The notes under the pieces: generated by a model
The model's input: only the letters and a program-made list of their open reading frames with translations
Database searches by the model: none
Told to the model about the DNA's origin: nothing
In this document: one piece after another, positions 1 through 64,000 of the stretch
Numbering within the stretch: position 1 is the stretch's first letter
How the letters are laid out: each line of letters starts with the position of its first letter
Program-made: the position numbers and the translations under genes
Assembly (NCBI GenBank): GCA_002707525.1
Contig: PAND01000018.1
Span: forward strand, 65,759-129,758
DNA length: 64,000 bases
Direction of reading: 5' to 3'
From: Flavobacteriales bacterium
GTDB taxonomy: Bacteria; Bacteroidota; Bacteroidia; Flavobacteriales; Schleiferiaceae

Positions 1-631
1 CAGGAATCATTTTAATGATTTTTGGAAGTTTTCTTCCATCAAACTGAGTTAATTCAGAGGCTTGCATCTGAGTAATTAGAAAATCGTCTTCGTCATAAAA
101 TTCACCCCCAAGTTGAACGAAGGTCTCTTTGTCAATAAAGGCAAGGATTTTACCCCAAATAACCGGTGCATCTGGCTTAGGCACCAACTCTAGCACCCAA
201 CAATTTTGACCAGCTACAACTTTACTTCCTGTAATAGATGGCACATAATCTACTGTCAAACTACCAGCATTAATCAGCGCGTCATTTGAAATATCCGTAC
301 CCATCCAATTTTGTACCAGAGCCGCCGGGAGGGCGATTAGTTTTTTAATTGCAGGAACAAAGTTCCATATATCCTCTCCATTTTTCATAAATACCGTGCC
401 AGCGTCTCGCTTTGGACCGGTGATAAGAATGCAACTCATTTCTGTTCCTTTATTCCAGAGTTTGGCATTCATTGTTCGCTCCCAACCGGGTCGAACAGTT
501 GTAATGCTCATTTCTGCTGTGCTTTGAGCACCCCGCAGATACGCTTCGCTTTTTTTTAAAATTTCAAAGGCGTCCTGTCCTAAAAGGAATGAACAAGGAA
601 AAAAAAGAAAAATAATGAGAACTCTTTTCAT
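1..631 (-). CDS. LolA-like outer-membrane lipoprotein-sorting protein, partial (3' end beyond window)
   Basis: The frame opens with ATG at 631 and runs unbroken off the left edge, giving about 210 residues. The N-terminus (MKRVLIIFLFFPCSFLLGQ) is a Sec signal peptide. The mature part resembles the Bacteroidota LolA-like family of 'outer membrane lipoprotein-sorting' proteins: an early helix with RGAQS, then a half-barrel pattern including NWMGTDISNDAL and a run ending in DGRKLPK. Family members are periplasmic and bind lipids or lipoproteins; the client here is unknown. It lies 50 bp downstream of gpsA on the same strand and may be its last operon partner. The C-terminus cannot be assessed. 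Confidence 0.72.
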   Translation of the reverse strand, partial: MKRVLIIFLFFPCSFLLGQDAFEILKKSEAYLRGAQSTAEMSITTVRPGWERTMNAKLWNKGTEMSCILITGPKRDAGTVFMKNGEDIWNFVPAIKKLIALPAALVQNWMGTDISNDALINAGSLTVDYVPSITGSKVVAGQNCWVLELVPKPDAPVIWGKILAFIDKETFVQLGGEFYDEDDFLITQMQASELTQFDGRKLPKIIKMIP

Positions 632-681
632 AGCGTGTAATTCAGTTGTGTTAACATCTTCACGCTATCAATGTTTTCATC

Positions 682-1683
682 TTAACTGAGTTTCTGAGCT
701 AATTTTGCCATAACTTTTTTTGCAGACTTTCCTTCATATAAGATGGCGTGAACCGCTTTTACTATTGGCATTTTGACCTCCCGTTTCTTGCGAAGTTTAT
801 GAACTAATGGAACGGCATAATAACCTTCTGCAACCATAGTCATTTCCGCCCTAGCACTCCGAACTGTGTAGCCCTTACCCAGCATATTACCAAACATGCG
901 GTTACGGGAGAATTGACTGTAACCAGTCACTAATAAATCTCCTAGATAAGCACTCTTATAAATATTAACCTTTGTATCTGATACGGCATTCATGAAACGC
1001 TTCATCTCACGCACTGAATTACTCATAAGGACTGCCTGAAAATTATCGCCATAACCCAAGCCATGGTATATTCCTGCAGCAATAGCGTATATGTTTTTCA
1101 TAACTGCAGCATACTCGGTACCGTAAAGATCATCGCTCCAAGTACATCTTACGTAGTGACACTCTAAACAACTAACCAACATTTTTGCGGCCTTTTTCTC
1201 CCGTGCTGCTACTGTAAGAAAACTGAGTCGCTCAAGGGCAATCTCTTCCGCGTGACACGGACCTGTAATGACAACAATTTGTTCTTCAGGAACGCGGAGA
1301 ACTTCATTGAGATAACGTCCAACAATCATGTTTTCATCGGGAATGATTCCTTTTATGGTTGTTGCAATGATTTTTTTGCTCAATAACGACGGAGTTAGGT
1401 CTGCTAAAACCTCTTTGACAAAGGCACTTGGTACCGCTAAGACAATAATATCAGCATCCCTCACACAATCTGAAACATCAGTATAAACAGAAATGGACTC
1501 TGGCTGAAAACCTACAGAACTTAAGTACCGCGGATTGTGATGATGGCGTATCACATGAGTTGCACTATCGGTATTATGCATCCACCAAGAACAATGACCT
1601 AGGTTTTCGCTAAATATTTTTGCAAGTGCGGTTCCAAAAGAACCCCCTCCTACAACAGCAACTTTGAGAGCGTCAACATCCAT
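682..1683 (-). CDS. gpsA: NAD(P)-dependent glycerol-3-phosphate dehydrogenase GpsA
   Basis: It makes sn-glycerol 3-phosphate from dihydroxyacetone phosphate in the cytoplasm, the entry to phospholipid synthesis. The 333-residue product has the Rossmann motif GGGSFGTA at 12-19, the GPCHAEE segment near 141-147 and the catalytic lysine in AVMKNIYAIAAGI at about 196. The length matches the family. The ATG at 1683 shares one base with the stop codon of the upstream M28 peptidase gene (TGATG), so the two are translationally coupled. A TTG one codon earlier is possible but less likely. Confidence 0.95.
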   Translation of the reverse strand: MDVDALKVAVVGGGSFGTALAKIFSENLGHCSWWMHNTDSATHVIRHHHNPRYLSSVGFQPESISVYTDVSDCVRDADIIVLAVPSAFVKEVLADLTPSLLSKKIIATTIKGIIPDENMIVGRYLNEVLRVPEEQIVVITGPCHAEEIALERLSFLTVAAREKKAAKMLVSCLECHYVRCTWSDDLYGTEYAAVMKNIYAIAAGIYHGLGYGDNFQAVLMSNSVREMKRFMNAVSDTKVNIYKSAYLGDLLVTGYSQFSRNRMFGNMLGKGYTVRSARAEMTMVAEGYYAVPLVHKLRKKREVKMPIVKAVHAILYEGKSAKKVMAKLAQKLS

Positions 1684-3350
1684 CAAAATTGTATTTCAGA
1701 CTCCATCTCTTTGTTGTCCCGTTTGTAGACTACATTGGTAATATCGCCCAGTTTGTATGCTGAGAGCGCACGCATATAAGAGTAGATATCATCTATGGTA
1801 AAATCTCCGATTTTCAGAACAATGTCTCCTGCTTTCATACCCGCTTTAGCAGCAGGTCGATCTTCCGAAACTCCGTCTAATCTTACACCAGGCCCACCAT
1901 AAATATAATCCGGCATTACACCCAAAGTAACTGTAAAACTCGGAATCGTTTGTTGCTCTGCAGACTTAGTTTTCTGGAATGTCAATCTCTGGTATTCAGA
2001 CGTTTTGATTGTGATTGCTTTAACAAAATCAGCCAATTTTACCATGCCTTTAAAATTCACTTTGTCAACGTCATCTGAAGGTTTATGATAGTCTTCATGT
2101 GTACCTGTGAAAAAGTGGAGCACTGGTATATCCTTAAAATAAAAAGAAGTATGATCGGATGGACCAACCCCGTATGGATCTTTCTTGATATTTAAATTAT
2201 GTACTGGCTCTGATAACACTCTATCCCATTCCAATGCCGTTCCTGTTCCTGAGATTTGAAAACGATTATCCCTAAGGCGGCCCACCATATCAAAATTGAT
2301 CATATAATCCACTGTCTCTAATGAGAAAGTTGGGTTCTGAGTGAAATATTTTGATCCTATAAGACCGCTTTCCTCTGCGCTAAAAAATAGAATTGCATAA
2401 TTGTAATTTTGGTCATTTCGAGCTCCATAATAGTTCAACAACTCTAACAACAACGTGGTTCCGGATCCATTGTCATCAGCACCGTTATGAATAGCTGCCT
2501 TGCCTTCATACAAACTGTTCTCATTACCCATGCCAATATGATCATAGTGCGCACCAAAAACAACCGTGTTGCGCTGCCCATTATCAATGAACCCTATCAA
2601 ATTGTAACCTAAACTAGATTGTTCTTCCATGTTAACTGAAAGGCTAATTTTTCTGCTCTTGGAGATTAACTGATCCTCGATATTTTGATTTCGAATAAAA
2701 AGAACAGGAATATCAATAGACTTTATCGATTTAAATAATTCAGAAACATCTGAAGCCGTCTTTTCAGGATTAATTAAGAGAACTGCTCGAGCGCCTTTTT
2801 GCTTTGCGACTTTGAGTCTTTGCCTTACACTATGGTATGAGGTATAGGCACTGTGTGGGTGAATACCATCAGGAGAACTTATGTTTAATACGGCTATTTT
2901 ACCTTCAACATTCTTACCGGAGTAATCATCGTAAGAACCGTCTTCTTTTGTTATTCCATAGCCAATATTTACCGTCCTACCACTAGCGTCTCCATTACTA
3001 CTGTATGATACGGGATAATAGTCAACTCGCGGAACTAAATCTGTTTTTCCTATTCTTAAACCCGTGACATCATAATTGACGTTGATATTCTCTGCAATGG
3101 GAAAAGGCTGCAAATAGCCCTGCTCTCCAAAGGGTAATAACCCCAATGTAGCCATTCTATCTTGTATGAAGTCTCTTGCTACATCACTTTCAGGAGTACC
3201 AGGAAGTCGTCCTTTCAATGAATCAGAGGAAAGAAAGGACAAGTCGGTCTGCATTCTTGTTAACGATTCTTCATCGTAAACTTCATCTTGAGCCAATGTA
3301 GGAAGCGAAAAACCTAACAGTAAGGAAAATATAATTAATCGCTTGTTCAT
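1683..3350 (-). CDS. Secreted M28 family zinc aminopeptidase with PDZ domain
   Basis: This is an exported 555-residue peptidase that probably trims peptides in the periplasm or at the surface. Residues 1-20 are a Sec signal peptide (MNKRLIIFSL... ending LA-Q). The zinc site is complete: H268 and D270 (AHYDH), D292/D293 (GADDNGSG), E326/E327 (SAEESG), D354 (NFDMVG) and H422 in HEDYHKPSDD. A protease-associated (PA) insert lies around 130-240. A PDZ domain spans about 472-545 (GVRLDGV...AGMKAGDIVLKIGD). The frame stays open 31 codons upstream, but the ATG at 3350 gives the clean signal peptide and sits 22 nt after a perfect TACCTTTG promoter element. The gene overlaps gpsA by one base. Confidence 0.93.
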   Translation of the reverse strand: MNKRLIIFSLLLGFSLPTLAQDEVYDEESLTRMQTDLSFLSSDSLKGRLPGTPESDVARDFIQDRMATLGLLPFGEQGYLQPFPIAENINVNYDVTGLRIGKTDLVPRVDYYPVSYSSNGDASGRTVNIGYGITKEDGSYDDYSGKNVEGKIAVLNISSPDGIHPHSAYTSYHSVRQRLKVAKQKGARAVLLINPEKTASDVSELFKSIKSIDIPVLFIRNQNIEDQLISKSRKISLSVNMEEQSSLGYNLIGFIDNGQRNTVVFGAHYDHIGMGNENSLYEGKAAIHNGADDNGSGTTLLLELLNYYGARNDQNYNYAILFFSAEESGLIGSKYFTQNPTFSLETVDYMINFDMVGRLRDNRFQISGTGTALEWDRVLSEPVHNLNIKKDPYGVGPSDHTSFYFKDIPVLHFFTGTHEDYHKPSDDVDKVNFKGMVKLADFVKAITIKTSEYQRLTFQKTKSAEQQTIPSFTVTLGVMPDYIYGGPGVRLDGVSEDRPAAKAGMKAGDIVLKIGDFTIDDIYSYMRALSAYKLGDITNVVYKRDNKEMESEIQF

Positions 3351-3371
3351 GAGTTTGGTTTTATTATCTAC

Positions 3372-3379
3372 CAAAGGTA
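3372..3379 (-). promoter_or_regulatory. Bacteroidota -7 promoter element for the M28 peptidase-gpsA operon
   Basis: TACCTTTG on the minus strand is a perfect match to the Bacteroidota -7 consensus TAnnTTTG. It implies a transcript start near 3365 and a leader of about 15 nt before the ATG at 3350. No convincing -33 TTTG lies at the usual spacing. Confidence 0.6.
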
Positions 3380-3391
3380 CGCACCAAAGAT

Positions 3392-3399
3392 TATATTTG
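3392..3399 (+). promoter_or_regulatory. Bacteroidota -7 promoter element for the flippase-dut run
   Basis: TATATTTG on the plus strand matches TAnnTTTG exactly. It lies 13 bp from the divergent minus-strand element at 3372-3379. The predicted start near 3406 leaves about a 10-nt leader before the ATG at 3416, which argues against the GTG at 3404 as the true start. Confidence 0.6.
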
Positions 3400-3415
3400 G
3401 AGTGTGACAAGTGGG

Positions 3416-4858
3416 ATGAAACAACTTGCTGGCCAAACAGCAATTTATGGATTAAGCAGCATTTTAGGGCGCATGGTCAACTTTCTGTTGGTTCCCCTTC
3501 AGACTGCCGTATTAACACAATCGGAATACGGTATAAACATTGACTTTTACAGTCTAATCGCTTTTCTAATTGTAGTTGTCACCTTTGGAATGGAGACGGC
3601 ATATTTTCGATTTAGCGAAAAAAAAGACTGGGATGAGTCTAAGGTTTTTAGTACGTCTGTATCCATGATTTTATTGGTTCTTATTGGCATAGGCGTCTTA
3701 ACCTTTGCATTTAAAGACAGCTTGTTATATGCTCTTAGATACGAGGAGTCACCGGAATTCTTGTACTACTTGTTGATCATCTTGGGCTTAGATGCGCTCG
3801 GGGCCATACCCTTTGCTAGACTTCGTAGAGAAAATAAAGCAAAGCAATTCGCGGGTATAAAATTGGCACTCATCTTTTCCAATGTACTTATCAATCTTTA
3901 TTTCTTTTTACCGGCCTTATGGGAGCTCAATGGAGCTGTTCCTTGGTTTACGCATTCTTTTAGGGGAGTCAAGTATATATTCATTTCCAATGTTTGTGCG
4001 TCTTTACTTATGTTCACCTTATTAATACCCACCTTTAAAGGACTTAGATTCAAGTTAGAAAAGCAGTATGTGAAAGGTTTATTGGCATTTGGAATTCCGT
4101 TATTTATTGGGGGACTTGCTGGAATTGCTAATGAGATGCTAGACAGGCAATTATTAAAGTATTTACTTCCAACAGAGAGTTGGGCGGAAGGAGTGGGAGT
4201 TTATGGCGCCGTTTATAAGATTTCTGTTTTCCTCGTACTCTTTAACCAAGCCTTTCGTTACGCAGCCGAACCATTCTTCTTTAAGAATGCTAATGCGAGC
4301 GACGGTAGACAAAAAATGGCATCTATCATGGAAGGTTTTGCTTGGGTAATGTGTGTGGGATTTGTTTTAATACTCTCCGGGCTGGATTATCTTAAATTCT
4401 TTATTGACGATAAGTTTTGGGTTGGTCTTCATTTGGTTCCTATTTTATTATTGGCCAATGTCATTCTAGGCATTAATACCAATCTGAACATGTGGTATAA
4501 AGTGAGTGATAAAACCTCCTACGGTATATACATAACCTTTATTGGTCTTGCTGTAACCGTTTTAGGAAATGTTATTATGATTCCTAGCATAGGGATACTA
4601 GGTGCTGCGTTAACCACGCTTATGGCCTATACCGCCATGTTTATAGTAAGCGCTATTTGGGGGCAGCGTTTGTATCCTGTTCCATATAACTGGGGGAAGA
4701 TTCTCTCGTTAATTGGGGTATCTAGTGCACTTGGGTTTGCCCTTCATTATTTTCCTCTCAGCGACACTTCTTTGAAAATTGGATTAGGCCTAAGCTATCT
4801 TTTCGTAATGATTATGGTAGAACGCAACGGACTCTTTAAATTTGCCTTCCGAAAATGA
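3416..4858 (+). CDS. Polysaccharide/lipid-linked oligosaccharide flippase (MATE/MOP superfamily)
   Basis: The 480-residue integral membrane protein has about 14 predicted transmembrane segments and the N-terminal pattern of Wzx-type flippases ([19 protein letters not shown]). Members of the oligosaccharide flippase family move undecaprenyl-linked glycans across the inner membrane; the substrate here is not known. The chosen start is [12 protein letters not shown]; an upstream in-frame GTG falls at the predicted transcript start. The stop overlaps dut (ATGA at 4855). Linkage to a sugar nucleotidyltransferase fits surface-glycan synthesis. Confidence 0.85.
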
Positions 4859-5289
4859 AGATAGACGTAATTTATAGCGGTAAACATGCGCTTCCACAAT
4901 TTGAAACAGCTCAAAGTGCTGGAATGGACCTACGCGCCAATATTGATAACGCTATTGTACTGCAACCTGGCGATAGAGCACTTGTTTCCACTGGTATAGC
5001 CATAGCTCTACCGGAAGGATATGAGGCACAAATTCGTCCAAGATCAGGCCTCGCTTACAAGTTTGGCGTGACTGTACTGAATAGTCCCGGCACAATAGAC
5101 GCTGACTACAGGGGTGACATTGGTGTACTACTAGTTAATCATGGTAAGAAAGCGTTCGCTATTGAAGACGGTATGAGGGTTGCACAACTAGTAGTGGCCA
5201 AATACACCCAATTCAATTGGAATGAAGTAGAAGATCTAACCAACACTAAAAGAGGTAGTGGAGGTTTTGGAAGCACTGGAAAACAATAA
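4855..5289 (+). CDS. dut: dUTP diphosphatase
   Basis: It hydrolyses dUTP to dUMP, keeping uracil out of DNA and supplying dTMP synthesis. The 144 residues carry all five motifs of the trimeric dUTPase family: [30 protein letters not shown] and the C-terminal P-loop-like [10 protein letters not shown]. The length is normal. The start overlaps the flippase stop by four bases. Confidence 0.97.
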
Positions 5290-5320
5290 ATTTGAAGAAA
5301 CCAAATAATACTACTAAAGC

Positions 5321-6328
5321 ATGAAAATTATAGTTCCAATGGCTGGCAGAGGCTCGCGACTTCGCCCGCACACACTTACCGTCCCAAAACCGCTTATTCC
5401 AATTGCAGGAAAGCCAATAGTACAGCGCTTAGTAGAAGATATTGTAAGTGTATGTGGCAATAAAAAAGTGGATGAAATTGCTTTCATCATTGGAGATTTT
5501 GGTGCAGACGTAGAGGCAGACTTGATTAAAGTTGCAGAAAACCTTGGGGCAAAAGGAAGTATCTATTTCCAGGACAAACCATTAGGTACAGCTCACGCCA
5601 TTCATTGCGCTGCGGATAGCATGGACGATGAAATTGTAGTGGCTTTTGCAGACACGCTCTTTCGCGCGGACTTTACCTTAGATACGGATGCTGATTCGGT
5701 AATCTGGGTGAAACAAGTGGACAACCCTTCTGCCTATGGGGTAGTGCAATTTTCAGAAGACGGCACCATCAATAATTTTGTAGAGAAGCCAAAAGAATTC
5801 ATCTCCGATTCAGCTATAATAGGGATCTACTATTTTAAAGACGGTCCCGGATTGCGAAAGGAATTAAAGTATTTACTTGATAATGAAATATTGGACAATG
5901 GTGAATACCAATTAACAGATGCGTTAAGCGCACTGATGAATCAAGGCAAGGTGTTTCGTCCAGGCACAGTTAGCGATTGGATGGATTGCGGCAACAAGGC
6001 CATTACTGTTGAAACCAATAGCAAAATGCTTGGGTATCTAAGTGGAAAAGCAGAATTAAAAGGGGACAATATTAGCATTGAAAATTCTGAGATTATTGAA
6101 CCTTGTTATATTGGCAGCAATGTGGTATTGAAAAACGCCAAAGTAGGCCCTAATGTGAGCTTAGGAGATAATTGTATAGTTGAAAATGCGACTATTGAAG
6201 ACGCTCTTATTCAAACCAATTCTACCATTTCTAACATTCATTTAAAGGACAGTATGATTGGTAACCATGCACATGTTGATGGTCGCTGGACTTCTGTATC
6301 TTTGGGCGACTATTCAAGAATGGACTAA
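5321..6328 (+). CDS. Sugar-phosphate nucleotidyltransferase with C-terminal left-handed beta-helix
   Basis: The protein has 335 residues. The N-terminal domain (1 to about 235) has the NTP-transferase signature GRGSRLRPHT followed by PKPLIPIAGKP, and a metal-binding aspartate in FADTLF. The C-terminal part (about 250-335) has hexapeptide-like repeats (IGSNVVLKNAKVGPNVSLGD), as in bacterial glucose-1-phosphate thymidylyl- or mannose-1-phosphate guanylyltransferase relatives. It would activate a sugar 1-phosphate as NDP-sugar; the exact sugar and nucleotide cannot be read from sequence. The stop overlaps the next start (TAATG at 6326). Confidence 0.88.
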   Translation: MKIIVPMAGRGSRLRPHTLTVPKPLIPIAGKPIVQRLVEDIVSVCGNKKVDEIAFIIGDFGADVEADLIKVAENLGAKGSIYFQDKPLGTAHAIHCAADSMDDEIVVAFADTLFRADFTLDTDADSVIWVKQVDNPSAYGVVQFSEDGTINNFVEKPKEFISDSAIIGIYYFKDGPGLRKELKYLLDNEILDNGEYQLTDALSALMNQGKVFRPGTVSDWMDCGNKAITVETNSKMLGYLSGKAELKGDNISIENSEIIEPCYIGSNVVLKNAKVGPNVSLGDNCIVENATIEDALIQTNSTISNIHLKDSMIGNHAHVDGRWTSVSLGDYSRMD

Positions 6329-7974
6329 TGCAAAAAGTATTTGGAGTGTTGATAGCACTTCTTATCTCAATGTCATCATATGCGCAAGGCCCTTCAAAAG
6401 AAGGGCCTTCTGCATTATCAGACGCTTTCTACCGGGCGGAAACCTACCGTATCACGGGTCGTATGGAACTCGCAAAAGAGGCCTATGAGAAAATACTATT
6501 AGAAAACCCAACGCATGAAACCGCACTCTATCAGCTAGCACGATTACAATTTGCTGAAGGAGCCTACTTTAAAGCGGAAACATTACTAAAGGTAGGAACG
6601 GAAAATCATCCAAAGAATGAATGGATGTGGCGCATGCAAGCGCAAAACGCTAAACTAATTGGTAATACACGTAACACGCTTCATTCATTTGAACGCCTGA
6701 TTGAGTTACAACCAAATAAACCCGAATATATTCAAGATGCACTGAAAAGCGCAATAGCAGATGAAAACACAGAAAAGGCGCTCAAATACATAAATCTACT
6801 TGAGGAACGTTTTGGCAGTAGCCCTGAAACGATTCAGCAGAAAATGGAAATTCACCTTAGAAATAACGATGTCAAATCTGCAGATCTAGTGATTAAAAAT
6901 GCTATTGACAAGAATCCTAAACGAGCAGAATTCAGAGGTCTTGCGGCACAGTTCTATGATGCTAATGGCAAAAGAAAAAAGACCGAGAAAACCTTGTCAC
7001 AGGCCGTTTTAGACTTTCCTAACAATGCTCCTCTAGCCATGGAGTATGCGCGTTTTCTTCAAAGTAACGAAAAAGCCAAGGAGAGTATGTTCTATTTAGA
7101 GCGTGCGCTAACCGTACCGGGAATGAGTCTTAAAGACAAAGGGCCCGTATTGCTAAGCTTATGGGAAATTGCTAAAAGCGACACAAGCATGCTCCCCATG
7201 GTACACAGATCATGGGCTGCAACTAAAAAACTTCACCATGAGGAGGGCGCCTATTATTTGCTTGAAGGAGAAAGGTTGCTTTTAGAGATGGAACCGGAAC
7301 AAGGTGTTTTGATGTATTTACAAGCCGTTGAAAAAGGCTATAGCAATCTTGAAGTTTACACACAGATTGCTGAACTATGCAAACAAACTAAACAGGATAG
7401 TATTGCTATTGATATTATTAATCGATTGAAAAAGGATTTTGGACATCGAATCGAAATATTAGAATATATCGTGTTCTGGTATTATGAACAGAAATGGTGG
7501 CAAGATTGTGCTCAATTAGCTATGGAAAGTGCTCCAAAAGCACTTGAGGATAAGGTTCAAAAATGGTTCTATAATTTGGCAGGTACAGCATACTTTTCAC
7601 AAGATTCTGTTGAAATGGGCGTTAAAGCTTATACCTATAGCCTAGACCTTGAACGAGATGCAGCAGCATTAAACAATCTAGCCTGGGAACTTGGCAAGCG
7701 CGGTTTAGACCTTGAGCGGGCACTAAAATTAACTGAAGAAAGTAACAATAAGAAAGGTCTTGAAGCCACATATCTTGATACTTGGGCCTGGGTATTGTTT
7801 AAAATGGGAAACCACACCCAAGCTCAGAAAAAAATGGCATTAGCTTTGCAACTTCAAAGAACCTCACCCGATGCCACACTTTTTAGACATGCCGCTTCCA
7901 TTGAAAAAGCGCTTGGCAACCAAGGTAAATCTTTGGAATACAAGCAAAAGGCCGAGGAATTAGAAGGCAAATAG
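6328..7974 (+). CDS. Exported tetratricopeptide-repeat protein
   Basis: The 548-residue protein has a Sec signal peptide (MQKVFGVLIALLISMSSYAQ) and then repeated TPR helices throughout; AKEAYEKILLENPTHETALYQLARLQF at about 45-70 is a clear unit. TPR arrays are protein-protein scaffolds, so it is probably a periplasmic adaptor. It sits one base after the nucleotidyltransferase and 8 bp before a DUF4292 lipoprotein, an order I recall from other flavobacteria next to an EnvC-like gene; this suggests an envelope-assembly role (inference). A 10-bp perfect hairpin lies just after the signal-peptide codons. Confidence 0.85.
   Translation: MQKVFGVLIALLISMSSYAQGPSKEGPSALSDAFYRAETYRITGRMELAKEAYEKILLENPTHETALYQLARLQFAEGAYFKAETLLKVGTENHPKNEWMWRMQAQNAKLIGNTRNTLHSFERLIELQPNKPEYIQDALKSAIADENTEKALKYINLLEERFGSSPETIQQKMEIHLRNNDVKSADLVIKNAIDKNPKRAEFRGLAAQFYDANGKRKKTEKTLSQAVLDFPNNAPLAMEYARFLQSNEKAKESMFYLERALTVPGMSLKDKGPVLLSLWEIAKSDTSMLPMVHRSWAATKKLHHEEGAYYLLEGERLLLEMEPEQGVLMYLQAVEKGYSNLEVYTQIAELCKQTKQDSIAIDIINRLKKDFGHRIEILEYIVFWYYEQKWWQDCAQLAMESAPKALEDKVQKWFYNLAGTAYFSQDSVEMGVKAYTYSLDLERDAAALNNLAWELGKRGLDLERALKLTEESNNKKGLEATYLDTWAWVLFKMGNHTQAQKKMALALQLQRTSPDATLFRHAASIEKALGNQGKSLEYKQKAEELEGK
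6386..6409 (+). repeat. Perfect inverted repeat inside the TPR gene
   Basis: AAGGCCCTTC and its exact reverse complement are separated by AAAA. In the protein it encodes GPSKEGPS, directly after the signal-peptide cleavage region. No T-run follows, so it is not an intrinsic terminator. Confidence 0.7.
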
Positions 7975-7982
7975 CCATAAAA

Positions 7983-8729
7983 TTGAACCGTCTACACGCA
8001 CATAGCTTAATCAAATTAGTCCTGTTATTAGGAGCTTATCTACTGCTCGTAAATTGCGGCAGACCCATATCTCCAGAGAACCCACTAAAGAGAGAAAAAA
8101 TAAGTGACGGCGTCTCTCGTAAGATTATTGTTGAAGATAAATTTGAGTGGGCTCAGATTTTCACAAGGATTGAGACCAACACTCCGGAAAGCGCCCAGAA
8201 ATTTAGGGTCCAAGTGCGTTCAAAGAAAGACAGTATTCTCTGGGCGGCAATAAGCGATGATATGATTGGTCTACGAGTAGGTAAGGCTATCGTTATTGGG
8301 GACAGCGCAGCTTTTACGTCAACACTCTTGGGGTTAGACTGGACCGGTTCAGCACATGACTTAGCAGGGATGACAGGAGTAGAAGTCCCTTTTCCGTATT
8401 TGAATAAACTACTGCGCGGTCAATTAATTAGTGCAGAAGCTGCGATGCGTTACAAATTTGATTCAAAAAATGATAGTTGGGTTACTCAATATGCAATTTC
8501 TGGCAACAGAAAGGTTATTGTAGAACTTGACAGAGAATTACATGTCAAACACATGACCATTAGCGATCCAAAGGAGGTCGTTTATATTAAGTACTCCAAT
8601 ATTGATGTGCGAACAGGATACCCCATGCTCTTAGAATTAAGATTGGAGTCGCGTCCCAAATACACCGTTAAAATTGAAGTAAGTGAGATTCGTACCGAGG
8701 GACCTTATAACACCCCTTTTATTTTCTAA
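7983..8729 (+). CDS. DUF4292 family lipoprotein
   Basis: The 248-residue protein starts with TTG at 7983; no in-frame ATG exists near the N-terminus. The sequence LLVNCGRPISP is a lipobox, so it is a lipidated envelope protein. The body matches the Bacteroidota DUF4292 family, which has a LolA/LppX-like half-barrel pattern of beta strands. Function is unknown; a lipid or lipoprotein handling role would be inference from fold. The stop overlaps the next gene (TAATG at 8727), so it is probably co-translated with the EnvC-like protein. Confidence 0.8.
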   Translation: MNRLHAHSLIKLVLLLGAYLLLVNCGRPISPENPLKREKISDGVSRKIIVEDKFEWAQIFTRIETNTPESAQKFRVQVRSKKDSILWAAISDDMIGLRVGKAIVIGDSAAFTSTLLGLDWTGSAHDLAGMTGVEVPFPYLNKLLRGQLISAEAAMRYKFDSKNDSWVTQYAISGNRKVIVELDRELHVKHMTISDPKEVVYIKYSNIDVRTGYPMLLELRLESRPKYTVKIEVSEIRTEGPYNTPFIF

Positions 8730-10054
8730 TGAAAGTGTTGAGAATTCTCATAGCGTTTTTGTTTCTCGCCATCGCTGCCAATGGACAAACTAAGGAGGAG
8801 CTGCAAAAGCAAAAAGTATTGCTTCAAGATCAAATTGATTTGGCCAATACTTTACTCCAGCAAACAAAAAGCAATAGGGAGTCCAGTATTAATCAATTGC
8901 AGACTTTAAACCAAAAGATTGAAGCTCGTGAACGATTAATAAAGACAATGTTTGGTCAAATACGAGGAATCGACCGTGAAATACGTTTTAAGGAAAAGGA
9001 AATTACTAAGCTTGAAGTGCGTATTGATTCTCTTAAATCCGATTATGCGAAATTGATTGAATTAGCGCAGCGAAACCTTCAACCAGCAGACCAGCTAATG
9101 TTCATCCTAAGCTCCACTTCCTTTACTCAGGCGTTAAAGAGAATCCAGTACTTCAAGGATATGACCAGCTACAGAGAACAACAAGTCAACCAAATTCATG
9201 ATGTTCAGGTTGAATTAGCACAAGAAAAAGAGACCTTAATTGCTAAAAAAGAGGAAAAACTTAACGTTCAAGAGTCACAAGAAAAAGAAAAGAAACAACT
9301 AGTTGAGGACGCCCAGAAACAAGAACAAGCTGTAACCTCCCTTAAGAACAAAGAAGGCGAATTGAAAAAGGACATTCAGAAAAAACAACGTGAAGCCGAA
9401 CAACTAGAAAAGCAAATTAAACGAATTATTGCTGAAGAGTTACGGAAAGCAAAGCTTCGCGCGGAACGCAATAATTTGGAAAAAGAGGCAAGAGAATTAG
9501 GGCTTGTAAAAGGAAAAGATTTCAATCCAAGAACAACAAATAAAGTGCTTAAGAAGTTAATTGATAAAGCACGAAAGGCAAAAGGGTTGGAAGAAAGAGA
9601 TGACGGTCCTTCTTATTCAATGACGCCGGAATCACGAGCTTTGGCCAACAACTTTGCTTCAAACAAAGGCGCTTTACCGTGGCCTGTTGAAAGAGGATTA
9701 ATCACCGGTAAATTCGGTAAACACCCTCACCCAGTGGTTAAAGGAATAATTGTAGATAATCCACATATAGAAATTAGCACTGAACAGGGCGCCGTTGTTC
9801 GTGCAACCTTTGAAGGAGAGGTGAGTTCTGTGGTTCCCATTCCTGGCGCAAACGTGATGGTTCTTATTCGTCATGGAAACTATTTTACAGTCTACAGTAA
9901 TCTTATAGGTATTCAGGTTAAATCAGGTGATCTTATCTCCCTGAAACAGCCTATTGGAATTGCATTTACAGATGAGGAAGGAAAAACGATGGTCCAGTTT
10001 GGTATTTGGAAAGACGCAAACATTCAAGATCCTGGGCCTTGGCTATCAAAATAA
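8729..10054 (+). CDS. EnvC-like murein hydrolase activator with degenerate M23/LytM domain
   Basis: The protein has 441 residues: signal peptide 1-20 (ending ANGQ), a long coiled coil from about 21 to 260, then a LytM/M23 domain from about 315 to the end. The zinc ligands of active M23 peptidases are not conserved. The usual HxGxD is replaced by HIEIS, and the usual HxH near the end reads YSNL. This matches EnvC/NlpD proteins, which activate amidases rather than cut peptidoglycan themselves. It probably acts in the periplasm during daughter-cell separation. It overlaps the DUF4292 gene by one base. Confidence 0.88.
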   Translation: MKVLRILIAFLFLAIAANGQTKEELQKQKVLLQDQIDLANTLLQQTKSNRESSINQLQTLNQKIEARERLIKTMFGQIRGIDREIRFKEKEITKLEVRIDSLKSDYAKLIELAQRNLQPADQLMFILSSTSFTQALKRIQYFKDMTSYREQQVNQIHDVQVELAQEKETLIAKKEEKLNVQESQEKEKKQLVEDAQKQEQAVTSLKNKEGELKKDIQKKQREAEQLEKQIKRIIAEELRKAKLRAERNNLEKEARELGLVKGKDFNPRTTNKVLKKLIDKARKAKGLEERDDGPSYSMTPESRALANNFASNKGALPWPVERGLITGKFGKHPHPVVKGIIVDNPHIEISTEQGAVVRATFEGEVSSVVPIPGANVMVLIRHGNYFTVYSNLIGIQVKSGDLISLKQPIGIAFTDEEGKTMVQFGIWKDANIQDPGPWLSK

Positions 10055-10064
10055 TTACGCTTTA

Positions 10065-10418
10065 ATGAATCGGATTTTCTACCTCAGCACCTGCGATACT
10101 TGCAAACGTATTTTGAACTCTTGGAATACTGATGGTATGTATCTGCAGGACATTAAAACAGAGCCCATCACACCTGCACAGCTTGATGATATGATCAACC
10201 TAGCCGGTTCTGCAGAAGCCTTGTTTTCTAAACGTGCTCGAAAATACAAGGAGCTTGGCCTGAAAAACCGTACCCTGAGCGATACAGACATTCGCCAACT
10301 TATCCTAAGCGAGTATACCTTTCTAAAGCGGCCGGTACTTCTTTTAAATGATCAAGTCTTTGCGGGCAACAGCCCGAAAGTAGTTGAAGCAGCGGCTCTT
10401 GCAATACAAGAATCATGA
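10065..10418 (+). CDS. ArsC/Spx-family thioredoxin-fold protein (arsenate reductase-like)
   Basis: The 117-residue protein has an N-terminal beta strand and the redox motif STCDTCKRI (CxxC at about residues 10-13), followed by the ArsC-family core ending in FLKRPVLLLND. The frame is open upstream into the EnvC-like gene, but the ATG at 10065 gives the family's normal length. Family members include arsenate reductases, Spx regulators and YffB-type proteins; nothing nearby points to arsenic. The stop overlaps the next gene (ATGA at 10415). Confidence 0.85.
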   Translation: MNRIFYLSTCDTCKRILNSWNTDGMYLQDIKTEPITPAQLDDMINLAGSAEALFSKRARKYKELGLKNRTLSDTDIRQLILSEYTFLKRPVLLLNDQVFAGNSPKVVEAAALAIQES

Positions 10419-11344
10419 GCCAATTCAATCGTAACTCTGTATTGTTGGCACATGCCGCTCTATTGGGCGTTGCTTTGATTTACGGTTCCTCATTCCTTAT
10501 TGCCAAAAGTGCAATGCAAGGAGCAATGCCGCCCCGTGCATTCATTCAATTCCGTGTTACCGGAGCAGCGTTACTCTTTTGGATGCTTATGCCTCTATCC
10601 GGTAAACAAAGGTTTTTTAGCATCCCACTTGCAGATCGGTGGCGTTTGGCAATTTGTGCTGTTTTTGGTGTCACCACCAATATGCTTTTTTTCTTTGAAG
10701 GACTTAAAATCACAACCCCTGTAAACGCATCTATTATGATGGTCAGTGGCCCCATAATGGTGCTGGTTGCCGGGGCAATACTTACCAAAGAACGAATCAC
10801 TACGCCTAAATTGATAGGAATATCACTAGGTGCATTGGGAGCATTTTGGTTGATTTATTCGGGTGCTCATTTTGAAATTGATGGCTTGTTCTCAAATGAA
10901 GTAGCCAAGGGAAATCTATTTGTGCTGGTCAACGCGAGTAGCTATGCGATTTATCTAGTGCTTGTAAAACCGCTCATGACAAAATACAACGCGCTTTTTA
11001 TTATCCGTTGGGTCTTCACTTTTGGGGTATTCTTTGTTCTACCATTTGGGGGCCCTGAATTCAGTACTATCGAATGGTCACTTTGGGACAGGAATATCAT
11101 TGGCGCTGTTATTTTTGTAATTATAGGTACTACATTCTTAACCTATTTAGGGAACATCATTGCTCTTAAAACATTACATCCTGCTACCGTGGGTGCGTAC
11201 ATATATCTCCAACCTCTTCTAGCCAGTTTGTTAAGTCTTTTTTACGGTGGTGAAAATTGGAGTGTTCACATGTTCATAGGTGGAATAGCCATTTTCTCCG
11301 GGGTTTATTTCGTTAGTTTTTACGAAAGGAGATTCAACGGATAG
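10415..11344 (+). CDS. EamA/DMT-family inner-membrane transporter
   Basis: The 309-residue protein has ten predicted transmembrane helices in two EamA halves, beginning LLGVALIYGSSFLIAKSAM and with FVLVNASSYAIYLVLVKPLM in the second. Drug/metabolite transporters of this type usually export amino acids or other small metabolites; substrate cannot be assigned. Four-base overlap with the upstream ArsC-like gene suggests co-translation. Confidence 0.88.
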   Translation: MSQFNRNSVLLAHAALLGVALIYGSSFLIAKSAMQGAMPPRAFIQFRVTGAALLFWMLMPLSGKQRFFSIPLADRWRLAICAVFGVTTNMLFFFEGLKITTPVNASIMMVSGPIMVLVAGAILTKERITTPKLIGISLGALGAFWLIYSGAHFEIDGLFSNEVAKGNLFVLVNASSYAIYLVLVKPLMTKYNALFIIRWVFTFGVFFVLPFGGPEFSTIEWSLWDRNIIGAVIFVIIGTTFLTYLGNIIALKTLHPATVGAYIYLQPLLASLLSLFYGGENWSVHMFIGGIAIFSGVYFVSFYERRFNG

Positions 11345-11386
11345 CCATCCTTTGTTTTGCTACCTTTAAGCAAAATTCAGCTACCC

Positions 11387-12241
11387 ATGATTCAGAGCAT
11401 GACCGGCTTCGGAAAAGCCATTGGACAAACTTCAGGAAAAAAAATCACTGTTGAGATTCGCAGCCTGAATAGCAAGGGGCTCGATTTAAACGCGAGAATA
11501 GCACCACTTTTTCGTGAAAAGGAGTTGTCTATCCGCAAAACCGTTGGCGCCGCTTTAAAGCGCGGTAAAGTAGACATCAATATCTACGCAGAAGTTACTG
11601 GGGTTGAAAGCGCGGCAGGTATCAATATGGAATTAGCTAAAGGCTATCTTGAGCAGCTAGAAGTTTTGAGCCGGGAAACAGATACTTCTGGAGATCTCAT
11701 CGCAGCTGTTATGAGAATGCCCGATGTAATTGGCTCGTCAAAAAATGAGCTCAGCGAAGAAGAATCAAAGTTTTTACAAAATCTAATACAGGAAGCGCTA
11801 GAAAAACTCGAAAGTTTTCGTGTTCAAGAGGGAGGGAGTATTGCAAAAGATTTCGAACTGAGGTTAATTGAAATAGAACGGTCCATGAAAGAGATTGAGC
11901 CACATGAGGAGCAACGTCTGCAAGCCGTAAAAGAACGATTGTTAAAAGGTTTAGAGGGGATTGAAACAGATTCAAACCGCTATGAGCAAGAGGTTATTTT
12001 TTACATTGAAAAACTAGATATTAACGAGGAAAAAGTCCGATTAGCTAATCACCTTAAATACTTCCGTGAAACTATGAACGAAGAAAATAGCGGAAAAAAA
12101 CTTGGGTTTATCGCGCAAGAAATGGGTCGTGAAATCAACACTCTTGGTTCCAAAAGTAACTATGCGCCAATGCAACAGCATGTAGTTCAAATGAAGGACG
12201 AGCTGGAAAAAATCAAAGAACAAATAGGCAACACACTTTAG
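11387..12241 (+). CDS. YicC family endoribonuclease
   Basis: The 285-residue protein has the family-defining N-terminus MIQSMTGFGKA and the conserved C-terminal segment ending near LGFIAQEMGREINTLGSKSN. YicC proteins are reported to be endoribonucleases acting on small RNAs and mRNA. The frame is open ten codons upstream from a TTG, but the ATG at 11387 gives the standard family start. It lies about 19 bp after a TACCTTTA box (11361-11368, one mismatch to TAnnTTTG). yicC normally precedes gmk; here other genes intervene. Its stop overlaps the convergent permease gene by four bases. Confidence 0.92.
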   Translation: MIQSMTGFGKAIGQTSGKKITVEIRSLNSKGLDLNARIAPLFREKELSIRKTVGAALKRGKVDINIYAEVTGVESAAGINMELAKGYLEQLEVLSRETDTSGDLIAAVMRMPDVIGSSKNELSEEESKFLQNLIQEALEKLESFRVQEGGSIAKDFELRLIEIERSMKEIEPHEEQRLQAVKERLLKGLEGIETDSNRYEQEVIFYIEKLDINEEKVRLANHLKYFRETMNEENSGKKLGFIAQEMGREINTLGSKSNYAPMQQHVVQMKDELEKIKEQIGNTL

Positions 12242-13041
12242 CCAACAATGTCTCTTTTTAAATAACGTGCATGTCCTGCTCTCAGCATAAGTAGCGCTAT
12301 TATAATTAAGACAATACATGAGCCCCAATTCACTTCAAGGGTACCTGATTCGGCCTGTAACTGAAGATAATAATAGGGGCTTGCAAAACCTAACCAACTT
12401 ACTGCGTCCGTTGCCTTTGCAATGGCATCCAAAAAGAAGCTGCCGAATATCATTCCGACTACTGGTCCCATATAGTTCAACTTTGGCGATAGGTATGAAG
12501 AGAACAAGACAGCTGCAGCAGTAAAGAAGCTTATCAGCACAAATCCATGAACATGCATTGTAACAAAATGTCCCCAAAGAACATCATCACCGAATAGATT
12601 CATTCCAAGCACAGCAAATATGGTTTGAGTAGAATATACAACTGCCAATAAAGTCCCTAATGCCATTAACTTTGTAGTCACGATATTGCTCCTAGTCACG
12701 GGACGAGTTAACAAAAATTCAGCAGTCCCATCCCGCTCTTCTTTGCCTATAATAGTAGCCCCCGTTGAAGCTGCAAAAATCCCAATCAATAGAGTAATAT
12801 ATATACCGTAATACGTGGAATAAAAGCCTATGATGCTTGACCACGTTCCTTCATCCATCCCCAATGCACGCGCATACTCTTGCGGAAGCGTGGACATTAA
12901 TTCTGTCATCTGATCTCCCATTTGCGAGAAACTTGGATAGATAGATAAGATTAAAAAGGTAAAAGCAACTACAATAGACGTCCATATAAGGGTATTCTTT
13001 CTATTGCGTTTCAGTTCTTTATAATACAATACCTTATTCAT
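12238..13041 (-). CDS. ABC-2 type transporter permease
   Basis: The 267-residue protein has six predicted membrane helices and the motif GKEERDGTAEFLLTRPVTRS, typical of ABC-2 export permeases whose first cytoplasmic loop carries this segment. The gene starts 2 bp after the ATPase gene and must form an exporter with it. Substrate is unknown. The 3' end overlaps the convergent yicC by four bases. Confidence 0.88.
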   Translation of the reverse strand: MNKVLYYKELKRNRKNTLIWTSIVVAFTFLILSIYPSFSQMGDQMTELMSTLPQEYARALGMDEGTWSSIIGFYSTYYGIYITLLIGIFAASTGATIIGKEERDGTAEFLLTRPVTRSNIVTTKLMALGTLLAVVYSTQTIFAVLGMNLFGDDVLWGHFVTMHVHGFVLISFFTAAAVLFSSYLSPKLNYMGPVVGMIFGSFFLDAIAKATDAVSWLGFASPYYYLQLQAESGTLEVNWGSCIVLIIIALLMLRAGHARYLKRDIVG

Positions 13042-13043
13042 GT

Positions 13044-13919
13044 TTAACGTTGGTAATAGTTCATAAAAATGGACTCTAAATCAGGTTCTGTGAGGACTAC
13101 GTCAACCAAGTCTTGCTCAGCGAGCCAACGAATCAATACTTCCGTTGGACCCACATAGTCAAAATTATGCTTGGTACCAGTACTGTGGTGATTTTGAAAA
13201 CCATCCGGCAAACTCAATTCGGCTTTTTTTTTCAAGACTAACCGTACCTTTTTCATCTGCTTGGATAAAAGCGAGGAAATATCCTCAATCGCTGTGATTT
13301 TTCCATCCCGGATTACCGCTGCTCGATCACACATTCGTTGAATTTCTGATAAAACATGAGAGCTAAAGAAAACGGTTACACCCATTTTATTGAGCGACTC
13401 CATTAATTCAAAAAATCTGTTTTGCATAAACGGATCTAAACCGCCTGTGGGCTCATCTAAAATCAGCACTTCCGGTTCATGCAGAACTGCCTGAATGATT
13501 GCGCATTTTTTCTTGTTCCCATAACTTAAATCGTCAATAGGTCTATCTAGTGCTAGTTCAAAATATTCCGCTAATTCCTCAATCTTTATGTCTCCGTTTT
13601 CAAGGCCATATAATCCTGCATGATATTGCAAGAGTTCACGAGAGGTCATCTCTGGATAAAAATCTACCTCAGCGGGTAGGTATCCTACTTTTAATCGGGC
13701 TTGAACACCTTCGTTCACAACATCATGTCCTAAAATAGCGGCACTCCCACCAGAAGGGTGTAATAGTCCTAATAAGGTTCTTATAGCCGTTGATTTTCCT
13801 GCACCATTGGGACCAATGAACCCGAAAATCTCTCCTTTTGTAACGGAAAACTCAATGCTCTCAATTCCTCTATGCTTACCGTAGAATTTAGTTAAACCAT
13901 GAAATTCGATTGCCTTCAT
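13044..13919 (-). CDS. ABC transporter ATP-binding protein (ABC-2 exporter partner)
   Basis: The 291-residue ATPase has Walker A GPNGAGKST, an ABC signature reading LSYGNKKK (LSxG with divergent tail), Walker B VLILDEPTGGLDP and the switch histidine in FFSSHVLSEI. It energises the ABC-2 permease encoded immediately downstream. An in-frame start 11 codons upstream exists, but MKAIEFHGLTKFYG is the usual family start. Drug, lipid or bacitracin-type export are family possibilities; none is supported specifically. Confidence 0.92.
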   Translation of the reverse strand: MKAIEFHGLTKFYGKHRGIESIEFSVTKGEIFGFIGPNGAGKSTAIRTLLGLLHPSGGSAAILGHDVVNEGVQARLKVGYLPAEVDFYPEMTSRELLQYHAGLYGLENGDIKIEELAEYFELALDRPIDDLSYGNKKKCAIIQAVLHEPEVLILDEPTGGLDPFMQNRFFELMESLNKMGVTVFFSSHVLSEIQRMCDRAAVIRDGKITAIEDISSLLSKQMKKVRLVLKKKAELSLPDGFQNHHSTGTKHNFDYVGPTEVLIRWLAEQDLVDVVLTEPDLESIFMNYYQR

Positions 13920-13920
13920 T

Positions 13921-14121
13921 CTAACAAATGTTTTGGTCTTTCTTAGATACAATTAAAAATAAGTAAACTAAAGTTAGTGATACAGAATACGCAAACAACA
14001 TCTGTATCTGGGAACTATTGAGCACCATATACCTATTGAAAAGAAGTGTTGAAACAGTTGTTAGGAGATTATACTGCAAATAACCTAATTCAAGAGTATC
14101 TTGCAAACACCGGATAATCAT
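13921..14121 (-). CDS. Possible small one-helix membrane protein
   Basis: An open frame of 66 codons lies directly upstream of the ABC ATPase on the same strand. It has one hydrophobic stretch (MLFAYSVSLTLVYLFLIV) followed by a basic tail. I recognise no family, and there is no clear promoter or ribosome-binding site. The rest of 13920-14215 is AT-rich intergenic DNA that must hold the divergent promoters of the ABC pair and the DsrE-like gene. It may equally be chance. Confidence 0.2.
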   Translation of the reverse strand: MIIRCLQDTLELGYLQYNLLTTVSTLLFNRYMVLNSSQIQMLFAYSVSLTLVYLFLIVSKKDQNIC

Positions 14122-14215
14122 GTTTTTTAGTTATGATTTAGTTCCATTGCAGAAAATTTAGTGCAGCAATGAATTATAAGACGAACATGTACTGATTTCG
14201 ATTAAATAAAGAATT

Positions 14216-14632
14216 ATGAAAAATTTACTTTTTGCCCTTCTCACTGCCTGTGCCTTTCTAACGCCACAAGATGTTTCTGCTCAGGAGAAACAGGATATTC
14301 ACAATTATTATGTTTTAGCAAATACGTTGGAACAGTTAAGAGATATTTCATTTGCTGCCCAAGATCTTTCACAAAGCGACAATATGAGTTACGGGGAATT
14401 TAAAGTGATCATAAGAGGTCATGCTGTTAGGGAGCTTTCCAAAAATGACGAATTAGAAGAGATTCTTTTAAAGGCAGAAGAAATCGGCATTCAGTTAAAT
14501 ATATGTGGGTTCTCACTAAAGAAATTTGGAATTACTACCGAATCTATTCCGGAGAATATGCAAATCATTGAAAATGGAATAGCTCTAGGATTCAACCTTC
14601 AAAAAGAAGGCTACCACGGCATTACGCTATAA
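14216..14632 (+). CDS. Exported DsrE/DsrF-like protein
   Basis: The 138-residue protein has a signal peptide (about 1-22, ending VSAQ) and a DsrE-type core: a strand with VIIRGHAVREL, an amphipathic helix, LNICGFSLKKFGI, and the C-terminal GFNLQKEGYHGI. DsrE-family folds occur in sulfur-relay and uncharacterised periplasmic proteins. The cysteine in NICGF sits where the family carries its conserved Cys, but the export signal makes a cytosolic sulfur-relay role unlikely. It is monocistronic between the divergent ABC genes and gmk. Confidence 0.7.
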   Translation: MKNLLFALLTACAFLTPQDVSAQEKQDIHNYYVLANTLEQLRDISFAAQDLSQSDNMSYGEFKVIIRGHAVRELSKNDELEEILLKAEEIGIQLNICGFSLKKFGITTESIPENMQIIENGIALGFNLQKEGYHGITL

Positions 14633-14748
14633 ATCGCGCCAGTTCCTTTTTGAATATACGGTTTGAGACAATGAGTGGTTTAGGTCCCTTGAGGGCCGCG
14701 TTTGCTTATGATGAGTAATATGTTAGAAATAAATTGCTCTATCTCTAC

Positions 14749-14756
14749 TACCTTTG
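14749..14756 (+). promoter_or_regulatory. -7 promoter element for gmk-nadD
   Basis: TACCTTTG is an exact TAnnTTTG match, placing the transcript start near 14763 and giving about a 16-nt leader to the gmk ATG at 14779. Confidence 0.55.
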
Positions 14757-14778
14757 TTGCTCATAGTGAAATTTTAAA

Positions 14779-15357
14779 ATGAGCGCAAAAAAGGGGAAAC
14801 TTGTCATCTTTGCAGCACCATCCGGCGCTGGAAAATCCTCACTCGTCAATTATTTGTTGCCAAAGTTTCCGGCGCTGAGCTTTAGTATATCTGCGACATC
14901 AAGGCAAGCCAGAGGTGATGAGGAACACGGCAAAGATTATTTCTTTTTAAGTGCTGAAGAATTTTTAACCAAGGTTAAAAATAAAGACCTTCTCGAATGG
15001 GAAGAGGTCTACCCCGGGGCTTTTTATGGCACATTACATTCTGAGGTGCAGCGCATTTGGAATGAAGGTAAGGTGGTGGTTTTTGATATTGATGTGGTCG
15101 GCGCTATTAACCTAAAGAAGCAGTTTGGAGATGATGCTTTAGCACTTTTTGTTCAAGCTCCAAGCATAACGGCCCTTGAAAAGCGTCTTCGCAGTCGTGG
15201 AACAGACACAGAAGAAAAAATCGCTCAACGTATAGCAAAAGCGTCTGAAGAAATAGCTCGCGCTCCAGAATTTGACAAGGTAGTCGTGAATAATGATTTT
15301 GAGATTGCCAAGTCCGAAGCCTCCAAGATTCTCAAAGAGTTTTTGCAAGACGAATGA
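14779..15357 (+). CDS. gmk: Guanylate kinase
   Basis: It phosphorylates GMP to GDP in the cytoplasm. The 192-residue protein has the P-loop APSGAGKSSL at 12-21, the GMP-binding segment SISATSRQARGDEEHGKDYFF and the lid-region RLRSRGTDTEEKIAQR. The length is normal. The stop overlaps nadD by four bases (ATGA at 15354), a pairing conserved in Bacteroidota. Confidence 0.97.
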   Translation: MSAKKGKLVIFAAPSGAGKSSLVNYLLPKFPALSFSISATSRQARGDEEHGKDYFFLSAEEFLTKVKNKDLLEWEEVYPGAFYGTLHSEVQRIWNEGKVVVFDIDVVGAINLKKQFGDDALALFVQAPSITALEKRLRSRGTDTEEKIAQRIAKASEEIARAPEFDKVVVNNDFEIAKSEASKILKEFLQDE

Positions 15358-15947
15358 AAAAGGTGGGGTTATTTTTTGGAACATTTAATCCAATTCATAT
15401 TGGACACCTTGCCCTTGCCGAGTTCTTTCAAAAAAGTACAGATTTAGAAGAAGTATGGCTTGTAGTTACTCCACTTAATCCTTTCAAAAAGAAAAGTAAT
15501 TTGTTACCTGATAGAGAACGATTGCATTTGGTGCGACTAGCTCTTGAAAATCAAATTGGTCTTAGAGCCAGCGACATAGAATTTAATCTTCAGACGCCCA
15601 ATTATACCGCACAGACTTTAGCCTATTTAAGGGAGAAATTTCCGGAAACAATCTTTAGCGTAATCATGGGAGAAGACAACCTCAAGACGCTGCATAAATG
15701 GAGAAATTACGAAAGCATCGTAGATAACCACGATATATTAGTTTATCCTCGTCACCCATTGCCCAATGAAGAAATGATTGACCTTAATTGGCAGGATAAA
15801 TATCCAAGAGCACAATTAGTAGCTGCGCCAAAAATGGAAATCAGCGCATCTATGATTAGAAAGAGTTTTGCTGAGGGAAAAGGCTTTAGAAACCTTCTTC
15901 CTAAGGCGGTTTTTGATTACATTGAGGGGAGTAACCTGTTTAAGTAA
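15354..15947 (+). CDS. nadD: Nicotinate-nucleotide adenylyltransferase
   Basis: It adenylates nicotinate mononucleotide in NAD synthesis. The 197 residues include the nucleotidyltransferase motif GTFNPIHIGHLALAE (HxGH), the MGEDNLKTLHKW segment and the C-terminal ISASMIRKS (SxSxxR/K type). Overlap with gmk indicates translational coupling. Confidence 0.96.
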   Translation: MKKVGLFFGTFNPIHIGHLALAEFFQKSTDLEEVWLVVTPLNPFKKKSNLLPDRERLHLVRLALENQIGLRASDIEFNLQTPNYTAQTLAYLREKFPETIFSVIMGEDNLKTLHKWRNYESIVDNHDILVYPRHPLPNEEMIDLNWQDKYPRAQLVAAPKMEISASMIRKSFAEGKGFRNLLPKAVFDYIEGSNLFK

Positions 15948-15950
15948 TAC

Positions 15951-18749
15951 ATGTCCTCATTCATCTCGCGCGTGGCGCAAGAACTTGTTTCTTCGCCTGT
16001 TCCATTGCACAAACAAATGGTTGTTCTGCCCAATCAAAGAGCAGAAATATTCTTGCGAGAAGCTCTGAAACCTCTGTTGGACAAGCCTACTCTTTTACCT
16101 CTTTTCGCAACAGTGGACGGCTTTATTTCAGATGCAGGTAATCTATTGGTAGTTGAACCCCTAGTTCTTTTGATAGAGCTGCATAAAGCCTACAATCAAG
16201 CGATAAGTAAAATGCGGCCAGAACAAAAGGCAGAAAGTTTGGGTAGCTTCTTATCATGGGGGCAAACACTCTTATCAGATTTTGAAGAAATTGATAGATA
16301 TAAGCTCAACCCTAAGCATGTTTTGGGGGATTTATACAATGTACAGAAACTGGCAGAATGGGATCTACAACCAGAGAATACAACTGCCTTGATGGGTCGT
16401 TATTCAGACTTTGTTGCATTGCTTCCTTCCACCTACGAATATTTTAAAAGTGCTCTTCTAAATCGTGGCGAAGCATATGTAGGATTAGCCTCTAGGTTCT
16501 TAAGCGAAAACTCTTCACTAATTGATGGTTACTTGAAGAAAAATGGGGTCAATCGTATTCTTGTTTCAGGATTAAATGCGCTCAATACGTCGGAACTTGA
16601 TATTATAGCTCATTTAAAGACTCATTGGGAAACCAAGATAATGTGGGATTTGGACCCGCATTACGTAGATATGAAAGAACATGAGGCCGGTCTTTTCCTC
16701 AGGCAGCACCAAAACCGACAAAAAATATTTGGAAGCGATATTCCAAGTACAAAAAATCTGTTTAGTGACTTTACCACACTAAAAAAAGACATCCAAATTG
16801 TAGGCGCCTCTAAATATGCTGGACAAGCTAAAGTCATTGCTAGAACTTTAGAGCAATGGGCGGCAGAAGATGTGCAACCCAATAATATTGCTATCATTCT
16901 AGCAGATGAGACGCTACTCAATCCTGTTTTAAGCATTCTGCCGCCAACATACAACAAGGTCAATGTGACTATGGGGTATCCTCTAGATCATACTAGAATT
17001 GCATCTACAGTGCGGCTGTGGATTGGTGCTATTGAATACGCTGTTAAAAACGCAAAGAATGAAACAAACTGGACTTTTTACCATAGCAGCCTGAGCGCAT
17101 TATTTTCCGACCCTCTTTTTTGTAAATACTGGTATAACGAAGAGGCAACCTACGGGCCTCAAGAGTGGAATAAAAATATCATAAAGGCAAATCGAGTCTT
17201 TACGAATTCCAAAGAATGGGAGACCGAACTGAATAAAGGTCCATCAGGCTACCACAAACTTCTTCTTCCTAAAAAAGGTGTTGCCGTACTTGAATCAATA
17301 AAGCATTGGCTCAAATATGTTGCAGAAGTAGAAACTGTTGACGCCATGATCATCAATACCAGTTATAAGGTGCATGTGCTTCTGGAACAACTCGAACGAA
17401 CGATTGGAGATTCGCAAATAGACACGTTAACCCTATTAAAACTGATAAAACAACAGTTAAAAAGTAGCGCAATCGATTTTATTGGTGAGCCTTTGGAAGG
17501 CATACAAATCATGGGGATACTTGAGTCACGAACTCTTGACTTCACTCATATTGTTTTAGCTGGCGTTAATGAAGGCACATTGCCGGCCGGCCGAAATTTC
17601 AACTCGTTGCTGCCCTATGATGTTAAAAAAGCACATAATCTTCCCACCTATGAACAAAAAGATGCGATTTATGCCTATCATTTCTATCGCGTTCTTCAGC
17701 GGTGCGTGGAGGCGGTTATAACCTTCAATACGTCACATGACGCCTTTGGTGGCGGAGAACCTTCTCGCTATATCGTTCAACTTGAGCAAGAATTGAATAC
17801 CGGAGATTGTGCAGTTCATCCAAGGCAATTCATGAACGGACAGGTCATTGCAGGCTCTATAGAGGACAGGTTTTATGCAGAGCGCAGTCTAAATGTTAAA
17901 GAGGCCCTTAAACAATGGATGAAAACAGGCATAAGCGCCTCTAGTCTGAATAATATAATGGAACGGCCTCATGTGTTTTACCAAGAAAAAATAATCGGTA
18001 TTTATCAGGAAGACGAAGTTGAAGAGAGCATGAGCGCAATGGTTATGGGGAATCTTGTTCACTATGGACTAGAAGATCTTTATCAACCATTTTTGGGCAA
18101 ATCTATTCCTGAATTTGATGTTCACGAATGGACTACTCGCGGATTAGCCGCAGGTGTTAAAAGACTTATCAAAGAAGGGACCTCAGCGTCTTCTTTAAAC
18201 CAGGGTAGAAATTTGGTTACACTTGAGGTATGTGAAAAAATGCTTCATCAATTTCTCTCTTTTGATGCAAATCGAGTAAAAACTGGACAGGTCATTCTTA
18301 AGGGCATTGAGGAAAAGCTGGAATACCATATGGAACACCCTGTGCTTGATATTCCCATTCGTTTTGTTGGTGTTGTTGATCGGATAGAATTGCATCAAGG
18401 GGTGCTCAAAATTTGGGACTATAAAACAGGAAGTCTCAAGTCTGACTCATTATCTCTAGGTAGTTTGGAAGATATTTGGTTAGGTAAAAAACCTAAAGCT
18501 CTTCAATGTCTGTTTTATGCCTGGCTACTTTGGAAAAGCGATACATTCCAACACCCTTTCCCATGGAATTTAGGCATGTTTAAATTGCAAAGCGCTGGGC
18601 CCGAAATGAGCCTGAAAGGAAAAGCCTTTTCTACATCAGAAGTTGTGGAAAGCGACCTTGAACTTTTTGAGGAGCAATTATTGGAATTCCTAGTGCTTCA
18701 AGTGAATACAGACGACCCTTTCGTGGAACCTCCTCCGAAGTCCTATTAA
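15951..18749 (+). CDS. PD-(D/E)XK nuclease family protein, AddB-like
   Basis: The 932-residue protein resembles Bacteroidota AddB-like recombination proteins: an inactivated helicase-like N-terminal region and a C-terminal RecB-type nuclease domain. The nuclease core is visible near 805-830 as GVVDRIE followed by LKIWDYKTGS (D...DxK of PD-(D/E)XK). An upstream HYGLEDLY supplies the early histidine of the RecB-family motif. It likely works with an AddA/RecB-type helicase in double-strand-break end processing; that partner is not in the window. It begins 3 bp after nadD. Confidence 0.85.
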   Translation: MSSFISRVAQELVSSPVPLHKQMVVLPNQRAEIFLREALKPLLDKPTLLPLFATVDGFISDAGNLLVVEPLVLLIELHKAYNQAISKMRPEQKAESLGSFLSWGQTLLSDFEEIDRYKLNPKHVLGDLYNVQKLAEWDLQPENTTALMGRYSDFVALLPSTYEYFKSALLNRGEAYVGLASRFLSENSSLIDGYLKKNGVNRILVSGLNALNTSELDIIAHLKTHWETKIMWDLDPHYVDMKEHEAGLFLRQHQNRQKIFGSDIPSTKNLFSDFTTLKKDIQIVGASKYAGQAKVIARTLEQWAAEDVQPNNIAIILADETLLNPVLSILPPTYNKVNVTMGYPLDHTRIASTVRLWIGAIEYAVKNAKNETNWTFYHSSLSALFSDPLFCKYWYNEEATYGPQEWNKNIIKANRVFTNSKEWETELNKGPSGYHKLLLPKKGVAVLESIKHWLKYVAEVETVDAMIINTSYKVHVLLEQLERTIGDSQIDTLTLLKLIKQQLKSSAIDFIGEPLEGIQIMGILESRTLDFTHIVLAGVNEGTLPAGRNFNSLLPYDVKKAHNLPTYEQKDAIYAYHFYRVLQRCVEAVITFNTSHDAFGGGEPSRYIVQLEQELNTGDCAVHPRQFMNGQVIAGSIEDRFYAERSLNVKEALKQWMKTGISASSLNNIMERPHVFYQEKIIGIYQEDEVEESMSAMVMGNLVHYGLEDLYQPFLGKSIPEFDVHEWTTRGLAAGVKRLIKEGTSASSLNQGRNLVTLEVCEKMLHQFLSFDANRVKTGQVILKGIEEKLEYHMEHPVLDIPIRFVGVVDRIELHQGVLKIWDYKTGSLKSDSLSLGSLEDIWLGKKPKALQCLFYAWLLWKSDTFQHPFPWNLGMFKLQSAGPEMSLKGKAFSTSEVVESDLELFEEQLLEFLVLQVNTDDPFVEPPPKSY

Positions 18750-18759
18750 AAAAATCATT

Positions 18760-19710
18760 ATGACCGCGTCATTAACAGAAGTTCCAACAGCTCAAGATAT
18801 AAAGGCAGCAGCACAAAGAATCGCGCCTTATATAAATCGTACTCCATCATTTTCATCTTTGCGATTTAACGAATTAGCTTGTGGAGAATACCTATTGAAG
18901 GGGGAACATCTTCAATTGACCGGAGCCTTTAAAGCTAGAGGAGCAATGAATGCTATTCTTGTTCATCAGAGTAAAGCCCTTTCTTCGGGGGTAATTACCC
19001 ATAGCTCAGGGAATCATGGCGCAGCTTTGGCATGGGCAGCATCTCAAGTTGGGGCAAAAGCCTATATAATCATGCCTTCAAATGCTCCTAAATCAAAAAT
19101 CGCATCAGTACGACATTACGGAGGGGTTATTACCTTTTGTGAGCCCACACTTGAAGCACGAGAAACTACCGCGACGCGAATACAGAAAGAAACAAGCGCA
19201 TACCTCATTCATCCCTATGATGATTACGACATCATTGCTGGTCAAGCTACCGCCACTTATGAACTCCTAAAGGACAATCCAGAAATAGAGCATCTATTTG
19301 TTCCCGTGGGCGGGGGAGGCCTCCTCTCAGGTGCAGCACTCGCTAATTACTACTTTGGTAATGCTAAACTCTATGGTTGTGAGCCAGAACTCGCAAGGGA
19401 TGCCTATGACGGATTTGTTTCGGGAAAACGTGTTCTGGTCAAGAACTCGGAAACCATTGCCGACGGCCTTAAAACCTCTTTGGGCAAGAAAAATTTCCCG
19501 ATAATCAAATCACATGTTAACCAGATTATTTTATTGACAGAAAAGGAAATAGAAACTGGTTGGCACATTTGTCTCGAAACTACTAAGCAATTCATTGAAC
19601 CTTCAGCAGCCACCGGCGTTGCAGCTGCCTTAAAGATGAAAACAAAAGGGGTATGCGGGATATTATTATGCGGAGGCAATATGGATGTTCGAAAATTTAC
19701 GCTACGATAA
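18760..19710 (+). CDS. PLP-dependent threonine dehydratase / serine racemase family enzyme
   Basis: The 316-residue fold-type II PLP enzyme has the Schiff-base lysine in LTGAFKARGA, the substrate loop SSGNHGAALA and the phosphate-binding GGGGLLSG. There is no C-terminal ACT domain, so it is the short form, either catabolic threonine/serine ammonia-lyase or serine racemase; sequence alone does not separate these. It follows the AddB-like gene by 10 bp. Transcription probably stops at the hairpin at 19816-19836. Confidence 0.88.
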   Translation: MTASLTEVPTAQDIKAAAQRIAPYINRTPSFSSLRFNELACGEYLLKGEHLQLTGAFKARGAMNAILVHQSKALSSGVITHSSGNHGAALAWAASQVGAKAYIIMPSNAPKSKIASVRHYGGVITFCEPTLEARETTATRIQKETSAYLIHPYDDYDIIAGQATATYELLKDNPEIEHLFVPVGGGGLLSGAALANYYFGNAKLYGCEPELARDAYDGFVSGKRVLVKNSETIADGLKTSLGKKNFPIIKSHVNQIILLTEKEIETGWHICLETTKQFIEPSAATGVAAALKMKTKGVCGILLCGGNMDVRKFTLR

Positions 19711-19730
19711 GTCTGTTAACGCTACGATAA
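19699..19730 (+). repeat. Short tandem duplication at the dehydratase stop codon
   Basis: ACGCTACGATAA occurs at 19699-19710, where it encodes the last residues and stop, and again at 19719-19730 with period 20. It looks like a small local duplication. Confidence 0.6.
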
Positions 19731-19804
19731 ATTGATGGTGTAAAGTTGCCCAACTGTTATTATCCTTGACTATCAATTTGAAAGATTTATTGGGTTTAAC
19801 CACA

Positions 19805-21541
19805 TCAATGTAAAGGCATCGTGAGCTTCACGATGCTTTTTCTTTTTCCATAATCCGTACTGATTTTCCATAGGTTTGGCCTCCGGCTTGCAGACCTATT
19901 AAAGTTAATTCTCTCGCGAACCAAGGCTAAACCTATTCCTGTTCCTGGTATACGTTCTAAAAATCCATAACCCGAATCCTCGACTGTAATTACAACCGCA
20001 TCGCCCATAACTTCAGAAGAAAGTTTAATCCAAGAGTTCTTCTCCGAAGCATTACCTGAATATTTGTAGCTATTTTCTACTAATGGCTGAAGCAAGCCTG
20101 TAGGAATTTTAACCCCTTCAGATTTTTTACCAATACTCTTGTGAAAAACAACATGGCCATAACTACTCTTTTGTTGCAGGGCAACATAATTTTCAATTCG
20201 ATCAAATTCTGCCCATACCGTGGTTTTTTCCTCGTCCGAACTATCTAAAATACTCCTTAGGTGCACACTCAAAAGCCCTAAATACTCTTGCGCCTCATTC
20301 CATTTTTCTTGGCTAATAAAGCCGTTTACGTTATTTAATTGATTAAACAGGAAGTGAGGCCGAATTCTATTTTTATAATTAGCTAAGAGTATATTCGAAT
20401 TCTGTTTTTCAATTGTTGCTTGATTTGCTGAATCTTGAGCCCGAAATGTAAGAACCAAAATCAAAACAATAAGTAGTACTGTAAATAGCGCAACAACATA
20501 GGTAAATTGCCTGAATACTGCCTGTTTCTCAAACGTCAAACGCTCCTCAGAAAGCCTATTAAACTGATATTTTAAGAGCCTCTTCCTCAATGATTCCTCT
20601 TCATGTATACTCTTCTCTAATGCATCTACCATCCTAGCCAGTCCTTCTTCTTGCGTTTCGTTTAAGATTAAGAAATTCTTTATGCTCTTTCTGGCCGCAT
20701 AGGCCAATCTATAAAGCCCGTTTGATTCCGCAAATTGAACACATTCACGGAGTTGTTGCGCGTTCAAGGCCCCCATATTCAAAGCACGCCGATAAACATG
20801 GTTTTTATCTACAATATTGTCTATCTCATTAACGGTCTCAAGTGATTGATTCATTAAATCCCTCCCCATATCAATATACCCTTGAGACCCTTGATCTTGA
20901 GTCTCATAATCTTCAAGGCCCTCCATTGGGACAGATTCTACAGAACGCTTTGAAATCTTGGACATTCGAGTTCCAATTTCATAATACGCAGAGCCCAATA
21001 CCGCCTGAGCTTCAGATAAATTTTGATAATTAGATTTAAACTTTCTTATAAGTGGTTCTTCAATTTCAATTACTTTTTCATATTGACGAGCATCTAGCAA
21101 ATACGTTGCATAATTTCCTTCAGCAGAGTTTCTTAAATCTTTATCAGCCAAGGAAACGGCCTGTTTTGAAAATTCAAGAATTATATCAATATCAAAACCT
21201 AAATTCCAGTAAATATGAGCTTTCAAATAAAGCGCTACCGGCTGCAATTGTTGTATATTCAATTTATCAATAACAACTTCTGCCTGCCTGAGATAAAATA
21301 ACGCTTCAACAAATTGCGATTCCTTAGTAAAATGTTTGGAAAGGCCGATGCAACCCCATGCGGATTTAAATTCTTCGTCACTAGCAGCGAGTTTTTGAAA
21401 AATCTCTACTTTTTGGCTATGATTGTCCTCAAGCTCAACAGAAACCACCTCTGCTGGTACGGGATAAGTATCACTGCAAGAACTAAATCCCAGAAAAACA
21501 GCAAGTAGTATAACACACTTATGGTTCCAAACCCAACTCAT
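19805..21541 (-). CDS. LytS-type sensor histidine kinase with exported TPR-like sensor region
   Basis: From ATG at 21541 the product is 578 residues; an alternative ATG at 21562 adds seven. A signal sequence ending in FLGFSSC gives a lipobox-like cysteine at 22. Helical TPR-like repeats fill about 40-310, a coiled coil precedes a single transmembrane helix at about 344-365, and the kinase domain follows. The His_kinase motif RPHFLFNQLNN has the phospho-accepting histidine at about 395. ATP-binding boxes are LVENSYKYSG, EDSGYGF and GTGIGLALVRER. It pairs with the overlapping upstream LytTR regulator. The signal sensed is unknown. Confidence 0.9.
   Translation of the reverse strand: MSWVWNHKCVILLAVFLGFSSCSDTYPVPAEVVSVELEDNHSQKVEIFQKLAASDEEFKSAWGCIGLSKHFTKESQFVEALFYLRQAEVVIDKLNIQQLQPVALYLKAHIYWNLGFDIDIILEFSKQAVSLADKDLRNSAEGNYATYLLDARQYEKVIEIEEPLIRKFKSNYQNLSEAQAVLGSAYYEIGTRMSKISKRSVESVPMEGLEDYETQDQGSQGYIDMGRDLMNQSLETVNEIDNIVDKNHVYRRALNMGALNAQQLRECVQFAESNGLYRLAYAARKSIKNFLILNETQEEGLARMVDALEKSIHEEESLRKRLLKYQFNRLSEERLTFEKQAVFRQFTYVVALFTVLLIVLILVLTFRAQDSANQATIEKQNSNILLANYKNRIRPHFLFNQLNNVNGFISQEKWNEAQEYLGLLSVHLRSILDSSDEEKTTVWAEFDRIENYVALQQKSSYGHVVFHKSIGKKSEGVKIPTGLLQPLVENSYKYSGNASEKNSWIKLSSEVMGDAVVITVEDSGYGFLERIPGTGIGLALVRERINFNRSASRRPNLWKISTDYGKRKSIVKLTMPLH
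19814..19846 (+). terminator. Intrinsic terminator of the dehydratase gene, inside the convergent kinase CDS
   Basis: GCATCGTGA (19816-19824), loop GCT, TCACGATGC (19828-19836) is followed by a T-rich tract on the plus strand. The same bases encode the last residues of the minus-strand histidine kinase, whose stop codon is at 19805-19807. Confidence 0.7.
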
Positions 21542-22211
21542 CCAATCTCGCTTTTGAAGCATCAATTATTTCATTATTTACTAAGGTTATCTTTGGTCTT
21601 GAACCCCATTGAATAGATTTAACTGCATCGCTTCGGACTATTATGCTTTTATGTACGCGCCAAAAACGATTACTTAATCCTTCTGAAAAGCTTTTAAGTG
21701 TTCTTGCTACTAGGTGTTGTTCCCCGTTTTCGAAAATTATATTTGTGTAATTGCGCTGACCCGAAAACATTACTATTGTACTCTCTTTAACCAAATGAAA
21801 AGAACCTTTTACTGGTAATTTTACTTTGAAATCTTCATAGACTGGAACGGGGCTTAGCGCAGCTATTTTATCCAAAGATTTTTGTAGGCGACTATTTATT
21901 ACTGGTTTTAAAATGTAGTCCACAGCAGTTTCAAAAGCATCCAAACTGTAATGACTGTGGGCCGTTACAAAAACAATGTTACCAACAAATAACTTTATCT
22001 TTTTTGCTACTTCAAGGCCTAAAGCTCCAGGCATTTCCATGTCTAAGAATACTAAAGCTGGCTTTTCCTCTTTGCACCACTCAACAAAAGGTTGCGCATA
22101 CATGAATCCACTTACCTCAGCATTTTCCACAAGCTTTCGTAATTGAAAGACCAAGCCTTCAACTGCAAGACGCTCGTCATCTAAAACTCCTATTTTAGCT
22201 GCATTTATCAT
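21519..22211 (-). CDS. LytTR-family response regulator
   Basis: The 230-residue regulator has a receiver domain (DDE at 11-13, phosphoacceptor D57 in FLDMEMPG) and a LytTR DNA-binding domain from about 125 to the end, including FWRVHKSIIVRSDAVKSI. It is encoded with its kinase, whose start lies inside its 3' end. Its own ATG overlaps the ribE stop (ATGA), so the three genes form a coupled operon. Confidence 0.93.
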   Translation of the reverse strand: MINAAKIGVLDDERLAVEGLVFQLRKLVENAEVSGFMYAQPFVEWCKEEKPALVFLDMEMPGALGLEVAKKIKLFVGNIVFVTAHSHYSLDAFETAVDYILKPVINSRLQKSLDKIAALSPVPVYEDFKVKLPVKGSFHLVKESTIVMFSGQRNYTNIIFENGEQHLVARTLKSFSEGLSNRFWRVHKSIIVRSDAVKSIQWGSRPKITLVNNEIIDASKARLDELGLEP

Positions 22212-22804
22212 ACTCTGTAGCCATCCATCATGCGGGCTACGTATTTTCCTATTACATCAAACTCTAAGTTAACCCTATCTCCTTTGTTCAACGTCTTGAA
22301 AACTGTGTTTTCATAGGTAAAGGGTATAATCGCCACGCTAAATACTCCATTTGAAGAATTTACAACTGTCAATGATGTTCCATTTATAGTGACCGACCCT
22401 TTTTCTACGGTAACATTTCCCAAGGAGGGATCAAAGGAAAACGTGTAAATCCATGAACCGTCATTTTCTTTTATATCATCACAAATTCCAATCTGATCCA
22501 CATGACCTTGAACAATATGCCCGTCCAATCGAGCGCCTAAAGTCATGCACCGTTCTAAATTAACACTATCTCCCTCGATCAAATCACCAAGATTTGTTTT
22601 GTCAATAGTTTCTTCAATCGCGGTAACTCTATATGTACGATCTCCGAAAATTTCCACAACTGTAAGACATACGCCATTGTGAGCAACGCTCTGGTCTACC
22701 TTTAGCTCACCTGCCAAAGTAGATTCTATATACAGTTCTAAGTTGGATTGACTCTTCTCAACCTTGGCTACTTTGGCTAAATTTTCAATTATTCCAGTAA
22801 ACAT
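22208..22804 (-). CDS. ribE: Riboflavin synthase, alpha subunit
   Basis: It dismutates two 6,7-dimethyl-8-ribityllumazine molecules to riboflavin. The 198-residue protein begins with the hallmark MFTGIIENLAKV and has two lumazine-binding repeats; the second starts near LDGHIVQGHVDQIG. Motifs NGVCLTV and NGTSLTVV mark the two barrels. It is divergent from the aminopeptidase gene. No FMN riboswitch is visible in the short upstream gap. Overlap with a two-component system downstream is unusual. Confidence 0.95.
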   Translation of the reverse strand: MFTGIIENLAKVAKVEKSQSNLELYIESTLAGELKVDQSVAHNGVCLTVVEIFGDRTYRVTAIEETIDKTNLGDLIEGDSVNLERCMTLGARLDGHIVQGHVDQIGICDDIKENDGSWIYTFSFDPSLGNVTVEKGSVTINGTSLTVVNSSNGVFSVAIIPFTYENTVFKTLNKGDRVNLEFDVIGKYVARMMDGYRV

Positions 22805-22834
22805 GGAGCGCTTCTTTATGGTTTGTTAAAATAG

Positions 22835-22842
22835 TACATTTG
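22835..22842 (+). promoter_or_regulatory. -7 promoter element for the leucyl aminopeptidase gene
   Basis: TACATTTG is an exact TAnnTTTG match 18 bp before the ATG at 22861. Its predicted start near 22849 rules out the upstream in-frame TTG at 22840. Confidence 0.55.
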
Positions 22843-22860
22843 ACAGATAATCGATTTCAC

Positions 22861-24255
22861 ATGAACATCACCACCTATACTCCTGAATACAATGGCGCTT
22901 CCGCTATTGTTTACAAAAAAGGAAACCTACCGAATCTTTCTAAGTCTATTCAAAATAGAATTGAAAGCTACGGGGATAAATTTGAAGAATCTTGGATGGA
23001 ATTGCAAGACGGTAATGATACCCTCTGGGCGTTCCAGCTAACCAAAAAGCTAAGCGATAGTGAGCGTTCTGAAAAAATGCGACTTGCTGGGAATTCTTTA
23101 TCCATAAAGATTAATGCATTGGGACTGGATCGTGTCAAGCTAGAGGGCGCTTACCAAGCAGAAATATGCGAAGGGGCAATACTAGGAAATTATCAATTTT
23201 TGAAGTTTTTCAGCGACGCTCATAAAAGACGAAATTCATTCGTTAAGATTTTTGTTGAAGACGAAAATTCAAAAGACATCAAACGCATACAACATGCCAC
23301 ACTTGGGACTTTAATTGCGCGAGACCTCGTCAATAGACCGGTTATAGATTTAACCGCTACAAAGTTGGCTGAAGAAGCCAAAGAAGCGGGCAAACGTCAT
23401 GGGTTTTCAGTTGAAGTTTTAGAAAAAAAGCAGATTGAAAGTCTTAAAATGGGCGGTTTGCTTGGCGTGAATTACGGTTCTGTAGAACCGCCAACTTTTA
23501 CCATAATGGAATATAAAGGTAAAGGAGCCACAAATTCACAACCGATTGTTCTAGTGGGAAAAGGTGTTGTTTATGATACTGGAGGACTAAGCTTGAAACC
23601 AAGTAATTTCATGGACACTATGAAGAGCGACATGGGAGGAGCAGCAGCCGTAATTGGGACAATGTCTGCAATTGCTGAGGCAAAACTTCCAATCCATGTG
23701 GTAGGTTTGGTTCCTGCGACTGATAATCGACCAGGACTAAATGCGGTGACGCCTGGTGATGTGATTACGATTTCCGACGGGACTACTGTGGAGGTACTAA
23801 ACACAGATGCAGAAGGCCGATTAATTCTTTCAGATGCTTTGGTGTACGCAAAGCGATATAAACCCGAATTGGTCATTGACTTAGCTACTCTAACAGGATC
23901 AGCTGCGCGAGCAATTGGAAGGTACGCTATTGTTGGTATGGGCAATGCGCCCAAAGAGAAAATGGAAGCATTGCAAAAAAGTGGCTTTAAAACGAGAGAG
24001 CGCGTGGTTGAATTTCCATTTTGGGATGAATACAAAGAATTACTGAAGAGCCCTATTGCTGATCTAAAAAATATTGGTGGTGCAGAAGCTGGTGCGATTA
24101 CCGCGGGTAAATTCTTAGAGCATTTCACAGATTATCCATACATCCATCTAGATATTGCTGGTCCTGCTTATTTGGCTAAACGAATTGGTTATCAAGTAGA
24201 AGGGGGAACTGGAATAGGTGTTCGTCTGCTTTTTAATTATTTAAGCAACTCTTAG
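22861..24255 (+). CDS. Leucyl aminopeptidase family protein (M17)
   Basis: This 464-residue cytosolic di-metal exopeptidase releases N-terminal residues from peptides. The M17 active-site elements are present: the lysine in VGKGVVYDTGGLSLK, DMGGAAAV, and the signature NTDAEGRL at about 314-321. The N-terminal domain is shorter and more divergent than in E. coli PepA, as is common in Bacteroidota. The ATG at 22861 follows a perfect promoter element. The pdxA ATG begins one base after its stop codon. Confidence 0.93.
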   Translation: MNITTYTPEYNGASAIVYKKGNLPNLSKSIQNRIESYGDKFEESWMELQDGNDTLWAFQLTKKLSDSERSEKMRLAGNSLSIKINALGLDRVKLEGAYQAEICEGAILGNYQFLKFFSDAHKRRNSFVKIFVEDENSKDIKRIQHATLGTLIARDLVNRPVIDLTATKLAEEAKEAGKRHGFSVEVLEKKQIESLKMGGLLGVNYGSVEPPTFTIMEYKGKGATNSQPIVLVGKGVVYDTGGLSLKPSNFMDTMKSDMGGAAAVIGTMSAIAEAKLPIHVVGLVPATDNRPGLNAVTPGDVITISDGTTVEVLNTDAEGRLILSDALVYAKRYKPELVIDLATLTGSAARAIGRYAIVGMGNAPKEKMEALQKSGFKTRERVVEFPFWDEYKELLKSPIADLKNIGGAEAGAITAGKFLEHFTDYPYIHLDIAGPAYLAKRIGYQVEGGTGIGVRLLFNYLSNS

Positions 24256-24256
24256 A

Positions 24257-25639
24257 ATGAGCGAGAATAAGACAAATACACCACAAGGTGATTCTGATGA
24301 AAAAGCGGGGAATAATAACAAAAATCGCAACAGAAACCGCAACAGAAATCGTAAACCAAAAGAAAATAATTCTGAATCAGACGCGGGGAAAACACCAATA
24401 AAGTCCGAAGGAGAATCTCAGAACAACCGTAAAAAACACAACAATAAGAACCGCAACCGCAACAGACAGAAGGGGCCAATCAAGGATGTTAAAGCGTCTC
24501 CTTTAAGCGATGAACAATCAAAAATTCTAGAAGAACAATCGCTGTTGTTTAATGAGAATATTAAACCTGGTGAGATTCAGGCCAATACAGCAGATGTTCT
24601 TAAAAAGCCTGTCATCGGAATCACATGTGGCGACCTGAACGGAATAGGCTTCGAATTAATTATCAAAACGCTCGAAAACAAAGAGGTATTAGATCTATGT
24701 ACACCGGTGGTTTTTTCATCAAGCAAGGTTGCTTCTTACCACAAGAACGCACTAGATAAAAGAGATTTCAACTTCTTCATTTGTAATAGTATTGATGATA
24801 TTCGAGAGAAAAAGCTCAACTTATTGAATTCTTGGGAAGATAACGTTGAGCTCAATCTTGGTATACCAACAGATGTAAGCGGAGCATATGCCCTTAAAAG
24901 TATTGATGCCGCAATTAGTGCGGCAAAGGCCAATAAAATAGACGCAATTCTGACCGCACCCATCAATAAGCATAATATTTCTCAATCATTAGAAGGGTTT
25001 AAGGGTCACACGGGATATTTATCGGAAGCGTTCAATGACAATGTATTGATGATTCTTTCTTCTGAAGAACTAAAAGTAGCAACGGTTACTGGCCATGTTC
25101 CCATTTCAAAAGTTTCCGAATCTCTATCGAAAGAGAACATCACACGTTCCATTGAACTCTTGGCGCATAGCCTAAAAAGGGATTTTCGCATTTTAAATCC
25201 AAGTATTGCGGTCTTGGGCTTAAATCCTCACGCGGGAGAAATGGGTACCATAGGAGTTGAGGAAGAAGAAATTATCAAACCTGCGATAGAAAGCGCTAAT
25301 AACATTCAGGCGATTGTTAGGGGACCTTTCCCCGCTGATGGGTTCTTTGGTCAAGGATATGATACAAAGTTTGATGCGGTTCTAGGGATGTACCATGATC
25401 AAGTGTTGGTGCCATTTAAAGCACTGGCAATGGGCAAAGGAACGAATTTTACATCTGGGCTCTCCGTGGTACGAACATCACCTGATCACGGAACCGCTAT
25501 GCATCTTGCAGGAAAAAATGAAGCCAGTGAAAACTCTTTTCGTTCTGCATTATTTACAGCAATTGACGTTGTCAACAATCAAAAAACCTTTGATGAGATG
25601 ACAGCAAACCCCATCAAAAAACAAAACGATAAGCATTAG
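24257..25639 (+). CDS. pdxA: 4-hydroxythreonine-4-phosphate dehydrogenase PdxA with long basic N-terminal extension
   Basis: The enzyme acts in the DXP-dependent pyridoxal phosphate pathway. The catalytic part starts near residue 117 (KKPVIGITCGDLNGIG) and carries the PdxA metal-binding histidines in KGHTGYLSE, LNPHAGE and MYHDQVLVPFK, plus SPDHGTA. What precedes it is atypical: about 115 residues with Asn/Arg/Lys repeats at 20-32 and 56-72, then a short acidic helix-like stretch. There is no better internal ATG near residue 117, so the extension seems real. The gene starts one base after the aminopeptidase stop. Confidence 0.92.
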   Translation: MSENKTNTPQGDSDEKAGNNNKNRNRNRNRNRKPKENNSESDAGKTPIKSEGESQNNRKKHNNKNRNRNRQKGPIKDVKASPLSDEQSKILEEQSLLFNENIKPGEIQANTADVLKKPVIGITCGDLNGIGFELIIKTLENKEVLDLCTPVVFSSSKVASYHKNALDKRDFNFFICNSIDDIREKKLNLLNSWEDNVELNLGIPTDVSGAYALKSIDAAISAAKANKIDAILTAPINKHNISQSLEGFKGHTGYLSEAFNDNVLMILSSEELKVATVTGHVPISKVSESLSKENITRSIELLAHSLKRDFRILNPSIAVLGLNPHAGEMGTIGVEEEEIIKPAIESANNIQAIVRGPFPADGFFGQGYDTKFDAVLGMYHDQVLVPFKALAMGKGTNFTSGLSVVRTSPDHGTAMHLAGKNEASENSFRSALFTAIDVVNNQKTFDEMTANPIKKQNDKH

Positions 25640-25658
25640 AAGTTTTCAACAATTTGAA

Positions 25659-25666
25659 TATCTTTG
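25659..25666 (+). promoter_or_regulatory. -7 promoter element for DUF177-rpmF
   Basis: TATCTTTG is an exact TAnnTTTG match. The predicted start near 25673 leaves an 18-nt leader to the ATG at 25691 and excludes the in-frame TTG at 25664 as an initiator. Confidence 0.55.
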
Positions 25667-25690
25667 CACGCTCATTCAGATGTGAAACTA

Positions 25691-26182
25691 ATGAAGGCTA
25701 AAGACTTTATCATATCCTTTAGGGGTTTAAAGCTTGGTACTCACGAGTTTGAATACGATTTGAATGACACGTTCTTTACTCTTTTTGAATTCTCAGATTA
25801 CAGCGGTTTGCAGGGCAAAGCAGTAATTAAGATGTTGAAAAGTGAAACAGTGTTTGATCTTGATTTCACTTTCAGCGGTTCTATTGTAGCTCCATGCGAC
25901 GTTACCAATGAACACTTTACTCAAGCACTCACGAATAGTTTTGTAATGCAAGTAAAGTTTGGGGAAGAATATAACGATGAAAACGAAGAGCTGCTCATTT
26001 TGCCTCATGGAGATCATTCGTTCAATATCTCTCAATTTTTATTTGAATTGGTTGTTCTTAGCATACCGCCCAAATTAACTGGGCCAAACGCAGGAAACGG
26101 CATTGAGGATTTTATTGAAGAAGAGGAAGAAAAAATTACTGATCCTAGATGGGATCAATTAAAAAATTTGTTGAACAAATAA
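25691..26182 (+). CDS. DUF177 (YceD-like) domain protein
   Basis: The 163-residue protein has the DUF177 pattern: FTFSGSIVAPCDVTNE in the middle, where the family's conserved cysteine lies, and an acidic tail ending DPRWDQLKNLLNK. DUF177/YceD is almost always encoded beside rpmF and has been linked to 23S rRNA or ribosome assembly; the exact role is unsettled. Start ATG at 25691 is chosen; a GTG at 25682 is possible. rpmF follows after 13 bp. Confidence 0.88.
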   Translation: MKAKDFIISFRGLKLGTHEFEYDLNDTFFTLFEFSDYSGLQGKAVIKMLKSETVFDLDFTFSGSIVAPCDVTNEHFTQALTNSFVMQVKFGEEYNDENEELLILPHGDHSFNISQFLFELVVLSIPPKLTGPNAGNGIEDFIEEEEEKITDPRWDQLKNLLNK

Positions 26183-26195
26183 ATAACATTTAGAT

Positions 26196-26378
26196 ATGGC
26201 ACATCCTAAGCGTAGACAGTCAAGCACTAGAAGAGACAAGCGCAGAACGCACTACAAAGCGGCCGATCAGCAATTAGCAATTTGCCCTACTACTGGTGAA
26301 GCACACCTTTACCATCGTGCACATTGGCATGAAGGAAAACTTTACCATAAAGGTAAAGTAGTAATGGAGCAAGCTTAA
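26196..26378 (+). CDS. rpmF: Large ribosomal subunit protein bL32
   Basis: The 60-residue basic protein has the L32 N-terminus [20 protein letters not shown]. It keeps only one of the cysteines of zinc-binding L32 ([24 protein letters not shown]), the zinc-independent form that I recall as usual in flavobacteria. It is shorter at the C-terminus than flavobacterial relatives I know, ending VVMEQA. It is followed by a strong terminator. Confidence 0.96.
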
Positions 26379-26408
26379 TTGTTGAGTTAAACAATTAATT
26401 TTTAAATA

Positions 26409-26440
26409 AGTAGCCCCTCAAAAGGCTACTTTTTCTTTTT
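26409..26440 (+). terminator. Intrinsic terminator after rpmF
   Basis: Stem AGTAGCC (26409-26415) / GGCTACT (26424-26430) with an 8-nt loop is followed by a run of ten bases that is nearly all T. It separates rpmF from fabH. Confidence 0.85.
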
Positions 26441-26455
26441 TAAACGGGGTTTTTT

Positions 26456-26475
26456 AAATAGGTCACCTATTTTAG
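26456..26475 (+). promoter_or_regulatory. Candidate operator overlapping the fabH promoter
   Basis: AAATAGGTCACCTATTT (26456-26472) is a perfect 17-bp palindrome with a single central base. It overlaps TATTTTAG (26468-26475), which differs from TAnnTTTG at one base and would start transcription near 26482, 12 nt before fabH. A repressor site for fatty-acid genes is an inference. Confidence 0.45.
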
Positions 26476-26493
26476 CCCCCTCAATGAGATAGG

Positions 26494-27486
26494 ATGAAAG
26501 CAGCAATTACAGCCATCGGAGGGTACGTGCCTGAATATGTTCTAGCTAACAGCGAGTTGGAATCCATGGTCGATACCAATGACGAATGGATAGTTTCTCG
26601 AACCGGAATCAAAGAAAGGCGCATTTTAAAACCTGAAGAAGGGCGTGGCGCATCTTATCTAGCCATTAAAGCAGTAGAAGCAATGAAAAAGGAGTACGGC
26701 GTTCGTGTAGACGACGTTGATCTCGTCATCTTAGCGTCTGTTACTGCTGATATGCCCGTTGCTATCACATCAGCCTACATTGCTCAAGAAATTGGAGCAA
26801 CGAATGCATATGCTTTTGATTTACAAGCTGCTTGTTCCTCATTCCTATACGCCATAAGCAATGCTGCTGCTTATATAGAGTCCAAGAAATACAAAAAAGT
26901 TTTGGTTGTTGGCTCGGACGTGATGAGCTCAATAGTTGATTATACTGACCGTACAACATGCATACTGTTTGGTGATGGCTGCGGAGTCGCCTTGATGGAA
27001 CCAAACGAAGAAGGTCTTGGTGTTCAAGATGAAATCCTTCGAACAGATGCCGTTGGTCGTGATTTTTTACGCATTGAAGCAGGCGGTTCTTTTCTACCTC
27101 CTTCGCATGAAACTATTGATAAAAAGCAACATGCTATTCGTCAAGAAGGACAGAATGTTTTCCGTTTCGCAGTAAGCAGAATGGCTGATACTTCAGCAGA
27201 ATTGCTTGAAAAAAATAATCTAACCGGTGATGACGTAGCTTACCTAGTTCCACACCAAGCAAATCTTAGAATTATTGATGCCACAGCTCGTCGCATGGGG
27301 CTAACCAAAGAGAAAGTAGTCGTAAATATTGAAAATTACGGTAACACAACCTCTGCGACCATTCCATTGGGAATGTGGGATTATAGAGATAGATTCAAAA
27401 AAGGGGATAATATCTTCTTTGCAGCTTTCGGAGGTGGATTCACCTGGGGAGCTATGTGGATCAAATGGGCAATCGATAAAAAATAA
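26494..27486 (+). CDS. fabH: 3-oxoacyl-ACP synthase III
   Basis: It starts fatty-acid chains by condensing an acyl-CoA with malonyl-ACP. The 330-residue protein has the complete triad: C114 (AACSSFLYA), H254 (PHQANLRI) and N284 (NYGNTTSATIP), plus NDEWIVSRTGIKER near 30-42. It precedes accB and accC. A palindrome lies at its promoter. Confidence 0.97.
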   Translation: MKAAITAIGGYVPEYVLANSELESMVDTNDEWIVSRTGIKERRILKPEEGRGASYLAIKAVEAMKKEYGVRVDDVDLVILASVTADMPVAITSAYIAQEIGATNAYAFDLQAACSSFLYAISNAAAYIESKKYKKVLVVGSDVMSSIVDYTDRTTCILFGDGCGVALMEPNEEGLGVQDEILRTDAVGRDFLRIEAGGSFLPPSHETIDKKQHAIRQEGQNVFRFAVSRMADTSAELLEKNNLTGDDVAYLVPHQANLRIIDATARRMGLTKEKVVVNIENYGNTTSATIPLGMWDYRDRFKKGDNIFFAAFGGGFTWGAMWIKWAIDKK

Positions 27487-27518
27487 CTCGTAAATTTATA
27501 TTCCTAAATAACACGAAC

Positions 27519-27998
27519 ATGGACTTGAAAGAAATCCAAGCACTCATCAAATTCGTTTCAAAAAGTGGCGCTCATGAAGTGAGTCTAGAAACCGAAGATT
27601 TCAAGATTAATATTAAAACAACTTCTGGTGCGTCAGAACAGCCAACTATCATTCAGGCGGTTGCCCCTCAAACGGGAGTGCCTGTCGCTGCTGTTCCAGC
27701 AGTTCCAGCGAGCCCAGCAGTTGAAGTTGCTTCCAACTCTGAAGATGAAGACAACAACTATATAGAGGTAAAATCACCTATGATTGGAACCATCTACCGC
27801 AGCCCTTCGCCAGAACAAGATGCTTTTGTGAAAGTTGGCTCTGAAATCAAACCAGGAGATGTTCTTTGTATTGTAGAAGCCATGAAGCTATTCAATGAGA
27901 TTGAAAGTGAAGTGAGCGGAAAGATCGTTAAAGTTCTAGTTGACGATCAAAGTCCTATCGAATATGATCAACCGCTATTTTTGGTTGATCCCTCATAA
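27519..27998 (+). CDS. accB: Biotin carboxyl carrier protein of acetyl-CoA carboxylase
   Basis: The 159-residue protein carries biotin on K123 in the canonical VEAMKLFNEIE motif. A flexible Pro/Ala/Val linker (about 45-75) joins the N-terminal region to the C-terminal biotinyl domain (about 80-159). It hands carboxybiotin from AccC to the carboxyltransferase, which is not in this window. accC starts 21 bp downstream. Confidence 0.97.
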   Translation: MDLKEIQALIKFVSKSGAHEVSLETEDFKINIKTTSGASEQPTIIQAVAPQTGVPVAAVPAVPASPAVEVASNSEDEDNNYIEVKSPMIGTIYRSPSPEQDAFVKVGSEIKPGDVLCIVEAMKLFNEIESEVSGKIVKVLVDDQSPIEYDQPLFLVDPS

Positions 27999-28019
27999 AA
28001 CTGCGAAAACACGCTCGTT

Positions 28020-29360
28020 ATGTTTAAGAAAGTACTCATTGCCAATAGGGGTGAGATTGCACTGCGCGTAATCCGCACTTGTAAAGAGATGGGCATCAAG
28101 ACTGTTGCTGTTTATTCTCAAGCAGATGCAGATTCATTGCATGTTCGTTTTGCGGATGAAGCCGTATGTATCGGTCCCGCAGCCTCTTCGGAAAGCTATT
28201 TAAGTATTCCAAATATTATAGCCGCGGCAGAAATAACCAATTCGGATGCTATTCACCCCGGTTACGGTTTCCTAAGTGAGAATGCCAAATTTTCTCGTAT
28301 TTGTCAAGAGCACGGCATCAAGTTTATTGGTGCAAGCCCCGATCAAATAGACAGCATGGGCGATAAGGCTACTGCCAAGGAAACTATGAAAAAAGCTGGG
28401 GTACCTTGTATACCCGGTTCAGAAGGAATTCTTGCGACGTACGAAGACGCTGTTGCAACAGCCCGTAAAATTGGCTATCCAGTAATGATGAAAGCTACTG
28501 CCGGTGGTGGTGGTAAGGGAATGCGTGCAATCATGGAGGAAAACGAACTTCAAGGTGCATGGGACAGTGCTCGTCGTGAGGCAGCGGCAGCCTTTGGTAA
28601 CGACGGCATGTACATGGAAAAGCTCATCCTTGAGCCTAGACATATTGAAATTCAAATCATTGGAGACAGCTTCGGGAAAGCTTGTCACTTAAGCGAACGT
28701 GATTGTTCTGTTCAACGCCGTCATCAAAAATTGGTGGAAGAAACACCCTCTCCGTTCATGACGGATAAACTTCGCAAGAAGATGGGTGAGGCCGCAGTCA
28801 AAGCTGCTGAATTCATTGCCTATGAAGGTGCCGGTACAGTGGAATTTTTGGTGGATAAAGACCGCAACTTCTACTTTATGGAAATGAACACTCGTATCCA
28901 AGTAGAACATCCTATTACAGAACAAGTTGTAGGGTTCGACTTAATTCGTGAACAAATCAAAGTGGCTGCTGGAGAGCCTATTTCTGGCAAAAACTACTTT
29001 CCTGAAATGCATAGTATAGAAGTTCGAATTAATGCTGAAGATGCATTTAACGACTTCCGTCCTTCTCCGGGAATGATTACTTCATTTCACGCCCCAGGTG
29101 GTCATGGAGTCCGCCTTGATACGCATTGCTATAGTGGTTATGCTATTCCTCCGTACTACGACTCTATGATTGCCAAGTTGATCATTACAGCTCGTACACG
29201 TGAAGAAGCTTTAGACAAACTAGAGCGCGCGCTTGATGAATTCATAGTAGAAGGAATTAAAACAACGATTCCATTTCATCAACAATTATTGGACAATAAA
29301 GATTTCCGTAATGGAATTTACACGACTAAGTTCATGGAAGATTTTGAACTCCAAGAGTAA
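28020..29360 (+). CDS. accC: Biotin carboxylase of acetyl-CoA carboxylase
   Basis: The 446-residue ATP-grasp enzyme carboxylates biotin on AccB. Visible landmarks are the N-terminal [20 protein letters not shown], the glycine-rich lid loop [12 protein letters not shown], the active-site segment [18 protein letters not shown] and [11 protein letters not shown]-like C-terminal residues ([11 protein letters not shown]). The length is normal. A bidirectional terminator lies 30 bp after its stop. Confidence 0.97.
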
Positions 29361-29390
29361 GTAATACGCATATTATAACTATGAAATAAA

Positions 29391-29422
29391 AAAAACCTCG
29401 CAGAGAACTGCGAGGTTTTTTT
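29391..29422. terminator. Bidirectional terminator between accC and msrA
   Basis: A 13-bp stem (CCTCGCAG / CTGCGAGG extended by A/T pairs, 29391-29403 and 29408-29420) with loop AGAA has T-tracts on both strands. It serves both convergent genes. Confidence 0.88.
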
Positions 29423-29433
29423 ATGACTACATT

Positions 29434-30033
29434 TTAGAAAAGTTTTCGAGGAGCGTGGCAATACGGCGTACCTCCTTTATTATCATAATAATCCTGATGG
29501 TAATTTTCTGCAGAATAGAACTCGGCTGCCGGAAGAATTTCTGTAGCTATATCGTAACCCTTCTGAATCAGCAAATTCTTTAATACAAGCGAGGTTTCTC
29601 GTTGCGCTTCATTCTGAAAAAATACAGCACTGCGGTACTGAGGACCAATATCTGGTCCTTGTCCATCGCGCTGAGTTGGATCGTGGGTTTCAAAGAATAC
29701 TCGCGCCAATTCCTCAAAGCTTACTTGAGAAGGATCATAAACAACATGAACAGCCTCATAATGACCCGTACGTTTTGTGCATACCTCCCTATAACTTGGA
29801 TTCTTGACCATCCCCCCTGTATATCCGCAAGTAGTTGCCAGAACCCCCGGGATTTTCTGTAAATAATATTCTGTACCCCAAAAACATCCAGAAGCTAAAA
29901 CCGCTACTTCTTGGCCTTCACCGGGTTCAGGAATGACTGCCATTGCATACGCATCACTCATTTTCTTGTTGGTTTGTGCTGTGCAGCTCAGGATTAATCC
30001 TAACACAGCCATAGTTAATACTCTTATCTTCAT
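29434..30033 (-). CDS. msrA: Peptide methionine (S)-S-oxide reductase, lipoprotein form
   Basis: It reduces methionine sulfoxide in damaged proteins. The 199-residue product has the MsrA active-site motif GCFWGTEYY with catalytic C50, and GHYEAVHVVYDP downstream. The start at 30033 gives the signal sequence MKIRVLTMAVLGLILSC with a lipobox cysteine at 17, so it is predicted to be an envelope lipoprotein rather than cytosolic. A start five codons earlier (30048) is possible. No MsrB domain is fused. Confidence 0.93.
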   Translation of the reverse strand: MKIRVLTMAVLGLILSCTAQTNKKMSDAYAMAVIPEPGEGQEVAVLASGCFWGTEYYLQKIPGVLATTCGYTGGMVKNPSYREVCTKRTGHYEAVHVVYDPSQVSFEELARVFFETHDPTQRDGQGPDIGPQYRSAVFFQNEAQRETSLVLKNLLIQKGYDIATEILPAAEFYSAENYHQDYYDNKGGTPYCHAPRKLF

Positions 30034-30096
30034 GTGTAGATAACGCAAAAAGAGGCCTCCTGTTTCGTGATTATTGTAAGGAAATGTGAAAAAGAA

Positions 30097-31092
30097 TCAA
30101 TAATTAACGAACCCCTTTGCTAAAAGTACTTCTGCAATCTGGACGGTGTTAGTGGCAGCACCTTTGCGCAAATTATCACTAACAATCCAAAGATTGAGGG
30201 CATTATCGGTCGTAAAGTCTCTCCTTATTCGTCCCACATAAACCTCATCTTTTCCCTCCGCCATTAATGGCATTGGGTAGGTGTTAAATTCTGGTTGGTC
30301 TTGAAGCGTTATCCCTTTCGTATCGCTCAAGACCTTGCGTATATCTTCCATCTGAAAAGGCTGTTCAAACTCAATGTTGACACTTTCACTATGTCCACCT
30401 TGAACTGGAACGCGCACAGCAGTCGCGGATAGTTTAACCTTGTCGTCTCCAATGATTTTCACAGTCTCTTGAGACATCTTCATTTCCTCCTTAGTGTAGT
30501 CATTCTCAAGAAAGACATCGCAATGAGGAATGCAATTTCGATCAATTTTATATGGATAAACCATATCCACATGTGCACCTAATCGCTCACCTTCAAGCTG
30601 ATCTACGGCTGCTTTTCCAGTACCTGTAACGCTTTGATATGTGCTCACAATTACACGCTTAGCACCATAGGCATTGTGTAATGGGTTTAGTGCCATCACA
30701 AGCTGTATGGTGGAACAATTAGGGTTTGCGATAATCATATCACCCGCTTCCAACGCATCTGCATTGATTTCGGGAACAATAAGTTTTTTGTTTATATCCA
30801 TTCGCCATGCGCTGGAATTGTCTACGACACGTGTACCAACTGCTGCAAATTTTGGAGCCCACTCTAATGATATATTACCTCCTGCAGAAAATAATGCAAT
30901 ATCCGGGGCGGCAGAAACTGCATGCTCTATATTTTGAATTACCCAAGTTCGGCCACCAAATTGTATTTGTTTACCCACGCTTTTTTCTGAAGCAACAGGG
31001 ATCAACTCCGTTATAGGAAAGCTTCGCTCTGCTAAAACTTTCAAAATAATTTGTCCAACCATTCCGGTTACGCCAACTATTGCAATTCTCAT
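30097..31092 (-). CDS. asd: Aspartate-semialdehyde dehydrogenase
   Basis: It reduces aspartyl phosphate in the lysine, threonine, methionine and diaminopimelate pathway. The 331-residue protein has the NADP-binding start MRIAIVGVTGMVGQ, VDNSSAWRMD and the catalytic cysteine in NPNCSTIQLV. The histidine of VPVQGGHSESVNIEF completes the active site. It is divergent from the large exported protein gene, with its own -7 element. Confidence 0.96.
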   Translation of the reverse strand: MRIAIVGVTGMVGQIILKVLAERSFPITELIPVASEKSVGKQIQFGGRTWVIQNIEHAVSAAPDIALFSAGGNISLEWAPKFAAVGTRVVDNSSAWRMDINKKLIVPEINADALEAGDMIIANPNCSTIQLVMALNPLHNAYGAKRVIVSTYQSVTGTGKAAVDQLEGERLGAHVDMVYPYKIDRNCIPHCDVFLENDYTKEEMKMSQETVKIIGDDKVKLSATAVRVPVQGGHSESVNIEFEQPFQMEDIRKVLSDTKGITLQDQPEFNTYPMPLMAEGKDEVYVGRIRRDFTTDNALNLWIVSDNLRKGAATNTVQIAEVLLAKGFVNY

Positions 31093-31119
31093 AAATACAC
31101 TAACTTATTTAGAACCCTA

Positions 31120-31127
31120 CAAATCTA
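31120..31127 (-). promoter_or_regulatory. -7 promoter element for asd
   Basis: TAGATTTG on the minus strand is an exact TAnnTTTG match; the predicted leader to the ATG at 31092 is about 20 nt. Confidence 0.55.
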
Positions 31128-31142
31128 ATTCTTATTCAACTT

Positions 31143-33446
31143 ATGAAAACAGAACTATTCCGACATGCAGCAATGTTTGCTATTTACCTTACTTCTATCT
31201 CTGCTTTAGGTCAATTCTATCAACTTTCAGACTCTTTAACATCACAAAACCCTAACTGGACTGGCGATACTGCATGGATGAATTATACCAACCAAGGATT
31301 GCGAACTAACGCTCCTTCTGCAGGTTCATTGATATGGCGACGACCTAGTCGAGTCAGTTTGGATGCAGAATGGCACCTAAACATCAAAATGGATTTCAAT
31401 CCTTCAAGTGCTAACTATTGTGAATTCCGATTCCTAGAAGAAGGCTCTAACTATTACGCGATTCAATTAGGCGGAAATACGTCAGACAACCTAAGCTTGA
31501 TGCTTCATACCTCTTTTAAAGACAGTGTTATTGGCCAAATTCCAAACTACTTGAATACAACTCAGACGCACGTATCCCTGAAAATATTGCGGGACTCCGC
31601 AGACCAATTCTCGATTTTTGATGATGATTCACTTCTCTTTACTTGTACTGATGGCACGCTAATGCGAAGCGACTCTTTAAGTATTTATGCCCGATTTACT
31701 TCTACTCGTGTAGATAAATTTCTTTTTTCAACATTACTGGCTGAAGGTTACGATTTCCCTGACACCATTGGACCGTCTATTCAAAGTTGTGATATTCTAA
31801 ATCCGTTTTCGATTCAAGTAAAATGGAACGAATGGTGCGAATTAGCCAATGGTTTTAAAGCTTATCTACTTTCCGATGGGGTGTTTAAGGATACATTGAC
31901 CATTCGCAGCCATTTTGACGAATACTGGTATTTAGAAAAATCCAGTCCCATTCCTACTGGTTTTTATGAAATTCTAATTCCAAACGCATTGGATGCTGAA
32001 GGAAATTTAAGCACCATCAATACACACAAAATTGAAATTAATTACCCCACGCCAAAGACATGCTGGATTACTGCTATTCACCCTTTTTCTTCTGCAGGGG
32101 TTTATTTTATTGACGTACAATCAGATCAGGCCATAGCTAATATCAATTTATCCGTTTTAGAGCCCTCTGGTAAAACAACTCGATATACCTATGATTTAGA
32201 CAGCGGCCATACGCGGTTGGTTAATGATTTAAGGCTTCCTGAAGAAGCTGTTCTAACTATTCAAAAAGACGGCATTATTCTATGCGTACAACCGTATAAA
32301 GACATCTTTGCACCTCATCAAAAACTTGGTGATTTCCTTTTAGTTGCGCAATCCCTAACTGGCCTTGCGAATCAATTCAATGTGGAAACCATTTCATCTT
32401 ATACTCCAAATCAGGTTTTGGAAGCTAACCTTCCTAATCAGGAAACTATTGCCTTTTTTGTTGACTCTACAGGTCAGGTATATAGCAAGTTTTCTTATTC
32501 CGTATGGCCATACCTTGATCTCTTAGAACCTTCCATTCTTTCCAATGTATTCGACCCTGAACGACCCTTTTTACTACCTGCAGGAATCAGACTCTCCAAA
32601 CCACTTGGTGATACTACATTTCAATTTCAAACTCCACTCCATTCGGACAGTACACATCTGTTTTTAAGCGAGGTTCATTTTAATCCTAACTATTTAGATG
32701 AATTCATTGAGCTGCATAATAACAATTCATTTCCTGTGATTCTCCGTGATTTACAACTAGAAAAAAATCCAGAACTCGGAACCCATGCCATTGAATTAAT
32801 TGACCCAGATTTCGCCCGATATAATTCACAAGACCCCTTATATCAGCTATTATTACCACATGACTTTTTATCGCTACCAGCACCTTTTTCTTTACCAAAC
32901 GTTAGGTGTTCGATTCGTCTTTATGGAAGATTTGGCGCCTTGATTGACCAAATGACATATGCGCCCTGGGAACAGGAGCTCTTTAACAGGCACAGCGCAG
33001 AAAGAGTTTCCTTTATTCTTTCAGGAGCAGACACTCTCAATTGGACTCCACATCACTACTCTATTTCTAACCCAACAGAGGCCAGTCCAGACAACCCAAA
33101 TTCAGTATCACAAGTTAGTTTGCACTTACCCGCAGGTGAAATAGAATTAAGCCATCCGCACATCTCATACGACCCTCTTAATTTCATACCAACAACTAGA
33201 CTCCGAATTCTTGCACAAACAGATGCAAGACTTACGCTTTCAGTTCATTCACCTTCTGGACGACCTATCACAAACGTCTATATTGATCAAGCAATTTGTG
33301 CCGGTGAACAGTACTTGGAAATTAGACCCATAAATTGGTGGAATAGCAAGCCCCCAAGTGGCGTGTATCTAATCAAAGTATTGATCTCTGATAATCAAGG
33401 GGTTTCAAGGAAAATACTACCAATAAGTATATACAATCCTTCCTAA
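31143..33446 (+). CDS. Large exported lamin-tail-domain protein
   Basis: The 767-residue protein has a signal peptide (about 1-22). The first 200 residues look like a beta-rich lectin-like domain. A lamin-tail domain begins near residue 505 with FLSEVHFNPNYLDEFIELHNNN. The last 80 residues end with an extended beta pattern containing GVYLIKVLISD, reminiscent of T9SS or FlgD-like C-terminal domains but without the usual terminal basic sequence. Lamin-tail proteins of Bacteroidota are surface or secreted; the function here is unknown. Confidence 0.75.
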   Translation: MKTELFRHAAMFAIYLTSISALGQFYQLSDSLTSQNPNWTGDTAWMNYTNQGLRTNAPSAGSLIWRRPSRVSLDAEWHLNIKMDFNPSSANYCEFRFLEEGSNYYAIQLGGNTSDNLSLMLHTSFKDSVIGQIPNYLNTTQTHVSLKILRDSADQFSIFDDDSLLFTCTDGTLMRSDSLSIYARFTSTRVDKFLFSTLLAEGYDFPDTIGPSIQSCDILNPFSIQVKWNEWCELANGFKAYLLSDGVFKDTLTIRSHFDEYWYLEKSSPIPTGFYEILIPNALDAEGNLSTINTHKIEINYPTPKTCWITAIHPFSSAGVYFIDVQSDQAIANINLSVLEPSGKTTRYTYDLDSGHTRLVNDLRLPEEAVLTIQKDGIILCVQPYKDIFAPHQKLGDFLLVAQSLTGLANQFNVETISSYTPNQVLEANLPNQETIAFFVDSTGQVYSKFSYSVWPYLDLLEPSILSNVFDPERPFLLPAGIRLSKPLGDTTFQFQTPLHSDSTHLFLSEVHFNPNYLDEFIELHNNNSFPVILRDLQLEKNPELGTHAIELIDPDFARYNSQDPLYQLLLPHDFLSLPAPFSLPNVRCSIRLYGRFGALIDQMTYAPWEQELFNRHSAERVSFILSGADTLNWTPHHYSISNPTEASPDNPNSVSQVSLHLPAGEIELSHPHISYDPLNFIPTTRLRILAQTDARLTLSVHSPSGRPITNVYIDQAICAGEQYLEIRPINWWNSKPPSGVYLIKVLISDNQGVSRKILPISIYNPS

Positions 33447-33476
33447 CTCATTTCTTCAATATTGCGCTAAAGACTG

Positions 33477-33484
33477 TACATTTG
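33477..33484 (+). promoter_or_regulatory. -7 promoter element for purQ
   Basis: TACATTTG is an exact TAnnTTTG match, with about a 14-nt predicted leader to the ATG at 33505. It lies between the arms of an inverted repeat, TATTGCG at 33460-33466 and CGCAATA at 33486-33492. Confidence 0.55.
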
Positions 33485-33504
33485 TCGCAATAAAAGTAAA
33501 CGCT

Positions 33505-34206
33505 ATGAAGTTTGGTGTAATTACCTTTCCGGGGTCAAACTGTGACCAAGACATGATTTATGTATTGGATACTATCATGGATTATGATGTGGTCAACCTC
33601 TGGCATAAAGACACTGATCTTCAAGAGGTAGATTGCGTAGTTCTACCTGGTGGATTTTCATACGGAGATTACTTACGCTCTGGAGCTATAGCCAAGATGA
33701 GTCCAATTATGGGCAGTGTCATTGATTTTGCGAATAACGGCGGTTATGTATTAGGGGTATGCAATGGATTTCAAATACTAACTGAAAGTGGCTTATTACC
33801 CGGGGCGCTGAGGCACAATAACAGTCATAAATTTATCTGTAAAAACGTATTTATCAAACCCATAAGTACTTCAGCGGGAATTACAGCAGATCTTGACCAT
33901 AATCGCGGCTATAAAATACCAATCGCTCATGGCGAAGGAAACTACTATTGTTCTAACGAAACTTTAGAAAATTTAAAAGCAAACGATCAAATTCTCTTTA
34001 AATATTCCAATCAATCCGGTGATGTAAATGAGGCTGATAATCCTAACGGAGCCATCGAAAATATTGCAGGTGTCTGTAATGAAGAAAAGAATGTTTTTGG
34101 AATGATGCCGCATCCAGAACGTGCTGCTGATTCAGAATTGAAAAATGAAGACGGTTTGGAGCTCTTCAAAAGCATGATTAATCATATGTCTATAGCCTTG
34201 ACTTAA
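33505..34206 (+). CDS. purQ: Phosphoribosylformylglycinamidine synthase, glutaminase subunit
   Basis: It supplies ammonia for the fourth step of purine synthesis. The 233-residue class I glutamine amidotransferase starts MKFGVITFPGSNCDQD, has the nucleophile C86 in LGVCNGFQIL and the His/Glu pair in MMPHPERAAD. The presence of a separate PurQ implies separate PurL and PurS subunits elsewhere. It is monocistronic, with its own promoter and terminator. Confidence 0.96.
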   Translation: MKFGVITFPGSNCDQDMIYVLDTIMDYDVVNLWHKDTDLQEVDCVVLPGGFSYGDYLRSGAIAKMSPIMGSVIDFANNGGYVLGVCNGFQILTESGLLPGALRHNNSHKFICKNVFIKPISTSAGITADLDHNRGYKIPIAHGEGNYYCSNETLENLKANDQILFKYSNQSGDVNEADNPNGAIENIAGVCNEEKNVFGMMPHPERAADSELKNEDGLELFKSMINHMSIALT

Positions 34207-34220
34207 AGCCTATGAAATAA

Positions 34221-34250
34221 AAAACCCTTCTGAATTCAGAAGGGTTTTTT
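34221..34250. terminator. Bidirectional terminator between purQ and the BNR-repeat protein gene
   Basis: AAAACCCTTCTGAA and its exact complement TTCAGAAGGGTTTT form a 14-bp perfect palindrome (34221-34248) with A and T tracts on either side, serving both convergent genes. Confidence 0.88.
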
Positions 34251-34269
34251 GTTTTAAACTCAATAGGGT

Positions 34270-37200
34270 CTATTGCAATATCAACGGAATGTTATCTATA
34301 ACATCGTTTTGAATAAGTTGGACCATGTAGGCACCACGTGCCCAATCTTGTACATCTATATCTAAAGAACCATTTATAGTGGTTACTAGCATAGTGCGGC
34401 CAGCTGCATCAAGAATTCTTAAGTCAGAATTGCCGTCTATGCGAATCGTTAAAATATTTACGGCTGGGTTTGGGAAGACTTCATAACCCGATAAAAGTTC
34501 CTCATCTAATCCTATATTATTAACGCTGTACACATCAGAAATGTTAGAGCATTGGATATTTGAGGTGATTTCTACATAATAATCACCATTGGAGCTGGGT
34601 ATATAAGTAGAAGCGGTAGCTCCTCCAATAGGGCTCGTGTTAGCGTCAAACCATTGGAAAGTATAGCTTCCTGGCGGCGTTGTAGCTTCGAGCTCACCTG
34701 TTAAAGCGTCTTGAGACACAGTAGGCTTATTTGGAGCCGGCTGTACACTCATAGAACGTTGCTTTGTATTTGAGCAACCAGTTATTGGGTCTGTATAGGT
34801 GTAATAAATCCAATGTGAACCAACACCTGCAATATTTGGAAAAATGGAACCGTTGGACACACCCGTACCAGAATAAATCCCACCAACGGGAAGACCTCCT
34901 GTCAGCATTTTTGGGTCTTCTAACTCACATACATAACCTTGTGAGGCTAGGCTAACAACAGGTAGGGCGTTTACCGTTATTGTAAGCGAATCGAATACCA
35001 CCTTAGAAGAAACACAGTCGTCTGAACTTGTCATTTTAACTTTGAGTATATCTCCATCCAATAACACTCCTGCAAAAGAAGTGCCTCCGGAATAAACAAC
35101 ACTTCCATTGATCATCCAATCAAATGATGGCGATAGCCCGCCGTTCGAATACGTTGCTGAAGCAAAAACACTATCGTTTTCACAAACCGTGGAGGAATTC
35201 ACTGCAAGAGATACAGAGGAAGCTGGAGCTGTTTGGATATCCACATAATTAACAAGTAAAACAGAATCTGAACCTACTGCATTACTCACTACAAGTTTTA
35301 CATCATAAATCCCTGGAGCAGCATAGATTACTGAAGGGCTTGCCAAGGTTGAAGTTGACGGTGTTCCTCCTGGGAAATACCACATACGAGTTGTTGGCGA
35401 CGGCGTAGTAAAATCGTAAAATTTCAAAGTCTGTCCCACACATGCAGCGGTATCACCCACCAAGGATGCTACAGGAGCAATTTGGGCTTGACCACTGATA
35501 TTAATATTATCAATGAAAATATTGTTTCCATAGCCATTTACCGCAACAAACTTGACGCGCATGCCCGACATTCCGCTGTAAGCGTTCAAATCAATTGAAG
35601 GACACGACACATTCGCGTTCCCAAAACACCAATTAGATGCACTATTTGGCACAAACGAACTGGATAACTGCCCAGCAGTACTGAAAGAAGCATCGTCCGA
35701 TCTCCAACTAGCCAATTCATTCCAACTAGAACCACAATCTCCGCTGATATATACCTTCAAGCTATCCGTATATCCTGAGGAATAATAGGATGAGGCATAT
35801 TCAAAAGTCATTGTAACTAGGGTATCATTAGAGAAATCAAGAGGCGGGCTTATTAATTCATCTACCTGACCGTTACTAGAGTATGAATAATGACTCACAC
35901 TCATAGCTGTTGAACCTGGCGTTGACCCAGCAACCGTCGCGGACGACCATGTAATACGGTTGTCCGGGTTAGAGATTTCCCAGCCATTAAAGCCATTTTC
36001 AAAATCTTCCACGAAGGGTAGCATTGCTCCACCTACAGAAATAGCTTGAAACTTAGTCGTATCATCTGTTCCGTAATTATTACTCACTGTTAGAGTTACA
36101 GTATAATTTCCCGTTGAGCTAAATATAATCTGTGGATTCTCTGAACTATCATTGGTTCCTCCAACAAAACTGTGTGAAGACGGGGTAATTTGCCAATACC
36201 ATGACGTTGGCTGTCCTGTTGATGCATCTGATAATTGAATGGTGTCAAGCAATCCACATGTATTGTACGGGTCAGCATTAAAAATCGCCTCCGGTGCCGT
36301 ACTCAAGCCTGCCATCATAGGACTTTGCCAAACGCCTCTTCCAAAGGTACCAATACGCAACAAGGACTGATCTTCATATACCTCAAGATCACTGACTATA
36401 ACGTTTGGTAAATCCTTATTGAAGCTGACCCATATAGGATAAATTGAGCTCTTATAGTAAACCCCTATGTCTGTTCCAACATAAACGCCATCACTACCAT
36501 TGCCTTCGAAAACAATTGCCGTCGCAGGGACATTTGGGAGCCCTGTTGAAATATTGGTCCAGGTTAAACCTCCATTAAAGCTTTCCATCGCTTTCTTATT
36601 CCCATTATATCCGCCAATAGCAATAGCAATGTGATTTTCATCGTCCGGGTCAATTGCTATACCTAACACATTTGACCCTGGGACCAAACTCCCGGTTGGT
36701 GTAATTGTAGACCAAGTAGAACCCGCGTTGATGGACTTATATACGTTTTGATTGATGAGTACATAAATGAAATCCGTATTGCTTTTGGCGACTTCAAACT
36801 CGTCAATATTTGAGTTCCCGTTGACATTATTTGTTGACGTTGCAGTCCAGCTTTGACCTCCGTTTACAGATTTCCATAATCTTGTGAAACCAGCATAAAT
36901 AGTATTTGAAATAACAGGATCGGCATTAAATGGTGTTACCCAATTCCCAGAACCCGCAGGCGATAGGTTATTAATCGGTGAGAAAAAACTGCCGCCATTA
37001 TTACTCCTGTAGAAATCTCCATAATAAACAGAGGTATAAAGAATATTGTCATTAACGGCATCCACACCATTGTCCATTCCATCTCCACCAGTAACCTCTG
37101 ACCAGTTGAATGTATTCGAACGTAAATGTGAACCATTATCTTGAGCACCGGCAACAATTAATGAAGTATCTGAAGTGCTTTGGCTTATTTTATAATATTG

Positions 37201-38601
37201 GGAGATGTTCATTCCGTCATTCAACTCAGACCATGATGCACCGCCATTATTTGTTTTATAGACCCCGCCATCTGTGCCCACATAGAGCTCTGAAGTATTT
37301 GGTCTGAATATTGCGTCGTGGTGATCAGCATGAACATACGGTGTAGAACCTGCACCATACCAATGACCAACTATAGACCAAGTGGAACCCCCATTGGTAG
37401 ACTTCCAAATATTTACTCCCCCTACATAAATGGTGTTTTCATTATTTGGATCACACGCAATAGACATATCGTACCATGCCTGTCCTCCAGATCCTGAACC
37501 CGTGTTTGACCAACCCATGATATTAGGGGTGGAACTCATTTGCGTCCAAGAGTTTCCTCCATTTTCAGAACGGTAAACTCCACCATAACCATTGTTGCTA
37601 TCGCCGTAAACTACGTAAAGGGTCCCAGGGGTATTACTTGCGGCTAACTCACATCTGTTCTTTCCACTTGTAGGTAGACCGTTGGATAATTGCTGCCATG
37701 TATCCCCAGCGTTAACTGATCTATACACCCTGGGTGAGCCGCCTGAAGTAGTGGCATAAGCAGTATCTCCATTGCCTATATGAAGTCCATAAAATGACCC
37801 AATTTGCTCTAGTGTAAAACTGTTACCTGCATCAGTAGACCTGTAAACACCTCCGTTCGTGGCGGCAATAATAATATCTGTATTATCCGGATCTATATTT
37901 ACACGGCCAATTCTTAAATTCTGACTCACATTAAATGACAGTCCTGTTGTTCCCCAGGTTAAACCACCATCAGTAGACTTTAAAAGACCATAACTGTACG
38001 TATCGGCACCATCGCGATCTCCCGTGGCTAAATACATGATATTTGGATTGGTTGGATCAATTGCAAGATCACTTATTCCAAGATTGGTAAGTTCGTTTGT
38101 AAAGGTCTGCCAGCTCTGTCCATCATTATAGCTCACCCATAGACCTCCGGCGGGTGCTCCTGCATAAATAGTATCATTATGCAAAGGGTGAAATGCTACG
38201 TTGTTGATTCGGCCTATTCCACCGCCAGAAGGAGCATTAAATGGGCCCATAGCTTTCCATTGGCCATATTCCGTTGCGTTTTTATTTTTCTGGGACTGAA
38301 TAGCTTGATATAACACGCTTGGATTTGGTCTTACACCATCTGCGCCAACGCGCTGACCCATCATGTATTCCCAACGACGGTATTGTTTGATTCCATGACC
38401 TTTTTCATAGGCCACACCCTTATGGGCTCTTTCAAACTTTGAGACAACCGTGTTAAAGTTCACTCGATAATCTTGCATGGCTTCAACCCATGTCATTTCT
38501 CGAATCTCCTTGTCTGTTAATGTTTTAGACGCAGATTTTTGTGCTTTTAATATAAATGTGGCGGCAATAAAGGCTAACGATAAGGTAAGTTTTCGTAGCA
38601 T
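34270..38601 (-). CDS. Giant T9SS-exported protein with sialidase/BNR-like propeller and PKD domains
   Basis: The 1443-residue exported protein has a signal peptide (1-20). About 100-760 is a beta-propeller region with many BNR/Asp-box-like repeats (STDGGLTWG, SNDGQSWQTF, STNGGSTWS). A PKD-like domain (about 775-870), a jelly-roll/MAM-like segment starting EDFENGFNGWE (about 870-1060), a second PKD and Ig-like parts follow. The end (VFPNPAVNILTIRI...DLRILDAAGRTM) is a type A T9SS sorting domain. I see no catalytic residues for a known enzyme; adhesion or surface binding is likely. A true sialidase activity is not supported. Confidence 0.87.
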   Translation of the reverse strand: MLRKLTLSLAFIAATFILKAQKSASKTLTDKEIREMTWVEAMQDYRVNFNTVVSKFERAHKGVAYEKGHGIKQYRRWEYMMGQRVGADGVRPNPSVLYQAIQSQKNKNATEYGQWKAMGPFNAPSGGGIGRINNVAFHPLHNDTIYAGAPAGGLWVSYNDGQSWQTFTNELTNLGISDLAIDPTNPNIMYLATGDRDGADTYSYGLLKSTDGGLTWGTTGLSFNVSQNLRIGRVNIDPDNTDIIIAATNGGVYRSTDAGNSFTLEQIGSFYGLHIGNGDTAYATTSGGSPRVYRSVNAGDTWQQLSNGLPTSGKNRCELAASNTPGTLYVVYGDSNNGYGGVYRSENGGNSWTQMSSTPNIMGWSNTGSGSGGQAWYDMSIACDPNNENTIYVGGVNIWKSTNGGSTWSIVGHWYGAGSTPYVHADHHDAIFRPNTSELYVGTDGGVYKTNNGGASWSELNDGMNISQYYKISQSTSDTSLIVAGAQDNGSHLRSNTFNWSEVTGGDGMDNGVDAVNDNILYTSVYYGDFYRSNNGGSFFSPINNLSPAGSGNWVTPFNADPVISNTIYAGFTRLWKSVNGGQSWTATSTNNVNGNSNIDEFEVAKSNTDFIYVLINQNVYKSINAGSTWSTITPTGSLVPGSNVLGIAIDPDDENHIAIAIGGYNGNKKAMESFNGGLTWTNISTGLPNVPATAIVFEGNGSDGVYVGTDIGVYYKSSIYPIWVSFNKDLPNVIVSDLEVYEDQSLLRIGTFGRGVWQSPMMAGLSTAPEAIFNADPYNTCGLLDTIQLSDASTGQPTSWYWQITPSSHSFVGGTNDSSENPQIIFSSTGNYTVTLTVSNNYGTDDTTKFQAISVGGAMLPFVEDFENGFNGWEISNPDNRITWSSATVAGSTPGSTAMSVSHYSYSSNGQVDELISPPLDFSNDTLVTMTFEYASSYYSSGYTDSLKVYISGDCGSSWNELASWRSDDASFSTAGQLSSSFVPNSASNWCFGNANVSCPSIDLNAYSGMSGMRVKFVAVNGYGNNIFIDNINISGQAQIAPVASLVGDTAACVGQTLKFYDFTTPSPTTRMWYFPGGTPSTSTLASPSVIYAAPGIYDVKLVVSNAVGSDSVLLVNYVDIQTAPASSVSLAVNSSTVCENDSVFASATYSNGGLSPSFDWMINGSVVYSGGTSFAGVLLDGDILKVKMTSSDDCVSSKVVFDSLTITVNALPVVSLASQGYVCELEDPKMLTGGLPVGGIYSGTGVSNGSIFPNIAGVGSHWIYYTYTDPITGCSNTKQRSMSVQPAPNKPTVSQDALTGELEATTPPGSYTFQWFDANTSPIGGATASTYIPSSNGDYYVEITSNIQCSNISDVYSVNNIGLDEELLSGYEVFPNPAVNILTIRIDGNSDLRILDAAGRTMLVTTINGSLDIDVQDWARGAYMVQLIQNDVIDNIPLILQ

Positions 38602-38644
38602 GTGAATTTGTTAAGGAGGCTAAAACTACAAAATCTGCTCTTAT

Positions 38645-40402
38645 TTATTCATTCGTTTCCGCAGTGATTATAAGCTTTAACTCATTGAGTTGCGTTTCGT
38701 CAATAGTGGCAGGAGCATCTATCATCACGTCTCGTCCTGAATTATTTTTTGGGAAAGCAATAAAATCTCGGATGACTTCTGCACCTCCAAGGATTGCTAC
38801 GAGTCGATCAAAACCAAAAGCTAAACCTCCATGTGGCGGGGCGCCATATTCGAAGGCACTCATTAAGAATCCAAACTGCTTCTCAGCCTCCTCTTTTGAG
38901 AAACCAAGTAAGTCGAACATTCTGCTTTGTAGCGCTCGATCATGGATACGTATGGAACCTCCGCCAATTTCATTTCCGTTTAACACTAAATCATATGCGT
39001 TTGCACGTACTTTTCCTGGATCTGTTTCAATCAATCCTATATCCTCGGGCTTAGGTGAAGTAAACGGGTGATGCATTGCGTGGTAACGCTTTGATTCGTG
39101 GTCCCATTCTAACAATGGAAAGTCAACTACCCATAACGGAGCAAAATCCTCTGGATTGCGCAATCCCATTTCTTCTGCAATATGAAGTCTTAACTCAGAG
39201 GTAGCCTTTCTAGTCAAGCGCTCCTCGCCAGCTAATATTAAAATCAAATCCCCTGAGTTTGCTCCACATGCTTTAGCCCACTCTGCTTGTTGCTCTTGCG
39301 TGTAAAATTTATCTACAGAGCTCTTGTAAGTACCGTCCTCATTTACCTTACAATACACCATGCCTTTCATTCCAATGTCCGGACGCTTTACCCAATTAGT
39401 TAATCTATCAATCTGCTTACGCGTCCATGAGGCTGCACCGGGAACGGCAATACCCAATACTGTCTCTGCTTGATCGAATACCATGAAACCAAGATGCTGA
39501 GTGAGCAAATTTAAATTCGCCAACTCCATACCAAAACGGGTATCCGGTTTATCATTCCCAAATCGTTCCATGGATTCCGCATAAGTAATGCGAGGCACAT
39601 TGTCAATTTGAACACCCTTAACCTCGTTTAAAAGGTGAAGCAGCAATCCCTCAAACGTGTTTAGAATATCTTCTTGCTCTACAAACGCCATCTCACAATC
39701 AATCTGCGTGAATTCAGGTTGACGATCCGCTCTTAAATCCTCATCACGAAAACATCGCGTAATCTGAAAATACCTGTCATAACCGCTAACCATAAGTAAC
39801 TGCTTGAATGTCTGCGGACTTTGTGGTAAAGCATAAAATTTACCCTCCTGCATACGAGAAGGAACCACGAAATCTCTTGCACCCTCTGGGGTAGATTTAA
39901 TTAAAAATGGTGTTTCAATATCCATGAAACCCTCTTGATCTAAATATTTTCGTACCTCAATATTTACGCGATTTCGCAATGCTAAATTTCGTTGAAGCGG
40001 AGTTCGACGCAAGTCTAAATACCTGTACTTCATTCTTAATTCTTCGCCGCCATCGCTCTCTTCTTCAATTGTAAACGGTGGCGTTTCGGATGCATTCAGT
40101 ACGCTAAGATGAGAGCTCTTTAGTTCAATATCCCCTGTTGACATATTCGCATTTTTACTATGCCTTTCTATCACTTCACCTTTTATTTGAACAACCCACT
40201 CACGGCCTAATTTTCTTGCCTCTTGCAATAAATTAGCATTCCACTCTTCATTGAAGGCCACCTGAGTAATGCCATAACGATCACGTAAATCAAGAAAAGT
40301 CATTCCCCCTAATTCACGCGAGCGTTGCACCCAACCCGCTAGTGTAACTTCCTGTCCTATGTGTGAGGCGCGCAATTCGCCGCAAGTATGAGATCTGTAC
40401 AT
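38645..40402 (-). CDS. aspS: Aspartyl-tRNA synthetase
   Basis: The 585-residue class II synthetase charges tRNA(Asp). An OB-fold anticodon-binding domain (1 to about 110) precedes the catalytic core. Motif 2 is [18 protein letters not shown] and motif 3 includes [16 protein letters not shown]. The bacterial GAD insertion lies around 290-410. No aspartyl/asparaginyl distinction is made here. It is divergent from tadA. Confidence 0.97.
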
Positions 40403-40422
40403 CTTACTTTATGTTTGAATCG

Positions 40423-40430
40423 CAAAAATA
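40423..40430 (-). promoter_or_regulatory. -7 promoter element for aspS
   Basis: TATTTTTG on the minus strand is an exact TAnnTTTG match, with about a 14-nt predicted leader to the ATG at 40402. Confidence 0.5.
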
Positions 40431-40468
40431 GCCAAACTTGTGAGGCAAATCCCTATTTTGCGTTGAAG

Positions 40469-40912
40469 ATGATAGAGCTAGACAATCATAGCATATTCAT
40501 GAAAGCCGCGCTTGCTGAAGCACGCTTGGCTGAGCGTAAAGGTGAAGTGCCTGTTGGAGCCGTAATTACGGCTAATGGACGCATTATAGCAAGAGGGCAT
40601 AATCTAACAGAGCAACTTACGGATGTAACGGCACATGCAGAAATACAAGCAATAACGGCAGCATCAAATTATTTAGGTTCTAAATACCTACAAAAATGTA
40701 CACTGTATGTAACCTTAGAACCCTGTCCTATGTGTGCTGGAGCAATTTATTGGTCACAAATTGGTCGTGTTGTTTACGGTGCCAATGACGCTAAACGAGG
40801 GTTTAAAGAACATGGGGGTGAGCTTCACCCTAAAACGGAAATAATTTCCGGAATTATGCAACAAGAATGCAGTGAAATAATGACAACTTTCTTCCAAAGA
40901 AAACGCAAATAA
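40469..40912 (+). CDS. tadA: tRNA-specific adenosine deaminase
   Basis: It converts the wobble adenosine of tRNA(Arg) ACG to inosine. The 147-residue enzyme has the zinc deaminase motifs: HAE with H56 and E58, and PCPMC with C86 and C89. An open frame extends 27 codons upstream into the aspS promoter region, but the ATG at 40469 gives the expected length. The symporter gene begins 4 bp after its stop codon. Confidence 0.95.
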   Translation: MIELDNHSIFMKAALAEARLAERKGEVPVGAVITANGRIIARGHNLTEQLTDVTAHAEIQAITAASNYLGSKYLQKCTLYVTLEPCPMCAGAIYWSQIGRVVYGANDAKRGFKEHGGELHPKTEIISGIMQQECSEIMTTFFQRKRK

Positions 40913-40916
40913 ACCC

Positions 40917-42734
40917 ATGACACTAAGCACCTTAGACCTTTTTGTACTCGTCTTATTGCTCTCTGCAACTGTGCTTATAGGCATGTATTTTGGTCGAAGC
41001 AAAAAGTCCTCAGTAAGTGAATACTTTCTAGGTGGACGTTCGCTCCCTTGGTACATAGCTGGAATATCAATGGTAGCAACAACGTTTGCTGCAGACACTC
41101 CTTTAGCCGTAACTGAATTGGTAGGACAGTATGGAATAAGTGGAAACTGGCTTTGGTGGAACCTACTGGCAGGAGGAATGCTCACTACAGTGTTTTTCGC
41201 GCGTCTATGGCGTCGTTCTGGTCTCACTACCGAAGTAGAATTTATTGAATTCAGATATTCTGGCCGCCCTGCTGCGCTATTGAGAGCATTCAAGTCCATC
41301 TACTTAGGAGCATTCATGAATATTTTAATCATGGGTTGGGTGAATGTTGCTATGATTACACTTTTGCAAGGCTTCTTTGGCCTTTCCTATTCAGAAGCCT
41401 TCACTTGGACAGGCATTGCTCTTGTTGGAGTTGTTATTTACGTAAGCTTCAGTGGTCTAAAAGGAGTGGTTTACACGGACGTTTTTCAATTTGTTCTTGC
41501 AATGGCAGGATCTATTGTTTTAGCACTATATGTACTCCAATCTCCTGAAGTAGGAGGTATTTCAGGGCTAAAAGAAGCCCTTCCACCAGAGACTTTTGAG
41601 TTTTTACCTTCAATAGGAAACGCAACTTCATCCGAAGGCAGTTATCAAATAACGCTTGCGTCTTTTCTTGCTTTTTTTGGAATGGTATGGTGGTCTTCTT
41701 GGTATCCTGGTGCTGAACCAGGAGGAGGAGGGTATAGTGCTCAACGAATGTTGGCCACAAAAGACGAACGTTCCTCTTTTTTAGCGAGCGCCTTATTCCA
41801 AATTGGGCATTATGCCGTAAGGCCTTGGCCTTGGATTTTAGTTGCCCTTAGTGCCATTGCATTATATGGGTCTAAGGGAAATCCCGCAGAAGACTTACCG
41901 GATTTTATTTCTTATGAAATGTTAACTGAAAACGTTGGTCTAGAAAGGTTAACCCAAACGGAATCAAGTGAATATAATGCATGGCTAGATTCATGGAGTA
42001 ACGTGTATGGTGAACAATTGCCTCAGGCAGTTAAATACAATCAAGATTATCGTTTTGGCTATATTTTTATCATGCGTGATTTTATGCCTAAAGGCCTACT
42101 AGGAATGCTGTTAGCTTCTTTTTTTGCTGCTTACATGTCCACGATGTCAACTCAATTAAATTGGGGTGCCTCTTACTTAATTAATGATTTTTATTTACGG
42201 TTCGTTAATCCCAATTCGCCAAGGAAAAAGACCCTGAATATGTCCAAATTAGTAACTCTCCTTCTTGCGATTCTAGGTTTATTTGTCACTTCTATGATGG
42301 ACAGCATTGCAGGCGTTTGGCAGTTTATTATGGAATGTGGAGCAGGGCTTGGTTTAGTGCTCATTCTAAGATGGTACTGGTGGAGAATTAATGCTTGGAC
42401 TGAAATCGCTGCCACCTTAGCGCCATTCATTGGTTACGGTATTGCTCATACTCTGCTTCATTGGGCTTTCCCCAATAGCTTCTTTTTTACCGTATGCTTT
42501 ACAACAGTAGCATGGGTTACGACCATGTATTTAACTAGTCATGAGCCGTTTTATACACTAGTAAAGTTTTATAAAACGGTTCAGCCTGGAGGAGCTTGGA
42601 AACCTATTGCGTTGAAAGTAAGTGAAGCAAACCTGCACGGTCCATCATCCCTCATGCTACTTCTGCATTGGATACTTGGAATTGCGGCCGTATATGGTGC
42701 ACTCTTCACAGTAGGTGCGTTGCTGTTTCGTTAA
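40917..42734 (+). CDS. Sodium:solute symporter (SSS family)
   Basis: The 605-residue membrane protein has about 13 to 15 helices. The SSS landmarks include FLGGRSLPWYIAGISMVATTFAADTPLA near the N-terminus and the SGLKGVVYTDVFQF segment. Family substrates range from sugars to amino acids and carboxylates; the substrate is not readable here. It probably shares a transcript with tadA. Confidence 0.9.
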   Translation: MTLSTLDLFVLVLLLSATVLIGMYFGRSKKSSVSEYFLGGRSLPWYIAGISMVATTFAADTPLAVTELVGQYGISGNWLWWNLLAGGMLTTVFFARLWRRSGLTTEVEFIEFRYSGRPAALLRAFKSIYLGAFMNILIMGWVNVAMITLLQGFFGLSYSEAFTWTGIALVGVVIYVSFSGLKGVVYTDVFQFVLAMAGSIVLALYVLQSPEVGGISGLKEALPPETFEFLPSIGNATSSEGSYQITLASFLAFFGMVWWSSWYPGAEPGGGGYSAQRMLATKDERSSFLASALFQIGHYAVRPWPWILVALSAIALYGSKGNPAEDLPDFISYEMLTENVGLERLTQTESSEYNAWLDSWSNVYGEQLPQAVKYNQDYRFGYIFIMRDFMPKGLLGMLLASFFAAYMSTMSTQLNWGASYLINDFYLRFVNPNSPRKKTLNMSKLVTLLLAILGLFVTSMMDSIAGVWQFIMECGAGLGLVLILRWYWWRINAWTEIAATLAPFIGYGIAHTLLHWAFPNSFFFTVCFTTVAWVTTMYLTSHEPFYTLVKFYKTVQPGGAWKPIALKVSEANLHGPSSLMLLLHWILGIAAVYGALFTVGALLFR

Positions 42735-42740
42735 ATAAAC

Positions 42741-42777
42741 AAATAAAAGCCCGACCTAAGCCGGGCATGATTTATTT
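42741..42777. terminator. Probable bidirectional terminator between the symporter gene and infB
   Basis: GCCCG (42749-42753) pairs with CGGGC (42762-42766), flanked by complementary AAATAAA and TTTATTT. It lies between two convergent genes. The stem is short and the T-tract interrupted. Confidence 0.6.
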
Positions 42778-42780
42778 AAA

Positions 42781-45522
42781 CTAATCGAGAGTTCTCTTAA
42801 CCTCCACCATTTCGAAGGCCTCAACCACATCGCCCACCTTAATATCATTGAAGTTTGCAATGTTTAGACCACATTCAAATCCTTGACGGACCTCTTTGGC
42901 ATCATCCTTAAAGCGCTTCAAAGACCCTAATTTACCGGTATAGACAACCACTCCATCACGAATAACTCTAACATCGTGATTTCTTTCTATTGTACCATCA
43001 GTAACCATACAACCTGCTATGGTTCCCACTTTAGAAATCTTGAACGTTTCACGAATCTCAGCAGATCCCTTAATTTCTTCCTTAACCTCAGCACTCAACA
43101 TCCCCTCCATGGCGTCACGGATTTCGTTGATTGCATCGTATATGATGGAGTACATTCTAATTTCTACATCTTCTTTTTCAGCAAGTTTACGAGCTTGCGC
43201 TGACGGGCGAACTTGGAAACCAACAACAATCGCTTCTGAGGCTGTTGCCAAAAGAATGTCGCTTTCGGAAATTTGACCAACAGCTTTGTGAATAATGTTG
43301 ACCTGTATTTCTTCAGTTGTAAGTTTCTGAAGTGAATCCGACAGTGCCTCTACAGACCCGTCTACATCACCCTTTAAAATTATGTTTAACTCTTTGAAGT
43401 CACCCACTTTCAATCGACGACCTATTTCTTCGAGGGTCATTTTCTTCTGCGAACGAACACTTTGCTCTCGCTGAAGTTGTAAACGCTTTGCTGCAATTTG
43501 CTTAGCCTCACGTTCATCGTCCATAACAATGAACTTGTCACCTGATGTAGGCGCGCCATCAATACCAAGAAGGTTTACAGGTTCAGAAGGACCAGCAATC
43601 TTAATGCGGTTACCTCTCTCATCCAACATAGCTTTAACCTTACCAGAATATTGACCTGCAAGAACATAGTCTCCTACTTTCAAGGTGCCCGCCTGAATAA
43701 GCGCCGTACACATGTAACCACGACCTTTATCTAAAGAGGCTTCTACAACTGTTCCGCTTGCATTTTTATCAGGGTTTGCCTTTAATTCAAGCATTTCAGC
43801 CTCAAGAAGTACCTTATCAAGTAATTCTTTGATATTCAGACCTGTCTTTGCAGATATTTGTTGACATTGGATGGTTCCTCCCCAATCTTCAACCAAAACA
43901 TTTTCCTGAGACAATTGCTCCATGATCTTATTGGGGTTCGCTACATCTCGGTCTACCTTGTTAATCGCAATAATTATAGGCACTCCAGCTGCTTGAGCAT
44001 GTGAAATTGCTTCCTTCGTCTGAGGCATAACGGCATCATCAGCCGCAACCACAATAATGGCTATATCTGTAACTTGAGCACCACGAGCACGCATTGCAGT
44101 AAATGCCTCGTGTCCAGGTGTATCTAAGAATGTAATTGTTTGACCGGTGTGCACTTTAACATTGTACGCACCAATGTGCTGGGTAATACCCCCGGCTTCA
44201 CCTGCAATTACATTTGCTTCTCGAATATAATCTAGAAGGGACGTCTTTCCATGATCAACGTGACCCATCACCGTGACAATTGGTGAGCGGGACTTAAGGT
44301 CTTCTTCCTTATCTTCTTCTTCTTGGAAGGTTTCGGTAACCTCCTCATCAACAAAGTTTGCACTGTAGCCAAATTCTTCAGCTACCATTTCAAGCATTTC
44401 GGCATCCAAACGCTGATTCATGGTGACCATGACTCCTACGCCCATAAGCGAACCAATTACATCGTTGACGCTGACGTCCATCATATTAGCAAGCTCCGTA
44501 ACGGTAACGAATTCCGTTACCTGCAGTACTTTACTTTCTTCAGCAGCTTGCATGTCAGCAAGCTCCTCTTTTTCTCTGCGCTCTGCACGCTTATCACGTC
44601 TAATCTTGGCGCCTTTATTCTTTTTGCCCGAGGTTAGTTTTTCTAGCGTTTCTTTTATCTGCTTTTGGATTTGTTCGTCAGTCAACTCTTGCTTCTCAAC
44701 CACTGGTTGATTGCGTCGACCTTTCCCTTTTCCACGATTCTGATTATTACCGCCGCGTTGATTGCGGTTTCTTGGATCCGTTTGAGCTGGTGTAGCACTT
44801 CCTGGACCTTGGGTTTTTATACGTGTTCTTTTCTTTTTAGGTGCCTTCGGCTTTTCAACGGGAAGTACAATCTTCTGTCCTGTGAACTTCGGACCATCGA
44901 TTTTAACGTATTTCGTTTTATGCTCGGCATCCTCTGGTTTGACGGGTTCTGGCGTCGTCTCTTCTTTTTTCGTTGGAGCTTGTTCTTGTATTTTTGCACC
45001 CCCCGCAGACTTCTTAGGAGCCTTTACCGTTGGTTTGTGGCTCTTTTTTTCGGGAACGGGGTCCTCTTTTTTAGGTTTTTTCTTGGGCTTCGAAGCTTCT
45101 AGATCAATCTTACCCATAACCTTTAGTTCTCCAATGGCTTCAACTACAGGCTCCTTTGTTGATGTTGCAGGTTTTTCTTCTTCCGAAGCATTTGCCTCTT
45201 GGGAAGGCTTTTCTTCTTTCTGCTCTACAGGCAGCTCTTGAATCGTTTCAACCTCGACAGCTGGATTTTCAGACGCTTCGTCCTTGGTTGTACCGCGTAA
45301 GGTTTCTTTTTCTTCCTTACCCTGCTGACTCACCTCTTCAGCAGCTTTCTTACGCTCGAGATCGTCGGCAAATGTGGTCCTTAAGACCTCATACTGCTCC
45401 TCCGAAATCTTAGTGTTTCGATTATTTGGAATGTCATGGCCGTTTTTTTCTAACTCTTCTACCGCACGATCAAGTGAGATATTAAGTTCTTTGGTGGCCT
45501 TGCTTAATCTGACGCTACTCAT
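42781..45522 (-). CDS. infB: Translation initiation factor IF-2
   Basis: The 913-residue GTPase places initiator tRNA on the ribosome. It has the IF2_N segment at 1-50 ([13 protein letters not shown]), then a low-complexity Lys/Glu/Pro-rich linker to about 335, a second IF2_N region, and the G domain from about 410: [17 protein letters not shown] and NKVD. Domains II, III and the C-terminal tRNA-binding domain follow. The long charged linker is typical of Bacteroidota IF-2 and produces several long antisense open frames that I regard as shadows. It follows nusA by 18 bp. Confidence 0.97.
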
Positions 45523-45540
45523 AGAGTGTCTTTACTATTT

Positions 45541-46785
45541 TTATTCTTCCTCAAATTCTTGCTTCAGAATTGAGAGTATATTTTCTACTGTTTCCTCTTC
45601 CAAGTCGGCTCTAGAAACCAATTCAGCTTTAGTAAGCTTCAATACGCTTTTCGCTGTATCGCAGCCTATTTTTTTCAGTTCGGTAATTACCCAAGCTTCG
45701 ATTTCATCACTAAACTGGTCTAATTCAATGTCATCTTCGATTTCAATATCATCGCGATAAACATCTATTTCCATCTCTACCAACTTACTTGCCAAGCGAA
45801 TATTTGTACCTCCTCTTCCAATAGCTAAACTTACTTGATCTGGAGCTAAATACGCTTCTACACGACCTGCATCTTCATCTACATTCAATGACGTCACTTT
45901 AGCGGGGCTCAAAGCTCGTTGAATGTATAATTGAAGGTTGTTGGTGTAATTAATCACATCAATATTCTCGTTTCGTAATTCGCGGACAATACTGTGAATT
46001 CTGGACCCTTTCATACCCACACAGGCACCTACTGGATCAATTCGATCATCGTACGATTCGACTGCAACTTTGGCTTTCTCACCAGGGATTCTGACAACCC
46101 CTTTTATTGTAATTAATCCATCGTATACCTCTGGGATTTCCTGCTCAAATAATTTTGCCAAGAATCGTTCATCTGTTCGTGACATAATCACGACGGGTTT
46201 TGTACCACGAAAAACAACCTCTTTCACTACTGCACGAATTGGATCTCCTTTTCTGAAGAACTCTCGTTCACCAATCATTTGATCTTTTGGAAGTATTAAT
46301 TCGTTCCCTTCATCATCATAAACGATAACCTCGCGCTGTCGCACGTGATGGACTTCTCCAGTGATGATTTCACCCTCAAGGTCCTTATATCGCTTGAATA
46401 ACTCAGAGTTGTCATGCTCTTGAATTCTGCTGACCAAATTCTGTCTGAACGCTAGAATAAATCGACGACCTAAATCTATCAGTTTTACTTCAACAGATAC
46501 ATCTTCACCTACCTCATAATCCGGCTCAATTTTTAGTGCTTCCGTCAACTCAATCTCTTGATTCTCATCTTCAACTAAACCGTCTTCAACAACAACTCTG
46601 TTGTGCCAAATCTCTAAATCGCCTTTATCGGGATTTACAATCACATCAAAGTTTTCATCAGTCTCGTACTTTTTGCGCAATTGATTGCGGAAGGCTTCTT
46701 CTATAAAAGCCATCAAAGTAGTTCTGTCGATGTTCTTTTCCTCTTTAAAAGCGAGGAAGCTTTCGATAATCGCTTGATTTTCCAT
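45541..46785 (-). CDS. nusA: Transcription termination/antitermination factor NusA
   Basis: The 414-residue protein has the NusA N-terminal RNA-polymerase-binding domain (about 1-130), an S1 domain (about 135-200, GEVHHVRQREVIVYDDEGNE), two KH domains with AIGRGGTNIRLASKL in the second, and a short acidic C-terminal helical domain ending KQEFEEE. It lacks the two full acidic repeats of E. coli NusA. It lies between rimP and infB, the standard order. Confidence 0.96.
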   Translation of the reverse strand: MENQAIIESFLAFKEEKNIDRTTLMAFIEEAFRNQLRKKYETDENFDVIVNPDKGDLEIWHNRVVVEDGLVEDENQEIELTEALKIEPDYEVGEDVSVEVKLIDLGRRFILAFRQNLVSRIQEHDNSELFKRYKDLEGEIITGEVHHVRQREVIVYDDEGNELILPKDQMIGEREFFRKGDPIRAVVKEVVFRGTKPVVIMSRTDERFLAKLFEQEIPEVYDGLITIKGVVRIPGEKAKVAVESYDDRIDPVGACVGMKGSRIHSIVRELRNENIDVINYTNNLQLYIQRALSPAKVTSLNVDEDAGRVEAYLAPDQVSLAIGRGGTNIRLASKLVEMEIDVYRDDIEIEDDIELDQFSDEIEAWVITELKKIGCDTAKSVLKLTKAELVSRADLEEETVENILSILKQEFEEE

Positions 46786-46796
46786 TATCTATAAAA

Positions 46797-47246
46797 CTAA
46801 AACTTCTTTTTAAACCTAATCGCCACTTTCGCCTCAGCGATGTCAGCAAATTGTATTTCTAATTCAACATTCGGAGCACTTTTCTTCTTATTCGGTATGC
46901 TTAGAACCAAATAATCCGTCTCCACTTTCTCCAACATTCCTTCTTCTTGGCGGTCTTTGAATTTTACTTTTAAATCGCGACCAATATTTTTTTTGTATTG
47001 ACGCCATATTTTCAAGGGCCTGTTTAAGTCTGGACTGCTAACCGTTAGGTTAAAATCTTCAACATCACGATCCAAATCAGATTCAATTTGACGATTAATC
47101 ATCTTAATTTGATCAATCGAGAGACCTTTATCTGAGTCGACATAGGCAACAATTATGTTATTTGGTTTCAGTTCTAACTCTACCAAAAATGCACCATTGT
47201 CATTGGCTGCATTATCCACAGCGCTTTCTATTTTTGCGTAATCCAT
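46797..47246 (-). CDS. rimP: Ribosome maturation factor RimP
   Basis: The 149-residue protein matures the 30S subunit. It has the RimP two-domain pattern: VAYVDSDKGLSIDQIKMINRQIE with the SSPDLNRPLK motif, and a C-terminal SH3-like part. The ATG at 47246 is chosen over the TTG one codon upstream. Its leader contains a strong terminator-like hairpin. Confidence 0.93.
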   Translation of the reverse strand: MDYAKIESAVDNAANDNGAFLVELELKPNNIIVAYVDSDKGLSIDQIKMINRQIESDLDRDVEDFNLTVSSPDLNRPLKIWRQYKKNIGRDLKVKFKDRQEEGMLEKVETDYLVLSIPNKKKSAPNVELEIQFADIAEAKVAIRFKKKF

Positions 47247-47260
47247 CAATTAGCAGCAAT

Positions 47261-47288
47261 AAAAGAGGGGACCGAAGTCCCCCTTTTG
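47261..47288 (-). promoter_or_regulatory. UUCG-tetraloop hairpin with U-rich tail in the rimP-nusA-infB leader
   Basis: On the minus strand the RNA reads GGGGAC-UUCG-GUCCCC with further A/U pairing, then UCUUUUAUU, ending 14 nt before the rimP ATG. This is intrinsic-terminator architecture inside a leader, so it may be an attenuator, or it may shield the start site. No gene lies upstream on this strand that needs a terminator here. Confidence 0.6.
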
Positions 47289-47306
47289 AATGCCAAAAAG
47301 TTTCGA

Positions 47307-47314
47307 CAAATATA
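47307..47314 (-). promoter_or_regulatory. -7 promoter element for rimP-nusA-infB
   Basis: TATATTTG on the minus strand is an exact TAnnTTTG match. The predicted start near 47300 gives a leader of about 54 nt containing the hairpin at 47261-47288, longer than most leaders in this window. Confidence 0.55.
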
Positions 47315-47408
47315 GTTATTTCCTCGGATATACTACTCTCACAGATGCATTTGCTTTAATATCAAAAATTAACCCCTCAATTTAGTTCTTCTATTCCTGT
47401 TCCGCTTG

Positions 47409-47437
47409 TTTGACTTCAACAATATGTAGTATGTTTG
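47409..47437 (+). promoter_or_regulatory. Complete Bacteroidota promoter (-33 and -7) for the NarL-type regulator
   Basis: TTTG (47409-47412) and TATGTTTG (47430-47437) are separated by 17 bp, the best full promoter match in the window. Transcription would begin near 47444, leaving a leader of about 136 nt. The rest of the 333-bp gap 47247-47579 is AT-rich, with nothing else recognised. Confidence 0.6.
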
Positions 47438-47579
47438 TATTAGAGACTTAGAGTAGATATGCTCAATTTAAATACTCAAATTAAACTTTATCCGTATTTT
47501 TAATTCAACTCATAAGAAGTACATCCCACACCTACTGAACAAACCAAGAATTAAAAGCATTTTAAAGCTTTAAACGTTA

Positions 47580-48254
47580 ATGGAAACGAAAAACGTTAAA
47601 ATACTTGTTGTAGATGATCACGCTATTGTTCGTGATGGAATAAAAACCATGCTAGAAATGGGTGATTTTGACCACTACAACTTCACCATACTTGAGGCTA
47701 GTAATGGGGAAGAGACTATGTCAATGCTGAAAAGTAATGCCTTTGACATTGTCTTAATGGATTACCAACTGGAGGAGATGGATGGGTCCTCGCTTACAAG
47801 TGTTGTAATCAAAGAATATCCCGAGCAACAGATTTTAGCCTTATCAAACTATGACGACATAGGATTTGCCGCTAATATGCTGAAAGCAGGAGCGCGAGGT
47901 TACATGACAAAAAACGTTGGCCCGGGCGAGTTATTAGAAGCAATTACTACGGTTTTAAGCGGAAAACTTTTTTATGTTCAGCACCTGGCAAACGAACTGA
48001 TAGAGAAAAATATACTGAACAACGGTATTGCCGAAAGAAATAATGATAACCCAGCTGTTGCCCTATTAAGTAAGCGTGAAATAGAAATTATTCAACTTAT
48101 TTGTGAGCAACTAACCAATGAGGAAATTTCAAAGAAGCTTTTTCTAAGCAAGAGAACTATTGATAATCATAGACAAAATATCCTTAACAAATTGGGAATG
48201 GCCAATACCGCAGGTATGGTTCGTTTTGCTGTGGAAAATGGACTTGTTGCCTAA
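47580..48254 (+). CDS. NarL/FixJ-type response regulator (orphan)
   Basis: The 224-residue regulator has a receiver domain (VDDH at 11-14, phosphoacceptor D61 in VLMDYQLEEMDG) and a C-terminal LuxR-type helix-turn-helix (LSKREIEIIQLICEQLTNEEISKKLFLSKRTIDNH begins near residue 160). No histidine kinase is adjacent, so the partner is unknown. It is monocistronic, with a full promoter and long leader upstream. Confidence 0.93.
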   Translation: METKNVKILVVDDHAIVRDGIKTMLEMGDFDHYNFTILEASNGEETMSMLKSNAFDIVLMDYQLEEMDGSSLTSVVIKEYPEQQILALSNYDDIGFAANMLKAGARGYMTKNVGPGELLEAITTVLSGKLFYVQHLANELIEKNILNNGIAERNNDNPAVALLSKREIEIIQLICEQLTNEEISKKLFLSKRTIDNHRQNILNKLGMANTAGMVRFAVENGLVA

Positions 48255-48277
48255 TTATCAATTGATTTATAAATAAA

Positions 48278-48316
48278 AAAGACCCGAAACTTTTAACAGT
48301 CTCGGGTCTTTTATTT
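48278..48316. terminator. Bidirectional terminator after the NarL-type regulator
   Basis: AAAGACCCGA (48278-48287) pairs with TCGGGTCTTT (48302-48311) across a 14-nt loop, with A and T tracts on either side, between two convergent genes. Confidence 0.82.
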
Positions 48317-48333
48317 TATAGAATGGGGTCTAC

Positions 48334-49959
48334 CTATTCTACCACAATCTTAATTGTTTTCAACGCACCTTGGGTGTTGGTTATATTGACAAAATACATG
48401 CCGCCCCTCATCTCTGAAGAGTTCAATTCAACATTACCCTGCATGTTATCCATAGCAGAAATAATACGGCCTGTAATGTCCAATACGCGCACTGAGTATT
48501 TATCTCGGCTCCCTAAAGCAATCGTTGCTGCCTCAGTCATTGGATTCGGGTAGATTGAAACCTCATCTAAGGTATTCTCAATAACATTAATGAAAGAACA
48601 GGCACCGTAGATGTGCTTCACAGTGTCTGCAGTACCCGTGCGAGCAAAGAATCGATTAAAACCACCTACTCCATTGTCTACTCCACAATCTGCCGGCACA
48701 GGTTCATGATTAGCACCGTCCGCAGGATCGCCATTTGAAAAACGATATTCCATTGTACCTGGACAATACTGAGCAACGGTAGTGATGTATTGACCACCTA
48801 CTGAATGCGGTACCATGGCAATAGCATTTGAGTTCCATTGGGTAAAATTACCCATCAAGTAAATGGTATCTGCTGGAGTGAAGGATGCTTGAGTGAAATC
48901 AACAATGAAAGTCACATCTGCAGTTGGAGGTATTGTGGCGCAAGGTCCATACGTATCATTACCAAAACAGCGCGGCGCCACAACAGAGTCAGAGCCTATG
49001 GTAATGATTTTATTTCCGCCGCCTTCCCAGTTCGTCGCGCCAGCAACATGGTAACGCGCTTTGAATTGGAAGTCGCCTGAATCAACACTTGAATAGGAGA
49101 TTGAATAAATGCCGTCATTATCTGGATCAGACATTGATTCTCCGCCCCATCCATTAATTGGTCCCGCAAGAGTCACTGAGTCAATAGTTGAACAAGCGGT
49201 TAATGAGCTAACGTCAACATTTACCGTGATATCATATGTTGGGACAACAACACAAGGACCACACTGAGCATAGCATACTTCATAAAGCCCGCTTATAGCA
49301 TCTGTATAGAATCGGTTGTCCCCTTGGCTAATACCCGCAGTAGAGGCCTGACACGCAGAAGGGACTGATTCTGCAGAGCCCCAGTCTTTTCCGTTGATAA
49401 ACTTAAAATATACAGAGTCTCCCGGATTAACATAGGCAATGTATCGATGAACGCCATCAAAATTGACCATCATGGTTTTTGAAGGATCCCATCCTTGGAA
49501 ATTTCCAGCAATATGTATTGAATCTGGGCTCGCAGACTGCAATGACATATCCACTTTGAATTGAATAGCCTTCAATCCAGCGGGAGCTGCGCCTGCAAAC
49601 AACAGAGCGGGTAATATAGTGTCTTGAGAAATGACTGCCCAACGGTTTCCGTTGCCGTTAGTACCCACACTAATCTCTGCTGGTACCGATTCATCATCAC
49701 CCCAAGCATTACCGTTGAGGAACTTATACTCAAGTTTGCCAGGACTAACCGCCACAGTAGTTTCGTAGACAGTAGTTGTCCCAACTTGAGACAACGATGT
49801 TCCCATAGGATCCCAACCTTGGAAAGACCCCGCAACATGAACGCCATTTGCATTAGCCGCTCCAGCGCCTAAGTCAACTCTAAAGGTCACGTTGTGAGTT
49901 TGCGCAGTTGCACTTACTCCGAAGAATAGAGCGACCACTAAAATGTAAAACTTTTTCAT
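48334..49959 (-). CDS. T9SS-exported protein with four carbohydrate-binding-like (CBM20/48-type) domains
   Basis: The 541-residue protein has a signal peptide (1-19) and four similar beta-sandwich repeats at roughly 21-125, 127-240, 241-345 and 346-455. Each carries a pattern like VHVAGSFQGWDP, IHIAGNFQGWDP, VTLAGPINGWGG or IYLMGNFTQWNS, followed by a YKFLNG-type strand. This resembles the AMPK/CBM48 and CBM20 starch-binding E-set fold. A type A T9SS sorting domain follows from about 460 (VSIYPNPM...VRVLDITGRI). No catalytic domain is visible. Its position near the alpha-glucan locus suggests surface glucan binding (inference). Confidence 0.78.
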   Translation of the reverse strand: MKKFYILVVALFFGVSATAQTHNVTFRVDLGAGAANANGVHVAGSFQGWDPMGTSLSQVGTTTVYETTVAVSPGKLEYKFLNGNAWGDDESVPAEISVGTNGNGNRWAVISQDTILPALLFAGAAPAGLKAIQFKVDMSLQSASPDSIHIAGNFQGWDPSKTMMVNFDGVHRYIAYVNPGDSVYFKFINGKDWGSAESVPSACQASTAGISQGDNRFYTDAISGLYEVCYAQCGPCVVVPTYDITVNVDVSSLTACSTIDSVTLAGPINGWGGESMSDPDNDGIYSISYSSVDSGDFQFKARYHVAGATNWEGGGNKIITIGSDSVVAPRCFGNDTYGPCATIPPTADVTFIVDFTQASFTPADTIYLMGNFTQWNSNAIAMVPHSVGGQYITTVAQYCPGTMEYRFSNGDPADGANHEPVPADCGVDNGVGGFNRFFARTGTADTVKHIYGACSFINVIENTLDEVSIYPNPMTEAATIALGSRDKYSVRVLDITGRIISAMDNMQGNVELNSSEMRGGMYFVNITNTQGALKTIKIVVE

Positions 49960-50245
49960 ATAGGTTAATTTAATTGTTATAAAGTGTATTTGAACCTTTT
50001 AAAATTAATTCATAGGATTGGTAATTAATAGGCATTATTCTTTCGGTTCTTAACCACCTTAGAGCGTTTTCCTACAAAAAATGAAAAATTCCGCCTTATT
50101 TAAGGAGGCTCGATCAAAAACTAAAAACTACATTTTCTAACAAATGCCCCCCAAACTTCCCTAAATATATCATTATTAGCGGTTTTTTTACTAATATTAT
50201 ATCAATAAATAGTCCTTGGGTAGGTTTCATAAACAACCGAATACA
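49960..50245. other. Divergent intergenic region before the CBM-like protein and AraC genes
   Basis: This 286-bp AT-rich gap must hold the promoters of both divergent genes. I find no perfect TAnnTTTG box on either strand. AAGTGTA at 49982-49988 equals one half of the proposed Nudix-regulator operator and sits about 23 bp before the minus-strand start, but the second half is not recognisable. An imperfect hairpin (CCTT...AAGG core) lies near 50090-50112. Confidence 0.4.
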
Positions 50246-51118
50246 ATGAAAGCGACGATTGAAAATATAAGAATTGCAGAAAAAGACCGGAGTTATCATA
50301 GCTACGTCCTTACACAAACCATAGGGCAGCTTGGAGTCTCTGTATTTACGGACTATTGGCATTATCACCCTGAAATTGAAATCACCTACATAGTTAAAGG
50401 AGAAGGCCTTGCTTTTATTGGAAATACCGTTGTTGAATTCAAGGCTGGACAAGCCTTCCTCTTAGGACCTTACCTGCCTCACAACTTTGTTGCAACGGAC
50501 GAGGACGAAATAGTTATGGACAGAGAGTGTTGGGGGCTTCAATTCACCCAAGAGTGGCTTAATTCATTTAAAGAAAGTGCTGCCTTAGGACCGCTTTACA
50601 GGGCAATGAGCTATGGACTTGACTTAGGTTCTCTTTCAAAGAGTGAACAAATTGATTTTTCGAATATTGTTGGAACCAACTCATTACGCAGCATGGCATC
50701 CTTTTTTAACCTCATCGCATCAATAGCAGAAAGGCAGAATTTAAAGACAATTTCAACTACAAGCGCTTATTCAAATGTAATGAGCCAGAAGATTAGTCAG
50801 CGGATGGAACGTGTTTCAAAATACATTCAAGACAATTACCAACGCTCCATTACCTTGGCAGAAATTGCGGATATAGGGAGTATGACGGAACAAAGTTTTA
50901 GCAGATGGTTTCGCCAAACTTCTGGGTTAACGTTCATAGATTACCTCATGCAATTGCGTACAACTGTTGCCTCTCACCTATTAATAAATACGAATAAGCC
51001 CATGTCTGACGTTGCAGAGGAAAGCGGATTCAATTCAAGCTCATCCTTTAACCGATCTTTTTTAAAGGTCAAGGGCTGCTCCCCTCGTGAATTTCGTAAA
51101 AGAAACAAGCCCGCTTAA
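50246..51118 (+). CDS. AraC-family transcriptional regulator with cupin sensor domain
   Basis: The 290-residue regulator has an N-terminal cupin (HYHPEIEITYIVKGEG and AGQAFLLGPYLPHNF, about 35-80) and a C-terminal AraC double helix-turn-helix from about 190 (ITLAEIADIGSMTEQSFSRWF and MSDVAEESGFNSSSSFNRSF). The ATG at 50246 is preferred over an in-frame GTG-type start ten codons earlier. It faces the sus operon tail-to-tail, 8 bp from the MFS gene stop, and may control this locus; its effector is unknown. Confidence 0.9.
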   Translation: MKATIENIRIAEKDRSYHSYVLTQTIGQLGVSVFTDYWHYHPEIEITYIVKGEGLAFIGNTVVEFKAGQAFLLGPYLPHNFVATDEDEIVMDRECWGLQFTQEWLNSFKESAALGPLYRAMSYGLDLGSLSKSEQIDFSNIVGTNSLRSMASFFNLIASIAERQNLKTISTTSAYSNVMSQKISQRMERVSKYIQDNYQRSITLAEIADIGSMTEQSFSRWFRQTSGLTFIDYLMQLRTTVASHLLINTNKPMSDVAEESGFNSSSSFNRSFLKVKGCSPREFRKRNKPA

Positions 51119-51126
51119 TTGCACTT

Positions 51127-52512
51127 TTAACCCTCCGGAATATATGATACTGCCTTCTTATTTTTGATGAGAAAATTTGAAGCGGATGCAATAATTAAAG
51201 AGGTCCCAGCCAAGAGCATGGCATTGATTGGCTCTTCTCCAAAAACACCTTGATAGATAATGGTTAGTGATGTGGCTGCTACAATTTGTGGTAACACTAT
51301 AAACATGTTAAAAATACCCATGTATACGCCCATTCTTTTAGGGTCGAGCGTTGAGCTTAACATGGCATAAGGCATTGAAAGAATTGAGCCCCAGCTAAAC
51401 CCAATACACACAAAGCTAAGAATCAACATAGTGGGATTATCTATTAGATACATGCTAATGAATCCTATGCCTCCAATAAGCAAGGAAAACATATGAACCA
51501 ACTTTCTATTGATTCGTCTTTTTGCTGTCCAAACAGTAAGAAGAAGAGCGAATACCATGGAGCTTAGGCCGTAATTACCCATAAATGAGCCCACCTTATT
51601 TGATGCTTCATTAAATGCTCGGTCATCAATTTGATAATTTTGTATCTGCTCAGACGTACTTACTGCAAAGTCTATTGCCTCCGGTTTCGCCGCATTGAAA
51701 ATATGATCCGTAAGTGCTGGGTTGGCCATAGACCACATACAAAAGAAAGCAAACCAAGAGAAAAATTGCACAACGCCTAATCTCTTCATTGTGGTAGGCA
51801 TTTCAGCTATGTTCTTGAATACTTCTCTTAGCGTATTTCTAAACCCTGATTTTTCAATTTGCTCTTTGCGAAAAGCTTCAATATCCTCAGGCGGATATTC
51901 ATCTGTTGTAAATACCGTGTACAAAATGGACAGAATGAATACAGCTGCGCCTATCCCAAAGGCTACTTGAACGGACATAGGAATAACGCCTGGTTCTGCT
52001 TCATTGCTTACTCCGAATGAACTGACCATTAACGGTAAATTAGAGGCAACCCAAGTGCTTACTCCAATTATGAGTGTTTGCACCACAAAACCAAAACTAC
52101 GTTGACTATCCGGTAACTTATCCGCCACTAATGCTCTAAAAGGTTCCATGCTTATGTTCATACTAGCATCTAGAATCCAGAGAGCACCAGCCGCCATCCA
52201 TAACGCAGAGCTATGGGGAACAACTAATAGGGTAAGTGATGCTAATATGGCGCCAATCAAAAAATAAGGACGACGGCGACCATAACGCACGTGCCATGTA
52301 TTATCGCTCATTTGACCAATAATGGGCTGCACAATTAAACCTGTTAAAGGAGCTGCTATCCATAATAACGGGAGGCTATGCTCGTCAGCGCCAAGTGTTT
52401 CAAATATGCGGCTCATGAAGCCGCCTTGAAGAGCATAACCAAATTGTATTCCCAAAAAGCCGAAGCTCATGTTCCAAATTTGCCAAAAACGAAGTTTAGG
52501 TTTGATCTGCAT
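51127..52512 (-). CDS. MFS maltose/maltooligosaccharide transporter (SLC45/sucrose-transporter-like)
   Basis: The 461-residue permease has 12 predicted helices. Its start, FWQIWNMSFGFLGIQFGYALQGG, and QPIIGQMSDNTWHVRYGRRRPYFLIGA are typical of the Bacteroidota disaccharide permeases related to plant sucrose and SLC45 carriers. It is probably a proton-coupled inner-membrane importer for maltose or short maltodextrins. It is the last gene of the sus operon, 24 bp after the exported-protein gene. Substrate assignment rests on the GH65 and beta-phosphoglucomutase context. Confidence 0.85.
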   Translation of the reverse strand: MQIKPKLRFWQIWNMSFGFLGIQFGYALQGGFMSRIFETLGADEHSLPLLWIAAPLTGLIVQPIIGQMSDNTWHVRYGRRRPYFLIGAILASLTLLVVPHSSALWMAAGALWILDASMNISMEPFRALVADKLPDSQRSFGFVVQTLIIGVSTWVASNLPLMVSSFGVSNEAEPGVIPMSVQVAFGIGAAVFILSILYTVFTTDEYPPEDIEAFRKEQIEKSGFRNTLREVFKNIAEMPTTMKRLGVVQFFSWFAFFCMWSMANPALTDHIFNAAKPEAIDFAVSTSEQIQNYQIDDRAFNEASNKVGSFMGNYGLSSMVFALLLTVWTAKRRINRKLVHMFSLLIGGIGFISMYLIDNPTMLILSFVCIGFSWGSILSMPYAMLSSTLDPKRMGVYMGIFNMFIVLPQIVAATSLTIIYQGVFGEEPINAMLLAGTSLIIASASNFLIKNKKAVSYIPEG

Positions 52513-52536
52513 AAGCTAAGCGCTTGTGTACTTCAA

Positions 52537-53391
52537 TTATTGACAGAAAATTGGAATGATAACCGCGTCTGTCACTCTATCCGCTCCTGTTGCGAAGTTT
52601 TTTTTCATGACAACAAATTCTAAAAAGTCTACCTCCTTATTTGGGTCAAGAATAAAATGATCAGCCGGAACAAGAAGCATTTCAAAATTAGAATCGCCTA
52701 TGTATTCCATATTTAATTTAAGATTGGTCCCAACGTTAAATGCGTTTTCAATTTGAACGGAGGTTCCGTCTGTATAGACTGCCTTTGCATAGGCATAGCA
52801 ATCGTCTTCTAATAGATTCTGCATGCTCACTTTTTCCTCTCTCCAATTTTCATAGCGCAATGTAACTACGTCATCAATTTTAACCTTAGTAGGGAAATGA
52901 TAGAATGGATTACGCTCAGTTGCAGGTGGATCAATAGCTACACTTTGATCATCTGTCTTAACGTCAGGGTCTCCATAACCACCGCCATCTTTAGCCTTTA
53001 TTAGGAAGTGAATGTCTTCCGCATAAACCGTAGTTGCGTCAACCTCATAAAACAAAGTAGGTACAATCTTCCAACTAAATGTGCCGTTGGCATTTTTAGT
53101 CATTTTCAAAGTATCATTGGAATTTTTCCATGGCGCTGAACCAACCCCATTCACAAAAGGGTGACCGCCCGGGTGTTCAGCCGGCTTCCAAGTCCATATA
53201 TACATATCTTCACCCGCGTCTACCGCATCCTTTAGAAGTCCCTGATGCTCTACGGAAACATCTAAGCCATTCGGGTCAAAAATAATTTCTAGTGAGTCAG
53301 CTGGGTCTATGTTTTCATCGGGTATTGTGGTGATTTGAGCTGTTACGGAAAGACTCAAAACCAATGCGAATGCTGTTGTTATCTTTTTCAT
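52537..53391 (-). CDS. Exported protein of the sus operon, probable glycan-binding (SusE/F-like position)
   Basis: The 284-residue protein has a signal peptide (1-19, ending VTAQ) and no lipobox. It appears to be two beta-sandwich domains: an N-terminal one with FDPNGLDV, MYIWTWKPAEH and a segment FYEVDATTVYAEDIHFLIKAKDG, and a C-terminal one starting about 160. The IWTW/KDG pattern recalls starch-binding E-set modules of SusE/SusF proteins, but I cannot assign a named family. Gene order after susCD supports a surface alpha-glucan-binding role (inference). Confidence 0.7.
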   Translation of the reverse strand: MKKITTAFALVLSLSVTAQITTIPDENIDPADSLEIIFDPNGLDVSVEHQGLLKDAVDAGEDMYIWTWKPAEHPGGHPFVNGVGSAPWKNSNDTLKMTKNANGTFSWKIVPTLFYEVDATTVYAEDIHFLIKAKDGGGYGDPDVKTDDQSVAIDPPATERNPFYHFPTKVKIDDVVTLRYENWREEKVSMQNLLEDDCYAYAKAVYTDGTSVQIENAFNVGTNLKLNMEYIGDSNFEMLLVPADHFILDPNKEVDFLEFVVMKKNFATGADRVTDAVIIPIFCQ

Positions 53392-53397
53392 ACGAAT

Positions 53398-53886
53398 CTA
53401 TTTCCTAGTAAACATTAAAGTGTAAGAAACACTCGGCTTGTCGCAACGAATACGATTATACACCACGCTAAAATTTTGGTCTATTGTGCGCGGCATATTA
53501 CCTAAAGGCAACACGGTCGTCAATGTATCAAATTGTGTTAAATAAAGTTCTGATGGAAATTCAGGAGTATTATATTTCCATGTTCCCCCTGCACCAAATA
53601 AATCAAACCCTGGACCTTGTGAGGAAACACTGTAAGTACTGTCCGTATTGAACATTACCGTCCATTTGTTTGATGCGTTTTGGTAAATCCGGCTTATATC
53701 CCTGGTTTCCGGAACCGGCAAGGTCACGTCTGTTTGATCTGCGCCTGTTAATTCCCAACTACCAATAATTCCTGCTCCCGCCTCATACGATGGTCCAATT
53801 GGTCCAACTTCCGGCTTACATGCGCCCAAAATCAACAAGGCGCTCGCAATAAATAGTGTTACTTTTTTCATTTTATCTAACTGCAT
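53398..53886 (-). CDS. Small lipocalin-like lipoprotein of the sus operon
   Basis: The 162-residue protein has a lipobox (LLILGAC, cysteine at 23). The mature part begins with IIGSWELTGADQTDV, the G-x-W signature of lipocalin-like lipoproteins, and shows alternating strands such as WTVMFNTDSTYSVS and GTWKYN. It resembles the DUF5004-like group seen next to SusD genes; function is unknown. Its ATG shares a base with the susD stop (TAATG at 53888-53884), so the longer start is preferred over the ATG at 53871. Confidence 0.68.
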   Translation of the reverse strand: MQLDKMKKVTLFIASALLILGACKPEVGPIGPSYEAGAGIIGSWELTGADQTDVTLPVPETRDISRIYQNASNKWTVMFNTDSTYSVSSQGPGFDLFGAGGTWKYNTPEFPSELYLTQFDTLTTVLPLGNMPRTIDQNFSVVYNRIRCDKPSVSYTLMFTRK

Positions 53887-55295
53887 TATTGGCAGCCTCC
53901 TTCGTCATTATATATAAACCCTTGCGCCGTGCCTTCAAAATTTGGAAACTGAAGCACCATTCCGGGACAATCCCAGTCGACGCCACGGATTTTCTGAATT
54001 TCACCTAGCACACCTCTGCGCTTAAGCTGGAAGAGGCGATCTCCTTCACAAGCCATTTCTAATCTTCTCTCTGCCATTACCTCATTTAGGCTTAATGAAC
54101 CTAAAACCGGGACACCTGCTCTAGTTCTCAAGTCATTGATAAACCCTAAGCCGCTACCGTCATTATCGCTATTTAAGCGAATGTTACATTCTGCATAAAT
54201 GAGGTACATTTCCGTCAAGTGAATGAGTGGAACATCAATAAAGCTTGCATCAAATTTACTAATCATATAAAGCTCATCTGGTGTTCCAGCGTTGCGCATG
54301 TTATACCACAAATGACCTCGGAAATCATTGGTGTCCGCGGTAGCAGATGTAAACAAATCTGCGCTTGCTTTTAAGGCAGGATTCGCGTTTGGGTCGTCCG
54401 AACGATAATTACCCACAAATCCTGATCCGCGCTCATCCACTAGGGTGTCACTACCTACAACTTCATTTGTGCTTACAAGCGTAAATATAAATTCCGCGGG
54501 TAAGCTCCCGTTTGCATGGTCATTGAAACGTTTTGTCAAGTCCTGCTCTAAAGCATACGCTCCAGAGTTAATTACCTCCGAGGATTTTGTTTTTGCACTG
54601 GAGAAATCTGCCATTTCCAAATACACTTTTGCCAATAGTGATTTGGCAGCCATTTGATTGGCAAAAATACCGTTGTCCACAGGTAAATCCTGTTCCGCGT
54701 CTAACAAGTCTTGTTCAATTGCAGCGTATACTTCTGCAACCGTGGCGCGCATTTGCGGCGTTTGATCCGCGCTTAACTTTAACGGAATACCTAGGTGACT
54801 ATTGTCAGATGTATACCCATAAGGTTGTGCCCAAATACGAACAACGTGATAATGACAAAGTGCCCTAATAAATTTTGCCTCTGCAGAAATTCTTTGGGCT
54901 TCGGAAGTGGTGACTCCTTCCAAACTCGACACTTCCTCTAAAAGCGTATTTGCACGATAAATTGCGATATACGCATCTCGATATTGTCCACCGAAAGAGC
55001 CGTTAAAGAAGGATGAGGTCCATCTATAAATTTGAGCATATTCTCCGTTTAATCCGAGAGGGTCAGCAAGGTTGTCAGACATTACCTCAGGAATATTTTG
55101 AAAGCCGCCGTTAAAAGCGTTCGCTGTAACATCATATACGCTGACCAAAAGCTGTTGCGCATCTTCAATAGTTACGATTGCTGAGTCAGCTGGAATTTGA
55201 GAAGTTGTATCTGCTTTGAAGTCCAAGATTCGCTCACAGGAGGTGTTTCCTATGACAATCGTTCCAAGTGCTATTATTGCTGCTATTTTTTTCAT
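53886..55295 (-). CDS. SusD/RagB family nutrient-binding outer-membrane lipoprotein
   Basis: The 469-residue lipoprotein has a lipobox cysteine at 20 (VIGNTSC). The SusD pattern includes the N-terminal RILDFKADTTSQIPADSAIVTIEDAQQLL, TPR-like helices (YIAIYRANTLLEEV, AEAKFIRALCHYHVVRIW) and the C-terminal AERRLEMACEGDRLFQLKRRGVL. SusD caps the SusC channel and delivers bound glycan. It lies 12 bp after susC. Confidence 0.95.
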   Translation of the reverse strand: MKKIAAIIALGTIVIGNTSCERILDFKADTTSQIPADSAIVTIEDAQQLLVSVYDVTANAFNGGFQNIPEVMSDNLADPLGLNGEYAQIYRWTSSFFNGSFGGQYRDAYIAIYRANTLLEEVSSLEGVTTSEAQRISAEAKFIRALCHYHVVRIWAQPYGYTSDNSHLGIPLKLSADQTPQMRATVAEVYAAIEQDLLDAEQDLPVDNGIFANQMAAKSLLAKVYLEMADFSSAKTKSSEVINSGAYALEQDLTKRFNDHANGSLPAEFIFTLVSTNEVVGSDTLVDERGSGFVGNYRSDDPNANPALKASADLFTSATADTNDFRGHLWYNMRNAGTPDELYMISKFDASFIDVPLIHLTEMYLIYAECNIRLNSDNDGSGLGFINDLRTRAGVPVLGSLSLNEVMAERRLEMACEGDRLFQLKRRGVLGEIQKIRGVDWDCPGMVLQFPNFEGTAQGFIYNDEGGCQ

Positions 55296-55307
55296 GATTG
55301 TAAAGGA

Positions 55308-58300
55308 TTAAAAATTAATGTTCACACCAATATTATAAGTCTTCTCTTGGGGTGGGGTCAGGTACGTAATATTAGGTGACATATTCCGATCCGTTGCATT
55401 TTCAAAATCACGAGCAATCTCTGGATCTAGACCAATAAAATTGGTTAATGTAATCAAGTTGGTGCCCGTCACATTTACTGTCATCCCCTTGACATGTTTT
55501 AAGCGCTCCTGAGGAATTCGGTAACTCAATTTCACGTTTCGCAATCTTGCGTATGTTCCATCATGCAACCAAAGGTTTGTATTGATCCATTCAGTATTTG
55601 CCCCATAAGTACGGTAGTCCCTACTCAAGCGCGGATACGTTGCAATATCCCCTGGTTGTTGCCATCGGTCAAACAAATCTGTCCGCATGTTCCAATCCGT
55701 AACCACACCCATTTGACGTTTAGAAGAACTGTCGTAGATATCACCGCCAATAGTGAACACCCACATGAATCCGAATTCCCAGTTCTTGAAATTGAACGTA
55801 TTGGTAAGTCCTCCAATAGCATCCGGCATGACATTACCCACGGCTACGCGATTTTGTAGATCCCATGTGTAGGTTTCATTTCCTTCCTTGTCTAAATAAA
55901 CGGGTAATCCGTTCTGTGGGTCAACGTGGGAGAATTGTACCAAGTAATTCGTACCAATTGGCATCCCAACAACCACGCGGGTATCGTTTGTACCACCACT
56001 TACGGCATCAGGAGAGTATTCTCCAATAGAAGTTATCTCGTTATAATTGCGTGCAATATTGAAATCTGTAGTCCATGTAAAGTTATCCGTAACAATGTTT
56101 CTAGATTTTATGGCAAATTCTACACCTGTGTTGTAAACGCTACCAACATTATCCCACCAAGAACCAAAGCCTGTAGATCCTTGAAGAGCAACATTTAATA
56201 ACATGTCGTTCGTCTGTTTTCTATACCAAGCCAATTCACCAGAAATTCGATCATTGAACAAACCATATTCAAGGGCAACATCATACGTTGTGGAAGTTTC
56301 CCACCTCAGATTTGCGTTTTCACGGATAACAGGATAGCGATACGTCTGACCAGCATAACCATTGTTTGCCACATTATAGTAACCGAACCATTGATATGAC
56401 GGAATCGCAGAATTACCGTTCTTACCAACTGAAGCTTTCATTTTCAGAAAGTTTATCGCGTTCAGCCTGTCCAGAAACTCCTCGTCTGACATCACCCACC
56501 CCACTGATGCAGCAGGGAAATTACCGTACTTATTGTTGGGGCCAAACTTCGAAGAGCCGTCGCGACGAATCAACGCCTCCGCATAGTATTTGCCCTTATA
56601 ATTGTAGTTCAAACGAGTAAAGGCTGAAGCGAAAGCATACTCTTCTAAATAGCTCAACGGATCATTCACCCACTGACCTGTCTCTCTTATCTGACCAAGG
56701 GCCTCACTGTCGTAATAGCCGTCCCAACGTTTGATCCTGTTGTATTGATATTCGGAGCCGATTAACCAATTTATATGGTGGTTTTCTCCAAAATCCTTGA
56801 TGTAGTTAGCAGTTGCGTTTCCGGAAGTATTGTATACATCATAAGTATACATGTTTGCGCGACCTAAAAAGTTTCCATCGGCATCTTTATAGGTAGGGTC
56901 ATATCCAGGCTTTTCCCATATATGATCCTCAAAGTGCATATAATCAAACGCGCCTTGACCGCGAATAGTCCAAGCGTCACTAAGCTTGTAATTCATAGTG
57001 ACGTTATTGATCGAGCGGTCTTCAAGGGCCGTCCAATCTTTCAAGTCACGCTGCGCTACCGGGTTTAAATTAATACCTCCTTTAAGCCAATAGTCCCCCG
57101 CATTTGCCATTATATTCCCGTCATCATCGAATTCATCATTTTCATAATAAATAGGATAGATGGGAAGTGCCTTTGACATTGCTTCTCCAAAACCTCCTGA
57201 CCATGCCGCATCAATTCTGTTGTTTACTCCGCGAGAAAGCGAAGTACTCAGGCCAAGTTTAAAGCGCTTTGAAAGATCAAAATCTGCATTTATACGCCCA
57301 GATAGGCGCTCATAGGAATTCCCGGCTAAATAACTGTGGTTATCATTATATGAAAGCCCCGCATAAAAGTTACCCCCCTTGAAACCACGAGATGCGGAAA
57401 AATCATAACCGTGTTTTACTCCTTGACGTATAGTTTCTTGTATCCAATCTGTTCCTTCATACGCTTGCGCTTCTGACCAGCTCATTCTGTTTCCCGGAAG
57501 TTCTGGTATACCAACATTTCCGTCATTCACCCACGCTTCCTCATACATTTTAAGGTACTCATCTTTATTCATCATGTTAGGCAATGCTGTTGGGTTTGAA
57601 AAACCCACTCTTGAGGAAAAATTATAGGTTAACGATTTGCTTTTACCTCTTTTCGTTGTAATTAGCACAACCCCATTGGAGCCACGTGACCCATAAATAC
57701 CTGTTGCCGCTGCATCTTTAAGTATTTCAACAGACTCTATATCGTTTGGGTTAATTGTAGCAAGTGGATTTGTGTTAAAACCACCACGATTCCCATTTAA
57801 AAAGTAATCCTGCGTAATTGGAATTCCATCCACCACGTAAAGAGGGTCACCACCGGCAGAAATAGACGCGACTCCCCTAACCCTTACCATAGAACCAGAA
57901 CCGGCAATACCGGATCCCGTAATCACCTGAACACCTGCAGCTTTACCTTGGATGGCGTTTTCAAAAGACGGAGTGGGTATATCCGTTAACTCCTTAGATT
58001 TTATGGACACTACCGAACCCGTTAAATCTCTTTTACGAGCAACACCGTATCCCACTACCACAACTTCATTGAGCTGATTTAAGGACGGCTTCATAGTTAG
58101 GTTGATCACCATTTTACCCTTGACATCCACTTCCTTATTCACCGTTTGATATCCTATGAACGTATACCTAAGGACATGCTTTCCAGGCTTTAATGACAAG
58201 GTATATTGACCATTAAAGCTGGTAGATGTAGTTATGCCATCTTGTGTAGAAATAGAGACAGACGGTAGCGGTTCGTTGTATTCATCCACTACCGTTCCTG

Positions 58301-58373
58301 AAATAGTCTGAGCATGCAAAATGCCCCCAATCAAAAACGAAATAATGACAAGAAAACGAGAAAACTGTTTCAT
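55308..58373 (-). CDS. SusC/RagA family TonB-dependent outer-membrane transporter
   Basis: The 1021-residue receptor has a signal peptide (1-21) and a carboxypeptidase-regulatory-like domain (ISGTVVDEYNEPLPSVSIS, about 24-95). A TonB-box-like EVVVVGYG is followed by the plug (about 115-225, with VRVRGVASISAGGDPLYVVDGIP) and a 22-strand barrel ending in YNIGVNINF. With SusD it imports oligosaccharides, here probably alpha-glucans. Its promoter overlaps a candidate operator. Confidence 0.96.
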   Translation of the reverse strand: MKQFSRFLVIISFLIGGILHAQTISGTVVDEYNEPLPSVSISTQDGITTSTSFNGQYTLSLKPGKHVLRYTFIGYQTVNKEVDVKGKMVINLTMKPSLNQLNEVVVVGYGVARKRDLTGSVVSIKSKELTDIPTPSFENAIQGKAAGVQVITGSGIAGSGSMVRVRGVASISAGGDPLYVVDGIPITQDYFLNGNRGGFNTNPLATINPNDIESVEILKDAAATGIYGSRGSNGVVLITTKRGKSKSLTYNFSSRVGFSNPTALPNMMNKDEYLKMYEEAWVNDGNVGIPELPGNRMSWSEAQAYEGTDWIQETIRQGVKHGYDFSASRGFKGGNFYAGLSYNDNHSYLAGNSYERLSGRINADFDLSKRFKLGLSTSLSRGVNNRIDAAWSGGFGEAMSKALPIYPIYYENDEFDDDGNIMANAGDYWLKGGINLNPVAQRDLKDWTALEDRSINNVTMNYKLSDAWTIRGQGAFDYMHFEDHIWEKPGYDPTYKDADGNFLGRANMYTYDVYNTSGNATANYIKDFGENHHINWLIGSEYQYNRIKRWDGYYDSEALGQIRETGQWVNDPLSYLEEYAFASAFTRLNYNYKGKYYAEALIRRDGSSKFGPNNKYGNFPAASVGWVMSDEEFLDRLNAINFLKMKASVGKNGNSAIPSYQWFGYYNVANNGYAGQTYRYPVIRENANLRWETSTTYDVALEYGLFNDRISGELAWYRKQTNDMLLNVALQGSTGFGSWWDNVGSVYNTGVEFAIKSRNIVTDNFTWTTDFNIARNYNEITSIGEYSPDAVSGGTNDTRVVVGMPIGTNYLVQFSHVDPQNGLPVYLDKEGNETYTWDLQNRVAVGNVMPDAIGGLTNTFNFKNWEFGFMWVFTIGGDIYDSSSKRQMGVVTDWNMRTDLFDRWQQPGDIATYPRLSRDYRTYGANTEWINTNLWLHDGTYARLRNVKLSYRIPQERLKHVKGMTVNVTGTNLITLTNFIGLDPEIARDFENATDRNMSPNITYLTPPQEKTYNIGVNINF

Positions 58374-58399
58374 GCGTTTGTGTTAAGTATTGTTCTCTT

Positions 58400-58420
58400 C
58401 AAATGTATAGAATACACTTG
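58400..58420 (-). promoter_or_regulatory. susC promoter and candidate Nudix-regulator operator
   Basis: The imperfect palindrome CAAATGTA-N5-TACACTTG (plus-strand reading) has one mismatch between its 8-bp arms. On the minus strand its last eight bases are TACATTTG (58400-58407), an exact TAnnTTTG -7 box with about a 20-nt leader to susC. It matches the site at 59260-59280 in arm sequence and spacing. Binding here would block transcription. Confidence 0.65.
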
Positions 58421-58494
58421 TTCCATGGAAATGACTAAAACCGCTGTCTTAACTGAATGCGCCCATTGTTTATCATAATAACAAGATGTTCTTG

Positions 58495-59199
58495 CTACAA
58501 TAGGCTATCTATTGACTTAACCTTGTACAATCGGGCAGGTTTATGTAGCACACCCTTTTGTTTTTCCTCAGTTGCTTCGATCACTTTTTCGCGAACAATT
58601 TTTTTACGGAAATTTCTTTTGTCTAATTCTTCTTGAGTAATTGCCTCATGCAGCTGCTGAAGCTCATTTAAGGTGAATTTAGGAGGCAGAAGCTCATAGG
58701 CTGTTTTGTTCAATTCAAAATGCCGCTGAAGTTTCATCAAAGCAACGTTTACAATTTCATTATGATCAAATGCCAATTCCGGTATTTCAGTAATTTCTAT
58801 CCAAAGGGCTTCTCCAGCAAAACTAGAAGGGTTAGGAATAAAATCTGCCATTTTCACTAGAGCGTAATAGGCCACAGTAATGACTCTTTCCTTGGGGTTA
58901 GAACGATAAAGCTCTAGCCATTTACGGTCCTTTTCAGCATTAACCCGTTGAGGATTGCCGAATGTGTGAAACTGTTTTAAATGAACGTCACGTAAACTGG
59001 CCAATTCCCACAAAACGCGTTCAGCGGATTCATCTAAGCCCTCTCCTTGATGTATTAAATCACCGGGTAATCTTTGCTTTAAGACACCTTGACCAATATC
59101 TTTTTCTTCAATCAAAAGGACATTCAAACTCTCGCCATCAAAACCAAAAATCACGCAATCAACACTGATGTTAGGGTTAATGTCCTTTAGGTCACTCAT
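58495..59199 (-). CDS. Nudix/winged-helix transcriptional regulator (NrtR-like), probable regulator of the alpha-glucan locus
   Basis: The 234-residue protein has an N-terminal Nudix domain and a C-terminal winged helix (about 150-234, FRKKIVREKVIEATEEKQKGV). The Nudix box is degenerate: GEGLDESAERVLWELASL lacks the REUxEE core, so hydrolase activity is unlikely. This is the layout of NrtR-type sugar regulators of Bacteroidota such as AraR. It sits between susC and pfkA, flanked by two copies of a 21-bp inverted repeat; it therefore probably represses both units and senses a sugar or sugar-phosphate. Confidence 0.88.
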   Translation of the reverse strand: MSDLKDINPNISVDCVIFGFDGESLNVLLIEEKDIGQGVLKQRLPGDLIHQGEGLDESAERVLWELASLRDVHLKQFHTFGNPQRVNAEKDRKWLELYRSNPKERVITVAYYALVKMADFIPNPSSFAGEALWIEITEIPELAFDHNEIVNVALMKLQRHFELNKTAYELLPPKFTLNELQQLHEAITQEELDKRNFRKKIVREKVIEATEEKQKGVLHKPARLYKVKSIDSLL

Positions 59200-59259
59200 G
59201 ATGTGAATTTTGCTACTCTTTCTTATTTGGGTCCTTGAATATAAGCAGTAAAAATTTAA

Positions 59260-59280
59260 TAAGTGTATTATTTACACTTA
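59260..59280 (+). promoter_or_regulatory. Candidate Nudix-regulator operator upstream of pfkA
   Basis: TAAGTGTA-N5-TACACTTA is a perfect inverted repeat with 8-bp arms, ending 6 bp before the pfkA -7 box. It lies in the divergent region shared with the Nudix regulator, consistent with control of pfkA and autoregulation. Confidence 0.7.
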
Positions 59281-59285
59281 GTTCT

Positions 59286-59293
59286 TATCTTTG
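59286..59293 (+). promoter_or_regulatory. -7 promoter element for pfkA-gap
   Basis: TATCTTTG is an exact TAnnTTTG match ending 5 bp before the ATG at 59299. The usual 7-nt distance to the transcript start predicts an essentially leaderless pfkA mRNA. Confidence 0.55.
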
Positions 59294-59298
59294 CTCGT

Positions 59299-61283
<1,985 letters not shown>

Positions 61284-61298
61284 TACATTACTTTAATG

Positions 61299-61330
61299 CT
61301 TCCAAGTCCTTGTGACTTGGAAGTTTTATT
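61299..61330 (+). terminator. Intrinsic terminator or attenuator between gap and the BadF kinase gene
   Basis: CTTCCAAGTC (61299-61308), loop CTTGT, GACTTGGAAG (61314-61323) is a perfect 10-bp stem followed by TTTTATT. No new promoter is evident before the kinase ATG at 61339, so partial read-through would lower expression of the downstream genes. Confidence 0.78.
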
Positions 61331-61338
61331 AAATCGCT

Positions 61339-62211
61339 ATGATACTAATTGCTGAAAGTGGTTCTACCAAATGCGACTGGGTTGTTCTCAATTCAGACGG
61401 TACTGAATACAAGCGATTCTCAACCATGGGCTTCAACCCTTACTTTCACTCTGCTTCTTTTATTTACGAGGAGCTAAGTGATAATGACGCCTTTAAGGTT
61501 GTTGGGAGCAGTATTGAGTTTGTTTATTTCTACGGAGCAGGCGCGTCCTCAGAAAGTTTAAAAGACATTATAAAGGACGGTCTTCAAATGGTACTGCCTC
61601 AAGCAGAAATCAATGTTGACCATGATCTAGTTGCAAGCGCTTATTCTACCTACACTGGCGAACCAGCTATTACCTGTATCATAGGAACTGGCTCAAACAG
61701 TTGTTTTTTTGACGGTGAAGCGGTAAGCGAAGAAGTACCCGCCTTGGCCTATGTATTAGGTGATGAGGGGTCTGCCAGTTATATAGGAAAGCGTCTTGTC
61801 TCCGACTTCTTGTATAAAAAGCTTCCAACAGAAATGGCGGAAGACTTCTACAACACGTATCAATTGGATAAAGATGAAATCATCACCAGTGTATACAACA
61901 AGCCCAATGCAAACGTTTATTTAGCCTCCTTTAGCAGGTTTGCTGGAAAGCACATGCAGCACCCATACGTCAAGAAAATTGTGCGTGAAGGGTTTGAAAA
62001 ATTTGCTGACATTCATATTGCTTGTTTCAACAATTGTGAACTTGTACCCGTTCATTTTGTAGGCAGTGTAGGTGCTATTTTTCACGAAATTTTGGAAGAT
62101 GTTTTAGCAAAACGAAACATGAAATTAGGACAGATTATGCGCAAACCGGTAGACGGTTTAATTAAATACCATTTAGAGTATCTTAAAGTCCTAGAAGCAT
62201 ATAAAGTATAA
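61339..62211 (+). CDS. BadF/BadG/BcrA/BcrD-family sugar kinase (N-acetylglucosamine kinase-like)
   Basis: The 290-residue ASKHA ATPase has the phosphate-1 loop MILIAESGSTKCDWVV, a phosphate-2 region CIIGTGSNSCFF and LGDEGSASYIGKRL. Relatives phosphorylate N-acetylglucosamine, glucosamine or glucose. Because maltose phosphorolysis releases free glucose and no ROK- or Glk-type glucokinase is seen here, a glucokinase role is a reasonable guess. It precedes pgmB by 9 bp. Confidence 0.85.
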   Translation: MILIAESGSTKCDWVVLNSDGTEYKRFSTMGFNPYFHSASFIYEELSDNDAFKVVGSSIEFVYFYGAGASSESLKDIIKDGLQMVLPQAEINVDHDLVASAYSTYTGEPAITCIIGTGSNSCFFDGEAVSEEVPALAYVLGDEGSASYIGKRLVSDFLYKKLPTEMAEDFYNTYQLDKDEIITSVYNKPNANVYLASFSRFAGKHMQHPYVKKIVREGFEKFADIHIACFNNCELVPVHFVGSVGAIFHEILEDVLAKRNMKLGQIMRKPVDGLIKYHLEYLKVLEAYKV

Positions 62212-62220
62212 GCCTACCAC

Positions 62221-62865
62221 ATGATAAAAGGATTCCTATTTGACTTAGACGGCGTTATCGTAGATACTGCCGTTTTTCATTTTCAAGCATGGCGTAAAGT
62301 TGCTCAAAAATTAGGAGGGGATTTTACCGAAGCGCAAAACGAGCAGCTGAAAGGCATCAGCAGAACAGATTCCCTTAAGAAAATTATTGAATGGACTCAA
62401 GCGGAAGTAAGCGTTCTTCAATTTCAAGAATTACAAGAACAAAAAAACCGCTGGTACCTGGATCTCATTGGCGGCTTAGGGCCAGAAGATGCGTTACCAG
62501 GAGCGATTGAGTTTTTGCGTCGCACCTACTCCCAAGGAATTTTAATCGCCTTGGGAAGCGCCTCAAAAAACGCGCCTATGGTTTTAGAAAAATTAGGTGT
62601 CACTGAATTATTTAGTGCGGTAATAGATGGGAATAATGTGATAAACGGCAAACCACATCCAGAAGTATTTTTGAAAGGAGCAGAGGCTCTAGGATTAGAA
62701 CCGTCAGAATGTTTAGTTTTTGAAGATTCCATAGCGGGTGTTCAAGCAGCAAAACAAGGTGGAATGTCTAGTGTGGGTATTGGTGAAGCCGAAACCCTCA
62801 ATGCAAACATCCACTTTGAATCATTGGGCGAAACTACACCGGAGTTATTAGCAGCTCAATTTTAA
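62221..62865 (+). CDS. pgmB: Beta-phosphoglucomutase
   Basis: It converts beta-D-glucose 1-phosphate to glucose 6-phosphate. The 214-residue HAD enzyme has the nucleophile and acid/base pair D8 and D10 in FDLDGVIVDTAVFHFQAWR, the HFQAW motif typical of beta-PGM, ALGSASKNAP and FEDSIAGVQAAKQGGM. Adjacency to GH65 phosphorylase confirms the pathway. Confidence 0.95.
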   Translation: MIKGFLFDLDGVIVDTAVFHFQAWRKVAQKLGGDFTEAQNEQLKGISRTDSLKKIIEWTQAEVSVLQFQELQEQKNRWYLDLIGGLGPEDALPGAIEFLRRTYSQGILIALGSASKNAPMVLEKLGVTELFSAVIDGNNVINGKPHPEVFLKGAEALGLEPSECLVFEDSIAGVQAAKQGGMSSVGIGEAETLNANIHFESLGETTPELLAAQF

Positions 62866-62881
62866 AAATTGAATTCGAAGA

Positions 62882-64000
62882 ATGCTTGATACATATACTG
62901 AGGTACACCCTTGGAAGATTATTGAACGCAGTTGGAATGCGGAAAATCATCCTAAGAGTGAAAGTTTGTTTTCTATTGGTAACGGCCGAATGGGCCAACG
63001 TGCCAATTTTGAAGAAACATATACCGGTACTAGCTTACAAGGCTCTTATGTGGCTGGCGTGTATTACCCTGATAAAACTAGGGTAGGTTGGTGGAAGAAT
63101 GGCTATCCTGAGTATTTCGCTAAAGTTCTAAACTCCTGCAATTGGATTGGGATCAAAATCAAAGTGGGAGAAGAGGAGTTAGACCTAAATACCGCAGTTG
63201 CCGTAAATAACTTTTACCGTGAACTCGATATGAGAAGCGGATTGCTCAAGCGGTCTTTTGAAGCGACTCTTCCCTCTGGCAAAATACTCGCTATTCATGC
63301 GGAACGCTTTACAAGCATTGTTCAAGACGAAGTTGGCGCGATTTCATATCGGGTCACACCAATAAATTTTTCCGGTGAAATAGAAGTATGTACCTGCCTA
63401 GATTTTACTATTACCAATGAAGACAGTAACTACAATGAGTCTTTTTGGGAGCACGGTTCGTTCGGCACCAATAGCAATGCTAGTTACGTTCACGCTAAGA
63501 CTAAAAAGACCGCCTTTGAAGTAAGTGTTGCCATGTGCAATACTCTTTACAAGAATGATGTTCTTCAAGATTGGAATCCGGTTTTAGATTTACGGCAGCT
63601 TTGGGTAAGCGAAACTGTTCGGTTAAACGTTTCTGAAGGACAAGAATTAAGACTTGAAAAAGTAGCTGCTGTTCTATCTAGCATGAATCATGAAGCCGAA
63701 TTATTAAACACTAATGCCACTGCACTCGCTACCACGGGGCAATCAAGAGGATATCAAAAACTACGTTCTGAGCATATGGAAGCTTGGCATAAAAAGTGGG
63801 AAACCTCAGATATTGAAATTGATGGTGATACAGAGGCTCAGCAGGGTATTCGTTTTAATATCTTCCATATGAATCAGACCTTCACCGGTGTGGACGATAG
63901 ATTAAACATTGGTCCAAAAGGTTTTACCGGGGAGAAATACGGCGGATCAACCTACTGGGATACGGAAGCTTACTGTTTACCATTCTACCTTGCTACGGCA
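62882..64000 (+). CDS. GH65 maltose phosphorylase-type enzyme, partial (3' end beyond window)
   Basis: The frame runs from ATG at 62882 to the right edge (373 codons). It has GH65 features: LFSIGNGRMGQRANFEE near 29-45, a long N-terminal super-sandwich domain, and the start of the catalytic (alpha/alpha)6 barrel with GGSTYWDTEAYCLPFYLATA at the edge. The catalytic glutamate lies beyond the window. GH65 enzymes phosphorolyse maltose, trehalose or kojibiose to beta-glucose 1-phosphate. Maltose is favoured by context. It starts 16 bp after pgmB. Confidence 0.93.
   Translation, partial: MLDTYTEVHPWKIIERSWNAENHPKSESLFSIGNGRMGQRANFEETYTGTSLQGSYVAGVYYPDKTRVGWWKNGYPEYFAKVLNSCNWIGIKIKVGEEELDLNTAVAVNNFYRELDMRSGLLKRSFEATLPSGKILAIHAERFTSIVQDEVGAISYRVTPINFSGEIEVCTCLDFTITNEDSNYNESFWEHGSFGTNSNASYVHAKTKKTAFEVSVAMCNTLYKNDVLQDWNPVLDLRQLWVSETVRLNVSEGQELRLEKVAAVLSSMNHEAELLNTNATALATTGQSRGYQKLRSEHMEAWHKKWETSDIEIDGDTEAQQGIRFNIFHMNQTFTGVDDRLNIGPKGFTGEKYGGSTYWDTEAYCLPFYLATA

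Follow-up and report, generated by a model that had tools for sequence, protein, structure and literature searches.

The closest described system to the locus analysed here is AraR of Bacteroides (BT0354; PDB 5bs6, 5dd4 and 5deq), an L-arabinose-responsive member of the NrtR family which shares its Nudix-like and winged-helix architecture. Table 2 of PMC4666351 gives GTGT and ACAC half-sites seven bases apart in the AraR-DNA crystal, and the accessible text of that paper describes AraR as controlling SusCD genes together with cytoplasmic sugar genes. A further sugar-associated NrtR member of the Bacteroidota is XylR of Bacteroides (BT0791), which is tied to xylose genes in the accessible text of PMC3878776 and is set beside the present regulator by description only. 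The NAD-metabolism NrtR of Shewanella oneidensis (3gz5, 3gz6 and 3gz8) has the same fold and domain order, responds to ADP-ribose and differs in its targets, which are NAD genes. Central-carbon repressors are known from other protein families, CggR being the one of Firmicutes. In Proteobacteria, this role belongs to HexR, CceR and GluR (accessible text of PMC5507952), and the regulator reported here would resemble these repressors in making glycolysis or Entner-Doudoroff genes respond to the supply of sugar, although the protein families differ. In the open-licence literature, as far as titles and the beginnings of abstracts go, NrtR-family sugar regulators of Bacteroidota were found for arabinose and xylose and none for glycolysis, and no description of the present regulon was found in that scope. 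The kind of regulator is known and its regulon is apparently undescribed.

The window, a stretch of 64,000 nt of contig PAND01000018.1 from a Flavobacteriales bacterium (Schleiferiaceae), carries an NrtR-family regulator gene of 234 aa at 58495-59199 on the minus strand. The initial annotation had placed two 21-bp inverted repeats on either side of this Nudix/winged-helix gene, and their sequences and coordinates were exact to the base. Read directly from the sequence, the predicted operator O1 at 59260-59280 (TAAGTGTATTATTTACACTTA) is a perfect palindrome with arms TAAGTGTA-N5-TACACTTA in the intergenic region from which the regulator gene (minus strand) and pfkA (plus strand) diverge, while the predicted operator O2 at 58400-58420 (CAAATGTATAGAATACACTTG) lies upstream of susC and has arms CAAATGTA-N5-TACACTTG with a single arm mismatch. 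Boxes of the type TAnnTTTG, which we take to be the -7 box of Bacteroidota, were found in the sequence at both places. The pfkA promoter box TATCTTTG (59286-59293, plus strand) starts 6 nt past the 19-bp core of O1, and the susC promoter box TACATTTG (58400-58407, on the minus strand from 58407 to 58400) is contained in O2; the annotated overlap with the susC box and abutment on the pfkA box were therefore both seen. No place in the window other than O1 and O2 matched AAGTGTA-N5-TACACTT at ≤1 mismatch. At ≤3 mismatches there were 7 matches compared to 3.5 expected, a total that 8 of 100 shuffles reached and that is by itself unremarkable. A transcript hairpin was also considered for O1 and was rejected because O1 lies upstream of the promoter box.

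The proposed target operon on the plus strand begins with pfkA, encoding 6-phosphofructokinase (59299-60282; TIGR02482, 400 bits), followed by gap for a type I glyceraldehyde-3-phosphate dehydrogenase (60297-61283; TIGR01534, 443 bits), a BadF/BadG-type sugar kinase-like protein (61339-62211) and beta-phosphoglucomutase (62221-62865; TIGR01990, 230 bits). The pfkA, gap and beta-phosphoglucomutase scores were above the model cut-offs, and the kinase-like protein stayed under family cut-offs (PF01869 28.9 bits, cut-off 31.5; weak NagK match). The start of a GH65 gene of maltose-phosphorylase type follows (62882-64000; PF03636, 231 bits) and continues past the window end, and downstream of it in the genome are a GH13-type gene and a second gene that is GH13-like by eye. 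In the assembly, the GH65 gene is split into two ORFs of 426 and 323 aa (window 62882-64000, L009:4641-6966); the split may be genuine or stem from an error in the assembly. On the minus strand are susC, a SusC/RagA TonB-dependent receptor (55308-58373; TIGR04056, 756 bits, above cut-off), a susD-like lipoprotein (53886-55295; PF14322 and PF07980) and, at the far end of the proposed sus operon, an MFS sugar symporter (51127-52512; PF07690, with GPH/sucrose-symporter models under cut-off).

The regulator belongs to the NrtR family of Nudix/winged-helix proteins and comes closest to Bacteroides AraR, and the annotation of a Nudix-type regulator was corroborated by Pfam, PDB sequence and fold matches alike. 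A Nudix-like N-terminal domain and a C-terminal NrtR winged helix were both present, with scores of 84.1 bits for NrtR_WHD (PF21906, cut-off 27), 37.5 for AraR_C and 27.0 for NUDIX (PF00293, cut-off 21.1). The nearest PDB sequence was BtAraR 5bs6 (E 1e-32), with Shewanella NrtR next. A structure model built from 34 aligned sequences, including a paralog from the own genome, had a mean pLDDT of 87.7 and a pTM of 0.86. Its best structural match was AraR 5deq_A (Z 22.7, rmsd 2.7 over 200 residues), NrtR reached Z 19.2, and both fold matches extended across the two domains, in agreement with Foldseek; identity to AraR in structural alignments was about 33-36%. The Nudix catalytic signature REUXEEXGU, whose degradation in NrtR is described in the accessible text of PMC4666351, is likewise degraded here and reads R-V-L-W-E-L-A-S-L by eye.

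Compared residue by residue, the recognition helix keeps the contact residues of AraR. The contact residues Asp178, Lys179, Arg180 and Asn181 were identical in 34/34 aligned proteins, own paralog included, and Lys184 was kept in 33/34 and is present in the window regulator; the wing contact residues Lys204/Arg205 were not kept and read HK (residue roles here and below as given in the accessible text of PMC4666351). Among the arabinose-binding positions, the Arg86 and His131 columns were identical in 34/34 proteins, and the Arg34 column, which lies beside an alignment gap, held Q in 16, E in 10, K in 5 and R in 3, with Glu in the window regulator. Differing from AraR in this mostly replaced Arg34, window-type regulators also have an insert, RVxxxKDxxWLxxYRxNPxxRV, after the Arg86 column, which is absent in AraR and the own paralog; residues 88-97 form a helix in the model. 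The position is not empty, however, in the Parabacteroides homologs (L041/L042) or in L039. Two known classes were tried for the protein and rejected: the NAD-metabolism NrtR, for which the equivalog NF050029 (NCBIfam) gave 94.8 bits against a cut-off of 400, and AraR itself, for which Arg34, the wing residues and the gene context all fail, the neighbours being pfkA, gap, beta-phosphoglucomutase, GH65 and susCD and not the arabinose genes with which AraR clusters. The orthologs formed a single branch of 74 rows separate from AraR and the paralog under midpoint rooting (support 96/74, the second value being under the usual 80).

In the own genome (2.1 Mb), 5 places matched the motif at ≤1 mismatch compared to 1 for the reversed control pattern. 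The 19 matches at ≤2 mismatches showed no excess over the control (18), so two-mismatch matches there mean nothing and only sites with 0-1 mismatch were followed up. The strict motif WAGTGTA-N5-TACACTW was found in 25/25 genomes of the genus (49 sites, 0 control), a conservation that provides the strong evidence against a chance match, in 9/10 further ortholog-carrying genomes (35 sites, 4 control) and in 13/17 more (37 sites, 4 control). With G050, common to the latter two sets, counted once, 46 of 51 ortholog-carrying genomes had the strict motif and five lacked it anywhere (G034, G033, G112, G101 and G094), compared to a single genome (1 site, 1 control) among the 17 for which no homolog was listed.

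Regulator homologs at E 1e-10 or better were present in 114 of the 149 genomes searched. Co-occurrence with a pfkA site was computed for the 102 genomes with a readable pfkA upstream region, taking the better site where there were two pfkA genes. A site at ≤2 mismatches within 300 bp upstream of pfkA was present in 65 of 72 genomes with an ortholog (regulator ≥50% identical to that of the window) and in 0 of 30 without (Fisher p 1.7e-19, which overstates independence because the genomes are related). Of the 30, 14 had no listed homolog at E 1e-10, and the other 16 had only more distant ones, which were classed as non-orthologs (E values of the best hits 1e-27 to 1e-47; 37-46% identical in the nine given; some of insert-bearing length). 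Several genomes of genus g11, G030 (no pfkA hit) and the f11 and f15 genomes without a pfkA hit fell outside the 72, and the f15 orthologs (44-50% identity) were assigned by tree. The seven ortholog genomes lacking the pfkA site had best matches of 3 mismatches (G025, G037, G043, G070 and G084) or 5 (G054 and G062). The site persisted where pfkA was about 3 kb from the regulator (L115-L119) or elsewhere on the contig (G033).

Conservation followed the arms. Across the 65 pfkA sites, positions 2, 4-6 and 14-18 were invariant and the spacer was variable, a pattern for which the limit on mismatches in itself selects. Within the genus, 25/25 genomes had the pfkA site at ≤1 mismatch, and invariant columns made up 13/14 of the arm positions compared to 2/5 of the spacer and 12/29 of the flanking ones; this comparison was limited to WAGTGTA-N5-TACACTW sites that have TAnnTT[TC]G at +25, a filter that biases towards conserved arms and that 25/25 genus loci passed. 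Judged from these alignments, the palindrome pair is a conserved putative operator. The annotated assignment of AAGTGTA-N5-TACACTT to the regulator is supported by the 65/72 against 0/30 distribution, the AraR-like spacing and the kept contact residues, and conservation upstream of orthologous pfkA genes, on which the annotation had staked its proposal, came out clearly.

Site position within the promoters was computed for 49 hand-chosen loci, 24 from the genus and 25 from other genera, the latter including six without susC in the stretch and one without a pfkA hit. The set left out g5 loci, most g11 loci and families f2, f4 and f8, in several of which pfkA sites are farther from the start codon. 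At genus pfkA genes, the TAnnTTTG box was at +25 from the palindrome start in 22/24 loci and the other two read TATCTTCG. At other-genus pfkA genes, the box was at +17 in 24/24 loci given (20 distinct genomes) and overlapped the palindrome, whose last two bases are the TA of the box, which would explain the recurrent terminal T-to-A change. At susC, the palindrome was present at ≤2 mismatches in 10/24 genus loci, with the box inside the right arm (+12) in those 10, while 13 loci had 3-4 mismatches and the remaining one reads N. Of the other-genus susC loci, 17/19 had it at ≤2 mismatches, and in 17/17 of these the distance from palindrome start to box was 32-35 nt. The annotation's expectation of a motif upstream of susC was thus borne out in other genera and only in part within the genus.

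It is highly likely that O1 and O2 are operators of the NrtR-family regulator encoded between them, which would act as a ligand-released repressor of the pfkA operon and susCD. By analogy with AraR, which has a 21-bp operator with the same GTGT-N7-ACAC spacing as AAGTGTA-N5-TACACTT, a dimer would set its recognition helices on GTGT-N7-ACAC, covering the stretch just upstream of the pfkA -7 box at O1 and the susC -7 box at O2. O1 lies 60 nt upstream of the regulator's own start codon, and the regulator may therefore autoregulate through it. The ligand-free dimer would block RNA polymerase. On supply of alpha-glucan or glucose, a hexose-derived ligand would enter the Nudix pocket, the winged helices would turn and the DNA would be released. 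Release would induce outer-membrane glucan uptake (susCD) and the pfkA-gap-kinase-beta-PGM-GH65-GH13 type operon, by which maltodextrin breakdown would be joined to glycolysis. In this scheme, binding, repression, autoregulation and an effector derived from glucose or glycolysis are what we infer. The predicted common control of SusCD and cytoplasmic sugar genes resembles that by AraR, whereas the regulon of this AraR-like protein looks like glycolysis and alpha-glucan use in place of arabinose. The link between glucan import and glycolysis that the annotation had put forward is supported by comparative genomics, and the system is very probably a conserved switch by which a group of flavobacteria couples glycolysis to taking up and degrading starch-like sugars. 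If true, one conserved operator tying outer-membrane glucan uptake to phosphofructokinase and glyceraldehyde-3-phosphate dehydrogenase would give a testable genome-wide regulon in a lineage represented here almost wholly by metagenome-assembled genomes.

The same promoter positions bear on whether the regulator, while binding these sites, is an activator or has a dual role instead of being a ligand-released repressor. A -33 element is expected near a position 32-35 nt upstream of the box, which is where the palindrome starts in the 17 other-genus susC promoters, so that a dual role is conceivable there, and basal expression is presumably needed for glycolytic genes. In contrast, the palindrome overlaps the -7 box in other-genus pfkA and window susC promoters, a position typical of repressors that fits the predicted repression, and the nearest characterised relative, BtAraR, loses DNA affinity on sugar binding according to the accessible text of PMC4666351. 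Activation or dual control is accordingly considered improbable beside ligand-released repression.

Binding of the palindrome by another factor, with the place of the regulator being coincidental or reflecting shared control, is very improbable. The main candidate is the second NrtR-family protein of the own genome (contig C1, 2201-2881; L012), which has the same recognition-helix residues, DKRNFRKK, as the window regulator. In G032, a strict site (at 1501) is at the start codon of a paralog-type gene (L300:814-1500) whose product is 33% identical to the window regulator. However, no site at ≤2 mismatches was found in 12 kb around the own paralog, and the 16 genomes with only distant NrtR-type homologs had no pfkA site. 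The paralog is still the main rival, but its candidacy is weakened because G050 and G042, both 99% complete and with the ortholog as their sole NrtR-type hit at E 1e-10, still carry the motif. Exclusive binding by the window regulator rather than the paralog is likely on these distributions. As a separate observation, the L300 site hints at cross-regulation among NrtR proteins.

That the palindromes are chance, promoter or RNA-hairpin elements without a dedicated regulator is hardly credible: the absence of an excess over the reversed control at two mismatches in the own genome would agree with it, but the strict motif has 49 genus sites compared to 0 for the control and is nearly confined to regulator-carrying genomes, the arms are conserved with a variable spacer, and the genus pfkA palindrome is upstream of the -7 box and so outside the transcript if that box is used.

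For the predicted repressor encoded between O1 and O2, the regulon looks wider than the initial annotation had proposed. Sites preceded gapB-type glyceraldehyde-3-phosphate dehydrogenase genes at 114-120 bp in five loci (L205, L209, L221, L270 and L278); this type was called by scores above the NF006139 cut-off in L209 and L278, by clustering with L209 in L205 and L221, and by eye in L270. A phosphoglycerate kinase (pgk)-like gene followed a site in L265, scoring under the cut-off of a longer bifunctional model. Among genes for glucan use, sites were present before an alpha-amylase-like gene (L279, under cut-off), a GH13 gene (L312), a glucan phosphorylase (L304) and CBM48-type secreted proteins (L272 and L273, of which L272 was profile-scanned), and the site of L303 lies between a GH31 gene and a short CBM-type gene. 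TonB-dependent receptors were preceded by sites in L186, L187, L191, L193, L196, L211, L212, L216 and L308, four of which were confirmed by scan (L191, L196, L216 and L308). In L199-L201 (L199 scanned), a site was found before a GH100-kinase fusion. In L199:248-2095, with the motif upstream, a single chain combines an invertase-like GH100 part with a phosphoribulokinase/uridine-kinase-like part, possibly a sugar-cleaving enzyme joined to a sugar kinase. Such a regulon would also allow gene functions to be predicted, those of the BadF-type kinase and the GH100-kinase fusion being examples. Other strict sites have neighbours that could not be tied to sugar, e.g. L264, L266-L269, L276, L277, L297 and L307.

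Three further sites of the own genome were located. The site C16:31671, with one mismatch, is followed after 27 bp by an MFS transporter gene and, on its other side, after 140 bp by a divergent Gfo/Idh gene, and was retained at the corresponding place in G012, where the DNA is 84% identical. The cluster that has this site in its divergent promoter (L007:2333-10502) encodes a GMC oxidoreductase, Gfo/Idh and TIM-barrel proteins and a 3-keto-disaccharide hydrolase. The site C20:38274 precedes a gene for an IgGFc-binding/CHU_C type secreted protein, and this target recurred in 10 loci with the site 5-13 bp before the gene (L008:18275, L183, L184, L185, L188, L192, L195, L197, L198 and L204; identity scanned in L198). 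Such a protein, having no obvious sugar role, is an unexpected target for a sugar regulator. The site C20:27018 is 343-348 bp from its neighbours, one of which is a doubtful ORF. It is probably a chance match, because the only unassigned similar match in the nearest relative G012, C211:11842, lies in DNA without a blastn match to the C20:27018 region. Sites overlapping the start of a truA-like gene (AATGTAATGCGTACACT; L202, L210 and L220; named by eye) were rejected as targets, since coding conservation explains them at least as well.

pfkA was not found in the seven f15 and f11 genomes tested. In f15, regulators adjoin zwf-pgl-edd-eda type genes (L122, L125 and L126); edd and eda were assigned by score in L122, as were zwf and a sugar-porter MFS gene in L260, and pgl was called by eye. 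Near the regulator in the f15 and Vicingaceae-type loci (L038 and L040), no palindrome at ≤2 mismatches was present, the best matches having 3 mismatches in f15, where G112 and G101 lack the strict motif, and 4 in L038/L040. A relaxed pattern, GTGT-N7-ACAA, was found in the zwf/transporter intergenic region close to regulator orthologs; upstream of zwf, L260-L262 have two copies each and L263 has one, and the pattern was absent from the upstream regions of L038 and L040. In simple shuffling, a region has about a 1% chance of containing GTGT-N7-ACA[AC] at least once; the pattern was chosen after the sequences were inspected, and three of the four loci are close relatives. In the f11 genome G128, a strict site is flanked by a kinase-like gene at 54 bp and, at 115 bp, by a gene called transporter-like by eye; no Pfam match at 1e-5 was obtained for either gene. 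The kinase-like gene is 37% identical to the window kinase, and the regulator follows on the same contig about 4 kb after the site.

A broader reading is put forward tentatively, and we would give it somewhat less than even chances: the regulator would belong to a separate NrtR subfamily whose members repress glycolysis and glucan genes in several families of a single bacterial order, with a hexose-derived, possibly phosphorylated ligand sensed in a pocket remodelled by the conserved insert. Its targets would have moved from Embden-Meyerhof genes (pfkA-gap, gapB and pgk) to Entner-Doudoroff genes (zwf-pgl-edd-eda and the sugar-porter transporter) where no pfkA was found, with GTGT-N7-ACAA as a relaxed operator there. 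Finally, a three-mismatch match was present in Parabacteroides (L042:5841), 160 bp upstream of the matched region of the regulator homolog, and the site type may extend to Bacteroidales.
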